NCBI RefSeq assembly: GCF_017377735.1
Contig: NZ_JAFVMH010000002.1
Coordinates: 310,001-374,000 of the forward strand
Direction: 5' to 3'
Length of the DNA stretch: 64,000 bases
Source of the DNA: Acetobacter garciniae
Lineage (GTDB): Bacteria > Pseudomonadota > Alphaproteobacteria > Acetobacterales > Acetobacteraceae
The notes below the pieces were generated by a model. The model made no database searches, was not told the DNA's origin, and saw only the letters and a program-made list of their open reading frames with translations. Below, piece by piece: positions 1-64,000 of the stretch (position 1 is its first letter; every line of letters starts with the position of its first letter). The position numbers were made by a program, and so were the translations under genes.

Positions 1-983
<983 letters not shown>

Positions 984-1111
984 TCACTTGGAAATCTGTG
1001 CCCGGATTACCGGGGTGCGGGCAAGCAGACAAGACCCTGTGTCAAGAAACTGACGCATTAAAATGCCGCGTCAGCCTGTCTGCTCCCCCGCATGCCGCCT
1101 AAATGGCTGTT

Positions 1112-2701
1112 TTACGCCGTCAGGGCCTCGGGTTCGGTGCGGGCGCGCTTGACCAGCAGTTTGTTCAGCGCATGCACATAAGCCCGCACGGCCGAGACGA
1201 CCGTGTCCGCATCCGCGCCCTGGCCATCCACCAGCTTGCCGGATTCTTCGAGCCGGACAGTGGTGCGGGCCTGGGCATCGGTACCTTCGGTCACGGCACC
1301 GACCGAGAACAGGGCCAGCCGCGCCTCATGCGGGAACGCCTTGCGCAGGGCGTTGAAGGCGGCATCGACCGGGCCGTTGCCGGTGGCTTCCGCCTTGATG
1401 TCGCGCCCGTCCACTTGCAGGTTCAGTTCCACATGCGAAGGCTTGCCCGAGACCGATTGCAGGCTCAGCGACCCGAAGCGGATATGGTCGTGGTCGCGCG
1501 CTTCCTCGTCCACCAGGGCTACGATATCGTCGTCGTACACGACCTTTTTACGGTCGGCCAGGTCCTTGAACCGCGCGAAGGCGTCGTTCAGGCGGGCGTC
1601 GTCCATGTCGTCATAGCCCAGGGCCTTGAGCTTGTCGCGGAATGCCGCGCGGCCCGAATGCTTGCCCATGACCAGGGACGAACGCGACCAGCCCACGCTT
1701 TCGGGGGTCATGATCTCGTATGTGGCGGCGTTTTTCAGCACGCCATCCTGGTGAATGCCGCTTTCATGCGCGAAGGCGTTGCGCCCCACGATGGCCTTGT
1801 TGGGCTGCACGTCGAAGCTGGTGATGGTGGCCAGCATGCGCGAGACCTTCAGCAGGTTGGGCGTATGGATATTGGTGGTGAAGGGGTACTGGTCGTGGCG
1901 GGTGCGCAGCGCCATGACAATTTCTTCCAGCGCCGCATTGCCCGCGCGTTCGCCAATGCCGTTGACCGTGCATTCCACCTGCCGCGCCCCACCCCGGATG
2001 GAGGCCAGCGTATTGGCAACCGCCAGGCCCAGGTCGTTATGGTTATGGGCCGAAAAAATCACCTGGTCCGCGCCGGGCACGCGTTCGCGCAGCATGGAGA
2101 AAATGCGTTCCATGTCCTCGGGCGTGGCATAGCCGACCGTATCGGGCACGTTGATGGTGGTCGCCCCCGCCTTGATGGCGGCTTCCACGCAGCGGCACAG
2201 GAAATCGGGCTCAGTGCGCGAACCGTCCTCGGCCGACCATTCCACGTCATCGGTCAGGTTGCGTGCCGCGGCGTTGCCCGAGGTGATCAGGTCCAGCACC
2301 GTCTGGGGTTCCATCCGCAGCTTGTATTTCATGTGCAGCGGGGAGGTGGAGATAAAGGTGTGGATCCGCTTGCGCTCCGCCGGGGCCAGGGCCTCACCGG
2401 CGGCGGCGATATCCTTCGCCCCGCCGCTGCGGGCCAGCGCGCAGATGACAGCACCCTTCGCGTGGCGTGCGATTTCGTTGACGGATTCGAAATCCCCTTT
2501 CGAGGCGACGGGAAAGCCCGCCTCGATCACATCCACGCCCAGGTTGACCAGGGCTTCGGCCATGCGCAGCTTTTCCGCCAGGTTCATGGAAAAACCGGGG
2601 GACTGCTCGCCGTCGCGCAGGGTGGTGTCGAAAATAATGACACGCTCGGCCGTCATGCGGCCAAAGGAAGGGTGGATGAAGCTGGTGTGATCAGCAGACA
2701 T
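1112..2701 (-). CDS. leuA: 2-isopropylmalate synthase
   Basis: Condenses acetyl-CoA with 2-oxoisovalerate, the committed step of leucine synthesis. The 529 residues match the long LeuA type: an N-terminal HMGL-like TIM barrel opening with FDTTLRDGEQSPGFSM, the metal/substrate segment SAHNHNDLGLAVANT, and a C-terminal allosteric domain (about residues 390-529) typical of leucine-inhibited enzymes. The ATG at 2701 follows AGGAA at good spacing. The frame stays open about 38 codons upstream, but that extension is not LeuA-like and has no better ribosome-binding site. It lies on the same strand as ctaA, 304 nt downstream of it, so it probably has its own promoter. No leucine-rich leader peptide was seen upstream. 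Confidence 0.96.
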   Translation of the reverse strand: MSADHTSFIHPSFGRMTAERVIIFDTTLRDGEQSPGFSMNLAEKLRMAEALVNLGVDVIEAGFPVASKGDFESVNEIARHAKGAVICALARSGGAKDIAAAGEALAPAERKRIHTFISTSPLHMKYKLRMEPQTVLDLITSGNAAARNLTDDVEWSAEDGSRTEPDFLCRCVEAAIKAGATTINVPDTVGYATPEDMERIFSMLRERVPGADQVIFSAHNHNDLGLAVANTLASIRGGARQVECTVNGIGERAGNAALEEIVMALRTRHDQYPFTTNIHTPNLLKVSRMLATITSFDVQPNKAIVGRNAFAHESGIHQDGVLKNAATYEIMTPESVGWSRSSLVMGKHSGRAAFRDKLKALGYDDMDDARLNDAFARFKDLADRKKVVYDDDIVALVDEEARDHDHIRFGSLSLQSVSGKPSHVELNLQVDGRDIKAEATGNGPVDAAFNALRKAFPHEARLALFSVGAVTEGTDAQARTTVRLEESGKLVDGQGADADTVVSAVRAYVHALNKLLVKRARTEPEALTA

Positions 2702-3005
2702 GGACGTATTCCTGGATGATTCTGGTCTGGCACAGGAATGGGCTGGCTGTGCCGCATTCTGCCCGCACGCATGCGGGCGCTCTCTCATGGTCCTCCCCTG
2801 GGCGCAACGGCACAAAGCCGCCCGGCTCGCTCAGGGGCAGGTAAGTCGAAGGAGAAGGTCCAGACGCCGCGCCACGCCGCCCGCCGCCACGCTTGCGCGG
2901 CACGATGCAGAATCGGAAAAGGGGCGGTGGCGAGTCATGGCCGCAACCATACAGCGCCTGTGTACAAACGCAACCACAAAACGCCCCCCGTACACGCAAG
3001 CGGGT
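2702..3005. other. Spacer between ctaA and leuA
   Basis: This 304-nt gap lies between two minus-strand genes. It holds the leuA ribosome-binding site at its left end and presumably the leuA promoter. No convincing coding region, leader peptide, riboswitch or terminator is visible. Short frames crossing it are not supported by homology or ribosome-binding sites. Confidence 0.5.
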
Positions 3006-4094
3006 TCAGCGGGTGGGGGTGCTTCGCAGGCTGTGCAGCACGTACAGCATCGTGCCCAGCAGCACGGCGGCAAAGGTCTGGTGCACCGCACCGGCCCAGA
3101 CCGGCACCACCAGCAGCAGGGTCGTGACACCCAGGGCGTACTGAATTCCCACCGCCCAGCCCAGCAGAACAAGTGCGTTGCGCGCACGTGCCCCCAGGCC
3201 CTGCGCGCGCAGGCCCACCAGCAATGTGGCAGCCACGCTCAGCGCGGTCAGTGTCGCCAGCAGGCGGTGGTCGAACTGCACGGCGGCCTTGTTGGCAAAC
3301 CAGTTCAGCCAGAAGGGGGACAGGCTGGCATAATCCGTGGGTATCAGATGCCCATCCATGAGCGGGAAGGTATTGAACAGGAACCCCGCATGGGTGCCCG
3401 CCGTGAACCCGCCCGCGACAATGGTGGTGCACAGCAGTGCCGTCGCCACCCCCGCCGCCAGCCGCACCGGCCGTGCGGCCGCGGCGTCGGGTACTGCGCC
3501 GGTGCGTGGCCAGCGGACGGAAAAGGCCGTCCACAATATGGCGGCGTACAGCAGAAGGGCGGCACTCAGATGCAGCACCAGCCGCACGGGCTCGACCGCC
3601 GTGCTGTCGGGCCGAAAGCCCGAGGCGACCATGAACCAGCCAATCGCGCCCTGCAGCGCGCCCAATATGAAAAAGGCGAACAGGCGCAGGGCCAGGGCCC
3701 GTGTCATCATGCCCTTGATGGTGAACCACACCAGCGGCACCAGCAGCACCAGCCCCATCAGGCGGCCCCAGAAGCGGTGGATCCATTCCGCCCAGAAGAT
3801 TTTCTGGAACCCCGCCAGCCCGAAGCCTTCATGCTGGAGATGGTATTGCGGAATGGTCTGGTACAGCGCGAACAGCCGTTCCCATTCCGCATGCGACAGG
3901 GGGGGAATGAACCCGCTGACCGGCTGCCAGTCCATGATGGACAGGCCCGAACCCGTCAGCCGCGTGACCCCGCCAATGGCGATCATGCCCAGCAGCATGA
4001 AGCACAGAAGGAACAGCCAGCCCGAAATCAGGCGGCGGTGGGCGGGTGTCATCTCCGGCTGGGGGCTGGGGCTCGGTTTGGGGCTTGCGGGCAT
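3006..4094 (-). CDS. ctaA: Heme A synthase CtaA
   Basis: Membrane enzyme that oxidises the heme O methyl group to the formyl group of heme A. The 362 residues form about eight membrane segments in the two-fold repeated CtaA pattern. Conserved segments are [17 protein letters not shown] in the first loop, the [12 protein letters not shown] heme-ligand helix, [24 protein letters not shown] and [15 protein letters not shown], supplying the paired histidines of both halves. A Pro-rich cytosolic tail of about 14 residues precedes the first helix; the ATG at M15 is a possible alternative start. The enzyme needs heme O from CtaB/CyoE, which is not in the window. A likely client is the cyo quinol oxidase 13 kb away, since acetic acid bacteria can make heme A-containing cytochrome ba (a1). 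Confidence 0.95.
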
Positions 4095-4194
4095 GGTGGC
4101 CTTTGGGGCTGGGGTTGCACGGTAGTCGGGCCGGGCGGTGTTCGGCTGTGTCGCTGTTGGGGTTTACAGCCAGCTTGCAGGGCGCTGCAAGAAG

Positions 4195-4920
4195 ATGGTA
4201 CCAGCAGCGCTGATGGAACCTGCCCCGCCTCCACCCCCGCCAACCCCGCCTGACCGATCTTCCTCCCCCACCCGGCCGGTGCTTTCCGTGGTCCGCCCGC
4301 TTGTCATGCTGCTTGTGCTGGTGGCGGGTGCTTTGTGGCTGCGGCATGTTCCCCTTCTGCACCATATGCTCGACAGCACGGCCATGGCCCGGCGCGGCGT
4401 GTCCGGCCATGTGGTTTTTCTGCTGGGCGCCACGCTGTGGTGCGCCTTCGGCCTGCCGCGGCAGGTGGCGGGGTTTGCTGCGGGCCTGGCCTACGGGCCG
4501 TGGATCGGCCTGGCCGCGATCACCCTGGCGTCCACCCTGGGCTGCCTTGGCGGGTTTTTCTGGGCGCGCTGGGGCGGCCGGGCCTGGGCGCTGGCGCGCC
4601 TGGGCAGCCGGTTCGCGCGGATCGATACGGTGCTGACCCAGCGCCCGTTCCTGAGCATCCTTACGTTGCGGCTGCTGCCCGTGGGTTCGGCCTTGCTGCT
4701 GAACCTGCTGGGCGGGCTGTCGGGTATCGGGGTCTGGCCCTTCGTGGCGGCGACCGTGCTGGGGGCGCTGCCCCAGAACCTTATTGCCGTGCTGCTGGGC
4801 TCGGGCGTGCGGGTGGGGGCCGGCTGGCAGTTTGGCGCCGGGGCGGCCTTGTTCGCGCTTTCGGCCGGGGTAGGACTGTGGCTGTGGCGATACAGCCGCG
4901 TGGCATCAGCGAACAGGTAG
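4195..4920 (+). CDS. VTT/TVP38-TMEM64-type membrane protein (SNARE-associated Golgi family)
   Basis: Polytopic inner-membrane protein of the VTT (DedA/TVP38) superfamily; members are implicated in lipid scrambling or small-solute transport, but no substrate can be inferred. About 241 residues: a short proline-rich cytosolic N-terminus, a TM near residues 30-48, the VTT core from about 70 with the GFAAGLAYGPWIGLAAITLA re-entrant-type segment, RLLPVGSALLLNLLGG, and a final TM near 215-232. The start is uncertain: ATG 4195 follows AAGAAG too closely, ATG 4213 is also possible, and an upstream GTG at 4138 would add a non-conserved tail. It is transcribed divergently from ctaA across about 100 nt. 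Confidence 0.85.
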   Translation: MVPAALMEPAPPPPPPTPPDRSSSPTRPVLSVVRPLVMLLVLVAGALWLRHVPLLHHMLDSTAMARRGVSGHVVFLLGATLWCAFGLPRQVAGFAAGLAYGPWIGLAAITLASTLGCLGGFFWARWGGRAWALARLGSRFARIDTVLTQRPFLSILTLRLLPVGSALLLNLLGGLSGIGVWPFVAATVLGALPQNLIAVLLGSGVRVGAGWQFGAGAALFALSAGVGLWLWRYSRVASANR

Positions 4921-5092
4921 CCTCGCCTTTGGCCGGTGCCAATGGTATGGAGGGGATACGGGCAGGGCCTGCGGGCCGTGGCCCCGGGGGCCCTGGCGTG
5001 GAAGGCCCGCGACAGTAAGGAGGCGCGTATGCGCTGTACGAACTTGACGGAAAAGCCCGATGCGGCCCTGATGACGCCGGACAGGAAGGAGC

Positions 5093-7357
5093 ATGTCTGA
5101 CATGCAACGGCATCCCGCAAGATGGGCGCATGTTCTGGCTCTTATCGGGGCTGGCCTGCTGATCGTGACCTTCGGGGCGATGGGCATCGAACTTGGCAAT
5201 GAAATGGCGCGCCACGGCGACCTGGACCGGCAGAGTACGGCCGCGGGCAGCTATCTGCGCGGCCTGCACCACGCCACAAGTGACGCGCGTATCTGCCATT
5301 ATGCCTGGCTGGCCGAACACCGGCCCGAAGACGCCGCCTGCTATGAACAGGCCGTTCATCAGTTGTCCGACGGGAAGAACCAGTTCGAATCGTTCCGGGC
5401 TGTGGAATCGCGTGAACAGGGTGGCCGGGCCGAACCGCTCAATACGGTTGAGAAACAACTTGGCGTTATTGCCGCCTGGCCCGCCCGTGTGGATGCCATG
5501 CCCGCCGGCGGGGAGCAGGTGCTGGCAAGCCTTGACCAGAACCTGTCCGTGCTCAGCCGTGTCAGCACCATGGACCAGGCGGACCGCGTGGCCAACATGC
5601 TGCGCAACACAAGCTGGCAGCGCAGGCTGGCCCTGCTGGGTATCCTGACCGGTGTGTTCAGCCTGATTGCAGCCGGCTGGGTGCTGGACCGTTCCTCCGT
5701 CGTGGCCGCCCGGGCCGAGGCCTCATCGCGCGATCTCGCACTCAGGCTGCGGGCAACACTCGACAGCCTGAGCATGGGTGTTGCCGTGTTCGGGGCCGAT
5801 GGCCGGCTGTGGCACTGGAACGAACAGCTTGCCGTGGTACTGGGGCTGGACAAGGGTTTCCTGCGCACCGGCCTGCCCTATGACACGCTCAGCTCCGTGC
5901 TGATGGTGGACGGCGTGCCGCTGATGGAGCCGCTTGAACATATCGAGGCAAGCCTGGCCAAGCCGCAGCCCGACGCACCCGTGGTGGTGGAATGCAAGGG
6001 CACCAACGGGGCTGACCTGGAACTGTGCCGCACGGTGTTTTTCGCCCCCGATGGCCCCATGGACCGCCGTGGCTTCGTGCTGACCGCGGCCGATATCACC
6101 ATGCGCCTGCGCAGCGAACGCGCGCTGGGCGAGGCGCAGAAACTGCGCGCCCTGGGGCAGTTGACGGCGGGCATCGCCCATGACTTCAAGAACCTGCTGA
6201 CCGTCATTCTGGGCAATCTGGAACTGGCGGCCGAACACGACCAGGACGACCAGGTGGAACAGCGGCAGGAATATCTTTCCGCCGCCGCCCATGCCGGTCG
6301 CCGGTCCGAAGCGCTGACCGGCCAGCTTCTGTCCTTCATGCGCCGCCAGTCCGGCGCGCCCGACTGCCTTTATTTGTCCGACCTGTTTTCCTTCCTGGGC
6401 GGGCTGCTGGGCCGCGTGATCGGGCCGCGCATCGTGGTCGAATGCGATCATGTGGGCGATGTCTGGCCCGTGCGGGTGGACCCCGCGCAACTGGAAAGTG
6501 CGGTGCTCAACCTCGCCATCAACGCGCGTGACGCCATGCCTTCGGGCGGGAGCCTGCGCATCGTGGCGCGGAACGTGACGTTCTCGGTCAATTCCGATCT
6601 CATGAGCCTGCCGGTCGAAGGTGGGCGCAACATGCGCGTGGTATCCGACACCACGCCCCTGCCCGCCGGGGACTGGGTGCGGCTGGACGTGATCGACAGC
6701 GGTTTCGGCATGACACGCGACGTGCTGGACCGCCTGTTCGAACCATTCTTCACCACCAAGCGCGAAGGGGCGGGCACGGGGCTTGGCATGGCCATGGTCC
6801 TGGCGTTTTCCCAGCAGGTGAATGGCCGCGTGGTGGTGGCGACAGGGCGCGGCAGCGGCACGGAGGTATCCCTGTGGCTGCCCCGCGCCATCGCCACGCC
6901 GGAGGTAGAGGCCCCCGTCACCCCATCCGTGGCCGAAGCGCGGCCCGCGGTTCCCGCACCCAAGAAGCCCGAACGCAGCCTGCAGGTGCTGGTGGTGGAG
7001 GATGACGCGGTTATTCGCGATATCGTCGTGACCATTCTGGGCATGGCCGGCCACCGCGCGTTGGAGGCAGGCGATGGCGAGCAGGCCTTCGATGTCGCGG
7101 CCGGGGTGGAAGGCCCGCTGGACCTGCTGGTGACCGATATCCAGCTTCCCGGCCCGCTGGACGGGGTCACCCTCTCGCGCGTGCTGGTGGAACGCTATCC
7201 GGGCCTGGCGGTGGTGTACATGTCTGGCGAACTGACTGCGGATTCCCCGCCGCCGCGCGCGGGTGTGAACGGGGCAAGCCTGCTGGCCAAGCCATTCCGG
7301 CGCGACGGGCTGATGGAGGCGGTGACAAACGCCCTGAGTGCCCGGGCCGGTAGCTAG
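5093..7357 (+). CDS. Hybrid sensor histidine kinase with C-terminal receiver
   Basis: Membrane-bound two-component sensor, 754 residues. TM helices at about 12-34 and 179-197 flank a periplasmic domain of about 145 residues of the four-helix type. A PAS-like domain (about 217-330) follows. HisKA has its phosphoacceptor at His363 (AGIAHDFKNLLTVILGN). The HATPase has NLAINARDAM (N box), IDSGFGMT (G1) and GAGTGLGMAMV (G2). A receiver domain begins near residue 640 with VLVVEDD and has phospho-acceptor Asp682 in VTDIQLPG. The start follows an excellent AGGAAGGAG site. No response regulator or phosphotransfer gene is adjacent, so the output is unknown. The HDFKN type often works with FixJ/LuxR or CckA-like relays, but this assignment is only inference. 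Confidence 0.93.
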   Translation: MSDMQRHPARWAHVLALIGAGLLIVTFGAMGIELGNEMARHGDLDRQSTAAGSYLRGLHHATSDARICHYAWLAEHRPEDAACYEQAVHQLSDGKNQFESFRAVESREQGGRAEPLNTVEKQLGVIAAWPARVDAMPAGGEQVLASLDQNLSVLSRVSTMDQADRVANMLRNTSWQRRLALLGILTGVFSLIAAGWVLDRSSVVAARAEASSRDLALRLRATLDSLSMGVAVFGADGRLWHWNEQLAVVLGLDKGFLRTGLPYDTLSSVLMVDGVPLMEPLEHIEASLAKPQPDAPVVVECKGTNGADLELCRTVFFAPDGPMDRRGFVLTAADITMRLRSERALGEAQKLRALGQLTAGIAHDFKNLLTVILGNLELAAEHDQDDQVEQRQEYLSAAAHAGRRSEALTGQLLSFMRRQSGAPDCLYLSDLFSFLGGLLGRVIGPRIVVECDHVGDVWPVRVDPAQLESAVLNLAINARDAMPSGGSLRIVARNVTFSVNSDLMSLPVEGGRNMRVVSDTTPLPAGDWVRLDVIDSGFGMTRDVLDRLFEPFFTTKREGAGTGLGMAMVLAFSQQVNGRVVVATGRGSGTEVSLWLPRAIATPEVEAPVTPSVAEARPAVPAPKKPERSLQVLVVEDDAVIRDIVVTILGMAGHRALEAGDGEQAFDVAAGVEGPLDLLVTDIQLPGPLDGVTLSRVLVERYPGLAVVYMSGELTADSPPPRAGVNGASLLAKPFRRDGLMEAVTNALSARAGS

Positions 7358-7630
7358 AAGCTGAAAAGGGGCGAGGTCGCGCCGGCAGTCCGCGCCAGGG
7401 GCCGGTGCCGGGTTTTCTGCTCCGGGCTGGCGGGTCTTCCGGTGGTGATCGGGGGCGTGGGGGCAGGCGCGCGCACCGCGGGGTCGCATGGCCCGGTGCA
7501 TGCCGCAGCCCTTGCCGAACGCCGCGTCGCGGGATAGAGCGGGAACACAGGATAAAACACGCCCGCTCCCATGTGGGGGTGGCCATCGGCAACCCGGCAG
7601 GGGCACGGGCAGGAAGGATTGTACAGCACC

Positions 7631-8167
7631 ATGACGGCACAACGGGACATAGATCTTAAAGCCTATATCCGCCATATTCCGGATTTTCCCAAGCCGGGCA
7701 TACTGTTTTACGATATTTCCACCCTGATGCGGAACCCCGATGCCTGGCAGATGGCCATGGGCCGCCTGGCGCGCCAGGTCGCGCCGTTCAAGCCCGATAT
7801 CCTGGCGGCGGTGGAATCGCGCGGGTTCCTGACAGCCGCCCCCCTGGCCGACCGGCTGGGCTGCGGCATGCTGATGCTGCGCAAGAAGGGCAAGCTGCCC
7901 GGCCGGACCGTGTCCCACACCTATGAACTGGAATATGGCAGCGATACGCTCGAAATCCAGGAAGACGCCGTAAGCCCCGGCCAGCGCGTGGTGATCATGG
8001 ATGACCTGCTGGCGACCGGCGGCACGCTGTCGGCTTCCGCCGCCCTGTTGCGCAAGGCAGGGGCCGAGGTCGTGGGCGCTTCGGTCCTGGTGGAACTGAC
8101 CGGGCTGGGTGGGCGCGCGAAAATGGACGGCATTCCCATAACCACGTTATTGTCCTACGAAGACTGA
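7631..8167 (+). CDS. apt: Adenine phosphoribosyltransferase
   Basis: Cytosolic purine-salvage enzyme that converts adenine and PRPP to AMP. The 178-residue length is normal for the family. The N-terminal [14 protein letters not shown] segment, AAVESRGFL and the PRPP loop [13 protein letters not shown] are diagnostic. The ATG at 7631 gives the usual N-terminus ([13 protein letters not shown]); the purine-rich AGGAAGGA lies about 12 nt upstream, slightly far. An upstream in-frame ATG at 7571 would add a non-conserved 20-residue extension. It sits alone between the sensor kinase and a FUSC transporter, with a GC-rich hairpin after the stop. Confidence 0.96.
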
Positions 8168-8180
8168 GGCGGGTCGGGCG

Positions 8181-8210
8181 GCGGGGCCTGCCTGCTGGCC
8201 CCGCTCTTGT
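8181..8210 (+). terminator. Possible terminator after apt
   Basis: An 8-bp perfect GC stem (GCGGGGCC / GGCCCCGC) with an 8-nt loop is followed by TCTTGTT, a weak T-rich tract. The stem is strong but the U-tract is poor, so termination may be partial. Confidence 0.45.
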
Positions 8211-8341
8211 TCCGTTCTGCTCCCGCTCGGGGCGGTGGGCGCAGAACAGGGCATACAAGCCGTGAATACGCTTTTGCACGCCCTTGAGGTAAAGAAGCGT
8301 ATGGCAGTATCCCAGACCAGACCGGTTACGCAGGCGAGGGC

Positions 8342-10579
8342 ATGAAAGAGGCGGTTCTTCGCACCGGCGCGTTGTGCCGCTCGATCGGGATTATCGCCAG
8401 GCAGGCTTTGCTGGGTGGGGGACCGCCCCGGCAACTGGACCATCTGCGCTGGCTGTACGCGCCAGACCTGCTTTCCTTCGGCTATGCGCTGCGCACCACC
8501 ATTGCCTCGCTCATCGCATTGGGCATTGCCCTGTGGTGGCAGTTGGGCAGCCCGCAATGGGCGGCCCTTACGGTGTGGATGGTGGCCCAGGGCACGCGCG
8601 GCAAGTCCATTGCCAAGGCGCGCTGGCACATGTTCGGCATGGTGATCGGCATTATCTGCGCCTTCGTGCTGGTAGGCACCATGCCGCAGTCCCCCCTGCT
8701 CTATATCTTCTGGGTGGCGGTAGGCATCGGCTCGTTCTGCTTCATCGGCACCCTGCTGCCCGGCCCAGCCACCATGACCAACTACCGTATCCACGGCATG
8801 CGGGCTTCCGGGTTCACCTACGCCATTATCGCGCTGGATGGGGCCGCCGCCCCCGATCAGATCTTTCACATCGCCATGGCGCGCGCCACCTACATCACGC
8901 TGGGTATTGTCGTGGAAACCACGGTGTCTTCCCTGTTCCAGTACCAGCTTGGTATGCGGGCCCGTAACAGGCTGGCCGGCAATTTCATCCAGGCGCTTAA
9001 AAGTGCGGTGCCAACGCTCAAGCGCCTTGTCGCGGGGGAAAGGCGGGCGATCCTGTCCTCGCCCGAGGTGTTTTCGACCATCGCGACATTGAGCGACCAG
9101 GTCGAGTTCGCCGAAATCGAAATGGGCAAGCACCAGCATGAAGGCGATCACGCCCGTGCGGCCCTTGCGGCCATTACGGTGCTGATGTCGCGCGGGCTGG
9201 ACCTGGGCGCGCTGGTCGATGTGCCGCTGAGCCTGGGCCCCGACTACCTGCGGGTGGCGGCAAGGGTGCAGGATTTCCTGCAAGCCCTGCCCGGCAGGCT
9301 GGGGCAGGAGGACCGTTCCCTGGCCTCTGTCCTGGACGAACTGACGGAACTGCGCGCGACCTGCCGCCAACTGGCCGCAACCTGCCTTGAGGAGGAAATG
9401 GTCGCCGCCACCCACCCGCCGGTCGACCTGGCGGATGAAATGCGCCTTTCAAGGCAGGGCGAACTGCTGCACAAGCTCGGCGCTTTGCTGGACGAACTGC
9501 AACTGGCGATCGAGCAGTTCCAGATGAGCCGCGACCCCCAGCCGCACGACACCTTCCGCTATCCCATGCGCACCTATCGGGACTGGCGCATGGCCTTTAT
9601 CAACAGCCTGCGCGCGTCCGTCACCATTTTCGTGTCCGGTCTCGTCTGGATCACCACCGGCTGGCCCGATGGGCTGACCTTCATGATGTTCGCGGCCATT
9701 ATCTGCGCGCTGTTTTCCACCCTGGAGCAGCCCGCCCTGGCCACCCAGGCATTCCTGCGCGGGACCATTTTCGTCATCGGCATGTGCTGCCTGCTGGACC
9801 TGTGGGTAATCGCCCAGCCCACGGTCTACGAGATGATGGCCATGACCCTGGCCGTGCCCATGCTGGTGGGGGGGCTGGCTTTCGCCTGGCCACCTTTGGC
9901 GCTGGCGGCGGTGGCCTACAACCTGTTCCTGCCCATTCTGCTTGGTCCGGATAACCAGGCCCGCATGAACGAGGTCATGTATTTCAACACTGCCCTGCCG
10001 CTTTTTCTCGCCATTGCGTTCTGCATGTGGATGTACCGCGTGTTCCTGCCCGTGGACCCCGACGGCCTGCGGTGGGACATGCGGGTGGATATCCTGCGCA
10101 GGCTGCGCCGCCTGGCCCGGCCCCGCGTTTCCCTGCCCATGACGGAGGTGATCGGCCGCAATGTGGAAGGGTTCGTCCGCCTCTCCACCACGGCTGCGGC
10201 CGATGGCAAGCCGTATGTGCTGGAACGCTACCTGGGCGGGGTCCTGTCCGCCATGACGATCGAGATCAACCTGCTGCGGCTTAAAGGCATTCTGGCCCGC
10301 CATGTGCTGCCGGATGACGCCATGCGGGCCATCGAGGTCATGATGACGCGCATGCAGCGCTTTTCGGGCCGTTACGGCGGACAATACGGCCGCACTGCCC
10401 GCGCCGCCGGCCTGGCCGTGCGCTACCTGATCCGCCGCGAACAGGCCGAGACCAATCTTTCGGTCCGTGAGGAAATGCTGAGTGCGCTGGCCAGCCTGCG
10501 GGTGATAGAAACCGAACTGCGCGAAAACCAGCTCTTTTTCGATGCGTCCTCCCCCTATCTGGACAAGGCCTTTACCTGA
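8342..10579 (+). CDS. FUSC-family membrane transporter (aromatic acid exporter-like)
   Basis: Large inner-membrane protein (745 residues) with the duplicated fusaric-acid-resistance/AaeB architecture: an N-terminal helix cluster at about residues 48-205, a long soluble helical region of about 200 residues, a second cluster at about 415-580, and a soluble C-terminal helical domain. Relatives export aromatic carboxylic acids, usually with an HlyD-type periplasmic adaptor; no adaptor gene is nearby, so the pump may borrow one or act alone. SD GAGG precedes the ATG at 8342. It ends 24 nt before the convergent uracil-DNA-glycosylase-like gene; a small hairpin (ACGGGG/CCCCGT) lies at the shared 3' end. 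The substrate is unknown. Confidence 0.88.
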   Translation: MKEAVLRTGALCRSIGIIARQALLGGGPPRQLDHLRWLYAPDLLSFGYALRTTIASLIALGIALWWQLGSPQWAALTVWMVAQGTRGKSIAKARWHMFGMVIGIICAFVLVGTMPQSPLLYIFWVAVGIGSFCFIGTLLPGPATMTNYRIHGMRASGFTYAIIALDGAAAPDQIFHIAMARATYITLGIVVETTVSSLFQYQLGMRARNRLAGNFIQALKSAVPTLKRLVAGERRAILSSPEVFSTIATLSDQVEFAEIEMGKHQHEGDHARAALAAITVLMSRGLDLGALVDVPLSLGPDYLRVAARVQDFLQALPGRLGQEDRSLASVLDELTELRATCRQLAATCLEEEMVAATHPPVDLADEMRLSRQGELLHKLGALLDELQLAIEQFQMSRDPQPHDTFRYPMRTYRDWRMAFINSLRASVTIFVSGLVWITTGWPDGLTFMMFAAIICALFSTLEQPALATQAFLRGTIFVIGMCCLLDLWVIAQPTVYEMMAMTLAVPMLVGGLAFAWPPLALAAVAYNLFLPILLGPDNQARMNEVMYFNTALPLFLAIAFCMWMYRVFLPVDPDGLRWDMRVDILRRLRRLARPRVSLPMTEVIGRNVEGFVRLSTTAAADGKPYVLERYLGGVLSAMTIEINLLRLKGILARHVLPDDAMRAIEVMMTRMQRFSGRYGGQYGRTARAAGLAVRYLIRREQAETNLSVREEMLSALASLRVIETELRENQLFFDASSPYLDKAFT

Positions 10580-10603
10580 CGGGGTAGGGCGGCCCCGTAG
10601 TCC

Positions 10604-11257
10604 TTACCCTTCCAGCGCCCGGCGAATTTCGCGCCTGAGTGCTGGCAGGACGACCTGCCCGAAAGCTGGGGTTGCGCGTTCCCACTGGCCGGTTCGCCAG
10701 GACGGGTGCGGGAGCGGAAAATACTCGGGTAAATACCGCTGGAACTGCAAGCTCCGCTCAAACACCGGACCTTTTCCAAGCACATGGTTCTGGGCGTAGG
10801 ACCCCACGAGTAGGGTAAGCCGTATAGCGGGAAGCTGGGCCAAAAGGCGTTCGCGCCACAGGGCGGCACATTCAGGCGGGGGTGGGCGATCGCCCCCCTT
10901 GGGCAGTACCCCGGGGTAGCAGAAGGCCATGGGCACCAGGGCGACCCGCGTGGTGTCGTAAAATTCGTCCCGGCTCATGCCCAGCCATGTGCGCAGCCGA
11001 TCGCCCGAGGCATCGTTGAAGGAAATGCCGGTTTCATGCACCCGTGTGCCCGGGGCCTGGCTTGCAATCAGCAGGCGCGCGTGCCGCGAGACATGCAAGA
11101 CCGGTCGGGGCCCCAGTGGCAGCTTGTGCGCGCAGGCCGAACAGGCACGAATGGCGTCGACCAGTGGCTGCAAGCCGTCCTGCAGGGGGCAAGCCGGTTG
11201 CTTCGGGCCGGCCCGGGTGGCGGATACCGCAGCAGGCGGTATGGGGGATGATGGCAT
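10604..11257 (-). CDS. Uracil-DNA glycosylase superfamily protein
   Basis: Probably a DNA-repair glycosylase of the UDG superfamily, in the small YqfM-like/family-4-related group, about 217 residues. Visible features: LLIASQAPGTRVHETG, matching the GEAPG...G active-site loop; SFNDASGDRLRTWL, matching the PF.G..G..L block; and the C-terminal LPHPSWRTGQW, matching the HPS DNA-intercalation motif. Cysteines exist only as CSACA near residue 37, not the full four-Cys set of Fe-S family 4 enzymes. The ATG at 11257 is preferred over an upstream TTG at 11296. Substrate range and activity cannot be read from sequence. Confidence 0.82.
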   Translation of the reverse strand: MPSSPIPPAAVSATRAGPKQPACPLQDGLQPLVDAIRACSACAHKLPLGPRPVLHVSRHARLLIASQAPGTRVHETGISFNDASGDRLRTWLGMSRDEFYDTTRVALVPMAFCYPGVLPKGGDRPPPPECAALWRERLLAQLPAIRLTLLVGSYAQNHVLGKGPVFERSLQFQRYLPEYFPLPHPSWRTGQWERATPAFGQVVLPALRREIRRALEG

Positions 11258-11342
11258 GACATATTCCGATATGACCCTGCCCACCCCGTCCCGCAATGGC
11301 CGGGCCGCGAATTAAGGCCCGCTTGGTAATCTTCCTTCAACA

Positions 11343-11410
11343 GATAAAAGTTGGTGAAGCTTTTTTCAAAAAGCTGCAGGAACCCTCATCTTTTGAAAAT
11401 GGGCGAAATC
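11343..11410 (+). repeat. Degenerate copy 1 of the ~80-bp palindromic repeat
   Basis: Contains the left outer arm GATAAAAGTTGGTG and the first inner hairpin GAAGCTTTTT...AAAAAGCTGC. The second hairpin and right arm have decayed (TCTTTTGAAAATGGGCG). It lies downstream of adhB and upstream of the uracil-DNA-glycosylase gene. Four better copies are at 34798, 41692, 54575 and 56539. Confidence 0.75.
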
Positions 11411-11427
11411 CCCTGAAAGGCCGGTAC

Positions 11428-11463
11428 AAAAAGAAACACCGTGACGTTGCCGCCACGGTGTTT
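11428..11463 (-). terminator. Rho-independent terminator of adhAB
   Basis: On the minus strand a perfect 10-bp stem (AAACACCGTG / CACGGTGTTT) closes a 10-nt loop and is followed by CTTTTTG. It is about 75 nt past the adhB stop. Confidence 0.85.
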
Positions 11464-11537
11464 CCCTAACTCGGTTTACCAGACCCGCCAGGCGGGCCGG
11501 TAGGGCCAGGGGGCTTCAGGTGCCCCACAGGCTTTGC

Positions 11538-12956
11538 TTACTGCGCAGCATCCACACCCACATGGGTCTGGGGTGCGAAGGTCCAGCCAGAGCCATAAGG
11601 CTGCGGCATGAACAGGCCCCAGGTTGCGGTCTGGGACGTGGCGTCAGCCCAGCCAGCGGTCGGGAGCGGAGCGTTATCCAGCCGAAGCTTCTGGATATCG
11701 GCCGCCGTCACGTTGGCAGGTGCCTTGTTGCCCCAGGCAGAGCGGATGAAGTTCACCACATCAGCAATCTGCTGGTCGGACAGGAAGCGCTTGTAAGCCG
11801 GCATCGCCACCGCGGAAGGCGCCCAGTTGGTGGGGGGCAGCACACCGCCTGCGACAATGATATGCGCAACCGATGTCGGGTTGTCGGTCACGACAACCGG
11901 GTTCCCGGCCAGCGGCGGGAACATGCGGGCCACGCCGCCACCGTCGTTACGGTGACAGGCCGAGCACTGTTCCACATAGACCTTTGCACCGGGGTTACCC
12001 GCCACGCTGCCGGAATCCAGCGTCTGCGCGGTGGAGGCGTCATAGGTGTAGTCGCCCCGAACGGGTGGCACGGGCGGCAGCGCCTTGAGGTATTTCGCCA
12101 TGGCGTGCAGGTCGGCATCGGTGAAGTACTGGGTGCTCCAGCCCACCACGTCGGCCATGCCGCCGAACACGGCGGTATGATCCGTGCGGCCCGATTTCAG
12201 GAACTGGTACAGATCATCTTCAGACCAGCGGCCAATCCCCACGACAGGGTCGTTACGCAGGCTGGGGGCGATCCAGTTGTCGATCACGTCGCCACCGGCC
12301 AGGAAGTCGGCCCCGCCCGATGCGTCGAGGGCCTTTTCCTGCATGCCCAGGCCGCGCGGCGTATGGCACGCCCCGCAATGGCCGGCACCCGTTACCAGGT
12401 ATTCACCACGGGCGATGTCAGCATCCGTGCCCGGTGCGGGGGTGAAGTCCTTGGGGGTCGGGGCGAACACCGAACGCCAGATCGCCAGCGGCCAGCGCAT
12501 GGACAGCGGCCAGGTAATATCCGCGTCGTGGTTTTTCTGGGCGACCGGGGCCACGCCATGCATGAAATATGCATACAGGGCCTTGATATCGGCCTGCGTC
12601 ATGCGGGCGAAGGAGGGGTAGGGCATCGCCGGGTAAAGCGTGCTGCCGTCCTTCTTCACGCCATGACGCACGGCGGCATCAAAGTCCTGAAGCGTGTAGG
12701 TGCCGATCCCGTAGGTGGGATCGGGGGTGATGTTGGTGGAATAGATCGTGCCGATGGGTGTCTTGATAGACAGCCCACCCGCAAATTTCTGACCGTTCAG
12801 GGCGGTATGGCAGGCCACGCAGTCGCCCAGCCGTGCCACGTATTCACCCTGTTTGATCAGGTCTTCGTCCGTCCCTTGCGCATGAGCCAGGGACGTGCCT
12901 GCCAGAAGCCCGACAGTGACCGCTCCCAGAGCGGCCTTGAGTCTGTTCATCATCAT
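11538..12956 (-). CDS. adhB: Alcohol dehydrogenase cytochrome c subunit (subunit II)
   Basis: Triheme cytochrome c of the membrane PQQ alcohol dehydrogenase; it passes electrons from AdhA to ubiquinone on the periplasmic face. About 472 residues: a Sec signal peptide ending near SLAHA/Q, then three CXXCH heme sites, CVACH (46-50), CGACH (194-198) and CSACH (331-335), with sixth-ligand methionines in the usual positions such as YPAMPYPSF. Three adjacent ATGs (12956, 12953, 12950) and an upstream GTG (12965) are possible starts; none has a strong ribosome-binding site, so translation may depend on adhA, which ends 48 nt upstream. The small subunit III gene is not adjacent, as usual in acetic acid bacteria. 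Confidence 0.96.
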   Translation of the reverse strand: MMMNRLKAALGAVTVGLLAGTSLAHAQGTDEDLIKQGEYVARLGDCVACHTALNGQKFAGGLSIKTPIGTIYSTNITPDPTYGIGTYTLQDFDAAVRHGVKKDGSTLYPAMPYPSFARMTQADIKALYAYFMHGVAPVAQKNHDADITWPLSMRWPLAIWRSVFAPTPKDFTPAPGTDADIARGEYLVTGAGHCGACHTPRGLGMQEKALDASGGADFLAGGDVIDNWIAPSLRNDPVVGIGRWSEDDLYQFLKSGRTDHTAVFGGMADVVGWSTQYFTDADLHAMAKYLKALPPVPPVRGDYTYDASTAQTLDSGSVAGNPGAKVYVEQCSACHRNDGGGVARMFPPLAGNPVVVTDNPTSVAHIIVAGGVLPPTNWAPSAVAMPAYKRFLSDQQIADVVNFIRSAWGNKAPANVTAADIQKLRLDNAPLPTAGWADATSQTATWGLFMPQPYGSGWTFAPQTHVGVDAAQ

Positions 12957-13004
12957 TTTTACCACTGTATCGCTTGTGAGCCGAATGACGCCATGACTGC
13001 CGGA

Positions 13005-15236
13005 TTACTGGGGCGTAATGCCGAGTGTCGGATTTTCAGGGACACCCTTGTCATTCTTGCGGGCATCCACTTCGCGCTGATAGGTTTCGTTCGCCCGCTT
13101 GATGAGGAACTGGCGAATGGCCTCGATCTCGTCAGGCTTCATGCTGGAATCAAAGCGATCCATGCCATAGGCCGTCAGGGCCCCGCGACCGACCACGTTG
13201 TAGAACGCGTCCTGGTGGCGGATGGAACCGGACCAGCGCAGGTCAGGCAGAACGCCCGCACCTTCCGCATTGTCGCCGTGGCAGGTCTGGCAATAGGTCT
13301 GGTACTGGAAGTACCCGTTATCGACCACCTTGCTGTCATACTGCGCCGGCGGCTTGACGGGCAGGAAGCCCAGTTCGTTCATCGAGGGGAGCTGGCTCTT
13401 TCCGTCGAGCGAGAACACCGCGATGTAGGAGTGGTTCACCGTCCAGCCCGAGGTGCGGCCCATGCCACCCATCGAGATCGGATAGATACCGCCCCAGCCC
13501 ACTTCCACCGCGACATACTGCTTGCCGTTCACGCTGTAGGTGATCGGCGGTGCGATAATGCCGCTCTGGGCGTTGAACTTGTAAAGATCGGTGCCGTTGG
13601 TCGCGTCATAGGCGTGGAATTCGCCATTGGCGAGACCCTGGAACAGAAGGTCGCCACCGGTGGCCAGAACGCCGCCGTTCCACGGGCCCTTGTGGTCGAT
13701 CTTCCACACGGTTTCCATCTTCACGGGATCCCATGCCAGCAGTTCGCCGTGCAGGTCCTTCATGTAGGCGGTGCGCGCTTCAGGCGTGTCGGGCAGACCG
13801 TTCTTGGTCATGTCCAGACCCAGGTTCCAGGAATCGGGATGCGGCTTGAAGCCACCGACCTGGTTCTTGTAGCCGAACGGGATCTGGTGCGCGGGCAGGT
13901 AGATCAGGTGCGTCTTGGGGCTGTAGGCCATCGCCATGAAGTTGTGCGCGCCCAGCGGGCCCGGAATGCCGTACCAGAAATTGCCGTTCAGGGTCCACAG
14001 ACCTTCGGGCTTGAAAATGGGGCGGCCCGTCAGCGGATCGAGACCGCTGGCCCAGTTTTCATAGGTGTAGTTCTTGCCGGAAATGAATTCGCCGGTCTTG
14101 GCGTCCAGAACGTACAGGAAGCCGTTTTTGGGCGCGTGGACGATCACATGGCGCATTTCGCCGTTGACGGGCATGTCAAGCGTCATGATCTGCTGGACCG
14201 AGGTATAATCCCACTGGTCCATCGGCGTTTCCTGGAAGTGCCAGACATATTCGCCGGTTTCGGGCTTGAGGGCCACAATGCTGCCCAGGAACAGGTTGTT
14301 GCCGATCCCGTCGGAACGGTATTTGTAGTTCCAGGGCGAACCGTTGCCCACGCCCAGATAGACCAGGTCGGCCACCGGATCGTACACGATGGAATCCCAT
14401 ACCGTGCCGCCGCCACCCTGGCGAACCCACGCACCGGTGGGGCTCCAGGTCCTGTAGGCCTTGGTCATCAGGATATTGTCGGACGCGGCGTGATCGGGTT
14501 CGTTCTTGTTGTTCGGAACGGTGTAGAAGCGCCATTTCAGCTTGCCGGTCTCGGCATCGAAGGCGGAGACAAAGCCGCGCGCGCCGAATTCGGCGCCGCC
14601 ATTGCCAATCAGCACCAAGCCCTTGACCACGCGCACGCCACCGTCAACGGTGTAGGAGCGCTGCTTGCCCAGGGAGGCTTCGGGCGGGATGGTGTTGACT
14701 TCCCACACCTTCTTGCCGGTCTTGGCGTCCAGGGCGACCATGCGACCGTCAAACGTGCCGAAGAAGACCTTGCCGTTCCAGTAGCCCGCACCGCGGTTGA
14801 CGGTGTCGCAGCAGCCCTTGTCGGCAATGTTGCCCGGCACCTTGGGATCGTATTCCCAGATCAGCTTGCCGGTGGCGGCGTCCAGGGCTTTCATCTTGGA
14901 CCAGTTGGTCGTGGCATACATGATGCCGTCGACAACCAGGGGGGTACCTTCCTGGCCACGGTTCGAGTCCAGGTTGAAGTACCAGGCCAGTTTCAGGTGG
15001 CCGACATTGGAGCGATTGATTTCGTCCAGCGGGCTGTACCGCTGCTCCATGTAGTTCCGGCCGTAAGTCAGCCAGTTTTCGGGGTGCTCATCCGCATGGA
15101 TGATAGCTTCTCCCGTATCACCCTGCCCTGCGGCATGGGCGGAAACTGCGGTATACGGCAAGGCAGCAGCGCAAATGGTTCCAGCCGCGAGAAATCCTAG
15201 CAGCGAACGTCTCTTGGTGGAGGCGGGGCGGGTCAT
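13005..15236 (-). CDS. adhA: PQQ-dependent alcohol dehydrogenase, dehydrogenase subunit I
   Basis: Periplasmic quinohemoprotein that oxidises ethanol to acetaldehyde, the first step of vinegar production. The 743 residues have a signal peptide (to about residue 35), an eight-bladed PQQ propeller with tryptophan-docking repeats, the adjacent-cysteine disulfide Cys142-Cys143 (KGCCDTVNRG) that contacts PQQ, GGGGTVWDSI and MDQWDY active-site segments, and a C-terminal cytochrome c domain with CQTCH at 649-653. The signal has KRRSLLGFLAAG, which resembles a twin-arginine motif, although most PQQ enzymes use Sec. It forms an operon with adhB just downstream. About 180 nt separate its start from the neighbouring LigT-like gene, leaving room for a promoter. 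Confidence 0.97.
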   Translation of the reverse strand: MTRPASTKRRSLLGFLAAGTICAAALPYTAVSAHAAGQGDTGEAIIHADEHPENWLTYGRNYMEQRYSPLDEINRSNVGHLKLAWYFNLDSNRGQEGTPLVVDGIMYATTNWSKMKALDAATGKLIWEYDPKVPGNIADKGCCDTVNRGAGYWNGKVFFGTFDGRMVALDAKTGKKVWEVNTIPPEASLGKQRSYTVDGGVRVVKGLVLIGNGGAEFGARGFVSAFDAETGKLKWRFYTVPNNKNEPDHAASDNILMTKAYRTWSPTGAWVRQGGGGTVWDSIVYDPVADLVYLGVGNGSPWNYKYRSDGIGNNLFLGSIVALKPETGEYVWHFQETPMDQWDYTSVQQIMTLDMPVNGEMRHVIVHAPKNGFLYVLDAKTGEFISGKNYTYENWASGLDPLTGRPIFKPEGLWTLNGNFWYGIPGPLGAHNFMAMAYSPKTHLIYLPAHQIPFGYKNQVGGFKPHPDSWNLGLDMTKNGLPDTPEARTAYMKDLHGELLAWDPVKMETVWKIDHKGPWNGGVLATGGDLLFQGLANGEFHAYDATNGTDLYKFNAQSGIIAPPITYSVNGKQYVAVEVGWGGIYPISMGGMGRTSGWTVNHSYIAVFSLDGKSQLPSMNELGFLPVKPPAQYDSKVVDNGYFQYQTYCQTCHGDNAEGAGVLPDLRWSGSIRHQDAFYNVVGRGALTAYGMDRFDSSMKPDEIEAIRQFLIKRANETYQREVDARKNDKGVPENPTLGITPQ

Positions 15237-15416
15237 GCGTTCATGTCCTCGACTAGTATTGAGGAAAAAAGCCGGTGGTCCGGTTTCCTACACATGAGCC
15301 AACGCAGGTGTCCGATGTCAATCACGTGTCGTGAATAGCTGCCCCATTTCTGATGGATAACTTTCTGTTATTACAGAGTGATAGACCCCATTTCGGTGCT
15401 CACGAAAAGGGTGCGC

Positions 15417-15998
15417 TCACCACGGTGCGAACCCCTCGGACTCCGTGTGCGGCGGCATGGCATGCGGTGTGAACGGGTAGTGGTTTTCTGCCTCCACGCC
15501 GGGGCCGTATTCGGTTTTTTGGGTGCTGAATACGGTAAAATTATAGATTTCCTCCCTTTGCGGGCAGAGTTGGCGATGGATGCCAAGCCAGAGACTGACC
15601 TCCTCCGCGCTGACTGTTGTAACATCTGCCAAAGGCACCCCGAAGGGGGTGGAAAGCCGCCCGGCCGCCAATCCCGCCCGTCGTCCTGCCTGGCGGATTT
15701 TCACGGAAAGGTGATCAATTTCAGTGGGGGCGAGTAACGCCTCAAGCATGATTCGGTTCCCCCGCCTGACGACCGTGTACCCCGTATGCTGTAATTTCAC
15801 CGGCGTGCGCATGCGCACCGACAGCAGAGAAAAATCAAGTTCTTCAAGAACAAAAGGGGTATCGGCTCTGCCCAGGGTCACCAGCGGCAGATAAAGATAT
15901 GGCACACGGTGCCACGCCTTGCTCGGAAACAGACCCTGCATCGTCTGGAAAAAGAAACTCATATCGGGCGGCAGGGTTATACCGGCGATCAGGAACAT
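15417..15998 (-). CDS. 2'-5' RNA ligase/LigT-like protein lacking catalytic HxT motifs
   Basis: About 193 residues. The N-terminus (MFLIAGITLPPDMSFFFQTM) matches the first strand and helix of the 2H phosphoesterase/LigT fold, as does the closing strand FTVFSTQK. In active members two HxT/S motifs form the catalytic pair. Here the first site reads YLPLVTLGRA (Leu for His) and the second FGVPLADVTT (no His in register), so I infer the protein is not a working 2H phosphoesterase and may only bind RNA or nucleotides. The assignment rests on fold pattern and is moderate. ATG 15998 gives the family-typical start; the frame is open upstream to a TTG at 16127. It lies on the same strand just upstream of adhA. 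Confidence 0.6.
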   Translation of the reverse strand: MFLIAGITLPPDMSFFFQTMQGLFPSKAWHRVPYLYLPLVTLGRADTPFVLEELDFSLLSVRMRTPVKLQHTGYTVVRRGNRIMLEALLAPTEIDHLSVKIRQAGRRAGLAAGRLSTPFGVPLADVTTVSAEEVSLWLGIHRQLCPQREEIYNFTVFSTQKTEYGPGVEAENHYPFTPHAMPPHTESEGFAPW

Positions 15999-16170
15999 GG
16001 CTTGGGCATCCGGTAGCGGGTTGTCGCCCCCACGGGGGCAGGGGGCAGGGGCTGCCGCATCGTGGGGAAAGCGGTGGGGATGTGCGTCATGCGTGCCACC
16101 CTTGACGAAAAGGCAGGGCAACCCCAATTATAAAGCAAAGCCGGCTAGCCCGGACAAGGAGTGTAAGATC

Positions 16171-16944
16171 ATGTCGTTCAGTGGCGACTACCGTTCCCCC
16201 GTCAATGCCACGAGCTGGAATGCCCAGGCCAGCATTGATGCAGGGCTGCGCGCCTACATGCTACGCGTCTATAACTGGATGGCCTCTGGCCTGTTGCTGA
16301 CGGGTATCGTTGCCTACGCCATTGCCAATACGGCGCTGGGCAGCCTGTTCTTCCAGGTCGTTCCGACCGCCGCGGGCCCGCTGCCCCGCCCCACCCTGCT
16401 GGGTGACGCGGCCATGCTGTCCCCGCTGGTGTTCGTGCTGGTCATGTCCTTCGGTATCAACCGCCTTTCTCTCCAGGGGGCGCAGGCGCTGTTCTGGGCG
16501 TTCTGCACGGCCATGGGGGCCAGTCTGGCCAGCATTTTCGTCGTCTATACCGATACGTCCATCGTCCGCGTCTTCCTGGTGACGGCCTGCATGTTCGCGG
16601 CGACCTCGCTGTGGGGCTACGTGACCAAGGCCGACCTGCTGCGCTTTGGTTCGTTCCTGATGATGGGGCTGTTCGGGCTGGTTATCGCGGGGCTGGTGAA
16701 CCTGTTTCTCAAGAGCCCGACGGTGTACTATATATACAGCATCGTCGGCGTAGTCATTTTCACCGCCTTCAGCGCGTTCGACGCCCAGCGGATCCGGGTG
16801 ACCTACACGCAGCTTGCCGCCTATGAAGGCCCGGACGTGACAGCCAAGCGCAGTGTCTACGATGCCCTGAGCCTCTACCTGAACTTCATCAACCTCTTTC
16901 AGTTTCTCATGCAGTTCATGGGCGTGCGCAATTCGAACGACTGA
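16171..16944 (+). CDS. Bax inhibitor-1/YccA family membrane protein
   Basis: A 257-residue inner-membrane protein with a hydrophilic N-terminus and about seven TM helices, the layout of the BI-1/YccA/YbhL (TMBIM) family. Family-typical features are RVYNWMASGLLLTGIVAY in the first helix, YSIVGVVIFTAFSAFDAQRI carrying the pore-region aspartate, and a C-terminal SLYLNFINLFQFLM segment. Relatives act as pH-sensitive calcium leak channels or FtsH-associated proteins; the role here is unknown. The start at 16171 follows AAGGAG at 9-nt spacing. A strong terminator follows at 16987, separating it from the cyo operon. Confidence 0.92.
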   Translation: MSFSGDYRSPVNATSWNAQASIDAGLRAYMLRVYNWMASGLLLTGIVAYAIANTALGSLFFQVVPTAAGPLPRPTLLGDAAMLSPLVFVLVMSFGINRLSLQGAQALFWAFCTAMGASLASIFVVYTDTSIVRVFLVTACMFAATSLWGYVTKADLLRFGSFLMMGLFGLVIAGLVNLFLKSPTVYYIYSIVGVVIFTAFSAFDAQRIRVTYTQLAAYEGPDVTAKRSVYDALSLYLNFINLFQFLMQFMGVRNSND

Positions 16945-16986
16945 CGCAGCCAAGTCATGCAGGGCTGGGCGCATCCCCGTCCTGGC

Positions 16987-17018
16987 AAAACCCGGTCCGA
17001 GAGGACCGGGTTTTTTTG
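16987..17018 (+). terminator. Rho-independent terminator of the BI-1 gene
   Basis: AAAACCCGGTCC, a 4-5 nt loop, GGACCGGGTT and a run of seven Ts, 43 nt after the stop codon. A textbook intrinsic terminator. Confidence 0.93.
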
Positions 17019-17547
17019 TGCCCTAAAGGCATGTCCAGATCGAATGCCGGTATGTTCAATCAGAATAGGGAGCAAAACGGTCCTGATACGATTTTTTTGT
17101 GCTGTAACAGGAATGTGAGTGCTGAACTCCCGGCTAACAATATGAAAATTAAGGCCAAATTTTGCCATTATTCGAAATTTTGAAATATTTGGTAATAGTG
17201 AGTGATATCGATCCGAGGCGGTCGGATGACCCCAAAAAGGGGCCTAAAACCGAGTCAGGGCCGCTAACCGATTGTGATGAAAGGCAGATGAAACTTTTAT
17301 GCCGTTTGAGAATCCCGCCCGTTGAGCATAAAGTGGTCTCCATGGCGTTTCCGCCTAGCGTTGTAGACCGCATGCTGCGTAGACAGTTCCTGGTTTTCCC
17401 CCGGATGGGTGGCCCGGTCCTGTGTGCGGAACAGACCGGCCGCGACAAAAGCCGGAGCGCGGTTTTTCTTGCTGTTGCTAGGCTTCTATGGCAGCAGGGC
17501 AAGAGTCTTTACGAGGCTAAGTTGATGTCAGAACCAAGAGGCGTGCG
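17019..17547 (+). other. Long AT-rich leader upstream of the cyo operon
   Basis: About 530 nt separate the BI-1 terminator from cyoA. The first half (17080-17200) is much more AT-rich than its surroundings and includes an inverted repeat CCAAAT/ATTTGG (17155-17160 and 17187-17192) around a possible promoter. The second half holds a CCCC-AAAAA-GGGG hairpin (17230-17242) and an open frame of up to 129 codons that ends in a 4-nt ATGA overlap with cyoA. I do not recognise that frame as a protein. Regulation of the oxidase probably acts here, but no known operator could be identified. Confidence 0.5.
17163..17192 (+). promoter_or_regulatory. Candidate sigma-70 promoter for cyoABCD
   Basis: TTGCCA (17163-17168) is followed after 17 nt by ATATTT (17186-17191) in the most AT-rich part of the leader, overlapping the CCAAAT/ATTTGG inverted repeat. 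The -10 box is poor and alphaproteobacterial promoters vary, so this is only a candidate. Confidence 0.25.
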
Positions 17548-18474
17548 ATGAAAAACAAGTTACTGGCGAGAATGGCGCGATTGGGCGGCCTATCGTCAGC
17601 GTTGCTGCTTGCCGGGTGCGAACTGGACGTTCTGGACCCGAAAGGCCCGGTGGGGGAGGGGGTTAAATCTCTGATTGCCACCTCCACAATCGCAATGCTG
17701 ATCGTTGTGGTTCCGACCATAATTTTGACGCTGGTTTTTGCCTGGCAGTATCGCCAGTCCAATACCAGCGCCGAATATCTGCCGAAATGGAGCCATTCCA
17801 ACACGATTGAAATGGTGATCTGGGGCGTTCCGTCGCTGATCATCCTGTTTCTGGCAGTGATCACCTACCAGACCTGTCATTCTCTGGACCCCTACAAGCC
17901 GCTCGAGGCTGAAGCCAACACCAAGCCGCTGCATGTGCAGGTGGTGGCGATGGACTGGAAATGGCTGTTCATCTACCCCGAACAGGGCATTGCCACGGTC
18001 AACCAGCTGGCCGTTCCGGTCAACACACCGGTTGATTTCGATATCACCTCTGATTCCGTGATGAACTCGTTCTTCATCCCACGTCTTGGTTCCATGATTT
18101 ACGCTATGGCGGGCATGCAGACCCAGCTTCATCTGCTGGCCAGCGAGCCGGGTGATTATCTGGGCGAATCTGCCAACTACAGCGGTCGCGGCTTCTCTGA
18201 CATGAAGTTCCACACGCTGGCGATGAGCGGTGATGAATTCAATGCCTGGGTCGAGAAGGTGCGCTCTTCCTCCGAAGAGCTGGATGGGCAGACCTATCCG
18301 AAGCTGGCCGCACCGAGCGAAGCGAACCCTGTCGAATATTTCGCACATGTTGAACCCAGCATGTTCAACACGATCGTTGCCAAATACAACAACGGCATGG
18401 TCATGGACAAAAGCACCGGCAAGATGATCCAGGTGCAGCAGTCCGCGATGTCCGACATGAATATGAAGGAATAG
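17548..18474 (+). CDS. cyoA: Ubiquinol oxidase subunit II
   Basis: Periplasmic-domain subunit of the heme-copper quinol oxidase (cyaB-type gene in Acetobacter naming). The 308 residues begin with a lipoprotein signal whose lipobox is LLAGC (Cys24), followed by two TM helices (about 42-65 and 90-108) and a cupredoxin-fold domain. The CuA-binding cysteine pair of cytochrome c oxidases is absent, which shows a quinol rather than cytochrome c oxidase. [20 protein letters not shown] and [19 protein letters not shown] are typical CyoA segments. First gene of the tightly packed cyoABCD operon; its ATG overlaps the stop of a short upstream frame. Confidence 0.96.
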
Positions 18475-18479
18475 GATCT

Positions 18480-20471
18480 ATGCTAGGGAGACTATCTTTA
18501 TCGGCCATCCCGTTGGATGTGCCGATCCTGGTGGGAACATTCATCGGCGTCGCCATTGTCGGTATCGCGGTGCTGGGGCTCATCACCTATTACGGCAAGT
18601 GGGGCTATCTCTGGAAAGAGTGGTTTACCTCTGTCGATCACAAGCGTCTGGCTGTCATGTACATCGTGCTGGCGCTGGTTGCTCTGTTCCGCGGCTTCGC
18701 GGACGCTATCATGATGCGTACCCAGCTTGCGCTGGCCTATGCGGGTAACCCCGGTTATCTGCCCCCGCATCACTACGACCAGATCTTCTCGGCCCACGGG
18801 ACGATCATGATCTTCTTCCTGGCCATGGCGTTCATGACCGGTCTGTTCAACTTCGTCGTGCCGCTGCAGATCGGCGCACGTGACGTTGCATTCCCGTTCC
18901 TGAACAACCTGAGCTTCTGGATGACGGCTGTCGCGTTCATCCTGGTGAACGTGTCCCTGTTCATCGGTGAATTCTCGCAGTGCGGCTGGCTGGCTTATCC
19001 GCCCCTGTCCGAGACGCAGTTTAGCCCCGGTGTCGGCGTTGACTACTATATCTGGGCCATCCAGATCTCTGGTGTCGGCACGCTGCTGACCGGTGTGAAC
19101 TTCTTTGTCACCATCGTGAAGATGCGCGCTCCGGGCATGAGCTGGATGAAAATGCCGGTCTTCACCTGGACGGCGTTCTGCTCCTCCATCCTCATCATGG
19201 TGTCCTTCCCCGTCCTGACGGTGGCTGTCGCTCTGCTGGGTCTGGACCGTTATTTTGGTATGCACTTCTTTACCAATGACGGCGGCGGCAACCAGATGAT
19301 GTACCTGAACCTGATCTGGGCCTGGGGTCATCCGGAAGTTTACATTCTTGTCATTCCCGCATTCGGCGTGTTCTCCGAAGTCGTGCCTGCCTTCTCCGGC
19401 AAGCCGCTGTTCGGTTACGCGACGATGGTTTACGCGACATGCTCCATCATGGTGCTGTCCTTTGTCGTGTGGGTGCATCACTTCTTCACCATGGGTGCTG
19501 GTCCGGACGTCAATGCCTTCTTCGGCATCGCGACCATGATCATCTCCATCCCGACGGGCGTTAAGCTCTTCAACTGGATGTTCACCATGTATAAGGGCCG
19601 CATCCAGTATCATGCTTGCATGTATTGGGCTGTCGGCTTCATGGTCACCTTCACCATCGGTGGTATGACCGGTGTCATGATGGCCATCCCGGGCGCTGAC
19701 TTCGTTCTGCATAACAGTCTGTTCCTGATTGCCCACTTCCATAACGTGATTATCGGCGGTGTGTATTTCGGTTACATCTGCGGCATGAACTTCTGGGCTC
19801 CCAAGGTCCTGGGTTTCAAGCTGAACGAAAGCTGGGGCATCCGTGCCTTCTGGTTCTGGCTGGTTGGCTTCTTCTTCGCGTTCGTTCCGCTGTATGTGCT
19901 GGGCTTCCAGGGCATGACACGCCGTCTGAACCATTACGACAATCCGGCCTGGCATCCCTGGCTGCTGATTGCCGAAGTGGGTGCGGTGCTGATCCTGCTG
20001 GGTATCGCCTGCCAGCTTATGCAGCTCTATGTTTCCATCCGCGACTGCAACCTTCCCGCCAACCGCGACGTGACAGGCGACCCCTGGAACGGCCGTACGC
20101 TGGAATGGTCCACGTCTTCCCCGCCGCCGATCTACAACTTTGCCATCGTTCCCAACGTGACTGCGCTTGATGCGTTCATGCACGACAAGGAAGGCGGCAT
20201 CGATACCCGTCAGGCTGGTGGGCATTACGAAGCGATCCATATGCCGAAGAACACGGCTGCGGGTCTTGTCGTTGGCATCTCCTCCCTGGTCTTCGGTTTC
20301 GCGGCTGTGTGGTATATCTGGTGGCTGGCGGCCCTTGGCCTGATCGGTGTCATCGGTGCTGTGATCGCACGTAGCGCGAACAAGGATATCGACTACTATA
20401 TCCCCGCCGAAGAGGTTGCCCGGATCGAAAACGAGCACACCCGTAAACTGTTGGCACAGGCAGCTGAATAA
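18480..20471 (+). CDS. cyoB: Ubiquinol oxidase subunit I
   Basis: Catalytic subunit, 663 residues and about 15 TM helices; it reduces O2 to water and pumps protons. Metal ligands are all present: low-spin heme His in [11 protein letters not shown], CuB His-Tyr in [12 protein letters not shown], CuB His-His in [10 protein letters not shown], and the heme pair in [13 protein letters not shown]. The ubiquinol-site region near residues 70-105 ([14 protein letters not shown]...[11 protein letters not shown]) matches CyoB. In acetic acid bacteria this enzyme carries either heme O (bo3) or heme A (ba, cytochrome a1); sequence alone does not decide, but ctaA is present nearby. Its stop overlaps the cyoC start. 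Codons favour GGT/CGT/CTG, as in highly expressed genes. Confidence 0.98.
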
Positions 20472-21076
20472 TGGCACAGAATACAACTGTTCAGACCGAC
20501 GGCCACGACGAACATCACCACGAATCTCCGGTGGTGTTCGGGTTCTGGGTCTATCTGATGACGGACTGCATCATTTTCGGCACGCTTTTTGCCGCATTTG
20601 CAGTCCTGCGCAATCAGTTCAACGGCGGTCCGACCGGCCACGAACTGTTTGAATTCGGCGGACTTGGGCTGGAAACAGCCCTTCTGCTGGTTTCTTCCAT
20701 CACCTATGGGTTTGGCATGATCGCCGCCCATAAGGCCGAAGTCAGCAAGGTTATCATGTGGCTTGGCGTCACATTCCTGCTGGGTCTTGGGTTCGTGGGG
20801 CTGGAAGTGCGTGAATTCGCACACATGATCGCTGATGGCGCCGGTCCGGATCGCAGCGCGTTCCTGTCTGCGTTCTTCACGCTCGTATCCACGCATGGTC
20901 TGCACGTGACCTGCGGCCTGATCTGGATTGTCACCCTGATCGTCCAGCTGATGGGCACGACGGAAATCCCGGAACGCATGATGAACAAGCTCACCTGCCT
21001 GAGCCTGTTCTGGCACTTCCTGGATATCGTCTGGATCTGCGTTTTCACCTATGTCTATCTGGCGAGCATGATCTGA
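20471..21076 (+). CDS. cyoC: Ubiquinol oxidase subunit III
   Basis: A 201-residue membrane subunit with five TM helices, without the first two helices found in the longer cytochrome c oxidase subunit III. It begins with a His/Asp-rich cytosolic tail (HDEHHHESPVVFGFWVYLMT). LTCLSLFWHFLDIVWICVFTYVYL is the expected last-helix region, including the conserved WHF..DIVW motif. Its ATG overlaps the cyoB stop by one base (TAATG) and its own stop overlaps the cyoD start (TGATG), indicating translational coupling. Confidence 0.96.
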   Translation: MAQNTTVQTDGHDEHHHESPVVFGFWVYLMTDCIIFGTLFAAFAVLRNQFNGGPTGHELFEFGGLGLETALLLVSSITYGFGMIAAHKAEVSKVIMWLGVTFLLGLGFVGLEVREFAHMIADGAGPDRSAFLSAFFTLVSTHGLHVTCGLIWIVTLIVQLMGTTEIPERMMNKLTCLSLFWHFLDIVWICVFTYVYLASMI

Positions 21077-21408
21077 TGAGCACTTCTCATACATCCTCCT
21101 CGGGAGAGAGCCACGGTAGCGTAGCGTCCTACGTTATCGGGTTTGTTCTTGCCGTTATCCTGACGGTCCTGTCGTTTGCCGTGGTTTCGACCCACAGCCT
21201 TTCCCCGACTGGCACGCTGGGCGCTCTGTCGGTGCTGGCTCTGGTTCAGGTTCTGGTGCATCTGCACTACTTCCTGCACATGGGCGGGTCTTCCGAACAG
21301 CGTTGGAACAACATTGCGTTTGTGTTCACCGTGAGCTTCGTTGCCATCCTGATCGTTGGCACCGTGTTCATCATGACCAACACCGCAGCCCACATGATGT
21401 CCCGTTAA
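21076..21408 (+). CDS. cyoD: Ubiquinol oxidase subunit IV
   Basis: A 110-residue, three-TM accessory subunit that stabilises the oxidase and its CuB centre during assembly. SYVIGFVLAVILTVLSFAVV and QVLVHLHYFLHMG are the CyoD hallmarks. It is the last gene of the operon; a strong terminator follows at 21463. No cyoE heme O synthase follows, unlike in E. coli. Confidence 0.96.
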   Translation: MSTSHTSSSGESHGSVASYVIGFVLAVILTVLSFAVVSTHSLSPTGTLGALSVLALVQVLVHLHYFLHMGGSSEQRWNNIAFVFTVSFVAILIVGTVFIMTNTAAHMMSR

Positions 21409-21462
21409 TCAGCGTCATGCTGGGGCCAGCCCGAACGGGTTGGCCTGCGGGTACAGGACAAG

Positions 21463-21492
21463 ACCCCGGAGCGACATGCTCCGGGGTTTTTC
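21463..21492 (+). terminator. Rho-independent terminator of cyoABCD
   Basis: ACCCCGGAGC, a short loop, GCTCCGGGGT and five Ts, about 55 nt past the cyoD stop. Confidence 0.92.
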
Positions 21493-21994
21493 TGTTTGGG
21501 GTCTTGAACGCGGCATGAAAAGTCGCGCCGGGTGTTTGCCGTTCGGCTGCTTGATGCGCCCGCTTGATCTGCCCCCGGTTGGTCCGCGCGGTTGGTCGAT
21601 CCGGTTGTTCGGTCTGGTGTTTCAGTCCGGTGGCTTAGTCGGCTGTTCGGCCTGGCGGCTCGGCAGAGATTTGGTCTCTCGGGCGGCGGACGGCGATGAG
21701 CGCTGCGGGCATCCGACCTGGGGGGCTGGCCTAAAGGTTCGGCTTGGTGCGGCGAGACCTGGTGGGTTCTGGCCCGGTGGTGTTTAAGGGTTGCACGGGT
21801 TTGGACTGAGCGCCCTTTGTGGTTTCCAATCCGCTTGCAAGGGGCCAGAACTCCTCCCGTCCCTTGCCGCAAACAGTGAGGCGGCCGTCAGGAACCCCGA
21901 CTGAACTGCAACCGGTATCCGAAAGTCGCCTTGGGGTTCGCCGGGGGCAGGCGATCCGGTTCTTAGGCGCCCTAGAAATGGCCGAAATCTCGAT
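21493..21994. other. Intergenic region of low-complexity GGT/CGG-rich DNA
   Basis: About 500 nt between the convergent cyoD and fdxA terminators. From 21560 to 21700 it is built of short irregular repetitions such as GGTTGGTC, GGTTGTTCGG and CGGCTGTTCGG. Frames through it on both strands are Arg/Pro/Gly-rich and look spurious. No gene, RNA or mobile element was recognised. Confidence 0.5.
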
Positions 21995-22028
21995 AAAAAA
22001 ATGGCACCAGCTTGCGCGGTGCCATTTG
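21995..22028 (-). terminator. Rho-independent terminator of fdxA
   Basis: On the minus strand AATGGCACC pairs with GGTGCCATT across a 9-nt loop and is followed by seven Ts. It lies about 28 nt beyond the fdxA stop. Confidence 0.87.
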
Positions 22029-22055
22029 CCGTTTTGCAACGGGTGCGTGAGAAGA

Positions 22056-22388
22056 TCAGTCCTTCTGCGGGTTGGGGGAGAGCAGGCCGGTCTTGTCGGG
22101 CTTGTCTTTCCATTCTTCCGCATCGGCGGGCGGCGTGCCCTTGCGTGTGATATTGGGCCACTGCGTCGAATATTTTGCGTTGATTTCCGCCCAGGCGGCC
22201 GCACGATCGTCGCTGTCGGGGAAAATCGCCTCCGCAGGGCATTCCGGCTCACACACGCCGCAGTCAATGCATTCGTCCGGGTTGATTACCAGAAAGTTCT
22301 CACCGGCGTAGAAGCAGTCAACGGGGCAGACTTCCACACAGTCCATGAATTTGCAGCGGATGCAGTTTTCAGTGACCACGTAGGTCAT
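22056..22388 (-). CDS. fdxA: 7Fe ferredoxin FdxA
   Basis: Small cytosolic electron carrier, 110 residues. [20 protein letters not shown] followed by CPVDCF supplies a CxxC...C...C set for a [3Fe-4S] cluster, and [16 protein letters not shown] a second complete set for a [4Fe-4S] cluster. The negatively charged C-terminal extension is typical of the alphaproteobacterial FdxA family. The second of two nearby ATGs (22388) is chosen because GGAG lies 6 nt before it; the other is 22394. It is 189 nt downstream of a SUV3-like helicase on the same strand, a common alphaproteobacterial neighbourhood. A terminator follows. Confidence 0.96.
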
Positions 22389-22577
22389 TGCCATCTCCGA
22401 ATTTATCTGGCGGCTGAGGAACGCACGCCGGGTGGGATCAGATAGCTGACCTGTTGCAGGTCCAGCCACGAGGGTTGGCGCAGATATGAGGGGCTTTTCG
22501 CCCAATGGCAACCCGTTAGCGCGACAGGATACCCCGCACGGGGTGCAGTGCCGTACCGCAACCGGCACGGCTGGATG

Positions 22578-25157
22578 TTACTGGCGTTCTTTCAGCCGCG
22601 CCAGCACGGCAAAGGGGCTGTCGCTTTTCATGGTGCGCGGCCTGGCTGGCGCATGCGCGAAAGCGCGGAGCTTCTTCTGGTTTTTTTGCACCCGCGCGGG
22701 CAAAATCATGAAAGGTGCCGGCGGTCCCGGCTGGTTTGCAGGCAGGGCCACGGGGGGCTGGACGCGCCCCCCCAATGCCGTGAGCAGGACTGGCAGTTTT
22801 TTTTTCACCACCCCCAGGCGTGACGCCAGCGCATAAGGCAGGGGCTTTTGCCCCAAAGCGCTCAGCGCGTCCATTTCCCGCCTGACGGCCACGGCCCTGT
22901 CGAGTCGGACCGCGAATGCCCCGGCGCAGACCCAGCCCAGGCTGAGGAACGCGGCTTTCTCTGCCGGCAAGGGCGGGTGCTCCAGGGCGAACGATACCGC
23001 ACCCGGGGGCGGCAGGTCCGGCATGGTGTGGCCCAGGCTGATCCCCAGCAGCAGGCGGCGCAGCGCCATGGGGTGTGGCTTGAGCAACCGCGTGCAGAAC
23101 AGCGTGTCCAGCCCGAAGGCGATATGCAGGCGCGCCAGCAGCAAGGCATCAGCCCGGGTAAGGGACGGGCGTTCGGGGCAGGGCGTGACCCCGCCATGTT
23201 CCATCAGCCGATGGATCAGCCCGCGCAGGGCCGGATGGGGGGCTGTTGCGTCCTCCGCATGGAAAAGGGGGGCCAGGTCGTGGCGGATCCGCGCGGTGAC
23301 GAATTCTGCAAGTTTGTGGCGGATTTTCTCTTTCTGGATGGCGTCCAGAAATTCCGCATCCCTAACCGCAATGGCGGGCCGCAGCACGGACGGGCCGGGC
23401 CGCAACTGGCCGATCGGTTCATCCCCCCACAGAAGGGCCCCGCTTTGCAGGTCGAGGGCAAGCTCCCCCTCCGCCTGAAGGAAACGGGCCACCATGCGGG
23501 GAATTTCGCTCCGCGCGGCACGGCGGGCGGCGCGCAGGACAAGCGCCTGGTCGGCCCGCGCGGCTTCGGGGTCGGGGATGAAGGTAAAGCCGCGCATATG
23601 GCCTACCGCGTGCCCTTCCACACTGACTTCGCCCAGGCGGTTCATGGCTGAAAGCAGGGGCTTGCCATCGGCTTCTTCAAGGCGGCGGGCCAGGCTTGCG
23701 GCCCGCCGGTCCACGAAGCGGGCGGTCAGGCGGTCATGCAGCGCATCGGACAGCGTATCTTCCAACTGGCGCGTGTGGCGCTGCCAGTGTTCGGCATCTT
23801 CCACCCAGCCGGTGCGGGCCGCCACATAGGACCAGACCCGAATGCCCATCAGGCGCTGCATCAGCGCTTCTATATCGCCCTCGGTATGCTCAAGCCCGTG
23901 CAGGCGGGCGCGCAGCCAGTCGGACGGCAGGCGGCCCTGGCGCACCAGCAGGGCGAAAATCTGCGCGCATTGGCGGATATGGCTGTCTTCCCCCAGCTTG
24001 CGGAAGTCGGGGATCTGGCACACTTCCCACATCAGGCGGGTGTGTTCGGGCGTGCGGGCCAGCCCGCTTATGGCTTTATCCTGCATGAAGGCGCGCAATA
24101 CCAGCATGTCCGTGGCGGGTTCGGCCGGGCGCAGGCAGGCTGTGGGCGGTTTTACGCACAGGCTGGCATGCAGAGCCGCAGGCGTGGCAAAATCCAGCAC
24201 GGAATTGCGCCACCACAGGAAGGACAGGGGCTCGAACCGGTGCTCCTCCACCGCTTCGACCAACGGTTCGGGAAAAGGCGGGCATTCCCCAGTGGTGCCG
24301 AAGGTGCCATCCCGCGTGCCGCGCCCGGCCCGGCCCGCGATCTGGGCCACCTCGGCCGCGTTCAGCAGCCGGTGGCGTTGCCCGTCGAACTTGGCCATGC
24401 CGGCAAAGGCCACATGGTGGATATCCATGTTCAGCCCCATGCCTATGGCATCGGTCGCGACCAGGTAGTCCACCTCGCGATTCTGGTACAGGGCGACCTG
24501 CGCGTTGCGCGTGCGCGGCGAAAGCTGGCCCATGACCACCGCACACCCGCCCCGCTTGCGGCGGATCAGCTCCGCAATGGCGTAGACCTCGGCCATGGAG
24601 AAGGCGACAATGGCCGAACGCGGCGGCAGGCGCGACAGCCGGTTATGCCCCGAACAGGTCAGGTTCGACAGGCGGGGCCGGGTTTCGATTTCGATCCCGC
24701 GCACCAGGGTCCGCAGCAGGGGGGCGATGGTGTCCGACCCCAGGAACAGCGTTTCGGACAGGCCCCGGGCGTTCAGCAGCCGGTCGGTGAAAATATGGCC
24801 GCGCTCGGGGTCTGCGCAAAGCTGGATTTCATCCACCGCCACGAAATCGACCGGGCGGTCCATGGGCATGGCTTCCACCGTGCATGAAAACCACCGCGCA
24901 TGGGGGGGAATGATTTTTTCCTCCCCCGTGATCAGGGCCACGGCCCGCACCCCCTTGAGCCGCACCATCCGTTCGTAATTTTCCCGCGCCAGCAGGCGCA
25001 GCGGAAAGCCGATCACGCCCGAGGCATGGGCCAGCATGCGTTCAAGGGCCAGATGGGTCTTGCCGGTATTGGTGGGGCCCACAATGGCCCGTACGGGTGC
25101 CACCCATGCGCCGTCTCGCGCAGGCGGGGGGGAGATCGGGCGCAGGGGAACCGTCAT
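22578..25157 (-). CDS. SUV3-like DEAD/DExH helicase (first of two)
   Basis: ATP-dependent helicase related to mitochondrial SUV3/SUPV3L1, probably acting on structured RNA. About 859 residues: Walker A GPTNTGKTHLAL, motif II VAVDEIQLCADPERG, motif VI region ATDAIGMGLNMDI...QIAGRAGRG, followed by the SUV3-type C-terminal helical domain and a long family-specific tail ending DSPFAVLARLKE. The ATG at 25157 is chosen because the P-loop lies about 30 residues in, as in relatives; an open extension of 66 codons upstream has no helicase similarity. It starts 118 nt from the divergent M17 aminopeptidase. A second, different SUV3-like helicase is at 39256. Confidence 0.9.
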   Translation of the reverse strand: MTVPLRPISPPPARDGAWVAPVRAIVGPTNTGKTHLALERMLAHASGVIGFPLRLLARENYERMVRLKGVRAVALITGEEKIIPPHARWFSCTVEAMPMDRPVDFVAVDEIQLCADPERGHIFTDRLLNARGLSETLFLGSDTIAPLLRTLVRGIEIETRPRLSNLTCSGHNRLSRLPPRSAIVAFSMAEVYAIAELIRRKRGGCAVVMGQLSPRTRNAQVALYQNREVDYLVATDAIGMGLNMDIHHVAFAGMAKFDGQRHRLLNAAEVAQIAGRAGRGTRDGTFGTTGECPPFPEPLVEAVEEHRFEPLSFLWWRNSVLDFATPAALHASLCVKPPTACLRPAEPATDMLVLRAFMQDKAISGLARTPEHTRLMWEVCQIPDFRKLGEDSHIRQCAQIFALLVRQGRLPSDWLRARLHGLEHTEGDIEALMQRLMGIRVWSYVAARTGWVEDAEHWQRHTRQLEDTLSDALHDRLTARFVDRRAASLARRLEEADGKPLLSAMNRLGEVSVEGHAVGHMRGFTFIPDPEAARADQALVLRAARRAARSEIPRMVARFLQAEGELALDLQSGALLWGDEPIGQLRPGPSVLRPAIAVRDAEFLDAIQKEKIRHKLAEFVTARIRHDLAPLFHAEDATAPHPALRGLIHRLMEHGGVTPCPERPSLTRADALLLARLHIAFGLDTLFCTRLLKPHPMALRRLLLGISLGHTMPDLPPPGAVSFALEHPPLPAEKAAFLSLGWVCAGAFAVRLDRAVAVRREMDALSALGQKPLPYALASRLGVVKKKLPVLLTALGGRVQPPVALPANQPGPPAPFMILPARVQKNQKKLRAFAHAPARPRTMKSDSPFAVLARLKERQ

Positions 25158-25275
25158 GCCGCCATGCTCTGTCGCGCCGGGCGGAAAAGCAAGCCGTTGC
25201 GCTAAATTTCCACCCCCGTTGCATTGGCCGGGCACGCGGCGCACTGTGCGCGACAGGAAAAAAGGGAGGTTACCC

Positions 25276-26814
25276 ATGCGTGAGCCAGACTGCCTGAGCG
25301 TGCCGCCGCGCCGCAAGAAATCCGCCGGACCCGGTACTGCCACCAGCATGCCCAATGCCGTTTATGCCGTGCGCCCGTCCGAATGCGACCTGCTGGCGAC
25401 CTGGATCAGCGAACAGGCGGCGGCCTTCGCCCAGGGCTGCGGGTTTACGGCCAGCCCAGGCCAGCTCATGCTGGTGCCGGGGGAAGCCGGGGGCCTGCAA
25501 GCCGTGCTGGGCATTGCCGAAAAGGACCAGCCGCGCGATCCGTTCGTATTCGGCGTGCTGGCACGCGACCTGCCGGGGGGTGACTGGCGGGTGGAAACGC
25601 CGGACGATATCGCGCGGGACGACGTCATTCTGGGGTTCTGCCTCGGGGCTTATCGCTATGGGCTCAAATCCGGCGATGGGGCGGGCAGCGCCAAGGCGGG
25701 GCGGTCCAGGAACAAGGCGGCCCAACAAGGCAGCGCATCGCAAGGCAATCCATCGCAGGGTGGCGCGGGGCAGGGCAAGCCGCGCCTGGTGGTCAGCCGG
25801 GCCGAGAGCGAAGGCCTGGCGGTCGAGCAGGCGCGCTCCATCTGGCTGGCGCGCGACCTTATCAATATGCCCGCCAACCTGCTGGGTCCGTCCGAACTGG
25901 CACAGGCCGCGCGCGACGTGCTGGAGCCCCTGGGCGCACAGGTCGAGATCGTGAAGGGGGCAGCACTGGCCAAGGCCTATCCGCTGGTGGCCCATGTCGG
26001 CATGGGGTCGGAGCGCGGGCCGCGCGTGGTGGTGGCACGGTGGCAGGGCTCGGGCGCCGGTGCTGCGGCCCCGCTGCTTTCGCTGGTGGGCAAGGGCGTG
26101 TGCTTCGACAGCGGTGGGTATGACCTCAAGCCCTCAAGCGGCATGCTGCGGATGAAAAAGGATATGGGCGGGGCCGCGACGGTCCTGGCGCTGGCACGCC
26201 TTGTGATGGCGCGCGACCTGCCCGTGCGGCTGGAACTGCGGCTGGGCTGTGTGGAGAACAGCGTTTCGGGCCGGGCCATGCGGCCGCTGGACGTGGTGAC
26301 AAGCCGTGCTGGGCTGAGTGTGGAAATCGGCAATACGGATGCCGAAGGACGGCTGGTCCTGTGCGACCTGCTGCATGAAGCCTGCGAGCACGACCCCGCC
26401 CTGCTGCTTGACGTGGCGACACTGACGGGGGCCGCCCGCGTGGCGCTGGGGCCCGACCTGCCCGCCCTGTTCTGCAATGACGACGCGACGGCCCAGACCT
26501 TTCTGGAAGTATCCGTGCGCGAATCCGATCCGTTATGGCGCCTGCCGCTCTGGCCCGGCTATGCCAAATGGCTGAGCAGCCCAGTAGCGGACCTGAACAA
26601 TATTGCCTCCAGACCTATGGCCGGCGCCATTACAGCCGGATTGTTTCTTGCGCGTTTTGTAAAGCCTGCTCAGCGTTGGGTGCATATCGACAGTTATGCG
26701 TGGAACGATTCAAGCCGGCCCGGCCGCCCGGAAGGCGGGGATTCTCCCGGAATTCGGGCGTTTTTCACGGCTGTGTGTACGGTGCTAGGCGTTGGGGTGG
26801 ACCCTGTGTCTTAA
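25276..26814 (+). CDS. Leucyl aminopeptidase family (M17) metallopeptidase
   Basis: Cytosolic di-zinc aminopeptidase that releases N-terminal residues from peptides. 512 residues: a divergent N-terminal domain, then the M17 catalytic domain with LVGKGVCFDSGGYDLKP (catalytic Lys, metal Asp), MKKDMGGAATV, and the signature NTDAEGRLVLCD (metal Asp/Glu and catalytic Arg). The start follows GGGAGG at ideal spacing. Between the domains (about residues 132-175) is a Gly/Gln/Ser/Ala-rich linker with repeated QG(S/N/K) units that is not part of the fold. Divergent from the SUV3-like helicase. Whether it corresponds to PepA or PepB cannot be decided. Confidence 0.93.
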   Translation: MREPDCLSVPPRRKKSAGPGTATSMPNAVYAVRPSECDLLATWISEQAAAFAQGCGFTASPGQLMLVPGEAGGLQAVLGIAEKDQPRDPFVFGVLARDLPGGDWRVETPDDIARDDVILGFCLGAYRYGLKSGDGAGSAKAGRSRNKAAQQGSASQGNPSQGGAGQGKPRLVVSRAESEGLAVEQARSIWLARDLINMPANLLGPSELAQAARDVLEPLGAQVEIVKGAALAKAYPLVAHVGMGSERGPRVVVARWQGSGAGAAAPLLSLVGKGVCFDSGGYDLKPSSGMLRMKKDMGGAATVLALARLVMARDLPVRLELRLGCVENSVSGRAMRPLDVVTSRAGLSVEIGNTDAEGRLVLCDLLHEACEHDPALLLDVATLTGAARVALGPDLPALFCNDDATAQTFLEVSVRESDPLWRLPLWPGYAKWLSSPVADLNNIASRPMAGAITAGLFLARFVKPAQRWVHIDSYAWNDSSRPGRPEGGDSPGIRAFFTAVCTVLGVGVDPVS

Positions 26815-26979
26815 AGTCGTCACATGAATGAACGAAACTATTTCTGTATTGAAGGGTTAATTGTGTTGTTTCGGTTCCTATATAAACCGGGTAGATGATC
26901 TGGCTTTAATCCGGGCCGGAAAAGAGAAGTGGGCTGTCCCCGACTTTCGAGGGACCGGTCCGGAAAGGAAAGTGGAGTT

Positions 26980-27393
26980 ATGGTTCAGACAGCAGAAAAA
27001 ACAGAGGATCTGGTAAGGACCCTTCGTGACACGATCGTTTCTCTCGTCAGGGGTGCGGGGCCGGACCTGTCCGCCCGCCAGCTGGCGGTGTTCCTGACAT
27101 GCTACCTGGATGAAAGCGGGCACACGGTGCGTGGCTTGGCCGCCAGCCTGAACGTGTCCAAGCCCGCGATTACCCGCGCGCTGGACCGGCTGGGCGAGCT
27201 TGACCTGACCCGCCGCAAGGTGGACCCGCTGGACCGCCGGTCCGTGCTGGTGCAGCGCACGCCCAAGGGTGCGGCGTACCTCAAGGAAATCCGCTCCGTC
27301 ATGGGCGATGCCGCGCACGAGACCAGCAAGAAGCCGCGCCAGGAAGACAAGACAGCCACCGTTCGCAAGCTGCGCCGGGTTGCCGCTGCCTGA
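26980..27393 (+). CDS. MarR-like winged-helix transcriptional regulator
   Basis: A 137-residue DNA-binding protein. ARQLAVFLTCYLDES, then TVRGLAASLNVSKPAITRAL, forms the winged-helix recognition unit (about residues 48-68), and RRKVDPLDRRSVLVQRTPKG is the wing, as in MarR/SarA proteins. The basic C-terminus (KLRRVAAA) lacks the long dimerisation helix of typical MarR, so dimerisation may differ. SD GGAG precedes the ATG at 26980. The AT-rich 165-nt region upstream holds TATAAA (26880-26885) as a possible -10 element. The secreted-protein gene 200 nt downstream is a possible target; the ligand is unknown. Confidence 0.8.
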   Translation: MVQTAEKTEDLVRTLRDTIVSLVRGAGPDLSARQLAVFLTCYLDESGHTVRGLAASLNVSKPAITRALDRLGELDLTRRKVDPLDRRSVLVQRTPKGAAYLKEIRSVMGDAAHETSKKPRQEDKTATVRKLRRVAAA

Positions 27394-27597
27394 TCGGCAC
27401 TGGCTGCAAAAGGGCAGGTTTGCGGCCCGGTTTCGCTTTTCATGCGTGATCGGGCCGGCTGATCTGGCCAATGTGCATTTGGGGCAACTTCGTACTCGGT
27501 AGGGCGTTCTTCTTTCAACTCTCCCGGTCATGACCGCATCTCGCCGCAAGGTGGGGCTGGGGCGCCAGGGAGGGAGATAGAAAGAAGGATGGCAGCC

Positions 27598-28041
27598 ATG
27601 CGATTTTCTTCCCTGATAGGGGCAAGCGTGCTCGCGGCATCGCTGAGCGCGACCCCCATGGCCCATGCGGCCGATGCGCTGGGTGCCGCCACAGGCACCA
27701 TGACCATGGAAATCAAATCGGCCGATGTCGGTGTCGGCTATACCTGGGGCCAGGGGCGGGTGCGGTTCAACCATCGCAACTACCCCTTTTCCATCGAGGG
27801 TGGGACGATCGCGGCTGTCGGTTTCTCCAAGATCACGGGAAGCGGGACGGTCTATAACCTGCACCGCATAAAGGATTTCGAAGGCACTTATGGCGCCGTG
27901 CATGGCGAAGCCACGCTGGGCCAGGGACTGGGCGGCCTTGTGCTGGAAAACAAGAACGGCGTGCGGATCAAGATCGAGACCATCACCAAGGGTGCACGCC
28001 TTGCGGGCTCGGCCCAGGGCCTGACCTTCAAGCTGAAATAA
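27598..28041 (+). CDS. Small secreted protein of unknown function
   Basis: 147 residues with a clear Sec signal (MRFSSLIGASVLAASLSA..., cleavage near AHAAD). The mature part is about 120 residues of alternating hydrophobic and polar strands (VGVGYTWGQGRVRFNHRNY, then PFSIEGGTIAAVGFSKITG), suggesting a small beta-rich periplasmic domain with GYTWG, GTVYNL and DFEGTYGAVHGEATLG as recognisable patterns. I recall similar proteins in other Acetobacteraceae and rhizobia but cannot name a function. ATG 27598 has AGAAGGA at good spacing; ATG 27589 is too close to it. It follows the MarR-like gene on the same strand. Confidence 0.75.
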   Translation: MRFSSLIGASVLAASLSATPMAHAADALGAATGTMTMEIKSADVGVGYTWGQGRVRFNHRNYPFSIEGGTIAAVGFSKITGSGTVYNLHRIKDFEGTYGAVHGEATLGQGLGGLVLENKNGVRIKIETITKGARLAGSAQGLTFKLK

Positions 28042-28168
28042 CGCCTGCTCTCCCACCCCCGCCAGTTCCATCGCCCTTCGCCGCAGATTTGTGCCTGTTC
28101 GCGCCAGCCCTGTGGCCCAGCCCGTTCGCAGATCGGCCGGGGCTACAGGGGGCAGGGCGTTCAGGCTG

Positions 28169-29194
28169 CTACCACGGCCCGACCGGGTGGCGGCGCGTGC
28201 GCGCAATGGCGTAGGCCGTCCAGGCCAGTTGGGGTGGCAGGACCAGGGCGGTGGCTGCGAGCAGGCCCGTTTGCCAGGGCAGATGGGCCACGGTGCAGGC
28301 CACAATGCCGCCCCATGCCGTAAAACCCCATTCCATGGCCGAGATCGCAGATGCGCTGACACCGCTGCGATGCAGGACCTGGTACAGATGGCCCCGATGC
28401 GCCTGCACCACGGAATGCCCGCCAAGCTTGCGCCGGGCCAGCGTGAACAGCACGTCATAGGCCAGCGGGGCCAGCACGGTCGGGCCGAACAGCCAGCCCG
28501 ATGGCAAGGGCGTATGGCGTGCCACATACAGGGCGGCCGTACCTGCCAGAAGGCCGCAGCCCTGGCTGCCCACATCGCCCAGGAAAATACGCGCATGCGG
28601 GAAATTAAAGGGCAGGAAACCCGCCAGGCAGCAGGCCAGCAGCAGGGCCGTGCCCCTGGCCCCGGGCACGCCCAGCGTGGTTGCGCCCCCAGCCAGGGCA
28701 AGGGCCGCCACCAGCAGGCAGCCTGCAACCAGGCCGTTCAGCCCGTCCATGAAATTGACCGCGTTGCAGATGAAGACCAGCCACAGTACGGAAAAAACGG
28801 TGCCGCCCAGCGGGGTGGGCCAGTCCAGTGCCAGCCCGCCGCCCACCACAAGACCGGCCGCGGCACATTGGGCCGCGAATTTTATGGAAGGCGGCCACTG
28901 GTACACATCATCCAGCCAGGAAACGCCGCAGAGCAGCAGCAGGGCAGCCCCCGTCATGACGGTGCTCAGCGAAAAGACCGCCTGCCCGCTTGTGGCCTGC
29001 AATACCGGCCAGACAAGCAGGAATGCGACCATGACACCGACCCCACCCCCCTTGGGTGTGGGCCGCACATGCGCGCTGCGGTGGCCGGGATGGTCGAGCA
29101 CGGCCAGGCGGATCATGGCGCGCACGAGTGCAGCCGACAGCAGTGCTGCGCAGAACAGGCAGAAAAACGCCACAGCGGGCAAAGAAAAGGGCAT
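28169..29194 (-). CDS. Polyprenyl-phosphate sugar-1-phosphate transferase (WecA/MraY family)
   Basis: Integral membrane glycosyltransferase family 4 enzyme; it moves a HexNAc-1-phosphate from a UDP-sugar to undecaprenyl phosphate, starting a surface glycan. 341 residues and about ten TM helices. Family motifs are present: HVRPTPKGGGVGV, SWLDDVYQWPPSIKF (metal Asp pair), NAVNFMDGLNGL, ARIFLGDVGSQGCG, and the cytosolic RRKLGGHSVVQAHRGHLYQ loop. The AHRGHLYQ loop and sequence style resemble WecA/WbpL/TagO-type enzymes rather than MraY. Its start is 65 nt from the divergent WbpM/PglF-like gene, suggesting co-regulation in a glycan pathway. Confidence 0.9.
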   Translation of the reverse strand: MPFSLPAVAFFCLFCAALLSAALVRAMIRLAVLDHPGHRSAHVRPTPKGGGVGVMVAFLLVWPVLQATSGQAVFSLSTVMTGAALLLLCGVSWLDDVYQWPPSIKFAAQCAAAGLVVGGGLALDWPTPLGGTVFSVLWLVFICNAVNFMDGLNGLVAGCLLVAALALAGGATTLGVPGARGTALLLACCLAGFLPFNFPHARIFLGDVGSQGCGLLAGTAALYVARHTPLPSGWLFGPTVLAPLAYDVLFTLARRKLGGHSVVQAHRGHLYQVLHRSGVSASAISAMEWGFTAWGGIVACTVAHLPWQTGLLAATALVLPPQLAWTAYAIARTRRHPVGPW

Positions 29195-29259
29195 GAAGTA
29201 CTGCTATCTGGTTTGTGCTGCTTCTAGGATGTCAGGTGCTAGGCTATAGGTGCAAGATA

Positions 29260-31386
29260 ATGGCATCGCAACGCTCCAAGGCACTGCATCGTAACCCCCG
29301 GCTTCGGCCGCTGAACAGAATAGCCGTGAACGTCCTGCTCGATGGTGTTCTGGCTGCGCTGGCAGCCCCCGTCGCGCGCTGGCTGGCCGCCCCGCAGGAC
29401 GGGCTTTTGCACCCGCTCTGGTTCGTGGCCGGCGGGGCGATCACGCTTGTCGTCAGCGGCCTGCCGTTTCGGATGCCGCAGCAATACTGGCGTTTTTCGG
29501 GCATGTCCGATCTTATGGGCATTGCCGGTGCGTCCATCGCCAGCGCCGCGCTGTTTTCCATCGGCCTGGTGCTGACGGGCTTTTCCCTGCCCAGCCCGAC
29601 CTTTCCCGTCATTTACGCGCTGGTGCTGCTGGTGGCCCTGGGTGGGCTGCGCGTGGCCTACCGCCTGGCCCACAGGCGGCGCCTGCGCAGCGCCGAACAG
29701 CACCGCGTGATCCTGATCGGGGCGGATACTGCGGCCGATATCTACATGCGCGCCCTCGACCGTGCGGGGCAGGGCGGGATCAAGATCGTGGGTCTGGTGG
29801 CCCTTGGCACGCATCAGGCGGGGCGGCGTATCCATAACGTGCCCATTCTGGGCCATGTGGACACGCTCCCCACCATTCTGGACCGGCTGGACAAGGCGGG
29901 TGGCCTGCCCGAGTCCCTTGTCATTACAGACCCCACATTCCGGGGCCGGATGCTCACAGCCGTGCTGGACGCGGCCGTGGCGCACGGTATTGCCGTGCTG
30001 CGCGCCCCCGTGCTGACCGACCTGGCCCCGGCCGAGCGGGTGCAGTTGCGGCCCGTCCCGCTCGAAGACCTGCTCAACCGCCCGCAGGTGGCACTGGACC
30101 TGGACGGCATGGAACGCCTGATCGGCGGGCAGACCGTGCTGGTCAGCGGGGCTGGCGGCACCATTGGCTCCGAACTGGTGCGCCAGATCGCGCGGCTGGG
30201 GGCCAAAAGGCTGATTCTGCTCGACCATGGGGAATTCGCGTTGTGGCAGATCGATGTCGAACTGGCCGAAACCGCGCCGCATATCCCGCGTGAGGCAGTG
30301 GTGGCCGATGTGCGTGACGCCGGGCGGATGGATGCGCTCATGGGCCATTTCCGCCCCGATCTGGTGTTCCATGCCGCAGCCCTGAAGCATGTACCCATTG
30401 TCGAGGCCAACCCGGCGGAAGGAATTCTGACCAACGTGCATGGCACGCGGGTGGTGGCCGATACCGCCGCCCGCCACGGCGTGCGCGCCATGGTGGTGAT
30501 TTCGACCGACAAGGCGGTCAATCCCTCCAGCCTGATGGGCGCGTCCAAGCGGGCGGCGGAAATGTACTGCCAGGCGCTGGATATCAAGGCGCGGACCAGC
30601 CCCACCCCCGGCGGCATGCGCTGTATCACGGTGCGGTTCGGCAATGTGCTGGGTTCGACCGGCTCGGTCGTGCCGCTGTTTCGCCGCCAGCTTGAACGCG
30701 GCGGGCCGCTGACGGTCACCCATCCCGACATGCGCCGCTATTTCATGACCGTGCCCGAGGCCGTGGGGCTTGTTCTGCAGGCCAGCGTGCGCGGCATGGC
30801 GGGCAAGGATGGTTCGGGCACCGATACGCTGCTGCGGCATGGCGGCATTTTCGTGCTGGATATGGGCGAGCCGGTCAGGATCGTCGATCTGGCCCGCCAG
30901 ATGATCCGCATGGCAGGTCTGCGCCCTGAAGAGGACGTGGCGATCCGCTTCACCGGTTTGCGGGCCGGAGAAAAACTGTATGAAGAACTGTTCCACGGGC
31001 GCGAGGCCCCGGTTCCCACGGATGCGCCGGGCCTGCTCATGGCCACGCCGCGCGTGGTGGACTTGGCCGAAGTCAGCCACGTGGTGGAGCGGATGACACA
31101 CAGCGCGCGGATGGGGGATATCAAGGCGGCTTTGCGGGATTTGGCGGCCCTGGTGCCGGAATTCGATCACAACCCCCATGGAGAGGTGCGCAAAGCCCCT
31201 GCCCATGTCGGGGCAGCCGATCATGCCCAGCCCAACGGCCGCGCCGGCGGGGACAAGGCCGGCGACCCGGGGACCAGCCCATCAGGCACCCCACCGGGCA
31301 TCCCATCGGGCACCCAGCCTGCCGCCTTGCCGGGCGGGCCGGTGGCCCCTTTCAGTACCGATGGCACGGAACAGGTAGCGTCATGA
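29260..31386 (+). CDS. WbpM/PglF-like UDP-HexNAc 4,6-dehydratase (CapD family)
   Basis: Membrane-anchored nucleotide-sugar 4,6-dehydratase, 708 residues. About four N-terminal TM helices, a CoA-binding-like Rossmann segment (HRVILIGADTAADIYM), then the extended SDR domain with VLVSGAGGTIGSELVRQI, ISTDKAVNPSSLMGASKRA and RYFMTVPEAVGLVLQA. The LMGASK segment carries Met where short SDRs have Tyr, the SMK-type triad of WbpM/PglF. The last 70 residues are a Gly/Pro/Ser tail (for example PSGTPPGIPSGTQP) without folded character. The product would be a 4-keto-6-deoxy-HexNAc. Its stop overlaps the aminotransferase start by 4 nt (ATGA), so the pair is translationally coupled. The substrate is inferred from the family. 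Confidence 0.92.
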   Translation: MASQRSKALHRNPRLRPLNRIAVNVLLDGVLAALAAPVARWLAAPQDGLLHPLWFVAGGAITLVVSGLPFRMPQQYWRFSGMSDLMGIAGASIASAALFSIGLVLTGFSLPSPTFPVIYALVLLVALGGLRVAYRLAHRRRLRSAEQHRVILIGADTAADIYMRALDRAGQGGIKIVGLVALGTHQAGRRIHNVPILGHVDTLPTILDRLDKAGGLPESLVITDPTFRGRMLTAVLDAAVAHGIAVLRAPVLTDLAPAERVQLRPVPLEDLLNRPQVALDLDGMERLIGGQTVLVSGAGGTIGSELVRQIARLGAKRLILLDHGEFALWQIDVELAETAPHIPREAVVADVRDAGRMDALMGHFRPDLVFHAAALKHVPIVEANPAEGILTNVHGTRVVADTAARHGVRAMVVISTDKAVNPSSLMGASKRAAEMYCQALDIKARTSPTPGGMRCITVRFGNVLGSTGSVVPLFRRQLERGGPLTVTHPDMRRYFMTVPEAVGLVLQASVRGMAGKDGSGTDTLLRHGGIFVLDMGEPVRIVDLARQMIRMAGLRPEEDVAIRFTGLRAGEKLYEELFHGREAPVPTDAPGLLMATPRVVDLAEVSHVVERMTHSARMGDIKAALRDLAALVPEFDHNPHGEVRKAPAHVGAADHAQPNGRAGGDKAGDPGTSPSGTPPGIPSGTQPAALPGGPVAPFSTDGTEQVAS

Positions 31387-32528
31387 ACAGTGCAGACAAC
31401 AGGCCCATTGCTTTTCTCGATCTCGCAGCCCAGCAGGCGCGGCTGGGGCCCGCCTTGCGCGCAAGGATCGATGCCGTGCTGGCGCATTGCCGGTTCGTGA
31501 TGGGGCCCGAAGTCACGGAACTGGAAGACCGCCTGGCCCAATGGTGCGGCGCTGCGGAATGCGTTGCCGTATCCTCGGGCACGGATGCATTGCAGATCGT
31601 CATGATGGCCGAAGGCATCGGCCGGGGGGATGCGGTGTTCCTGCCCGCCTTCACCTACACCGCAACGGCCGAAGTGCCGCTGGTGCTGGGGGCGGTGCCG
31701 GTTTTTGTCGATGTCGATCCCGATACGTTTCAGATCGACCCCGAGCATCTGCGTGCGCGCATCCGCGCCGTGCGTGAAGCGGGCGTGCTGCGCCCCCGCG
31801 CCATCGTGGGGGTGGATCTGTTCGGCCAGCCCGCCCCGTGGGATGCCCTGCGCGCCATCGCGCAGGAGGAAGCGCTTTTCCTGCTGGCCGATTGCGCCCA
31901 GTCCTTCGGGGCGGAACTGCACGGCAAACCCCTGGGGCGGGAGGCCACGGCCACCACGCTGTCGTTTTTCCCGTCCAAGCCGCTGGGTGGTTATGGCGAT
32001 GGCGGCGCGATCCTGACCGACGATCCCGAACGCGCGGCCCTGTACCGGTCCCTGCGCACGCATGGGGAGGGCACGACCCGCTACGAAGTGCTGCGCACCG
32101 GCATGAACGGCAGGCTGGATACCTTGCAGGCGGCTGTCTTGCTGGCCAAGCTCGATGACTTTGCCCGCGAACTGACCCGGCGTGATGAAATAGCCACGCA
32201 GTACGACAAGGGCCTGGCCCACGTGGCGCAGGTACCCGTACGCGTGCCCGACAGCCGCAGTGCCTGGGCCATTTACGCCATTCTGCTCAAGGACAGTGCG
32301 GCGCGTGACGCCCTGCAGGCCCGGCTGAAGGAAAAAGGCGTGCCCTCGGCCATTTATTACCCATTGCCGTTGCATTGGCAGCCTGCCTACCGCCCGCATC
32401 ATGACGGCACGCCCATGCCGGTGTCAGAAGCGCTGGCCGGACGGATTCTGGCCCTGCCCATTCACCCCGAACTGACGGATGAAGACGTGGCCCGGGTTAT
32501 TGCTGCTGTGTGTGCTCAGGAAGGATAG
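31383..32528 (+). CDS. DegT/DnrJ/EryC1/StrS sugar aminotransferase
   Basis: PLP-dependent enzyme (381 residues) that adds an amino group to a 4-keto-6-deoxy-sugar, typically the product of the dehydratase just upstream. PLP-binding features: SSGTDALQIVMMA, FTYTATAEVPLVLGAVPVFV, LLADCAQSFGAELHGK, and Schiff-base lysine in LSFFPSKPLGGYGDGGA. RTHGEGTTRYE...GMNGRLDTLQAA is a typical substrate loop. With the dehydratase it could make UDP-4-amino-4,6-dideoxy-HexNAc (PglF/PglE logic) or a related 3- or 4-amino sugar. No PglD-type acetyltransferase follows in the window. Confidence 0.93.
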   Translation: MNSADNRPIAFLDLAAQQARLGPALRARIDAVLAHCRFVMGPEVTELEDRLAQWCGAAECVAVSSGTDALQIVMMAEGIGRGDAVFLPAFTYTATAEVPLVLGAVPVFVDVDPDTFQIDPEHLRARIRAVREAGVLRPRAIVGVDLFGQPAPWDALRAIAQEEALFLLADCAQSFGAELHGKPLGREATATTLSFFPSKPLGGYGDGGAILTDDPERAALYRSLRTHGEGTTRYEVLRTGMNGRLDTLQAAVLLAKLDDFARELTRRDEIATQYDKGLAHVAQVPVRVPDSRSAWAIYAILLKDSAARDALQARLKEKGVPSAIYYPLPLHWQPAYRPHHDGTPMPVSEALAGRILALPIHPELTDEDVARVIAAVCAQEG

Positions 32529-32534
32529 TTGGGA

Positions 32535-32999
32535 ATGCGCAAGGAAACGGCGTTCATTATCGGGTTTGTGGTCTTTACGGTCAGCACGGCGACACTGATC
32601 TGGACGTTCGCATTGCCCAATTTCAAGCCCGTCACCTTTCCGCAGGTGGTCAGCGGTTCGGTGGATGTGGGGCCCATGCACCGCACCCGGGCGCTGAGTG
32701 CGGATGAAATCAAGACAGTCAACGACTGGACCACGCACCACAAGTCCGGCTGGGGGCCGCTCAGCCGCACGCCGCCTTCCTCGGGGGATGCGCATCTGCT
32801 GCTCAAGGATGCGCAGGGCAAGGACGTGATGGTGCTGACCCTGTGGACCGGGATCAGTGCTGCCGACTGGAATTCCACCGTGTTCGTGGAATCGCCCGAT
32901 GGCACGCAGGTGCATATGGAAAGCTTTTCCAACAAGGAATTCGCTCCCCTGCGGATGATTGTCGACCGCTTTCCCTACCACCATTCCGGCTACCCGTAA
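32535..32999 (+). CDS. Small membrane-anchored protein of unknown function
   Basis: 154 residues with one N-terminal TM (about 5-27, TAFIIGFVVFTVSTATLIW) and a soluble domain outside the membrane. It starts 6 nt after the aminotransferase stop and is therefore likely co-transcribed. ADEIKTVNDWTTHHKSGWGP and FAPLRMIVDRFPYHHSGYP are the most distinctive parts. I do not recognise a family. Position suggests a role in surface glycan assembly, but the sequence alone does not show this. ATG 32535 is preferred over an upstream TTG at 32529. Confidence 0.7.
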   Translation: MRKETAFIIGFVVFTVSTATLIWTFALPNFKPVTFPQVVSGSVDVGPMHRTRALSADEIKTVNDWTTHHKSGWGPLSRTPPSSGDAHLLLKDAQGKDVMVLTLWTGISAADWNSTVFVESPDGTQVHMESFSNKEFAPLRMIVDRFPYHHSGYP

Positions 33000-33272
33000 C
33001 GCGCCAGGCCTGGGTGACGGCCCTGCGGCCAGACCCATGTTGGGGTCGTATGATCGGATGATGTTGCGCGGGCTGGCCCGATGGCTGGCCCCGATGCGCA
33101 ACTGCTGAAGAACAGGCCGGGATGGGACTGGCCGGACAACCGGACCGGATGGATGGTCTGACCATGCAGCAAGCCCAGCCCACTTGCCCATACCCTTGGC
33201 AGACGCCCCCGCGTGAGTGGTGCCGGGGAGTGCTGTCTTCCTTCAGCTTTTTGCGCGACCGGGGGGGCGGGG

Positions 33273-34556
33273 TCAGCCTTCCCGGGGCGAGAACCACAGG
33301 GCGATGCCGCCGACGACCGCGGTGAGCGCCACATAAATGGCCGGGGCCACAGGTGTGTGCAGTGTCAGCGAGGAAATGGCCGCAGGCGTCAACCCGCCCG
33401 AAATCGCGTAAGACAGGTTGTAGGATAGCGACAGCCCCGAAAAACGCACCTTGGCGGGAAAAGCGCGCAGCATGCCCACCGGCACCAGCCCGATGAAGGC
33501 GCAGCTCAGCCCGCTCAGCCCCGCCCAGAACACCAGCGTGCCCGGAAACAGCGGGGACATGCCATAAAGGCCGAACGCGCCGAGAATCAACGCCAGAGCG
33601 AAGGTAACGGCCAGCGTTCTCATGCCGATGAAATCGGTCAGGGCCCCCGCCGTGACAACCCCGATCGTCAGGCAGACCGTCGCACTCAGGCTGGCCACCA
33701 TGGTCTGGGCGGGGGGAATGTCGTGCAGGCTCTGCATCAGCGGGGGCATCATCAGCACGACGACGATACCGCCTGCCGTCAGGGTCCAGGTCGTGAGCAT
33801 GGAGCACAGAATGGCCCGGCGGTGTTCGCGCAGCAGAATTTTCACGGGCAGTGTTTCGGCCGTTTCCGCACGGGCATGCATTTCGCGGAAAACGGGTGTT
33901 TCCTCCAGCCAGCGGCGCAGTACCATCGCCCCGAGGCCGAATATTCCGCCGATCAGGAAGGGAATGCGCCAGCCCCAGTTGGCCACGTCATCGGCGGACA
34001 GCACCACGTTCAGCACAAGGATCACGACCGAACCCAGCAGGATGCCCCCTGTAAGCCCGCCGGTCAGCAGACCCGCGGCAAGCCCGGCCCGGTGTGGGGG
34101 CGCATGTTCACTGACGAACACCCAGCCCCCCGGCGCTTCCCCGCCGATGGCAGCACCTTGCAGGACGCGCATCAGCAGCAGGCCGAGCGGGGCGGCGGCC
34201 CCAATGGTTTCGTAGCTGGGCAGCAGGCCGATCAGCAGCGTGGGCACGGCCATCAGCAATACGCTGAAGGTAAAGACCTTCTTGCGGCCCGCGACATCGC
34301 CGAAATGCGCCATGATCACCCCGCCCAGCGGCCGGACAAGGTAGCCCGCGCCGAACAGCCCGAACGCTTCGGTCTGGCGCAGCCATTCGCTCTGGCTTGC
34401 GGGGAAGAAATGGGTCGCGATCAGCTTGGCCAGGAAGGCGAAAATGACAAAATCGTAGAATTCCAGCGCCCCGCCGAGCGAAGCCAGGGCAAAGGTCCTG
34501 AGCTGGGAGCGTGAAAGGGCAGCCGATGGCACCGCCGTTGCTGATAAAGACGACAT
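33273..34556 (-). CDS. MFS transporter, metabolite:proton symporter (ShiA/ProP-like) family
   Basis: Inner-membrane carrier, 427 residues, 12 predicted TM helices. GALEFYDFVIFAFLAKLIA in TM1, RPLGGVIMAHFGDVAGRKKVF in the TM2-3 loop and GGEAPGGWVFVSEHAPPHRAGL are hallmarks of the MHS subfamily, whose members import dicarboxylates, shikimate, betaine or citrate. The substrate cannot be predicted. ATG 34556 gives the family-typical N-terminus; the frame is open a further 57 codons without support. It lies downstream of pyrC on the same strand but is separated from it by a palindromic repeat. Confidence 0.88.
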   Translation of the reverse strand: MSSLSATAVPSAALSRSQLRTFALASLGGALEFYDFVIFAFLAKLIATHFFPASQSEWLRQTEAFGLFGAGYLVRPLGGVIMAHFGDVAGRKKVFTFSVLLMAVPTLLIGLLPSYETIGAAAPLGLLLMRVLQGAAIGGEAPGGWVFVSEHAPPHRAGLAAGLLTGGLTGGILLGSVVILVLNVVLSADDVANWGWRIPFLIGGIFGLGAMVLRRWLEETPVFREMHARAETAETLPVKILLREHRRAILCSMLTTWTLTAGGIVVVLMMPPLMQSLHDIPPAQTMVASLSATVCLTIGVVTAGALTDFIGMRTLAVTFALALILGAFGLYGMSPLFPGTLVFWAGLSGLSCAFIGLVPVGMLRAFPAKVRFSGLSLSYNLSYAISGGLTPAAISSLTLHTPVAPAIYVALTAVVGGIALWFSPREG

Positions 34557-34797
34557 GATTGCAAGTCCGTAACGAAGGGGCCAGAAAGATTCGGTTCGCG
34601 CCGAGAGCACGGTCCGGGTGGCGGTGTTTACAAGTGGATGCTTATAAAAGGGGAGGAAACGCCCCGTCCATGCTGTTTTTGGCCCGATCCTGCGTTCAGG
34701 CCGCTGGAATGCGCGTGCGACACCCAATGCCGCTCGGCCCTAACGCTAATGCCAGTCCCCTCCGGCACTGCCGATATCGGTCGGGCTGGAAATCAAA

Positions 34798-34878
34798 GAA
34801 AAGTTTTTGGTGAAGCTTTTTCCAAAAGCTTCAAAGACCGCTCCCTTTCTGAAAACAGGGGACACCCAAAAACTTTTC
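34798..34878 (-). repeat. Copy 2 of the ~80-bp palindromic repeat
   Basis: Bounded by GAAAAGTTTTTGG and its exact complement CCAAAAACTTTTC. Between them are a 9-bp inner hairpin GAAGCTTTT/AAAAGCTTC and a second hairpin built on CTCCC/GGGGAC. It sits directly after the pyrC stop, between pyrC and the MFS gene. Confidence 0.9.
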
Positions 34879-34890
34879 TTCTTTTACCGA

Positions 34891-36273
34891 TCAGGCAGGC
34901 CGGTCGGTCGCATCGAACAGGAAGGGCTGGCCCACGGCCGTGTCCGCCAGGGTGCCCTCCCACATGACCTGATGGCCGCGAATGATCGTGCCCACGGGCC
35001 TGCCGGTAATGCTTTGCCCGGTAAAGGGCGACCAGCCGCAGCGCGAGGCCAGCCAGTCTTCCTCGATCGTCCAGCGGGATTTGAGGTCGACCACTGTGAA
35101 ATCGGCATCGTACCCCACGGCAATACGGCCCTTGCGCACCAGCCCGAACAGGCGCTGCGCCCCGGTGCAGGTCAGGTCCACCAGGCGGCGCAGGGTCATG
35201 CGGTGGTGGGCGACGTGGTCGAGCAGCAGCGGCAGCAGGGTCTGCACGCTCGGCATGCCCGAGGGGGATGCGGGGTAGGGGCGGTTCTTGGCTTCCAGCC
35301 CGTGGGGCGCGTGGTCGGAACCGATCACATCGGGCAGGCCCTGGCTGACCCAGTGCCACAGCCCTTCGCGGTGGGCGCGGGAGCGAATGGGCGGGTTCAT
35401 CTGCGCCAGCGTGCCCAGGCGGGGATAGGCGTCTTCCGCGCACAGGGTCAGGTGCTGGGGGGTCAGTTCGCAGCTTGCGATATCGCGGTGCTGGGCGATC
35501 AGTTCCAGTTCCGCCGGGGTGGTCACATGCAGGATATGCACGCGCCGCCCCGTCTTGCGCGCCAGGGCCAGCACGCGGCGCGTGGCGCGCAGGGCGGTTT
35601 CATCGTCCCGCCATACGGGGTGGGAGGATGCATCCCCTTCCACCCGCTCGCCCAGCCGGGCCTTCAGCCGGGCTTCGTCCTCGGCGTGGATGGCAACGCG
35701 GCGCTGGCCGGATTGCAGCACACGTTCGAGCATGGCGTCTTCGGATACCAGCAGGTTGCCGGTGGACGAACCCATGAACACCTTGATACCCGCAGTACCC
35801 GGCAGTTTTTCAAGCATGCCGCAGTCATCGGCATTGTCCACCGTGGCACCCACGTAAAAGGCGTGTTCGCACCACATGCGGCCTTTGGCGCGGGCCAGCT
35901 TGTCGGCCACGGCCGCGGGGGTGGAGGTCGGGGGTTTGGTGTTGGGCATTTCGAACACACCCGTCACCCCGCCCAGAACCGCCGCGCGGCTGCCGGATTC
36001 GAGGTTTTCGTTCTCCTCCGCCCCGGGTTCGCGAAAATGCACCTGCGTGTCGATCACGCCGGGCAGGATGGTCAGCCCCGTGCAGTCGATCACGCGCGCG
36101 GCCGGGGCTTCGCCCCCCAGCGCGCTGATCAGCCCGTCGCGCACATAAACGGTGGTCTGCACCGTGCCGTCGGGCAGGACGACCGTGCCGTTTTTAAGGG
36201 CCAGGTCATGGCCCCTGCCGGTCTTGCCAGGGGGGTTCGGATCGGTGGGCAGGTCGGGGGTGCTGGAAGCCAC
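34891..36273 (-). CDS. pyrC: Dihydroorotase
   Basis: Zinc amidohydrolase of pyrimidine synthesis that cyclises carbamoyl aspartate to dihydroorotate. 460 residues, class I type. Metal and catalytic residues look complete: DTQVHFREPGAEENENL (HxR), a carboxylated-lysine region GTAGIKVFMGSST, AIHAEDE, ILHVTTPAE and IGSDHAPH. So it is an active enzyme rather than a PyrC'-like pseudo-subunit. Its start is 49 nt downstream of the gor stop, suggesting co-transcription. The N-terminal 20 residues are Pro/Gly-rich and may be shorter in reality. Confidence 0.93.
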   Translation of the reverse strand: MASSTPDLPTDPNPPGKTGRGHDLALKNGTVVLPDGTVQTTVYVRDGLISALGGEAPAARVIDCTGLTILPGVIDTQVHFREPGAEENENLESGSRAAVLGGVTGVFEMPNTKPPTSTPAAVADKLARAKGRMWCEHAFYVGATVDNADDCGMLEKLPGTAGIKVFMGSSTGNLLVSEDAMLERVLQSGQRRVAIHAEDEARLKARLGERVEGDASSHPVWRDDETALRATRRVLALARKTGRRVHILHVTTPAELELIAQHRDIASCELTPQHLTLCAEDAYPRLGTLAQMNPPIRSRAHREGLWHWVSQGLPDVIGSDHAPHGLEAKNRPYPASPSGMPSVQTLLPLLLDHVAHHRMTLRRLVDLTCTGAQRLFGLVRKGRIAVGYDADFTVVDLKSRWTIEEDWLASRCGWSPFTGQSITGRPVGTIIRGHQVMWEGTLADTAVGQPFLFDATDRPA

Positions 36274-36322
36274 GGTCTTTGTCCTTGCGTCTGTGCGGCC
36301 GGTGGGGGCGGTATCCTGCCGG

Positions 36323-37720
36323 TCAGCCGGTTTTAAGGGTTTCGCGCGTGCGGGTGCGCATGGTCACCAGTTCCTCGGCCGAGGTGGGGTGAATGCCGAT
36401 GGTGCGGTCGAAATCCGCCTTGGTCAGCCCCGCAGTGACAGCCACCGCCACGGCCTGGAGCATTTCTGGTGCGTCATCGCCAAGAATATGCACGCCCACC
36501 ACCTTCTGGCTGGCCTGGTCCACCACCAGTTTCATGACCGTCTTGCGGTCGCGCCGCCCGCCCAGCGTATGCCGCATGGGGGTAAAGCGCGCGATATAGA
36601 TATCCACCGTGCCATTCTGGGCGGCTTCCGTTTCGGTCAGCCCCACGCTTGCCACGGGGGGGGAGAAGAACACCGCCTTGGGCGTTGTGGCGTAGCACCA
36701 TTGCCGGGGTGGGGCGGTGCCGAACAGCCGGTCCGCCAGGGTATGGCCTTCGGCAATGGCCACGGGGGTCAGGTTGATGCGGTCGGTCACATCGCCAATG
36801 GCGTAAATGCCCGCATGCGCGGTCTCGCTGCCTTCGTCCACCTGGATGCGGCCGTTCTCGACAGTGACGACCTGGGTGTTCTCCAGCCCCAGATTGTCGA
36901 TCTTGGGCCGTCGCCCGGTGGCCAGAAAAACGCAGTCGGCCCGCAGGCTCTTGCCGTCATCCAGGGCCAGGACAAGATCCGCCCCGTCGCGTTCAAGCTT
37001 GACCGGGTTGGTATGGCGGTGCTGGGTAATGCCGCGCACGGCAATGGCTTCGGACAGGGCGGTGCGCATGTCCTCGTCAAAGCCGCGCAGGGGCAGGTCG
37101 CGCCGATAGACCAGATCCACGCGTGAACCCAGCCCCGCGAAAATTCCCGCGAATTCGACCCCGATATAGCCGCTGCCCATCAGCACCACGCGCTGGGGCC
37201 GCTGGGGCAGGTGAAAGGCCTCATCAGATGTAATGGCCAGCTCGACCCCCGTGAAATCCGGCTTGAACGGGGTGGAGCCGGTCGCGATCACGATCCGCTC
37301 GGCCGTGACGGTGTGCGGCGTGGCCGACGGGGCCAGTTCGGAAGGTTCGATCCTGAGCGTATGGCCATCCACGAAGCGGGCATGGCCGGTCAGCAGCGTG
37401 ACCCCCGCCTTTTCCAGCATGGACACATAAATGCCGTTCAGCCGCGTAATTTCACGGTCCTTCGCGGCGATCAGCGTGGGCCAGTCATGTGTGCCCGGTG
37501 TGGTGTTCCAGCCAAAGCCGTGGCTGTCGGTCACCATGTCGCCAAATTCGCTGGCCTGGACCATCAGCTTCTTGGGCACGCAGCCCAGGTTGACGCAGGT
37601 GCCGCCCCAGTGGCGGCTTTCCACCACTGCCACGCGCGCGCCATAGCCTGCGGCCACGCGTGCGCAGCGCACGCCGCCAGACCCCGCCCCGATGACAAGA
37701 AGATCGAAATCATAGGCCAA
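36323..37720 (-). CDS. gor: Glutathione-disulfide reductase
   Basis: FAD- and NADPH-dependent flavoprotein that regenerates glutathione in the cytosol. 465 residues: FAD dinucleotide fold LLVIGAGSGGVRCARVA, redox disulfide GGTCVNLGCVPKKLM, NADPH fold VVLMGSGYIGVEFAGIFAGL, YAIGDVTDRINLTPVAI, and the C-terminal catalytic base region GIHPTSAEELVTMRT. All key residues of the class I oxidoreductase are present. It precedes pyrC on the same strand; fpr, another NADPH flavoenzyme, lies 233 nt upstream. Confidence 0.95.
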   Translation of the reverse strand: MAYDFDLLVIGAGSGGVRCARVAAGYGARVAVVESRHWGGTCVNLGCVPKKLMVQASEFGDMVTDSHGFGWNTTPGTHDWPTLIAAKDREITRLNGIYVSMLEKAGVTLLTGHARFVDGHTLRIEPSELAPSATPHTVTAERIVIATGSTPFKPDFTGVELAITSDEAFHLPQRPQRVVLMGSGYIGVEFAGIFAGLGSRVDLVYRRDLPLRGFDEDMRTALSEAIAVRGITQHRHTNPVKLERDGADLVLALDDGKSLRADCVFLATGRRPKIDNLGLENTQVVTVENGRIQVDEGSETAHAGIYAIGDVTDRINLTPVAIAEGHTLADRLFGTAPPRQWCYATTPKAVFFSPPVASVGLTETEAAQNGTVDIYIARFTPMRHTLGGRRDRKTVMKLVVDQASQKVVGVHILGDDAPEMLQAVAVAVTAGLTKADFDRTIGIHPTSAEELVTMRTRTRETLKTG

Positions 37721-37953
37721 GCTGGGGCCCTCCTGCTGTTGCGGTGACGAAGGGACTGTATTCAGACATCAGTCGTCGGTCTGGCAGGCCCGCCACGAAA
37801 AAGGGGCCTGCGGGAATGGGGTCGTCGGGCCTGGAACAACACGGCGGCAACAACCGGGCTTTGAACCGGCTTTTGAGCCGCCTTCGGGCGCGCGGGCTGG
37901 GCTCCCGGCCGCCGGTGCTGGCTGGCCGGGCTGCTTGCCGCGCGCCGCTTTTT

Positions 37954-38850
37954 TCAGCGTTCGGCGAAGGCCTTTTCCACCACGTAGGAACCGGGGGTGG
38001 ACATGTTGCCTTCATCGAACCCGCGGGCCTGGAGCAGGGCTTCCGTATCGGCCAGCATCTCGGGCGATCCGCAGATCATGACGCGGTCATGCTCGGGGTC
38101 CAGTGCGGGGATCTTCAGGTCGGTGAAGATCTTGCCGCTTTCGATCAGCTTGGTGATCCGATCGGTCACGGCAAAGGCTTCACGCGTGACGGCGGGGTAG
38201 TAGAGCAGCTTGCCCGTAATATCCTCGCCCAGGAATTCATGCTTGGGCAGTTCGTGGCGGATATGGTTGGCATAGGCCAGCTCGCCCGAAATACGCACCG
38301 TATGGCTGAGAATCACATGCTCATACCGTTCGTAGCATTCGGGGTCCTTGATCAGGCTCATGAACGGGGCCAGCCCCGTGCCCGTGGACAGGAAATACAG
38401 GTTGCGGCCGGGGCGCAGGTTGTCCAGCAGCAGCGTGCCGGTGGGCTTGCGGCCGATCAGCACCGTATCGCCCACCTTGACATGGCGCAGGCGCGAGGTC
38501 AGCGGCCCGTCGGGCACGGCGATGGAAAGAAACTCCATCTCGTCCGCATAGTTGGGCGAGGCAATGGAATAGGCGCGCAGCAGGGGCTTGCTGTCCACCT
38601 CGATCCCGATCATGGCGAACTGCCCGTTCTCGAACCGCAGCCCGGGGTCGCGCGTGGTGGTGAAGGTGAACAGCCGGTCGGTCCAGTGGTGCACGCTCAG
38701 CACCTTGGCGGGATACAGGTTGCCGTATTCCTTGGTCGGCGGGGCAAGATGCCACACGCCGTCCTGGCCTTCCACCGGCAGCAGGCTGCTGGGCACTTCG
38801 GAGGCGGACATCCGGGGGAGAACGTCGTGTGCGAAAATGGTTTCAGACAT
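37954..38850 (-). CDS. fpr: Ferredoxin-NADP+ reductase
   Basis: Cytosolic flavoprotein that moves electrons between NADPH and ferredoxin/flavodoxin; FdxA in this window is a candidate partner. 298 residues with FAD-binding RAYSIASPNYADEMEF, GRKPTGTLLLDNL, NADP-binding FLSTGTGLAPFMSLI and CGSPEMLADTEALL, and the C-terminal YVVEKAFAER typical of bacterial subclass I FPR. It carries about 40 extra N-terminal residues compared with E. coli Fpr. Divergent from the second SUV3-like helicase across a 405-nt gap. Confidence 0.93.
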   Translation of the reverse strand: MSETIFAHDVLPRMSASEVPSSLLPVEGQDGVWHLAPPTKEYGNLYPAKVLSVHHWTDRLFTFTTTRDPGLRFENGQFAMIGIEVDSKPLLRAYSIASPNYADEMEFLSIAVPDGPLTSRLRHVKVGDTVLIGRKPTGTLLLDNLRPGRNLYFLSTGTGLAPFMSLIKDPECYERYEHVILSHTVRISGELAYANHIRHELPKHEFLGEDITGKLLYYPAVTREAFAVTDRITKLIESGKIFTDLKIPALDPEHDRVMICGSPEMLADTEALLQARGFDEGNMSTPGSYVVEKAFAER

Positions 38851-39255
38851 GGACCGCTTTGTACTCCGCTTGTAGCAGATCAGAAAGGAATGGTCCGGCT
38901 GGCATGGCGCGGGCCGTCATGACACCGGAGAGTCTTGAACGTTGGCGGCGTTTTTAAGGGGCGGGGCCCCGGAATGCCAGTGCAAATTCATCACGGGACC
39001 TGTTCGCGCGCGTCAAATGTCCTACGGTGCGGGGTATAAAACCCGCAAAGTACGTGGTTTTCTGGTGGAATAGGCAGGCGGAACCGGCTTGGTGCGGAGC
39101 GGGATACGGCCGGATTCCAGCGTTTTTCGACAAGGCGGTGCAGGCCGTGCAAGGCAGGGGGCAGCCCGTCTGCCCGGCCCCGGTTTTTCTTAAATTTTCG
39201 GGACCAGCCCGGCTTGGCATTGTTCCCGCGCGTGGGATGACGCAAGAGTAGGCGC
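38851..39255. other. Divergent intergenic region between fpr and the second helicase
   Basis: 405 nt with promoters expected for both genes. It includes a GGGT-ATAAA-ACCC mini-hairpin (39032-39044) and a run ending in AAGAGTAGG, the helicase ribosome-binding site. A 74-codon frame (39027-39251) has no recognisable features, and I do not accept it as a gene. No RNA gene or repeat was seen. Confidence 0.5.
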
Positions 39256-41655
39256 ATGACCTCAGACGATCCCATTTCCGGCCGCCCGATCTCTCCCGCC
39301 CGGCAGGCCCTGGCCCATGTCATGGCCCGCACCGGCCTTGTGCCCGAAAGCAAGGAAGAGCCCGAAGTCCTGCGCAGGCTGGCCCGCGCGCTCGAACCGG
39401 GCATGCAGGACGTGGCGGACGAGAAATACCGCCATATCCTGTGCGTGGTGCGCCAGAAGAAATGGATTTCCCGCCTGCTGGACCGCACCCGCCGCAGCGG
39501 GCGTGTGTGGATCATGCGGGCCGAAATCGAACAGGCCGTGGCCGGAATTACCGACCCCACGGCCGATGACGCAGCCCTTGAACGCGCACTGGCCCCGGTG
39601 GCCGAAGCCCGGCTGCGCGAATACGGCACTTCCCCCCGCGCGGCGTTCGAGGCCGTGCAGGCCGATCTGGTCGATACGGGGCGTGTGCTGTCCCCCGTCC
39701 AGACCGACCTGCTGCTGATGGCCATTGCCGTGGCGTTCGGCCTGGGCGCGGACGACCCGTTCCTTGAAACGGCAAGGCGTGAGGAAAGCCGGCGGCAGAG
39801 CACCACCTCCCGCATCGAGAAAGTGGCGCGCGAGCGGCGTGAGCAGGAAGAACAGCACCTGCGCACATGGGAGGAAAGCCTTGTCCCGTTCAGCGAGGTG
39901 CCGCGCCTTTTGCATTGTTCATCGCGTGAAGCCCTGCGCTGGATCGCTGAAAACCGCCTGCCCGTGGCCCGCAAGGTGCTCGAATCCGGCGGCCGGGAAC
40001 GGTGGGAATTCGACCCCACGGCCCTGGTGGCCCTGCGCACCCAGCTACCCGAATGGCGGCGCGGTTCGGGCCGTGACGGGGCGGGTCATGCCGGTGGGCC
40101 CGGCGGTTCTGGCGGCCCCGGTGGCGCGGCCCCCCACGCCCCGGATATGGGCCGCAAGGTGGCCAATGCCGTCATCGCCCGGGTGGCGGCACTGGACCGC
40201 TATGCCGCGCATTTTCGCACGGCCCGCGCGCTCAATCGCCGGATCACGCTGGTAACGGGGCCTACCAACAGCGGCAAGTCCTACACGGCGCTGAACGCGC
40301 TGGCCCAGGCCGAAAGCGGGCTTGCCCTGGCCCCCCTGCGCCTGCTGGCCCACGAATTCCGCGAAGCGCTGGCCGCGCGCGGGGTGGAGGCATCCCTGTC
40401 CACGGGGGAGGAGCGGATTCTCGTCCCCGGCAGCCGCCATCTGGCCGCCACCGTGGAAATGTGCCCCTTCTACAGCCCGGTTGACGTGGCCATTATCGAC
40501 GAAGCGCAGATGCTGTTCGACACCGACCGGGGTGCCGCCTGGACGGCGGCCATCATGGGCGCACCGGCCCGCCACCTGTACGTTCTGGGTGCGGCGGACT
40601 GTATTCCCATGGTGCGGCGCATTGCCGAACTGTGTGGCGACCCGCTGGACGAAATCTCGCTCGAACGCAAAAGCCCCCTGCGCGCGGCATCGCAGCCGGT
40701 AAGGCTGGCCGACCTGGGCTCGGGCGATGCGCTGATCGCGTTCTCCCGGCGCGAGGTGCTGGACCTGCGCGCCTCCCTCATGCAGCACGGCAAGCGGGTG
40801 GCGGTGGTGTATGGCGCGCTCAGCCCTGAGGTCCGCCGGGCGGAAGCCCAGCGCTTCAACAACGGGCAGGCCGACATTCTGGTCGCGACCGATGCCATCG
40901 GCATGGGGCTGAACCTGTCCATCAAGCGGGTGGTGTTCGCATCGCTGAAAAAATACGACGGCCGGCAGACACGGGATCTGAGCGTGCAGGAAGTCAAGCA
41001 GATCGGCGGTCGCGCGGGGCGTTTCGGCAAGCACGAAACCGGCGTGGTGGCCGTGCTGGCCGGGGCGGGCAGCCCGTCCTTCGTGCGCCGCCAGTTGGAG
41101 GCCGATCCCGAACTGCCAGCCGACCTGCGCCCCTTCGTGCAGCCGGATGTGGATATCGTCAAAGCCGTGGCGTCCGAAATCGGGTCTCAGAGCCTGTATG
41201 GCGTGCTGGCGCGTATCCATCGCGCCGTTCTGCGCAAGGACGATCCCAATTACCGCCTGTCGGACATGGAGCAGGCCTTCGCCATCGCCTCCGCCCTGGA
41301 AGGGGTGGAAGGGCTGGACCTGTCCACGCGCTGGGCCTACGCCATGTGCCCGGTCGATGACCGCGACAACGGCATTCGCCGTCTGGTGGGGTGGGCTGCG
41401 GACCATGCGGCGGGGCGCAAGGTGCTGCCCCCGGGCAGCGGGCACCTGCCGTCGGCCGAGCGCGCGGGGCGCGAGGAACTGGAACGGGCGGAAAAGCGCC
41501 ACAAGCGGCTGGTGGCCTGGCGCTGGCTGGCCCTGCGCTTTCCCGATTTCTACCCCGACCGGGAAGAGGCCGAAGATACGACCCGCCGCCTGAACGACTG
41601 GATCGAAAGTGTTCTGCGCCAGCAGAGCAGGGCCCGGCGCACGCAGAAATTTTAG
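39256..41655 (+). CDS. SUV3-like helicase (second of two)
   Basis: A second SUV3-related helicase, 799 residues. The N-terminal 275 residues precede the motor and include a charged helical stretch (about 175-205) and a Gly-rich linker (about 275-300). Helicase motifs: TGPTNSGKSYTALNAL (Walker A), VAIIDEAQMLFDTDRG (motif II), VATDAIGMGLNLSIKRVV and QIGGRAGRFG (motif VI). A C-terminal SUV3-type domain follows, ending in a basic tail. It differs from the helicase at 22578 in having the long N-terminal extension, DEAQ instead of DEIQ, and a shorter C-terminus, so these are old paralogues. RNA as the substrate is inferred from SUV3. Confidence 0.88.
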   Translation: MTSDDPISGRPISPARQALAHVMARTGLVPESKEEPEVLRRLARALEPGMQDVADEKYRHILCVVRQKKWISRLLDRTRRSGRVWIMRAEIEQAVAGITDPTADDAALERALAPVAEARLREYGTSPRAAFEAVQADLVDTGRVLSPVQTDLLLMAIAVAFGLGADDPFLETARREESRRQSTTSRIEKVARERREQEEQHLRTWEESLVPFSEVPRLLHCSSREALRWIAENRLPVARKVLESGGRERWEFDPTALVALRTQLPEWRRGSGRDGAGHAGGPGGSGGPGGAAPHAPDMGRKVANAVIARVAALDRYAAHFRTARALNRRITLVTGPTNSGKSYTALNALAQAESGLALAPLRLLAHEFREALAARGVEASLSTGEERILVPGSRHLAATVEMCPFYSPVDVAIIDEAQMLFDTDRGAAWTAAIMGAPARHLYVLGAADCIPMVRRIAELCGDPLDEISLERKSPLRAASQPVRLADLGSGDALIAFSRREVLDLRASLMQHGKRVAVVYGALSPEVRRAEAQRFNNGQADILVATDAIGMGLNLSIKRVVFASLKKYDGRQTRDLSVQEVKQIGGRAGRFGKHETGVVAVLAGAGSPSFVRRQLEADPELPADLRPFVQPDVDIVKAVASEIGSQSLYGVLARIHRAVLRKDDPNYRLSDMEQAFAIASALEGVEGLDLSTRWAYAMCPVDDRDNGIRRLVGWAADHAAGRKVLPPGSGHLPSAERAGREELERAEKRHKRLVAWRWLALRFPDFYPDREEAEDTTRRLNDWIESVLRQQSRARRTQKF

Positions 41656-41691
41656 TACTCGCAAACGCTCCCAGGGGGCCAGCAACAGGCG

Positions 41692-41791
41692 TGTTGATAA
41701 AAGTTTTTGGTGAAGCTTTTTTCAAAAGCTTCAGGGAACGTCACCTTTTTGAAAAAAGGCGACACCCAAAAACTTTTGTTTTTTATCAACA
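41692..41791 (+). repeat. Copy 3 of the ~80-bp palindromic repeat (longest)
   Basis: Outer arms TGTTGATAAAAGTTTTTGG and its near-complement ending in TATCAACA enclose hairpin A (GAAGCTTTT/AAAAGCTTC) and hairpin B (GTCACCTTTTTG/AAAAAGGCGAC). It sits between the convergent 3' ends of the second helicase and the SDR gene, where it could stop transcription from both sides. Confidence 0.92.
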
Positions 41792-41839
41792 TGTTATTTT
41801 GAAAGCGGGTCCTTGGCACATGCCGTGGTGGACCAACAG

Positions 41840-42790
41840 CTACAGCACCCCGGTCAGCCGTTCGGAAATATCCCATAGTCTTGCTGCCGTGCTGGCCTTG
41901 CGGGCGGCGGCCGGCATATGGGCGGGTCCGGGTGGGCCGCGCCGTTCGCCAACACCTTGGGGGCCGTAGTAATCCCCGTCCCGCGCGGTGGGGGCAAGGG
42001 CTGCGTACAGCAACGGTTCGGCCCCCCGCGCGGCCGACTGGCCCAGCACGCGCAGGATGACATCGCCCAGCACCTGTTCGATCCTGCCCAGGGGTGCGGG
42101 CAGGCTTGCGGCCTGTCCGTTGCGGATGATGGAGGTCGCGGCCCAGCCGGGATGGGCCGCGCGCGCATGGATGTTCCAGCCGTTTTCACCCGCGCGGCGG
42201 GCCAGTTCCAGGGCGAACAGCAGGTTGGCCAGCTTGCTCTGCTGATAGGCCCCGAAGGGGCTGTAGCGGTGGCGGCTTTGCAGGTCATCGAAATGGATGG
42301 TGTTGCGCCCCGCCGCCAGGCTTGCCACGGCCACCACCACCCCACCCTGGGGGGCAGCTTCAAGCAGGGGTCGCAGGTGGCCGGTCAGGGCGAAATGGCC
42401 CAGATGGTTCACACCGAACTGCAATTCGAACCCGTCCGCCGTCTCGCGCCTGCGGGCGGGGGCCATGACGCCGGCATTGTTGATGAGAATATCCAGCCTG
42501 TCGGTCTCGTTCCCCACCAGGGCCGCGCAGTCGGCTACCGAACGCAGGCTTGCCAGGTCGAGCGGGAGCAAGGTCGCCACCACCTGCGGGCATGCGGCGC
42601 GGATCTGGTCCAGTGCGGCATTGCCCCGGCGCATGTCACGCACGGGCAGCAAAAGCCTGGCCCCCCTGTGCGCAAGCCCCAGCGCCACCTGCAGGCCCAG
42701 CCCGCTATTGGCCCCGGTGACCAGGGCCACCTGCCCGTGCAGGTCCGGCTTGGCGGCGTCTACCCGCCACGGATGCCTTGCCCCGATCAT
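41840..42790 (-). CDS. Short-chain dehydrogenase/reductase
   Basis: NAD(P)-dependent oxidoreductase, 316 residues, of the retinol dehydrogenase/protochlorophyllide reductase-like SDR group. Cofactor-binding VALVTGANSGLGLQVALGLA, structural ILINNAGVMAP, substrate-region GVNHLGHFALTGHL, catalytic Ser in VVAVASLAA and Tyr-x-x-x-Lys in AYQQSKLANLLF are all present. Its ATG overlaps the stop of the DedA gene by 4 nt (ATGA), so it is translationally coupled to it. The substrate is not predictable. Confidence 0.9.
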   Translation of the reverse strand: MIGARHPWRVDAAKPDLHGQVALVTGANSGLGLQVALGLAHRGARLLLPVRDMRRGNAALDQIRAACPQVVATLLPLDLASLRSVADCAALVGNETDRLDILINNAGVMAPARRRETADGFELQFGVNHLGHFALTGHLRPLLEAAPQGGVVVAVASLAAGRNTIHFDDLQSRHRYSPFGAYQQSKLANLLFALELARRAGENGWNIHARAAHPGWAATSIIRNGQAASLPAPLGRIEQVLGDVILRVLGQSAARGAEPLLYAALAPTARDGDYYGPQGVGERRGPPGPAHMPAAARKASTAARLWDISERLTGVL

Positions 42791-43389
42791 GGGTGCAGGA
42801 CTTTCAGGCGTTCGTCATGCTCGGCTGCCTTCATGGCTTCCTCCGTCAGGCGTTTCTCGTTGCGTTTGAAGAAGACGAGTGCCGTGAGAATAAGGACCAC
42901 GGCGATCGCGCCGAATGCCAGGGCGAACCAGCCCGAAAGCCGTATGATCTGGCTGCCCAGCATATAGGCGCAGAACGCGTAGCCGCCAGCCCAGAACAAC
43001 CCGCCCAGCGCATTATAGAACAGGAACGAATGCCACGGCATCCGGTTCGCCCCGGCCAGCAACGCCACGAACATGCGCAGCACCGCGATAAACCGGCCCA
43101 AAAAGACCACCGGCCCCCCGTGCTTGAGAAAGACATACCGCCCCAGCAGCAGTCTTTGCGGGGTCAGCCCGAATTTGGGGCCGTATTTGCCCAGAAGCTT
43201 CAGGCCCAGCGCATGGCCGATCAGGTAGCCCAGGTTGTCGCCCATGACCGCACCCGTGACCCCCGCAATGATCACCCCTTCGATCTGGAGCTGGTGGGTG
43301 GTCGCACAGAACAGGGCGCCCGTAATCAGCAGGCTTTCGGCAGGCAAGGGAAGCCCCATGCTTTCCAGCATGACCACCACGCCGATCAC
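42787..43389 (-). CDS. DedA-family membrane protein (5' end uncertain)
   Basis: Polytopic protein of the DedA/VTT family, linked to membrane potential maintenance and undecaprenyl-phosphate or lipid translocation. 200 residues from the GTG at 43389. VVVMLESMGLPLPAESLLIT, GDNLGYLIGHALG and FLGRFIAVLRMFVALLAGAN match the DedA consensus (E..G.P.P.E; G..GY..G...G; R..P.R...A). The homologous N-terminus clearly continues upstream (HALETFFSLDYLISLFARYG), yet that stretch contains no ATG, GTG or TTG before an in-frame TGA. So either a rare start codon, a frameshift or a sequence error affects the start. Coupled to the SDR gene downstream. Confidence 0.85.
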   Translation of the reverse strand: MIGVVVMLESMGLPLPAESLLITGALFCATTHQLQIEGVIIAGVTGAVMGDNLGYLIGHALGLKLLGKYGPKFGLTPQRLLLGRYVFLKHGGPVVFLGRFIAVLRMFVALLAGANRMPWHSFLFYNALGGLFWAGGYAFCAYMLGSQIIRLSGWFALAFGAIAVVLILTALVFFKRNEKRLTEEAMKAAEHDERLKVLHP

Positions 43390-43676
43390 GCCGTAGCCGT
43401 ACCGGGCGAACAGGCTGATCAGGTAATCAAGCGAAAAGAAGGTTTCCAGAGCGTGTACCAGGATGAACGATCCAGTTCAGGGAATGAGAACGCATAACGC
43501 AGAGACGGAGGAACCGTGTAGTCCCCCCGCTGTCAACCCCGAAAGCGGTTGGGCGCTGTCCCGGCCGGGCCGGACCTTATGCGTACGGGCCGGGTGCCGG
43601 GCTTGCGGGCGTGCCCGTTCGGGCTGATGGGTTGGGCCGATGGGTTTGCATGCGCGGGCATGCTAGAGTGTAACGC

Positions 43677-45938
43677 ATGATACAGCACCGCGATGCCTCG
43701 GGCCATGTCCGCCTTCCCTTCGGCAGTTGGCCTTCCCCCGTTACCGCAGCCCTGGTGGCGGGCAAGACCCTGACCTTTTCCGAAGTCAACGCCGTGGGGC
43801 GGGCCGTCTACTGGCTGGAACGCCGCCCGGCGGAAGGGGGGCGCACCGTGCTCATGCGCTGGACAGAGCGCGAGGGCGTGCGCGATGTCATGCCGCCGGA
43901 ATTCGATGTCGGCACACGGGTGCATGAATATGGCGGCGGCCCCTATGCCGTGGGCCCGCACGGCATTGCCTGTTCCGACCGCAAGACCGGGCGCGTGTGG
44001 TTCATGGCCTGCGGGCCGGAACGCAACGCGGCAACGGATGGCGATGGCGCCTTTCCAACCCTGCTGGCCGGGGCTGACGGCCTGCGCTTTGCCGACCTGC
44101 GGTTCGATCGGCAGACCCCCATGGTCCTGGCAGTCAGGGAAGACCACCGTGCGGAGGGTGAGCCCAGGGCTGCCCTTGTGGTGCTGGGGCAAGCTGCGGA
44201 GAGTACCGGCCGGGTGCTGGTGCAGGGGGCCGATTTCTACGCAGCCCCCGCCCTTTCGCCCGATGGCGCCACCCTGGCCTGGATCGAATGGAACCACCCC
44301 GCCATGCCGTGGGATGCAACCCGCCTGTGCGTGGGCCATGTCGCACGCGGGGCGGATGGCGCAATCATGGCGGTGGAGCAGCCACGCGTGCTGGCCGGGG
44401 CCGACGGTGCCGAATCCCTGGGCGAACCGCGCTGGACACATGATGGCCGCCTGCTTGTCATTTCCGATCGCTCAGGTGCGTGGCGTGTGTGGGAAGCCCC
44501 ATTGGCGGATTCTTCCGCCCGGCAGAAGGGGCAGGGGGCAGATACCACGGACGGCTTGCGGCCTTATCCGGCCCCGGCGGGTGAAATCGGCCAGCCTGCC
44601 TGGGTGTTTGGCCAGCGCAGCTACGTGCCCCTGCCCGATGGGGGCTGCCTGTTCCTGAGCGTGCGGGAGGGGACAGGCGAGTGCCTTCTGCGCAATGCCC
44701 ACGGGCAGGTCACCCTTTTTGCGGGGCATCCCGAACAATGCCCTGTGCCGCTGGAAGGGGGAGGTTTCGCCTGGCTCGATGCTCCACCGGACGCACTGCC
44801 CGCCATCATGGTGGGGCCGGGCATGGTCGAGGAGAGGCCCGGTGAGGGGACCGGCAAAGGAGCCATCAGCGGGCCCGGCAACGGGCCCAGTAACGGGGCC
44901 GGTCATGCAGCCAGTCACGCGCCCACTCATCAGGCCCCCCACAAAGCCGGCAACAGGGCCGGGCAGGGTGCTGGCGGTTCTGGCTCCATCGCGGGCGGGA
45001 TCGGTAGCGCGACGGAAGCAGCCCTTTGCGTGCGGCGTTCCGCCCCGCCCGTGCTGGCGCGGCAGGATATTTCCTGTGCGGTCTCGCTCAATTTTCCCGT
45101 GCCCGATCTTGCCTCTGCCGCACCACCTGTTCCCGCGTCCTCCGGGGCTGGGGTGCAAGGCCATGCGTTTTTTTATCCGCCCACCAATGCCCGGTTCTGC
45201 GGGCCGGAAGGGCAGCGCCCGCCGCTGATCGTGCAGGTGCATGGCGGCCCGACAGCCCGGGCGCAGGACAGTTTTTCCTTCAAGGTGCAGTGGTGGACAT
45301 CGCGCGGTTTCGCCGTGCTGGATGTCAATTACGGCGGGTCTACCGGTTTTGGCCGGGCATGGCGCAACCGGCTTCTGGGCCAGTGGGGCGTGGTGGACGT
45401 GGCGGACTGCATTGCCGCAGCGCGCGAGGTCATCAAGGCCGGGCTTGTGGATGCGAATCGCATCGCCATTCGGGGGTCCAGTGCCGGGGGCATGACCGTG
45501 CTGGTGGCACTGGCCGAATCCGACCTGTTCGCCGCAGGGGTGAGCCTGTACGGCGTGACCGACCTGCGCGCCCTGGCGCAGGAGACGCACAAGTTCGAAT
45601 CGCGCTATCTCGACGGGTTGATAGGCCCGTGGCCCCAGGCCGAATCGCTGTATCTTGCGCGCTCGCCCTTAAGTGTCGCGGCCCGCATTTCAGCCCCCGT
45701 CCTGTTGCTGCAGGGGATGGAGGACAAGGTCGTGCCGCCATCGCAGGCCCATGCCATGGCCCGGGCCCTGCACGCCGTGGGCACGCCCTGCCACCTGCGC
45801 GAATTCCCCGGTGAAGGGCATGGCTTTCGCAAGGAGGCCACCATCCGCACGGCGCTGGAGGAAGAACTGGCCTTCTACGGCCGGGTTTTCGGCTTTACCC
45901 CGTATCAGCCCGACGGCATTGACCCTTCTGAAGCCTGA
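43677..45938 (+). CDS. Prolyl oligopeptidase family (S9) serine peptidase
   Basis: Probably cytosolic peptidase or acyl-peptide hydrolase, 753 residues, no signal peptide. An N-terminal beta-propeller (to about 470) covers a C-terminal alpha/beta hydrolase domain with VQVHGGPTARAQD (oxyanion region), nucleophile Ser602 in IRGSSAGGMTV, acid Asp in QGMEDKVVPP and His in PGEGHGFRK. Between the two domains (about residues 385-445) is an inserted run of short Gly/Asn/Pro/His units (for example GPGNGPSNGAGHAASHAP) encoded by repetitive DNA. SD support for the ATG is weak. Substrate preference is unknown. Confidence 0.92.
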   Translation: MIQHRDASGHVRLPFGSWPSPVTAALVAGKTLTFSEVNAVGRAVYWLERRPAEGGRTVLMRWTEREGVRDVMPPEFDVGTRVHEYGGGPYAVGPHGIACSDRKTGRVWFMACGPERNAATDGDGAFPTLLAGADGLRFADLRFDRQTPMVLAVREDHRAEGEPRAALVVLGQAAESTGRVLVQGADFYAAPALSPDGATLAWIEWNHPAMPWDATRLCVGHVARGADGAIMAVEQPRVLAGADGAESLGEPRWTHDGRLLVISDRSGAWRVWEAPLADSSARQKGQGADTTDGLRPYPAPAGEIGQPAWVFGQRSYVPLPDGGCLFLSVREGTGECLLRNAHGQVTLFAGHPEQCPVPLEGGGFAWLDAPPDALPAIMVGPGMVEERPGEGTGKGAISGPGNGPSNGAGHAASHAPTHQAPHKAGNRAGQGAGGSGSIAGGIGSATEAALCVRRSAPPVLARQDISCAVSLNFPVPDLASAAPPVPASSGAGVQGHAFFYPPTNARFCGPEGQRPPLIVQVHGGPTARAQDSFSFKVQWWTSRGFAVLDVNYGGSTGFGRAWRNRLLGQWGVVDVADCIAAAREVIKAGLVDANRIAIRGSSAGGMTVLVALAESDLFAAGVSLYGVTDLRALAQETHKFESRYLDGLIGPWPQAESLYLARSPLSVAARISAPVLLLQGMEDKVVPPSQAHAMARALHAVGTPCHLREFPGEGHGFRKEATIRTALEEELAFYGRVFGFTPYQPDGIDPSEA

Positions 45939-46133
45939 CCTGCCCGCTGGCCGGCTTGGCGGGGCGGCCGGCCAACCCGCTTTGGAAACCATCGTCCCGC
46001 GCACCCCAGCGCCCGATTGACTGTCCGGTTCGCCGTCTGACGGGCCGTCTGATTGGCCGTCCGGGCAGGTGTTGTCTGGGCGGCCCGTCGGGGTGGTCCT
46101 TCTTCGGGTGCCTTGTCCGGGCTCGGCTTGCGT

Positions 46134-47762
46134 TCAGCCCTCGTAATGCGGGACGTAGGTCAGGCTTTCGATCCAGGCCCGGATATCGGCGGGCCGTTCC
46201 ACCGTGGCCATGCCGTGGTCGAAAATATATTCCGCGATTCGGGCGGCAGAGGTTACGGACACCTCGAGAATATCGTCCTGCGGGGGGTAAAGCTTGCCGC
46301 GTTCGCGCGCCGTCAGGCCAACCTGCCCCGCCAGTGCGCGGGCCGATTCGATCACCACGTCATCAGTCATCAGCCGGGGGCGGGTGGCATAAACGGCCAG
46401 GCCAAGGGAGGGGAAGATATAGAAATTATTGGCCTGTCCCGGATAGAAAACATGCCCGTGCAGCGTGACCTCGGGAAATTGCAGGCCGGCTGCGAACAGC
46501 GCCTTGCCTTTGGACCATTCGTAAGCCTGTTCGGCCGTGCACTCGGCATTGCTCTGCGGCAGCGAAAGCGGGAACAGAATCGGGCGTTCATTGATATGGG
46601 CCATGGCCTCCACCACCGCGCGGGTGAACGCCCCGCCCGCGGTGGATACGCCGATCAGCACCGAAGGGCGCACGGCCTTCACCACCTCCAGAAGATTGTC
46701 GGTCGTTGGCATATCGCGGGCATAGCGCGCCTGCTGGGGCGACAGGTCCTTGCGCGATGTCTCAAGCAGGCCGTTCACATCCATCAGGGTTATGCGCTCG
46801 ACGGCTGCGGGTTCCGACAGGCCTTCCTGCATCAGGGCGGAAACCAGCATGTCCGCCGTGCCCAGCCCCGAAGACCCCGCCCCCAGGAACAGGAATCGCT
46901 GCCGCGACAGGGGTTCGTTCTTGATTTTAAGGGCGGAGATCAGCCCCGCCAGCGTGACCGCGGCAGTGCCCTGTATGTCGTCATTGTAGCACAGCACCTG
47001 CGTGCGGTATTTTTCCAGATAGCGGATGGCGTCCGTGCCTTTCCAGTCCTCGAAATGCAGGCAGGCTGCGGGAAAGACGTCCTGCACGGCCTGGACGAAT
47101 TCATCGACGAATTCGTCCAGTTCGGCGGTGGGGGGCGGTTCGCGGCGCAGGCCCAGATAGAGTGGGTCGGCCCGCAGGGCCGTGTTCGTGGTGCCGATAT
47201 CGAGCTGCACGGGCAGCAGGGTGGCAGGCGGCACGGCGCCGCAGGCGGTATAAAGGTCGAGCTTGCCGATGGGTATGCCCATGCCGTTCACCCCGATATC
47301 GCCCAGGCCGAGGATTCGCCCACCCGTTGTCACGCACAGGAACCGTACGTCGCGCACCGGCCAGTTGCCCAGCACGTCGCGTATGCGCCCGCGCATGTCC
47401 AGGCTGATATACATGCCCCTGGGCCTGCGATAGATGTGGCTGAACTGCTGGCATACCGCCGCAAGGGTCGGTGCGTAGACAATGGGCACGAACCGGGCGG
47501 GGTTGGACATCAGCACGCGGTAGAACAGGGTTTCGTTCTGGTCGCGCAGGCCCGAAAGATAGATATAGCGCTCCAGGTTGCTGCCCTTGGCGTCCAGGTG
47601 CCGGTGGATTCGCTCCACCTGGCGTTCCAGGCTTTCCACCTGTGTGGGCAGCAGCCCTTCCAGCCCGTAAAGACGGCGTTCTTCCTGGGTAAAGGCGGTG
47701 CCCTTGTTAAGCTGCGCGTTATTGAGAAGGGCCAGACCTCTGGGATGGGTCGCGGATGACAT
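46134..47762 (-). CDS. maeA: NAD-dependent malic enzyme
   Basis: Oxidative decarboxylase converting malate to pyruvate, 542 residues, the large MaeA/SfcA-type enzyme. N-terminal RGLALLNNAQLNKGTAFTQE is characteristic; FEDWKG and CYNDDIQGTAAVTLAGL supply metal-site acids, and FLFLGAGSSGLGTADMLV the NAD fold. The ATG at 47762 follows AGGAG; 13 codons upstream are open but unsupported. It follows nusG on the same strand after a terminator, so it is likely its own transcription unit. The segment EFVDEFVQAVQDVFP near residue 230 is unusually acidic but fits the family. Confidence 0.94.
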   Translation of the reverse strand: MSSATHPRGLALLNNAQLNKGTAFTQEERRLYGLEGLLPTQVESLERQVERIHRHLDAKGSNLERYIYLSGLRDQNETLFYRVLMSNPARFVPIVYAPTLAAVCQQFSHIYRRPRGMYISLDMRGRIRDVLGNWPVRDVRFLCVTTGGRILGLGDIGVNGMGIPIGKLDLYTACGAVPPATLLPVQLDIGTTNTALRADPLYLGLRREPPPTAELDEFVDEFVQAVQDVFPAACLHFEDWKGTDAIRYLEKYRTQVLCYNDDIQGTAAVTLAGLISALKIKNEPLSRQRFLFLGAGSSGLGTADMLVSALMQEGLSEPAAVERITLMDVNGLLETSRKDLSPQQARYARDMPTTDNLLEVVKAVRPSVLIGVSTAGGAFTRAVVEAMAHINERPILFPLSLPQSNAECTAEQAYEWSKGKALFAAGLQFPEVTLHGHVFYPGQANNFYIFPSLGLAVYATRPRLMTDDVVIESARALAGQVGLTARERGKLYPPQDDILEVSVTSAARIAEYIFDHGMATVERPADIRAWIESLTYVPHYEG

Positions 47763-47856
47763 GACAGCTCCTTGAACGGCGAACCCGCAAAAGCTCACCA
47801 CAGTGCAAACACGAGCCGTGCGGCGAGGGTTTCAGGACCGGAAGAAGCATGGGCAT

Positions 47857-47882
47857 AAAAAAAGGCGGCACGAGGCCGCCTT
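47857..47882 (-). terminator. Rho-independent terminator of secE-nusG
   Basis: Minus strand AAGGCGGC, loop CTCGT, GCCGCCTT and a seven-T run, starting 30 nt past the nusG stop. Confidence 0.9.
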
Positions 47883-47911
47883 GGAAAAACGTGTGAAAAC
47901 GTGAAAAGCGC

Positions 47912-48442
47912 TTACAGCTTTTCCACCTGGTTGAATTCCAGGTCGACCGGGGTGGAACGGCCGAAAATGGAAACGCTGACCTTCAGGCGGCCCTTTTCCT
48001 CGTCCACTTCCTCGATAATGCCGTTGAAGGACGTGAACGGCCCATCGGCCACGCGAATCTGCTCGCCCACCTCGAAGGTGACAGCCGAACGCGGATGCTG
48101 AACACCCTCTTCGGTCTGCTGGATGATGCGTTCCGCTTCCGCCGCCGAAATGGGGGTGGGGCGGTTGCGCGTGCCCAGAAAGCCGGTGACCTTGGGCGAA
48201 TCCTTGACCAGATGCCAGGTTTCGTCGGTCATTTCCATCTTGATGAGAACATAGCCCGGAAAGAACTTGCGCTCGGTGCTGACCTTCTGGCCGCGGCGCA
48301 TTTCAATCACTTCCTCGGAAGGAACCATGATCTCGTCAATATGATCGCTCAGCCCTTTCTGTTCCGCTTCTTCGCGGATGAACTGTGCGATCTTCTTTTC
48401 AAAGCCCGAATAGACGTGAACCACATACCAGCGCTTGGCCAT
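47912..48442 (-). CDS. nusG: Transcription termination/antitermination protein NusG
   Basis: Universal RNA polymerase-binding factor, 176 residues. The NGN domain ([26 protein letters not shown]) binds polymerase, and the C-terminal KOW domain ([19 protein letters not shown]) contacts Rho or ribosomal S10. It follows secE by 9 nt. The usual downstream neighbours rplK-rplA-rplJ-rplL-rpoBC are absent; a terminator follows immediately. Confidence 0.98.
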
Positions 48443-48451
48443 GTCGCTTTC

Positions 48452-48646
48452 TCAGCCTCCCAGCCCGAAAAGTTGACGCAGACCCAGGCCGATCAGCTGG
48501 TCAACGACAAAGAAGAAGATGGATGCCATGCCCGCCATGGCCAGAACGGCGCCGGTGGTTACAAGTGTTGCCCGGCGGGAGGGCCAGGTGACCCGTTCCG
48601 CCTCGGCGCGCACGTCATGCAGGAACTTACCGGGACTGAGCGACAC
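48452..48646 (-). CDS. secE: Preprotein translocase subunit SecE
   Basis: Short single-TM form of SecE, about 64 residues. VSLSPGKFLHDVRAEAERVT followed by W is the conserved amphipathic helix, and ATLVTTGAVLAMAGMASIFF the start of the membrane helix. It clamps SecY in the inner membrane. The start is a GTG at 48646, placed about 9 nt after AGAGAGG; a longer open frame upstream runs into the tRNA-Trp region and is not SecE-like. Gene order tRNA-Trp, secE, nusG is the standard bacterial arrangement. Confidence 0.94.
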   Translation of the reverse strand: MSLSPGKFLHDVRAEAERVTWPSRRATLVTTGAVLAMAGMASIFFFVVDQLIGLGLRQLFGLGG

Positions 48647-48777
48647 GAACCAACCTCTCTTCTCTGCCTGACTCCGCTGAAACTGGAGGCGGCCCTGAAC
48701 TTCGCACGGCCACCGCAAGAAAAACCGCACTATCAGGGACGGGAGCGGGATTTTACTCGTACGGCGCCAGAAAAAAA

Positions 48778-48854
48778 TGGCAGGGGTGGAGGGTCTCGAA
48801 CCCACAACCTCCGGTTTTGGAGACCGGCACTCTAGCCAATTGAGCTACACCCCT
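48778..48854 (-). tRNA. tRNA-Trp (anticodon CCA)
   Basis: Read on the minus strand, acceptor AGGGGTG pairs with CACCCCT. The D arm TAGCTCAATTGGCTAGAG, anticodon loop CTCCAAA in stem CCGGT/ACCGG, and T arm with GGTTCGAACCC are all canonical. CCA is encoded. The 77-nt length and location just upstream of secE fit tRNA-Trp. Confidence 0.97.
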
Positions 48855-49053
48855 GCAGCGTGTCCGCCACGGCTGGGAAGACCTATAACGGAAAGCCGTC
48901 GGTCTGACCAGCCACTTAAGCGACCATCGCAGGAGGCGGAACAAAATATGTTGCGCGCCCAAAGTCAAGAGGCCGCGATGGATTTTGCCCGCCTTCGTGC
49001 GGATGGGCTTGCGCGCTTTCGGCGTTTGAGGCTATGGGAAAACCACAGGGCGC

Positions 49054-49127
49054 GCGGGCATAGCATAGTGGTAATGCAGTAGCCTTCCAAGCTACCGAGG
49101 AGGGTTCGATTCCCTCTGTCCGCTCCA
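49054..49127 (+). tRNA. tRNA-Gly (anticodon TCC)
   Basis: Acceptor GCGGGCA pairs with TGTCCGC. Anticodon stem GTAGC/GCTAC holds loop CTTCCAA with anticodon TCC; the T arm has GGTTCGATTCC. CCA is encoded at the 3' end. 74 nt. Confidence 0.96.
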
Positions 49128-49246
49128 GTTTCTCCTCCATCGGTGGCATGTTTTCACTCTACTGCGTCCCGGTGGGGTTTCGTTATCGCCCGGCCTGCAT
49201 TTTCTGCCCCGGAATCGTCGGGGCCCTGATTTTATGACCCCTGTTC

Positions 49247-49272
49247 CGGCCTGATTCGGGCCGTTTTTTTTT
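49247..49272 (+). terminator. Probable terminator after tRNA-Gly
   Basis: CGGCC/GGCCG stem with a 7-nt loop followed by nine Ts, 120 nt beyond the tRNA. The stem is short but the T-run is long. Confidence 0.7.
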
Positions 49273-49466
49273 GCCTCGGCCCAGCGGCCACAACGCGCGT
49301 GTTCGACCCGACAATGAAAATTGGGTCTCGTGCCGGTTGCGTGCCTGTTGCGGGCATGCTAGAGGCCGCGCCGATAGATGCCTCGAACCGGTTTCGTCCG
49401 CGGATGGTCGGCGGGGTGTCGTTTCAGTGTGGAATGCCGGCGCGCACAGAAGGAAAGAACCAAAAA

Positions 49467-51586
<2,120 letters not shown>

Positions 51587-51602
51587 GGGAGCAACAGCGT
51601 CC

Positions 51603-54009
<2,407 letters not shown>

Positions 54010-54037
54010 CCGCCGGTTTCGGGAAGGAGCGTCGTTG

Positions 54038-54448
54038 ATGCCGATCCAGATTGAGATCATCAGTCCCGAGAAGGTTCTGGTGTCGCGCGAGATTGACATG
54101 GCCGTCCTGCCCGGCATGGAAGGCGATATCGCCGCCATGCCGGAGCATTCGCCCATGATGCTTCTGCTGCGCGGTGGCGTCGTCGCTCTGTACGAAGGCG
54201 ACACCGTAACCGACCGCTATTTCGTGGGCGGTGGCTTTGCCGATATCACGCCCACGCGCTGCACCATCCTTGCGGACAAGGCGGTGCCGGTCAGCGAGAT
54301 CTCCATCGACACTGCGACAGCCCAACTGGAAGCCTTGTCTGAAGCGTGGGACAAGGCCGACAAGACGGACATGACCCGTCTGAGCGTGTTGCAGGACCAG
54401 ATTCTGGCCGTACGGGCGGAGATCGAGGCCGGTTCGGGCGCTGCCTGA
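54038..54448 (+). CDS. atpC: ATP synthase F1 subunit epsilon
   Basis: Rotor subunit that inhibits ATP hydrolysis, 136 residues. Beta-sandwich domain with IEIISPEKVLVSREIDMAVL and EGDIAAMPEHSPMMLLLRGG, then the C-terminal helical hairpin. ATG 54038 follows AGGAGCG; a TTG one codon upstream is in frame. Last gene of the operon; F0 genes are not here, as is usual in alphaproteobacteria, where atpIBEF lie elsewhere. Confidence 0.96.
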   Translation: MPIQIEIISPEKVLVSREIDMAVLPGMEGDIAAMPEHSPMMLLLRGGVVALYEGDTVTDRYFVGGGFADITPTRCTILADKAVPVSEISIDTATAQLEALSEAWDKADKTDMTRLSVLQDQILAVRAEIEAGSGAA

Positions 54449-54494
54449 TTGGCGACCGTGCCGGGCTTTCGGGCCTGGACATGACGCCTGACAC

Positions 54495-54525
54495 GAAAAA
54501 GCCACCCAAGCGGGTGGTTTTTTTT
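54495..54525 (+). terminator. Rho-independent terminator of atpHAGDC
   Basis: AAAAAGCCACCC, loop AAGC, GGGTGG and eight Ts, about 50 nt after the atpC stop. Confidence 0.93.
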
Positions 54526-54574
54526 ATGCCGAATATTTAAGGGCCGCTTCAAAACAGTCCATTGAGAGAAAAAT

Positions 54575-54658
54575 GATAAAAGTTTTCGGGTGCCGCCTTT
54601 TTTCAAAAAGGTGGCATTCGCAGAAGCTTTTTGAAAAAACTTCACCAAAAACTTTTAT
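54575..54658 (-). repeat. Copy 4 of the ~80-bp palindromic repeat (inverted)
   Basis: Lies in the opposite orientation to copies 3 and 5. Arms GATAAAAGTTTTCGGG and CCAAAAACTTTTAT enclose hairpin B (GCCGCCTTTTT/AAAAAGGTGGC) and hairpin A (GAAGCTTTTT/AAAAAACTTC, one base deleted). Between the convergent 3' ends of atpC and queF, just beyond the atpC terminator. Confidence 0.9.
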
Positions 54659-54673
54659 TGAATTTATGGTCTC

Positions 54674-55144
54674 TCAGCCCCGGCCACGATAGGCGGGTAC
54701 GTCCTGTGCCGGAATCCAGACGCCCTTGGGTGGCTCGCCCGTCTGCCAGAACACATCGATGGGCATGCCGCCACGCGGGTACCAATATGCGCCGATCCGC
54801 AGCCAGACCGGGTCAAGCAGGTCGACCAGGGTCGTTGCGATCTGGAGGGAGCAGGCCTCGTGAAAGGCACCGTGGTTGCGAAAGCTGGTCAGGAACAGCT
54901 TGAGCGACTTGCTTTCCACAATCCATTGCCCGGGCACGTAGTCGATGACGATATGCGCGAAATCCGGCTGGCTGGTAATGGGGCACAGCGAGGTGAATTC
55001 GGGTGCCGTAAAGCGCACCATATACTGCCTGCCCTCATGCGGGGCGGGCACGCGTTCCAGAATGGCCTCTTCCGGGCTGGCCGGGGCGGCGACAGAGCGG
55101 CCGAGCTGTGTCAGGGCCTGGCTGCCGTCATCGGGTCTGCTCAT
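54674..55144 (-). CDS. queF: NADPH-dependent 7-cyano-7-deazaguanine reductase
   Basis: Queuosine-pathway enzyme that reduces preQ0 to preQ1 in the cytosol. 156 residues, the short unimodular type. Active-site Cys in [17 protein letters not shown], the QueF NADPH motif [15 protein letters not shown] and AFHEACS are present. ATG 55144 follows GGGAG with 8-nt spacing; an ATG 15 nt upstream is less likely. It is convergent with atpC and divergent from rnd, standing alone from other queuosine genes. Confidence 0.94.
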
Positions 55145-55269
55145 TTTCGTGTCTCCCATCGACTATCAAGGGCTCATGTCCCGATGGCGGGCGCGCAAGT
55201 CAAGTCTTGTGTGGAACATTTGGCGGGGCGTGGCTGTCGTTTTCGGGGCGGCTGGTGTATGGGAAGACC

Positions 55270-56478
55270 ATGGCCAGATCACCTTCCCCCGTTTTTCCCA
55301 CGCCGCGCCTTGTCACCACCACGCAGGAGCTTGAAACGCTTCTTGCCCCGCTGCACGGCGAATCGTTTGTCACGGTCGATACCGAATTCATGCGCGAGCG
55401 CACGTACTGGCCCGAATTGTGCCTGGTGCAGATCGGTGGCGCGCAGGATGTTATCCTGATCGACGCCCTTGCGGAAGGGCTGGACCTGGCCCCCCTGGCC
55501 GCGTTGATGGCCAATGCGGCGGTGCTGAAGGTCTTTCACGCAGCCCGCCAGGACCTGGAAATTTTCCTGCATATATTCGGCGCCCTGCCCACCCCGGTGT
55601 TCGATACACAGGTTGCGGCCATGGTGGCGGGCTTTGGCGATCAGGTCGGTTATGACAGCCTGGTCGGTTCCCTGGCGGGCTATGTCATCGATAAAAGCCA
55701 TCGTTTTACGGACTGGTCGGCCCGGCCCCTGTCCGAGGCCCAGCTTGCCTACGCGGCGGGCGATGTCACATGGCTGCGCGTGGTTTACGAACGCCTGATC
55801 GCCAAGCTGGAGCAGGAAAAGCGGCTGAGCTGGGTCGCGGCCGAAATGGCCGAGCTGGAAGCGCCCGAGACATTCCTGCCCGATCCCGAACGGCAGTGGG
55901 AACGCCTGCGGGCCCGCACGGGCAACAGGCGCATGCTTGCGGTCCTGCGGGCCGTGGCGGCCCTGCGTGAGCGCGAGGCGCAGCGGATCAACGTGCCGCG
56001 CCAGCGCCTGATCAAGGATGAAAGCCTGCTTGAAATCGCTGCCACCACGCCTGCCAACCTTGGCGCCTTGGGCCGCGTGCGTGGCGTGTCGCGCGGTTTG
56101 GCGGAAGGGGCCGTGGGTCAGGCGTTGCTTGATGCCGTAAAGCAGGCTCAGGCCCTGCCCGAAAGCGAACTGCCCAAGCTGCCCAAGGGCCGCAACAAGG
56201 ACGCGCCGCGTCCTCCCGCATCGCTGGTGGCCCTGCTGAAGGTGCTGCTGGCCGCCTGCTGCGAAGAGCATGACGTGGCCCCCAAGCTGGTGGCATCGCA
56301 GGACGACCTGGAGGCATTCGCCCTTGATCCCGACCAGCCCGGCCCGCTGACGGGCGGCTGGCGCGGCCGTGTGTTCGGACAAACCGCGCGCGCCCTGTGC
56401 GTGGGTGAGGTTGCCCTGTGCATTCGCGATGGCAAGGTCGGGACCGTTCCCTGTCAGGGAACAGCCGAGGCGGGTTGA
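55270..56478 (+). CDS. rnd: Ribonuclease D
   Basis: 3'-5' exoribonuclease of the DEDD family that trims tRNA and other stable RNA ends. 402 residues: Exo I VTVDTEFMRERTYWPELCLV, Exo II VFHAARQDLEIFLHIFG, Exo III LAYAAGDVTWLRVVYERL, followed by HRDC domains (GNRRMLAVLRAVAALREREA). All four catalytic acids are visible. The ATG at 55270 follows GGGAAG. A further open stretch upstream overlaps the divergent queF and is not conserved. Confidence 0.94.
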   Translation: MARSPSPVFPTPRLVTTTQELETLLAPLHGESFVTVDTEFMRERTYWPELCLVQIGGAQDVILIDALAEGLDLAPLAALMANAAVLKVFHAARQDLEIFLHIFGALPTPVFDTQVAAMVAGFGDQVGYDSLVGSLAGYVIDKSHRFTDWSARPLSEAQLAYAAGDVTWLRVVYERLIAKLEQEKRLSWVAAEMAELEAPETFLPDPERQWERLRARTGNRRMLAVLRAVAALREREAQRINVPRQRLIKDESLLEIAATTPANLGALGRVRGVSRGLAEGAVGQALLDAVKQAQALPESELPKLPKGRNKDAPRPPASLVALLKVLLAACCEEHDVAPKLVASQDDLEAFALDPDQPGPLTGGWRGRVFGQTARALCVGEVALCIRDGKVGTVPCQGTAEAG

Positions 56479-56538
56479 TCGCATCTGCTCAGAGACTGAA
56501 TCGAAAAGCCAGTCGTCGTAAGAGTCTGCAAATTTGCT

Positions 56539-56611
56539 GAAAGTTTTTGGTGAAGCTTTTTTCAAAAAGCTTCGGGGAACGCCGCCTTTTTGAAAAAAGC
56601 GGCACCCAACG
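56539..56611 (+). repeat. Copy 5 of the ~80-bp palindromic repeat (right arm decayed)
   Basis: GAAAGTTTTTGGTG, then perfect hairpin A (GAAGCTTTTT/AAAAAGCTTC) and hairpin B (GCCGCCTTTTT/AAAAAAGCGGC). The right outer arm is reduced to CACCCAACGGG. It lies between the convergent rnd and adenosine-kinase-like genes. Confidence 0.88.
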
Positions 56612-56749
56612 GGTTTGAATCGGCCTCGTGGCGACCACGCGCTGCTTTGCGGATTGGCAGCCAAGCGACAGCCTTCGTGACGGCCCGGGCTGCACGATCC
56701 GGCGCAAGGCAAGCCTGCGGGGCCGGGGTTCCGGCCCCGTGACTGGCTG

Positions 56750-57748
56750 TCAGAAGCCCATTTCTTCCCATAGGTTGGACAGCGGGCGCGCGCCGTAATG
56801 GGAAATGATTTCCGACGCCGCGACCGAGGCCAGCCGTCCGCATTCGGGCAGGCTGCGGCCCGATGTCAGCCCGGCCATGAACCCGGCCGCATAGGCATCG
56901 CCCGCGCCGGTCGTATCCACCACCTGCGTGGGCACGGGTGCGACCTGGGTGAACGTGCCGTCATGGATGACCACGCTGCCCAGGGCGGAGCGCGTCAGGG
57001 CTGCAAAGGTCGTGTCCTGTGCGGTGTGGCGGGCGGCCTCGTCAAAGCTTTCGGTCTCGTACAGGGCGCAGATTTCGTCTTCATTGGCGAACAGGATATC
57101 CACATGCCCCTTCACCAGATCCAGGAACGCATCGCGGTGGCGGCCCACGCAGAACGGGTCGGACAGGGACAGAGCCACCTGCCGGCCATTCGCATGGGCA
57201 ATAGCCGCGGCGTGGCGGAAGGCTTCCTGCGCATGGGGCGGGTCGAACAGATAGCCTTCAAGATAGACGATCCGTGACGCGGTAATAATGTCGGGCAGCA
57301 CGTCTTCGGGCGTGAAGCACGAACACGCACCCAGATAGGTGGCCATCGTGCGCTGGCCGTCGGGCGTTATCATGACAATGCAGCGCGCGGTCGGCAGATT
57401 TTCGAAGGTTTGCGTGTTCAGCGGCTGGGATGGAAATTCCACACCGTTATCGCGCAGGTCCTGGACGAATTTCTGCCCGGCATTATCGCGCGCGACCTTG
57501 CCCAGATAGGCCACGCGCGCGCCGAACTGGGCGGCCACCACGCAGCTATTGGCGACAGAGCCGCCACCCATCACCTGTTCGGGTGTCAGGGCTGCTTCAA
57601 GGGCGTGGGCGCGGTCCGCATCCACCAGCGTCATGCTGCCCGGTGTCAGGTTCTGTTTTTCCAGAAAGGCTGGCTCGACCTTGGCCAGAATATCGGTAAT
57701 GGCATTCCCGATCCCCAGAATATCGTATTTCGTCTCTATGGCTGTCAT
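56750..57748 (-). CDS. PfkB-family kinase, adenosine kinase-like
   Basis: Small-molecule kinase of the ribokinase fold, 332 residues. YDILGIGNAITDILAKVE at the start, GGGSVANSCVVAAQFGARVA (substrate site), FANEDEICALYE and the catalytic anion-hole segment VVDTTGAGDAYAAGFMAGL are diagnostic. The N-terminal style and the GYLFDPP segment match the bacterial adenosine kinases of alphaproteobacteria, so purine salvage (adenosine to AMP) is likely, but other nucleosides or sugars are possible. Monocistronic; convergent with rnd. Confidence 0.88.
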   Translation of the reverse strand: MTAIETKYDILGIGNAITDILAKVEPAFLEKQNLTPGSMTLVDADRAHALEAALTPEQVMGGGSVANSCVVAAQFGARVAYLGKVARDNAGQKFVQDLRDNGVEFPSQPLNTQTFENLPTARCIVMITPDGQRTMATYLGACSCFTPEDVLPDIITASRIVYLEGYLFDPPHAQEAFRHAAAIAHANGRQVALSLSDPFCVGRHRDAFLDLVKGHVDILFANEDEICALYETESFDEAARHTAQDTTFAALTRSALGSVVIHDGTFTQVAPVPTQVVDTTGAGDAYAAGFMAGLTSGRSLPECGRLASVAASEIISHYGARPLSNLWEEMGF

Positions 57749-57969
57749 GGTCGCGAAAACTTCTCTTAAAAAATGAAACTCTGTGGCTGTTTGGCTAGCG
57801 CGCTGCCACAAAAAGGGCAACACTGGCGTGTAGGCAAGCTTTGCCCGAAGGTGCGACGCCTGTATAGAATCGGAACGGTCTTGAGCAGGCGGCTTGGGGC
57901 GCGGGCAGCGCCTGCACGGGTGGGGTTGCTGTCCGAAAACCAGATAGTTTGAATGGCGGGGGGAATTTC

Positions 57970-58665
57970 TTGTTCAGAAGACGAAAGCCTGAAGACAAAC
58001 GACCATCGGAACAGACCTCCGCTGCCAGCCAGTCGGCGCCTGCGCGCCCGGCCGGGGTATCGGATTCCAGTTTTTCATCCACGACAGGGCGGCCAGGAGC
58101 ATCCGCAGCGGGCCCGGCTACGTCTCGTCCTGACACACTCAAGGAGACCTCGCTCATGGGCCGTGCGCCACTTCCTTCTGGTTCCCCCCTTCCCTCAGGC
58201 GCTGGTATTCCGCCTATTCCGGGTGCTGCCGCACGCGGGCTGCCCCCGCAGGCACCCGGTCGCAAGGACGTTCCCGATCAGCGCACGCTGGTTGTCGGGC
58301 GCGGGATCAGCGTCCAGGGTTCGGTCCAGGATGCCGAACGGCTTGTCGTGGAAGGCACGGTGGAATCCAGCCTGATCAACGCCAAGGAACTGGTTGTGAT
58401 GCCCGGCGGCCTGTTCCGCGGCGGGGTCGAGGTCGAGAATGCCGAAATTGCCGGCACGGTCGACGGTTCGCTGATCGTGCGTGGCAGCCTGACCGTGCGT
58501 GGCACGGGCCGCCTGCTGGGCAAGGCGTCCTGCCATCGCCTGAAGGTGGATGACGGCGGCCAGATTACCGGCCAGTTGGAAATGCTGCCCGAAAGCGGGG
58601 CTGCCCCGGCTATCGCATCCGATAAGCCCGCGGAAGCCGCGCCGGATGCAGAACCCGCGGCCTGA
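57970..58665 (+). CDS. Bactofilin family cytoskeletal protein
   Basis: Polymer-forming protein that assembles membrane-bound filaments and scaffolds cell-wall enzymes. 231 residues: a long Ser/Pro/Ala-rich N-terminal tail (to about 95), then the right-handed beta-helix bactofilin domain (about 100-205) seen as repeated short strands: GRGISVQGSVQDAERLVVEG, LVVMPGGLFRGGVEVENAEI, SLTVRGTGRL. A short Ala/Pro tail ends it. The start is taken as TTG 57970, because GGGGGGA lies 6 nt before and the result MFRRRKPE is typical; TTG 57949 in the same frame is the alternative. No neighbouring M23 peptidase is seen. Convergent with gcrA. Confidence 0.88.
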   Translation: MFRRRKPEDKRPSEQTSAASQSAPARPAGVSDSSFSSTTGRPGASAAGPATSRPDTLKETSLMGRAPLPSGSPLPSGAGIPPIPGAAARGLPPQAPGRKDVPDQRTLVVGRGISVQGSVQDAERLVVEGTVESSLINAKELVVMPGGLFRGGVEVENAEIAGTVDGSLIVRGSLTVRGTGRLLGKASCHRLKVDDGGQITGQLEMLPESGAAPAIASDKPAEAAPDAEPAA

Positions 58666-58711
58666 GACCGATAGAGGCCAGGGGCCGTAAAAAGCCTTTG
58701 GACAAGGCAGC

Positions 58712-58750
58712 AAAAAAAGGGCCGCACCATCACAGGTGCGGCCCCTTTTT
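58712..58750. terminator. Bidirectional terminator between the bactofilin gene and gcrA
   Basis: AAAAAAAGGGCCGCACC and GGTGCGGCCCCTTTTT form a long stem with a 6-nt loop and one imperfection. A-run and T-run flank it on opposite sides, so it can terminate both convergent genes. Confidence 0.9.
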
Positions 58751-58806
58751 ATTCTACCCGGTAACCGGCGACAGCGTTGCCGGCGCGTGTGTGGCCAGCC
58801 GTGGTT

Positions 58807-59409
58807 TCAGGCCATGGTGTCGCGGCGGTCACGCAGCCTGACATAGGCGATCTGGGCGTGTTCGTCGCAATAAGGTTTGCCGGGCAAGGGCGTTGCGCCG
58901 CAAAAGTGAAAGCCCGGCGTGCCGGGGTCACCAATCGGCCAGCAGCAGGACGGGCCGCGCCGCTTTTGTGGCTCGGCATCCGAAATGGTGCGAAAGACCG
59001 GCTTGGACTTGGGGGCGGCCTTGGGGCTTGCAGCCGCTTTTTCCTTCGGCGCCACTTTCTCCTGAACCGGAGTGTCCGTAGCCTGGGGGGATGATGGGGC
59101 GGGGGCGGGCTGTTCGCTGACACTGGGTGCAAGAGGGGCGCGGGGTGCTGCGGGCGCGGGTTCGCTGCGCTGGGCGTCGGCCGTCACTTCCGCCACTGGC
59201 TGCGCGGTTTTTTCGGGCTTTTCCGCGCCGGTCGGCTTGGCCTTGCCTTCACGCCGGATGGGGGAGGGACGGGGCGGCAGCCCCAGCCGGTGTGCCTTGC
59301 CAACGACAGCGTTTTTGGTGATGGAGAGACGGCGGCCGATTTCCGCGGTTGACAGACCTTCCGCCCACAGGTCCTTCAACTGGGCGATTATTTCTTCGGT
59401 CCACTCCAT
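58807..59409 (-). CDS. gcrA: Cell cycle regulator GcrA
   Basis: Sigma-70-associated transcription factor of Alphaproteobacteria that activates promoters carrying CcrM-methylated GANTC sites. 200 residues. The N-terminal helix-turn-helix MEWTEEIIAQLKDLWAEGLS then TAEIGRRLSITKNAVVGKAH and RLGLPPRPSPIR is nearly diagnostic. A long Pro/Ala/Lys linker (about 55-150) follows, then the C-terminal sigma-interacting domain with Cys155-Cys156, Cys170, Cys181 and His184 (KPYCDEHAQIAYV), an arrangement that could bind a metal. CcrM and other cell-cycle partners are not in the window. Confidence 0.96.
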   Translation of the reverse strand: MEWTEEIIAQLKDLWAEGLSTAEIGRRLSITKNAVVGKAHRLGLPPRPSPIRREGKAKPTGAEKPEKTAQPVAEVTADAQRSEPAPAAPRAPLAPSVSEQPAPAPSSPQATDTPVQEKVAPKEKAAASPKAAPKSKPVFRTISDAEPQKRRGPSCCWPIGDPGTPGFHFCGATPLPGKPYCDEHAQIAYVRLRDRRDTMA

Positions 59410-59613
59410 CCACAGGCACCTTTTTCACTATTGCGCGGCCGGCAAGCGGGGTGCCAGCCTTTCAGAGGGTCGCATACTAAGAGGATGTGCGGCGCTTCTC
59501 AAGCGTAAAGCCAGAAAAGACGGGTGCGTGCCCGTTTGGTAGCCAGTTCGGGCCGCCCGGTTGAACTGCCGGGTTCGCGCCGCCGGTTCGGCCGCCCGGC
59601 ACGGGCACGGTCT

Positions 59614-61716
59614 TCAGGCGTCGCCGAACGCCAGCGGGCAGGGGCCGGGCCGGCCGAGGAAATAGCCCTGGGCCTCGGTGCATTTCATGGCGCGCACGGC
59701 ATCAAGCTGGATCTGGGATTCAACGCCTTCGACAATGACGGTCTTGGCGCGAATACTTGCAATACCTACAATGGACTGGATAATTTCTTTTGCGGTCGGG
59801 TCGGGCAGGGCCTGGACGAAACTGCGGTCGATCTTGATCTTATCGAAAGGCAGTTTCCACAAATAACTCAGGGATGAATAGCCGGTTCCGAAATCATCTA
59901 TACTGATATTGCAGCCGATTTCGCGAATATCGTTCAGGATGGAATTTTTATATTCATATTCATCCATCAAAACGCTTTCTGTAATCTCCAGATCCAGCCT
60001 GGAAGGTTCCAGTCCCGTTTCCTCCAGGATTGTCCGGATAACGTCGGGGAACTGGCGGCGCTTGAGTTGCAGGGGGGACACATTGACCGATACGGTCACG
60101 GTCTTGGGCCATGTCCGGGCTTCGTAACAGGCCATGCGGAGCACGCGTTCGCCAAACTGGTGGATCAGGCCCGTATCTTCGACCAGGCGGATAAAGATAT
60201 CGGGCGGGATCGTGCCGCGTTCGGCATGGTGCCAGCGCGCCAGGGCTTCGAAAGAGCGGATCTTGTTGGTGGTAAGGCAATAGATGGGCTGGTAATGCAG
60301 GCTCAGCCCTTCGCCATCGACCATCTTGTGCAGCGCGGCGACAAGTTCGGCCCGTTCGCTCATCTCGCGGCTCAGGGCGTTGTCGAACAGCTTGTACTGG
60401 CAGCGGCCAAGGGCCTTGGCCTTGTAGAGCGCCATATCCGCATAGCGCAGCAAGGTCGCACTGTCATTGGCCTGGTCGGGGAAATGGGCCGCACCTATAC
60501 TGGCCCCCACAACGACTTCATTATCCTGAACCGTGTAAGGCGCACTCAGCAGCTTGATCAGTTCCCCCAGGCGGGGTTCGATCGGGGCGGTGGCGGAGCA
60601 GTAAGGCCAGATCATCGCGAATTCGTCGCCGCCCAGGCGCGCGACAAAATCGTCCTGGCGGCAGCAGGCCTGAAGCCTCGACGCAGCCTTTCGCAGCAAT
60701 TCGTCCCCGCCGCTGTGGCCATGCACGTCATTGATGGATTTGAAGTGGTCCAGATCGATATAGAGCAGGAAAAATTCGAATTCCTGCTGGTCGGCCATGG
60801 CATTCAGCTTGGAACTGAAGTAATTTCTGTTGGGCAGGCCGGTCAGGTTATCGTAATGGGCGAGTTGTTCTATGCTGCGCTGGGCTTCGCGATATTCCGT
60901 GATGTCATCCGCAACACAGAGTTCCCACCGCCTGTTGCCATCGTCATCGTCGATCAGCAGGTTTCTTTTTGAAAGAATACGCTCGATTCCCTGGCGGTCT
61001 GTCAGCGTCTGTTCCGATTTGCCGATGCGGGCATGCCACGTGGTGTCGTCCGCCTGGCTGACCGACACATCGGGCAGCGTGTCGTCCAGCGCATTCAGGA
61101 TGAAGGATTGGGAGGACAGTCCCACTTCCTCCGCCGCCCGGTTATGGATGATCGTATCCCCGGTATTGACGTCGCGCACCTGGATGGCGGTGGGAATATT
61201 ATCGATGATGGTGGAAATGAATAACTTGTCGCGCAGGATGATCTTGTTGGCCTGCCGTAATTCACCCGCGGTCTGGCGCAGTTCCTTGATCGTGTCGACT
61301 GCCTGCGCATGCAGCGCCTTGGTGAGGTTGAAGGTTGAGCCAACCCCGTAATATTCCTGGTTTTTTGTAATAATGAACCCGGTCAACTGGTTCAGCAGAT
61401 GGGTGTTGAGAATGGTATCCACAAAGTCGGACACGAATTCATCCGCATCGACCAGAATGGGGTTGCGGTCCATCAGCAGCGAAATGGAGCGGTTGGCGAA
61501 TATTTCATAACCAAACCGGTGCCCCACCCGTAACAGAAAGGTCCAGCGGCCGATAATGCCGACAGGGCGGTTATGCGCATCGACAACAGGAATTTCGGAA
61601 AGCTCCGTGTTTTCCTGGAACAGGGCAAAAATATTCGCACCCGTTTCATTGGATGAAACGGACGGCACGTTAACGGCAATATCTCTCATCCGTCGTTGTG
61701 CTATATGGTCGCGCAT
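59614..61716 (-). CDS. CBS-PAS-GGDEF-EAL c-di-GMP turnover protein
   Basis: 700-residue cytosolic protein with both c-di-GMP domains. The N-terminus (1-125) looks like paired CBS domains (MRDIAVNVPSVSSNETGANI; SEIPVVDAHNRPVGIIGRW). A helical segment and a PAS-like domain (about 175-280) follow. The GGDEF domain is intact (LGGDEFAMIW, residues 362-366) with an upstream inhibitory RxxD site (RQDD). The EAL domain keeps E490-A-L and DLEITES, SIDDFGTGYSSL, KIDRSFVQAL and IVEGVES, so both synthesis and hydrolysis could be active. ATG 61716 follows GAGG; an upstream TTG (61737) is possible. Such composite proteins set cellulose synthesis in Komagataeibacter. The CBS pair suggests adenine-nucleotide sensing. 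Confidence 0.93.
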   Translation of the reverse strand: MRDHIAQRRMRDIAVNVPSVSSNETGANIFALFQENTELSEIPVVDAHNRPVGIIGRWTFLLRVGHRFGYEIFANRSISLLMDRNPILVDADEFVSDFVDTILNTHLLNQLTGFIITKNQEYYGVGSTFNLTKALHAQAVDTIKELRQTAGELRQANKIILRDKLFISTIIDNIPTAIQVRDVNTGDTIIHNRAAEEVGLSSQSFILNALDDTLPDVSVSQADDTTWHARIGKSEQTLTDRQGIERILSKRNLLIDDDDGNRRWELCVADDITEYREAQRSIEQLAHYDNLTGLPNRNYFSSKLNAMADQQEFEFFLLYIDLDHFKSINDVHGHSGGDELLRKAASRLQACCRQDDFVARLGGDEFAMIWPYCSATAPIEPRLGELIKLLSAPYTVQDNEVVVGASIGAAHFPDQANDSATLLRYADMALYKAKALGRCQYKLFDNALSREMSERAELVAALHKMVDGEGLSLHYQPIYCLTTNKIRSFEALARWHHAERGTIPPDIFIRLVEDTGLIHQFGERVLRMACYEARTWPKTVTVSVNVSPLQLKRRQFPDVIRTILEETGLEPSRLDLEITESVLMDEYEYKNSILNDIREIGCNISIDDFGTGYSSLSYLWKLPFDKIKIDRSFVQALPDPTAKEIIQSIVGIASIRAKTVIVEGVESQIQLDAVRAMKCTEAQGYFLGRPGPCPLAFGDA

Positions 61717-61737
61717 GGCTGCCTCAGACGAAAACAA

Positions 61738-63096
61738 GATGGCATGTATAAAGCCGCATGATGAAATTCCGCCTTGATTCGGTGGAGGTTTGGATTTTTA
61801 AAGGCCAGTCATAAAACGAAAAGCGTCATAATTGTCGTATGAATTTATTGTTGCGCCGCCCGGCAGATCATTCCCGCGCGTGGGATATGCGGTGGCGTCG
61901 CGTGGGGGTTTCCTTTCCTGACAATGGCGATTCCCCGCTCGCCATGGCGCGGGGTGTTGCCGCCTTGAAAAATTCCTGCGGTATTTGGATGGAAAAAATC
62001 ACACTTGGCAATACCAACATTGCGATTGGCTTGCAGATACGGCTGCCGACAAACTGTTTTTAGAACAGGTGATCGTCCGGCATGGTTCGCCCGTTGGCGG
62101 GGCTGTACGGATCGTGTTTCACGCTTGTCGGGGGTGTCGTCCGCGCTGGGGCCGGGTGGCGGTCGGGGGTTCTCCGGGCCGCCCGTGAAGGGCGCGGCCA
62201 TCACAGGGCAGGCGGCATCCCGCGTGGCGGTGGTCTGCCCGGAAGCCCGTAAAAAGAGTGTTCCTGTCATGGAAAGGAGTACTCCCAAGCATTGGAATGC
62301 GCTCTTGAAGAGCCGTAAAAGCCCGGAGGCAAAGACGCCCATGAAATTGAAACCGGCCGGATCGATATTCCGTCGGCGCCAAGATAATAAAAAATATTCC
62401 TTATGAAAGCAAACAGGAATTTGCCTAAATATCGCCTGCTTCAATATACGGATTGTAAAATTCATCTCCTGCGGATTATTCCCCTCCGAAAGGGTTTTAC
62501 GGTTTGGTGAATACCTTAATCGGATCTTATCCATCTGGGCGGCATGACTGTTCATGGGAATTGCGTTGACCACTCGGTAACGAATATTTCCGCACCCATC
62601 ATGCCAATGCCTCCCGCCTTCCTGTGGCGGAGTCCTGACTGTCCGTCAGCCGGGTCAGGCATCGGGCCGGACACGTGCTGGGCGATCCGGACCGCAGTTT
62701 TCTGCCCCGGCGTTTGTGGCGCATAACGCCGCTTTGACAGGGTGAGGGGCTGTTTTAAAAGTCAGCAGCACAGGGCGGATGTTGCCCGGAATGGGCCCCA
62801 TGCGTGCGCCATGTTTGTGGTTCCAGCCCGACCGCAAACCCCGTGCCTTGTTGCCTTGAATCGGGTCGGTTCGGGGAAATTTTGCGTGCCATCCCGGGCG
62901 CATAGAGTAAAAAGGAGGCGTTTCGTCCGTCTTCTTTACAGAGGAACAGCAATCATATAATTATAAAGACTGTTAAATGTGTTTAACGGTAGCTGAAAAA
63001 GGTTGATACGGGAGCGTACGCTGCGCATTGAGATGTATCAATAGTGATATGAACCATAAAGTTTTTGGCTCCTGAGTTTCTAGGGACATACAGGGA
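61738..63096. other. Long intergenic region between two c-di-GMP genes
   Basis: 1.36 kb between divergently oriented c-di-GMP genes, with AT-rich ends (61740-61850 and 62390-62560, 62930-63090). Frames at 61845-62573 (minus) and 62005-62406 (plus) lack ribosome-binding sites and recognisable domains; the first contains one hydrophobic run (GLLRLFKSAFQCLGVLLSMT). A 7-bp inverted repeat TTGATAC/GTATCAA lies just before the next gene. I see no rRNA, tRNA or transposon feature. It may hold regulatory RNA or a decayed gene. Confidence 0.45.
63003..63041. promoter_or_regulatory. Inverted repeat upstream of the globin-type cyclase gene
   Basis: TTGATAC (63003-63009) and GTATCAA (63035-63041) are exact inverted copies, 25 nt apart, with a GCGTACGC palindrome inside. 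It lies 56 nt before the ATG. It could be an operator or part of a hairpin leader; no known regulator motif was recognised. Confidence 0.25.
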
Positions 63097-64000
63097 ATGG
63101 ATAAAAAGTTTATTTATTTAAGCCCGAAGGAGCAATGGAAAGATATTATCACGCAGGCTCCCGCACGGCAGAGAGCGTATGTCAGGGGGGTGATCCAGGA
63201 CAACGCTGTCGGGTGCATAGATCTTTTTGTTAAAGCGATTTTTCAATATGAAAGTGCGACGGAGTTTCTCAGGAAAGAAAATCTACTGAGAAAAATGCGG
63301 AAAAACCTGTATTTTTATATCAAGGCAGTCTTTTCCGCCTCCCCCGAAGATATCGAACATCTGTGCCTGCTGCAAAAACGCATGGGTAGCGCTTATGCGC
63401 GGCTGGAAATACCGGCCCATCTCATTGCCTACGGCTTTTTTATTATCAAACGGCAAATTACATCCCTGTTCCTGGCGGACAAGTCCGATCAGTTCGATAC
63501 GTCATCCGTGATCATTTACATTGGTTCGATGATGGATTTCTCGTTCAAATTCGTCATGCGCGCCTATGATTCCCGGTTTCGCAAGGCGGTGGAAAGCAAG
63601 GAAGTCCTGCGCATGGTGTCGTTGGGACAGGATCTGGCCTTCGAGCGGGAAACACAGGTCCGGACGTTCTTTGCATGGAGCACGCAAACCCTGACCTTGC
63701 TGTGCGAAAACAGGGCACAGGAAATTCAACTGGTCGAGGATTCCGATTTCGGCTTGTGGTTCACCCATAAAGGGCGAAACATGTTCAAGGGAACGCGGGA
63801 ATTCGATACGATCCAGAAGGAAATAGAAAAAATCGACAGCGATATCGCCCTGGTCCAGAACACGGGCGAAGTTCCGAAGAAGTTTTCGGAAAAAGTCTAT
63901 CGCTCGATAAGGAAAATCAATTTCCTGGCCGAAAACAGCTTTCACCAGATAGAAAAAGTCGAGAGCGGGAAAGACCCGCTGACAAAAGTCCTGAACAGGA
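63097..64000 (+). CDS. Globin-coupled diguanylate cyclase, DosC-like, with altered heme pocket (3' end outside window)
   Basis: First 301 residues of a cyclase with the DosC (YddV) layout: globin-like domain (about 1-160), the DosC-type middle domain with FGLWFTHKG at 218-226, and the opening of a GGDEF domain (DPLTKVLNR, 293-301). The catalytic GGDEF motif is beyond the edge. In oxygen-sensing relatives the heme iron is held by a proximal His in a VHARIGIP-type segment; here the segment is GSAYARLEIPAHL with Tyr100. The distal Tyr position appears to be Phe44 (CIDLFVKA). So heme binding may be lost or changed. The gene uses rare codons (TTA, ATA, AGA, CTA) and is AT-richer than its neighbours. 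SD AGGG is close to the ATG. Confidence 0.85.
   Translation, partial: MDKKFIYLSPKEQWKDIITQAPARQRAYVRGVIQDNAVGCIDLFVKAIFQYESATEFLRKENLLRKMRKNLYFYIKAVFSASPEDIEHLCLLQKRMGSAYARLEIPAHLIAYGFFIIKRQITSLFLADKSDQFDTSSVIIYIGSMMDFSFKFVMRAYDSRFRKAVESKEVLRMVSLGQDLAFERETQVRTFFAWSTQTLTLLCENRAQEIQLVEDSDFGLWFTHKGRNMFKGTREFDTIQKEIEKIDSDIALVQNTGEVPKKFSEKVYRSIRKINFLAENSFHQIEKVESGKDPLTKVLNR

Follow-up and report, generated by a model that had tools for sequence, protein, structure and literature searches.

A DosC-type diguanylate cyclase of Acetobacter with a putatively heme-free globin input domain

The solved structures closest to the protein described here are those of BpeGReg and E. coli DosC (YddV, EcGReg) for its globin part, and that of DosC for its middle part. 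In the available portion of PMC5549716, Tyr43 and His98 of DosC are identified as heme-site residues, and a His-Lys pair in the pi-helix of the middle domain is given as required for function in both DosC and BpeGReg; a Trp touching the heme edge is described in a figure legend of PMC7033309. For PccGCS, the accessible text of PMC12805357 describes a variant in which Gly replaces the His and imidazole ligates the iron, so that heme may in principle be kept even where the His is gone, and also reports that removing the link between the His and the F-helix weakens coupling. RsbR, which carries Ala at F8, is presented in the part of PMC4476040 at hand as a His-less, non-heme globin sensor. This precedent (PMC4976288, PMC4476040, each available in part) shows that signaling by a globin sensor can survive the loss of heme, and the cellular input of non-heme globin sensors such as RsbR is called an open question in the portion of PMC4976288 available. 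The terms "heme-free" and "non-heme" are absent from a review of sensing in c-di-GMP proteins (PMC8846402), and in the literature searched, outside which most subscription journals lie, we met no heme-free globin joined to an intact diguanylate cyclase. Judged by title or the opening of the abstract, none of the papers found there deals with a DosC, or another globin-coupled cyclase, that lacks the His.

Domain layout and residues of the heme site

The window, by which we mean the whole 64,000-nucleotide stretch analysed (positions 310001-374000 of contig C12, in a genome of 3.8 Mb and 43 contigs), ends within a gene for a DosC-type protein of 467 residues, whose open reading frame starts at the ATG at 63097 and of which residues 1-301 are encoded at 63097..64000; the full gene (C12 373097-374500) runs 500 bases past the window end. 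An earlier note had described a DosC-like globin cyclase. The protein is of DosC type and has three parts, with these Pfam scores: a globin domain at residues 1-165 (63097..63591), where Protoglobin scores 19.4 bits, under its cut-off of 25; a DosC_2nd middle domain (PF21118) at residues 183-282 (63643..63942; 53.1 bits, cut-off 31); and a GGDEF domain starting at 63973..64000 and covering residues 293-447 in the full gene (154 bits, cut-off 23.8). The middle domain is labelled CZB-like by Pfam, and the zinc ligands that a zinc-sensing middle domain would need are presumably absent. Alignment with DosC places the functionally important pi-helix pair (PMC5549716) at His224-Lys225 (63766..63771). 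At the output end, 16 of 17 GGDEF positions compared with DosC are identical, the remaining one being a change of Asp to Glu (GGEEF), and both the I-site RxxD and the A-site GGEEF are intact.

The closest relatives of the window protein, about 52% identical over residues 1-301, are its orthologues in A. peroxydans, A. suratthaniensis and A. papayae, in which Protoglobin is above the cut-off (26.5-28.1 bits vs 25); we refer to these four proteins as the Y clade. Relatives were matched in 20 of 49 genomes of the genus, the window's own included, and in 7 of 200 family genomes, or 26 of 397 with a profile at E 1e-10 (own genome counted in both). A scan of named genomes returned 96 stretches encoding relatives, of which 80 loci were kept; as the pattern FGLW..HK was used in it, the conservation of His224-Lys225 in those 80 rows is partly by construction.

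In a 111-row alignment, from which L034 (without the globin part) and L039 (a globin fragment) were left out, seven rows, all from the four Y-clade species, carry Val or Cys, Tyr and Tyr at the distal, heme-edge and proximal places, respectively. The other 104 have Trp and His in every case and the distal Tyr in 103, one row being incomplete there. Tyr, Trp, His is also the reading in 21 further rows and in another six, and L039, examined separately, has these three residues as well. Outside the Y clade, therefore, His and Trp are found in 131 of 131 readable DosC-type rows and the distal Tyr in 130 (one incomplete there), a count that includes repeats, 125 of the 131 rows being 103 distinct sequences, and several rows showing one genome under two ids (L017 = L046; L016 = L048 and L018 = L047 over the last 440 residues). 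Class-wide, a search with the middle domain matched 5 of 385 genomes; the window's is among the five, and the other four matches keep all three heme residues. The window genome has four other Protoglobin matches, all with a proximal His, three of which are HemAT-like receptors by reading of the sequence and the fourth a PAS-GAF-GGDEF-globin-EAL protein. In L006 (C23 243425-246763), with this unusual domain order, the protoglobin lies in mid-chain and keeps its proximal His.

The earlier note had put Tyr100 (63394..63396) in the place of the proximal His, and the 111-row alignment and the structural match to DosC 4zva agree, with Tyr100, rather than a conserved His, at the place of His98. The register on which that note relied held at Tyr100 and was off by one at the distal site: Phe44 (63226..63228), which it took for the replacement of the distal Tyr, aligns with the conserved Phe42 of DosC, and that reading can be ruled out as the Phe42 equivalent is present in 96% of 51 non-redundant His-bearing rows. 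It is Val45 (63229..63231), Cys in the three orthologues, that stands at the place of the O2-binding Tyr43. A third heme residue is changed beyond the two noted earlier, Tyr74 (63316..63318) being found at the place of Trp72, the heme-edge residue by the partly available PMC7033309; like the window protein, the three orthologues have Tyr at both the heme-edge and the proximal places. The proposal that heme is not ligated in the usual way is hence supported by the sequence, and extends to a conserved clade, in spite of the misassigned distal residue. Leu is found at the place of Met69 in the Y clade, and likewise in many His-bearing relatives.

An AF2 model of the window protein superimposes 149 residues on DosC 4zva, residues 8-156 onto 6-154 of the chain, with a constant offset of 2, and the offset is again 2 in a second model, for which just the four Y-clade rows were used. 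An alignment error, or chance, as the cause of the missing heme residues was ruled out on the basis of this constancy in two models. Both models resemble heme globins, so that the cavity may still admit heme. As regards helices C and D, which RsbR lacks, one of the models has a helix at 52-58, helix letters being left unassigned here, and the other model shows a break in it.

Conservation and selection in the Y clade

With the 51 non-redundant His-bearing rows (85% cut) as reference and conservation set at 90% or more, 73 columns are conserved: the globin has 16 of them, the middle domain 14 and the GGDEF domain 43. Exactly three globin columns are at 100% in these rows, namely Tyr43, Trp72 and His98, and all three are lost in all four Y-clade species. 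Only 4 of the 73 columns are lost in all four, the fourth being V61 (replaced by Leu or Ile); five of the remaining globin columns are partly changed and seven unchanged, and all 57 columns of the middle and GGDEF domains are unchanged. The chance of finding the three heme columns among four drawn at random from 73 is about 6 in 100,000, as a guide only, the columns not being independent. Among the four proteins, the F-helix block Y100-P106 together with H108 is invariant, and positions 74 and 100 are identical as well. The predicted globin fold, the pi-helix and the active and inhibitory sites of the cyclase have all been kept in this lineage. Residue 222 (63760-63762), by the pi-helix, is Phe in every Y-clade protein; the 18 near His-bearing relatives all have Leu or Met, and the corresponding residue of E. 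coli DosC is also Phe.

Across the three orthologue pairs, dN/dS of the Y-form globin is 0.046, 0.046 and 0.029, against 0.079, 0.085 and 0.068 for the His-bearing paralogues of the same three species and 0.070-0.170 for three pairs of the His-bearing sister clade; the GGDEF domain of the Y form gives 0.048, 0.050 and 0.058 in the same pairs. Synonymous distances for the pairs are 0.64-0.99, and the low values cover the three orthologues, comparisons with the window gene being saturated. Values this low imply that the globin domain is in use in those three species. The middle domain evolves faster in the Y form (0.094, 0.068 and 0.082) than in the His paralogues (0.026, 0.025 and 0.024), a hint that the signal path has been altered to some extent. 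A decaying gene, or sequencing error, was ruled out for the clade, as the changes at 74 and 100 occur in three other species, with frames intact and dN/dS low.

Phylogeny and genomic surroundings

In the main tree, left unrooted and built from 51 of the 111 rows with the three heme columns removed, the Y clade is supported at 100/99, and its sister is the His-bearing group of A. lovaniensis and kin (99/92). The enclosing clade holds 24 rows, the other 20 of which all have His, and one His/Tyr change is needed on the tree; that the direction was from His to Tyr rests, the tree being unrooted, on this nesting within a His-bearing clade. Quick trees of 51 rows, from the GGDEF domain only and from the middle domain only, also give one change each, with the four-species clade starred (95) in the latter and unstarred in the former. 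The Val and Cys at the distal place may be separate changes.

All four genomes have the Y-form gene at one and the same locus, flanked on either side by genes in common, and a horizontal import of the Y form is for that reason unsupported. The shared downstream genes, judged by eye, we take to be those of a LysR-type regulator and oxidase subunits. An HD-GYP gene adjoins the Y-form gene in 4 of 4 genomes (turned round in the window genome) and follows the sister-clade gene in 7 of 7 loci (L049-L055); the flanks fetched for the His paralogues L056, L060 and L061 gave no HD-GYP match. Such His-bearing paralogues are located elsewhere in the genomes of A. peroxydans, A. suratthaniensis and A. papayae, and searches with Protoglobin and with relatives found no DosC-type His paralogue in the window's genome. 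Six DosC-type genes of both clades (the window gene, L046, L047, L048, L052 and L061) have 49-53% GC in surroundings that are richer (loci 57-60%, window 63%), and low GC, being found in both clades, is therefore no peculiarity of the Y form. A promoter scan was uninformative, with 5 promoter-like sites vs 4.0 expected in shuffles.

Upstream of the dosC-like gene, the window encodes a CBS-GGDEF-EAL protein of 707 aa (59614-61737, minus strand), so that three c-di-GMP genes are clustered here, counting the HD-GYP gene downstream; in A. peroxydans the upstream gene encodes a TonB receptor instead. In the HD-GYP neighbour of A. peroxydans (L046:7571-8215) the HHExxDGxGYP motif reads HHEHWCGTGYP, Cys taking the place of the Asp that the other nine aligned HD-GYP neighbours keep.

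What the globin may sense, and how it compares with known systems

Taken together, these data make it probable, on sequence grounds, that the protein is a globin-coupled cyclase derived from the DosC type, in which the globin has turned into a heme-free, or at the least a non-His, non-O2, input domain. As for the further step, that it is a natural heme-free globin-coupled diguanylate cyclase with its gas pocket remade as a receptor for a different ligand, we would give it an even chance. The protein probably senses something other than O2. It would not bind O2 through a His-ligated heme, and its globin would still act as an allosteric switch, passing a conformational signal via the middle domain to the GGDEF dimer; the input could be a protein partner or else a small ligand, hydrophobic or metabolic, in the cavity that once took heme, and the phosphodiesterase of the adjacent HD-GYP gene would counterbalance the c-di-GMP produced. 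A retained switch with a changed input appears to be the most economical reading. Against it stand the likeness of both models to heme globins, the retained Phe44, a Leu at the Met69 place as in many His-bearing relatives, the Protoglobin scores above the cut-off in the three orthologues, the imidazole-ligated variant of PccGCS, the faster evolution of the middle domain, and the restriction of the low dN/dS values to the three orthologues.

The main rival to a heme-free domain, in our judgement an unlikely one, is that the phenolate of Tyr100 ligates heme, making the protein a ferric sensor of heme itself, of redox state or of an anion, and not of O2. Precedents for Tyr-ligated heme are the catalases, HasA and the Isd proteins, and ferric heme is retained by hemoglobin and myoglobin when the His is changed to Tyr. 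The structural match to DosC suits such a role, as does a Tyr that occupies precisely the proximal position in all four species, within the invariant stretch; Tyr ligation does not, however, require the loss of the heme-edge Trp and the distal Tyr, yet both are gone, and no paper on a proximal Tyr in globins was found by title in the literature searched. Since the heme-edge Trp and the O2-binding Tyr have been lost besides the His, we infer that a non-heme globin is to be favoured over a Tyr-ligated one.

It is more doubtful still that the globin serves as a structural dimerisation module only, leaving the cyclase constitutive and limited by its I-site. Intact cyclase and I-site residues, the missing heme trio, and a middle domain less constrained than in the His paralogues speak for such a module; the lower dN/dS of the globin relative to the GGDEF domain across the three orthologue pairs, however, and the identity of positions 74 and 100 and of the F-helix block in the four proteins, speak against it. 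Least probable, and very improbable in our estimate, is an ordinary O2 sensor with His-ligated heme, the ligand coming from another residue such as His108. This is the sole His common to the four Y-clade globin domains; it lies, however, eight residues beyond the proximal position, where helix G begins, and L027, with a normal proximal His, has a His there too.

If the favoured heme-free reading is true, the pocket of an O2 sensor would have been repurposed, and the enzyme and most of the path downstream would have stayed as they were, in a group where three of the four known species retain a heme-type paralogue. Close His-bearing relatives (among them, for three of the four species, a His paralogue) and an output enzyme that can be assayed in vitro make it possible to ask what replaces O2, and whether the path from globin to cyclase works without heme. 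Our results are also a warning that not every DosC-type protein should be annotated as an oxygen sensor.

Compared with DosC-type heme sensors, the protein shares the predicted globin fold, the middle domain with the His-Lys of the pi-helix, and intact A- and I-sites, and differs from the DosC/BpeGReg type in having Val45, Tyr74 and Tyr100 where Tyr43, Trp72 and His98 are found. Because the proximal His, distal Tyr and heme-edge Trp that define the heme-based globin-coupled sensor family are all missing, we do not file it there. The sister protein of A. lovaniensis, okinawensis, fabarum, syzygii and lambici, 42-43% identical over residues 1-301 and likewise followed by an HD-GYP gene, does keep the three heme residues. 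RsbR of the Bacillus stressosome resembles the window protein in its globin fold without a proximal His; it differs, however, in its STAS output, where GGDEF is found here, and in the residue that replaces the His; RsbR lacks helices C and D. MabR of Mycobacterium, according to the accessible part of PMC11617747, has an N-terminal non-heme globin and a GGDEF-fold domain in one chain, as here, but cyclase activity is considered unlikely for its GGDEF-like domain, which is accompanied by a DNA-binding part, whereas the cyclase motifs of the window protein are intact. Heme-less globins are thus already known on STAS domains and beside a GGDEF-like domain, and a putatively heme-less one on an intact cyclase, as the sequences point to here, would be new in the literature searched.
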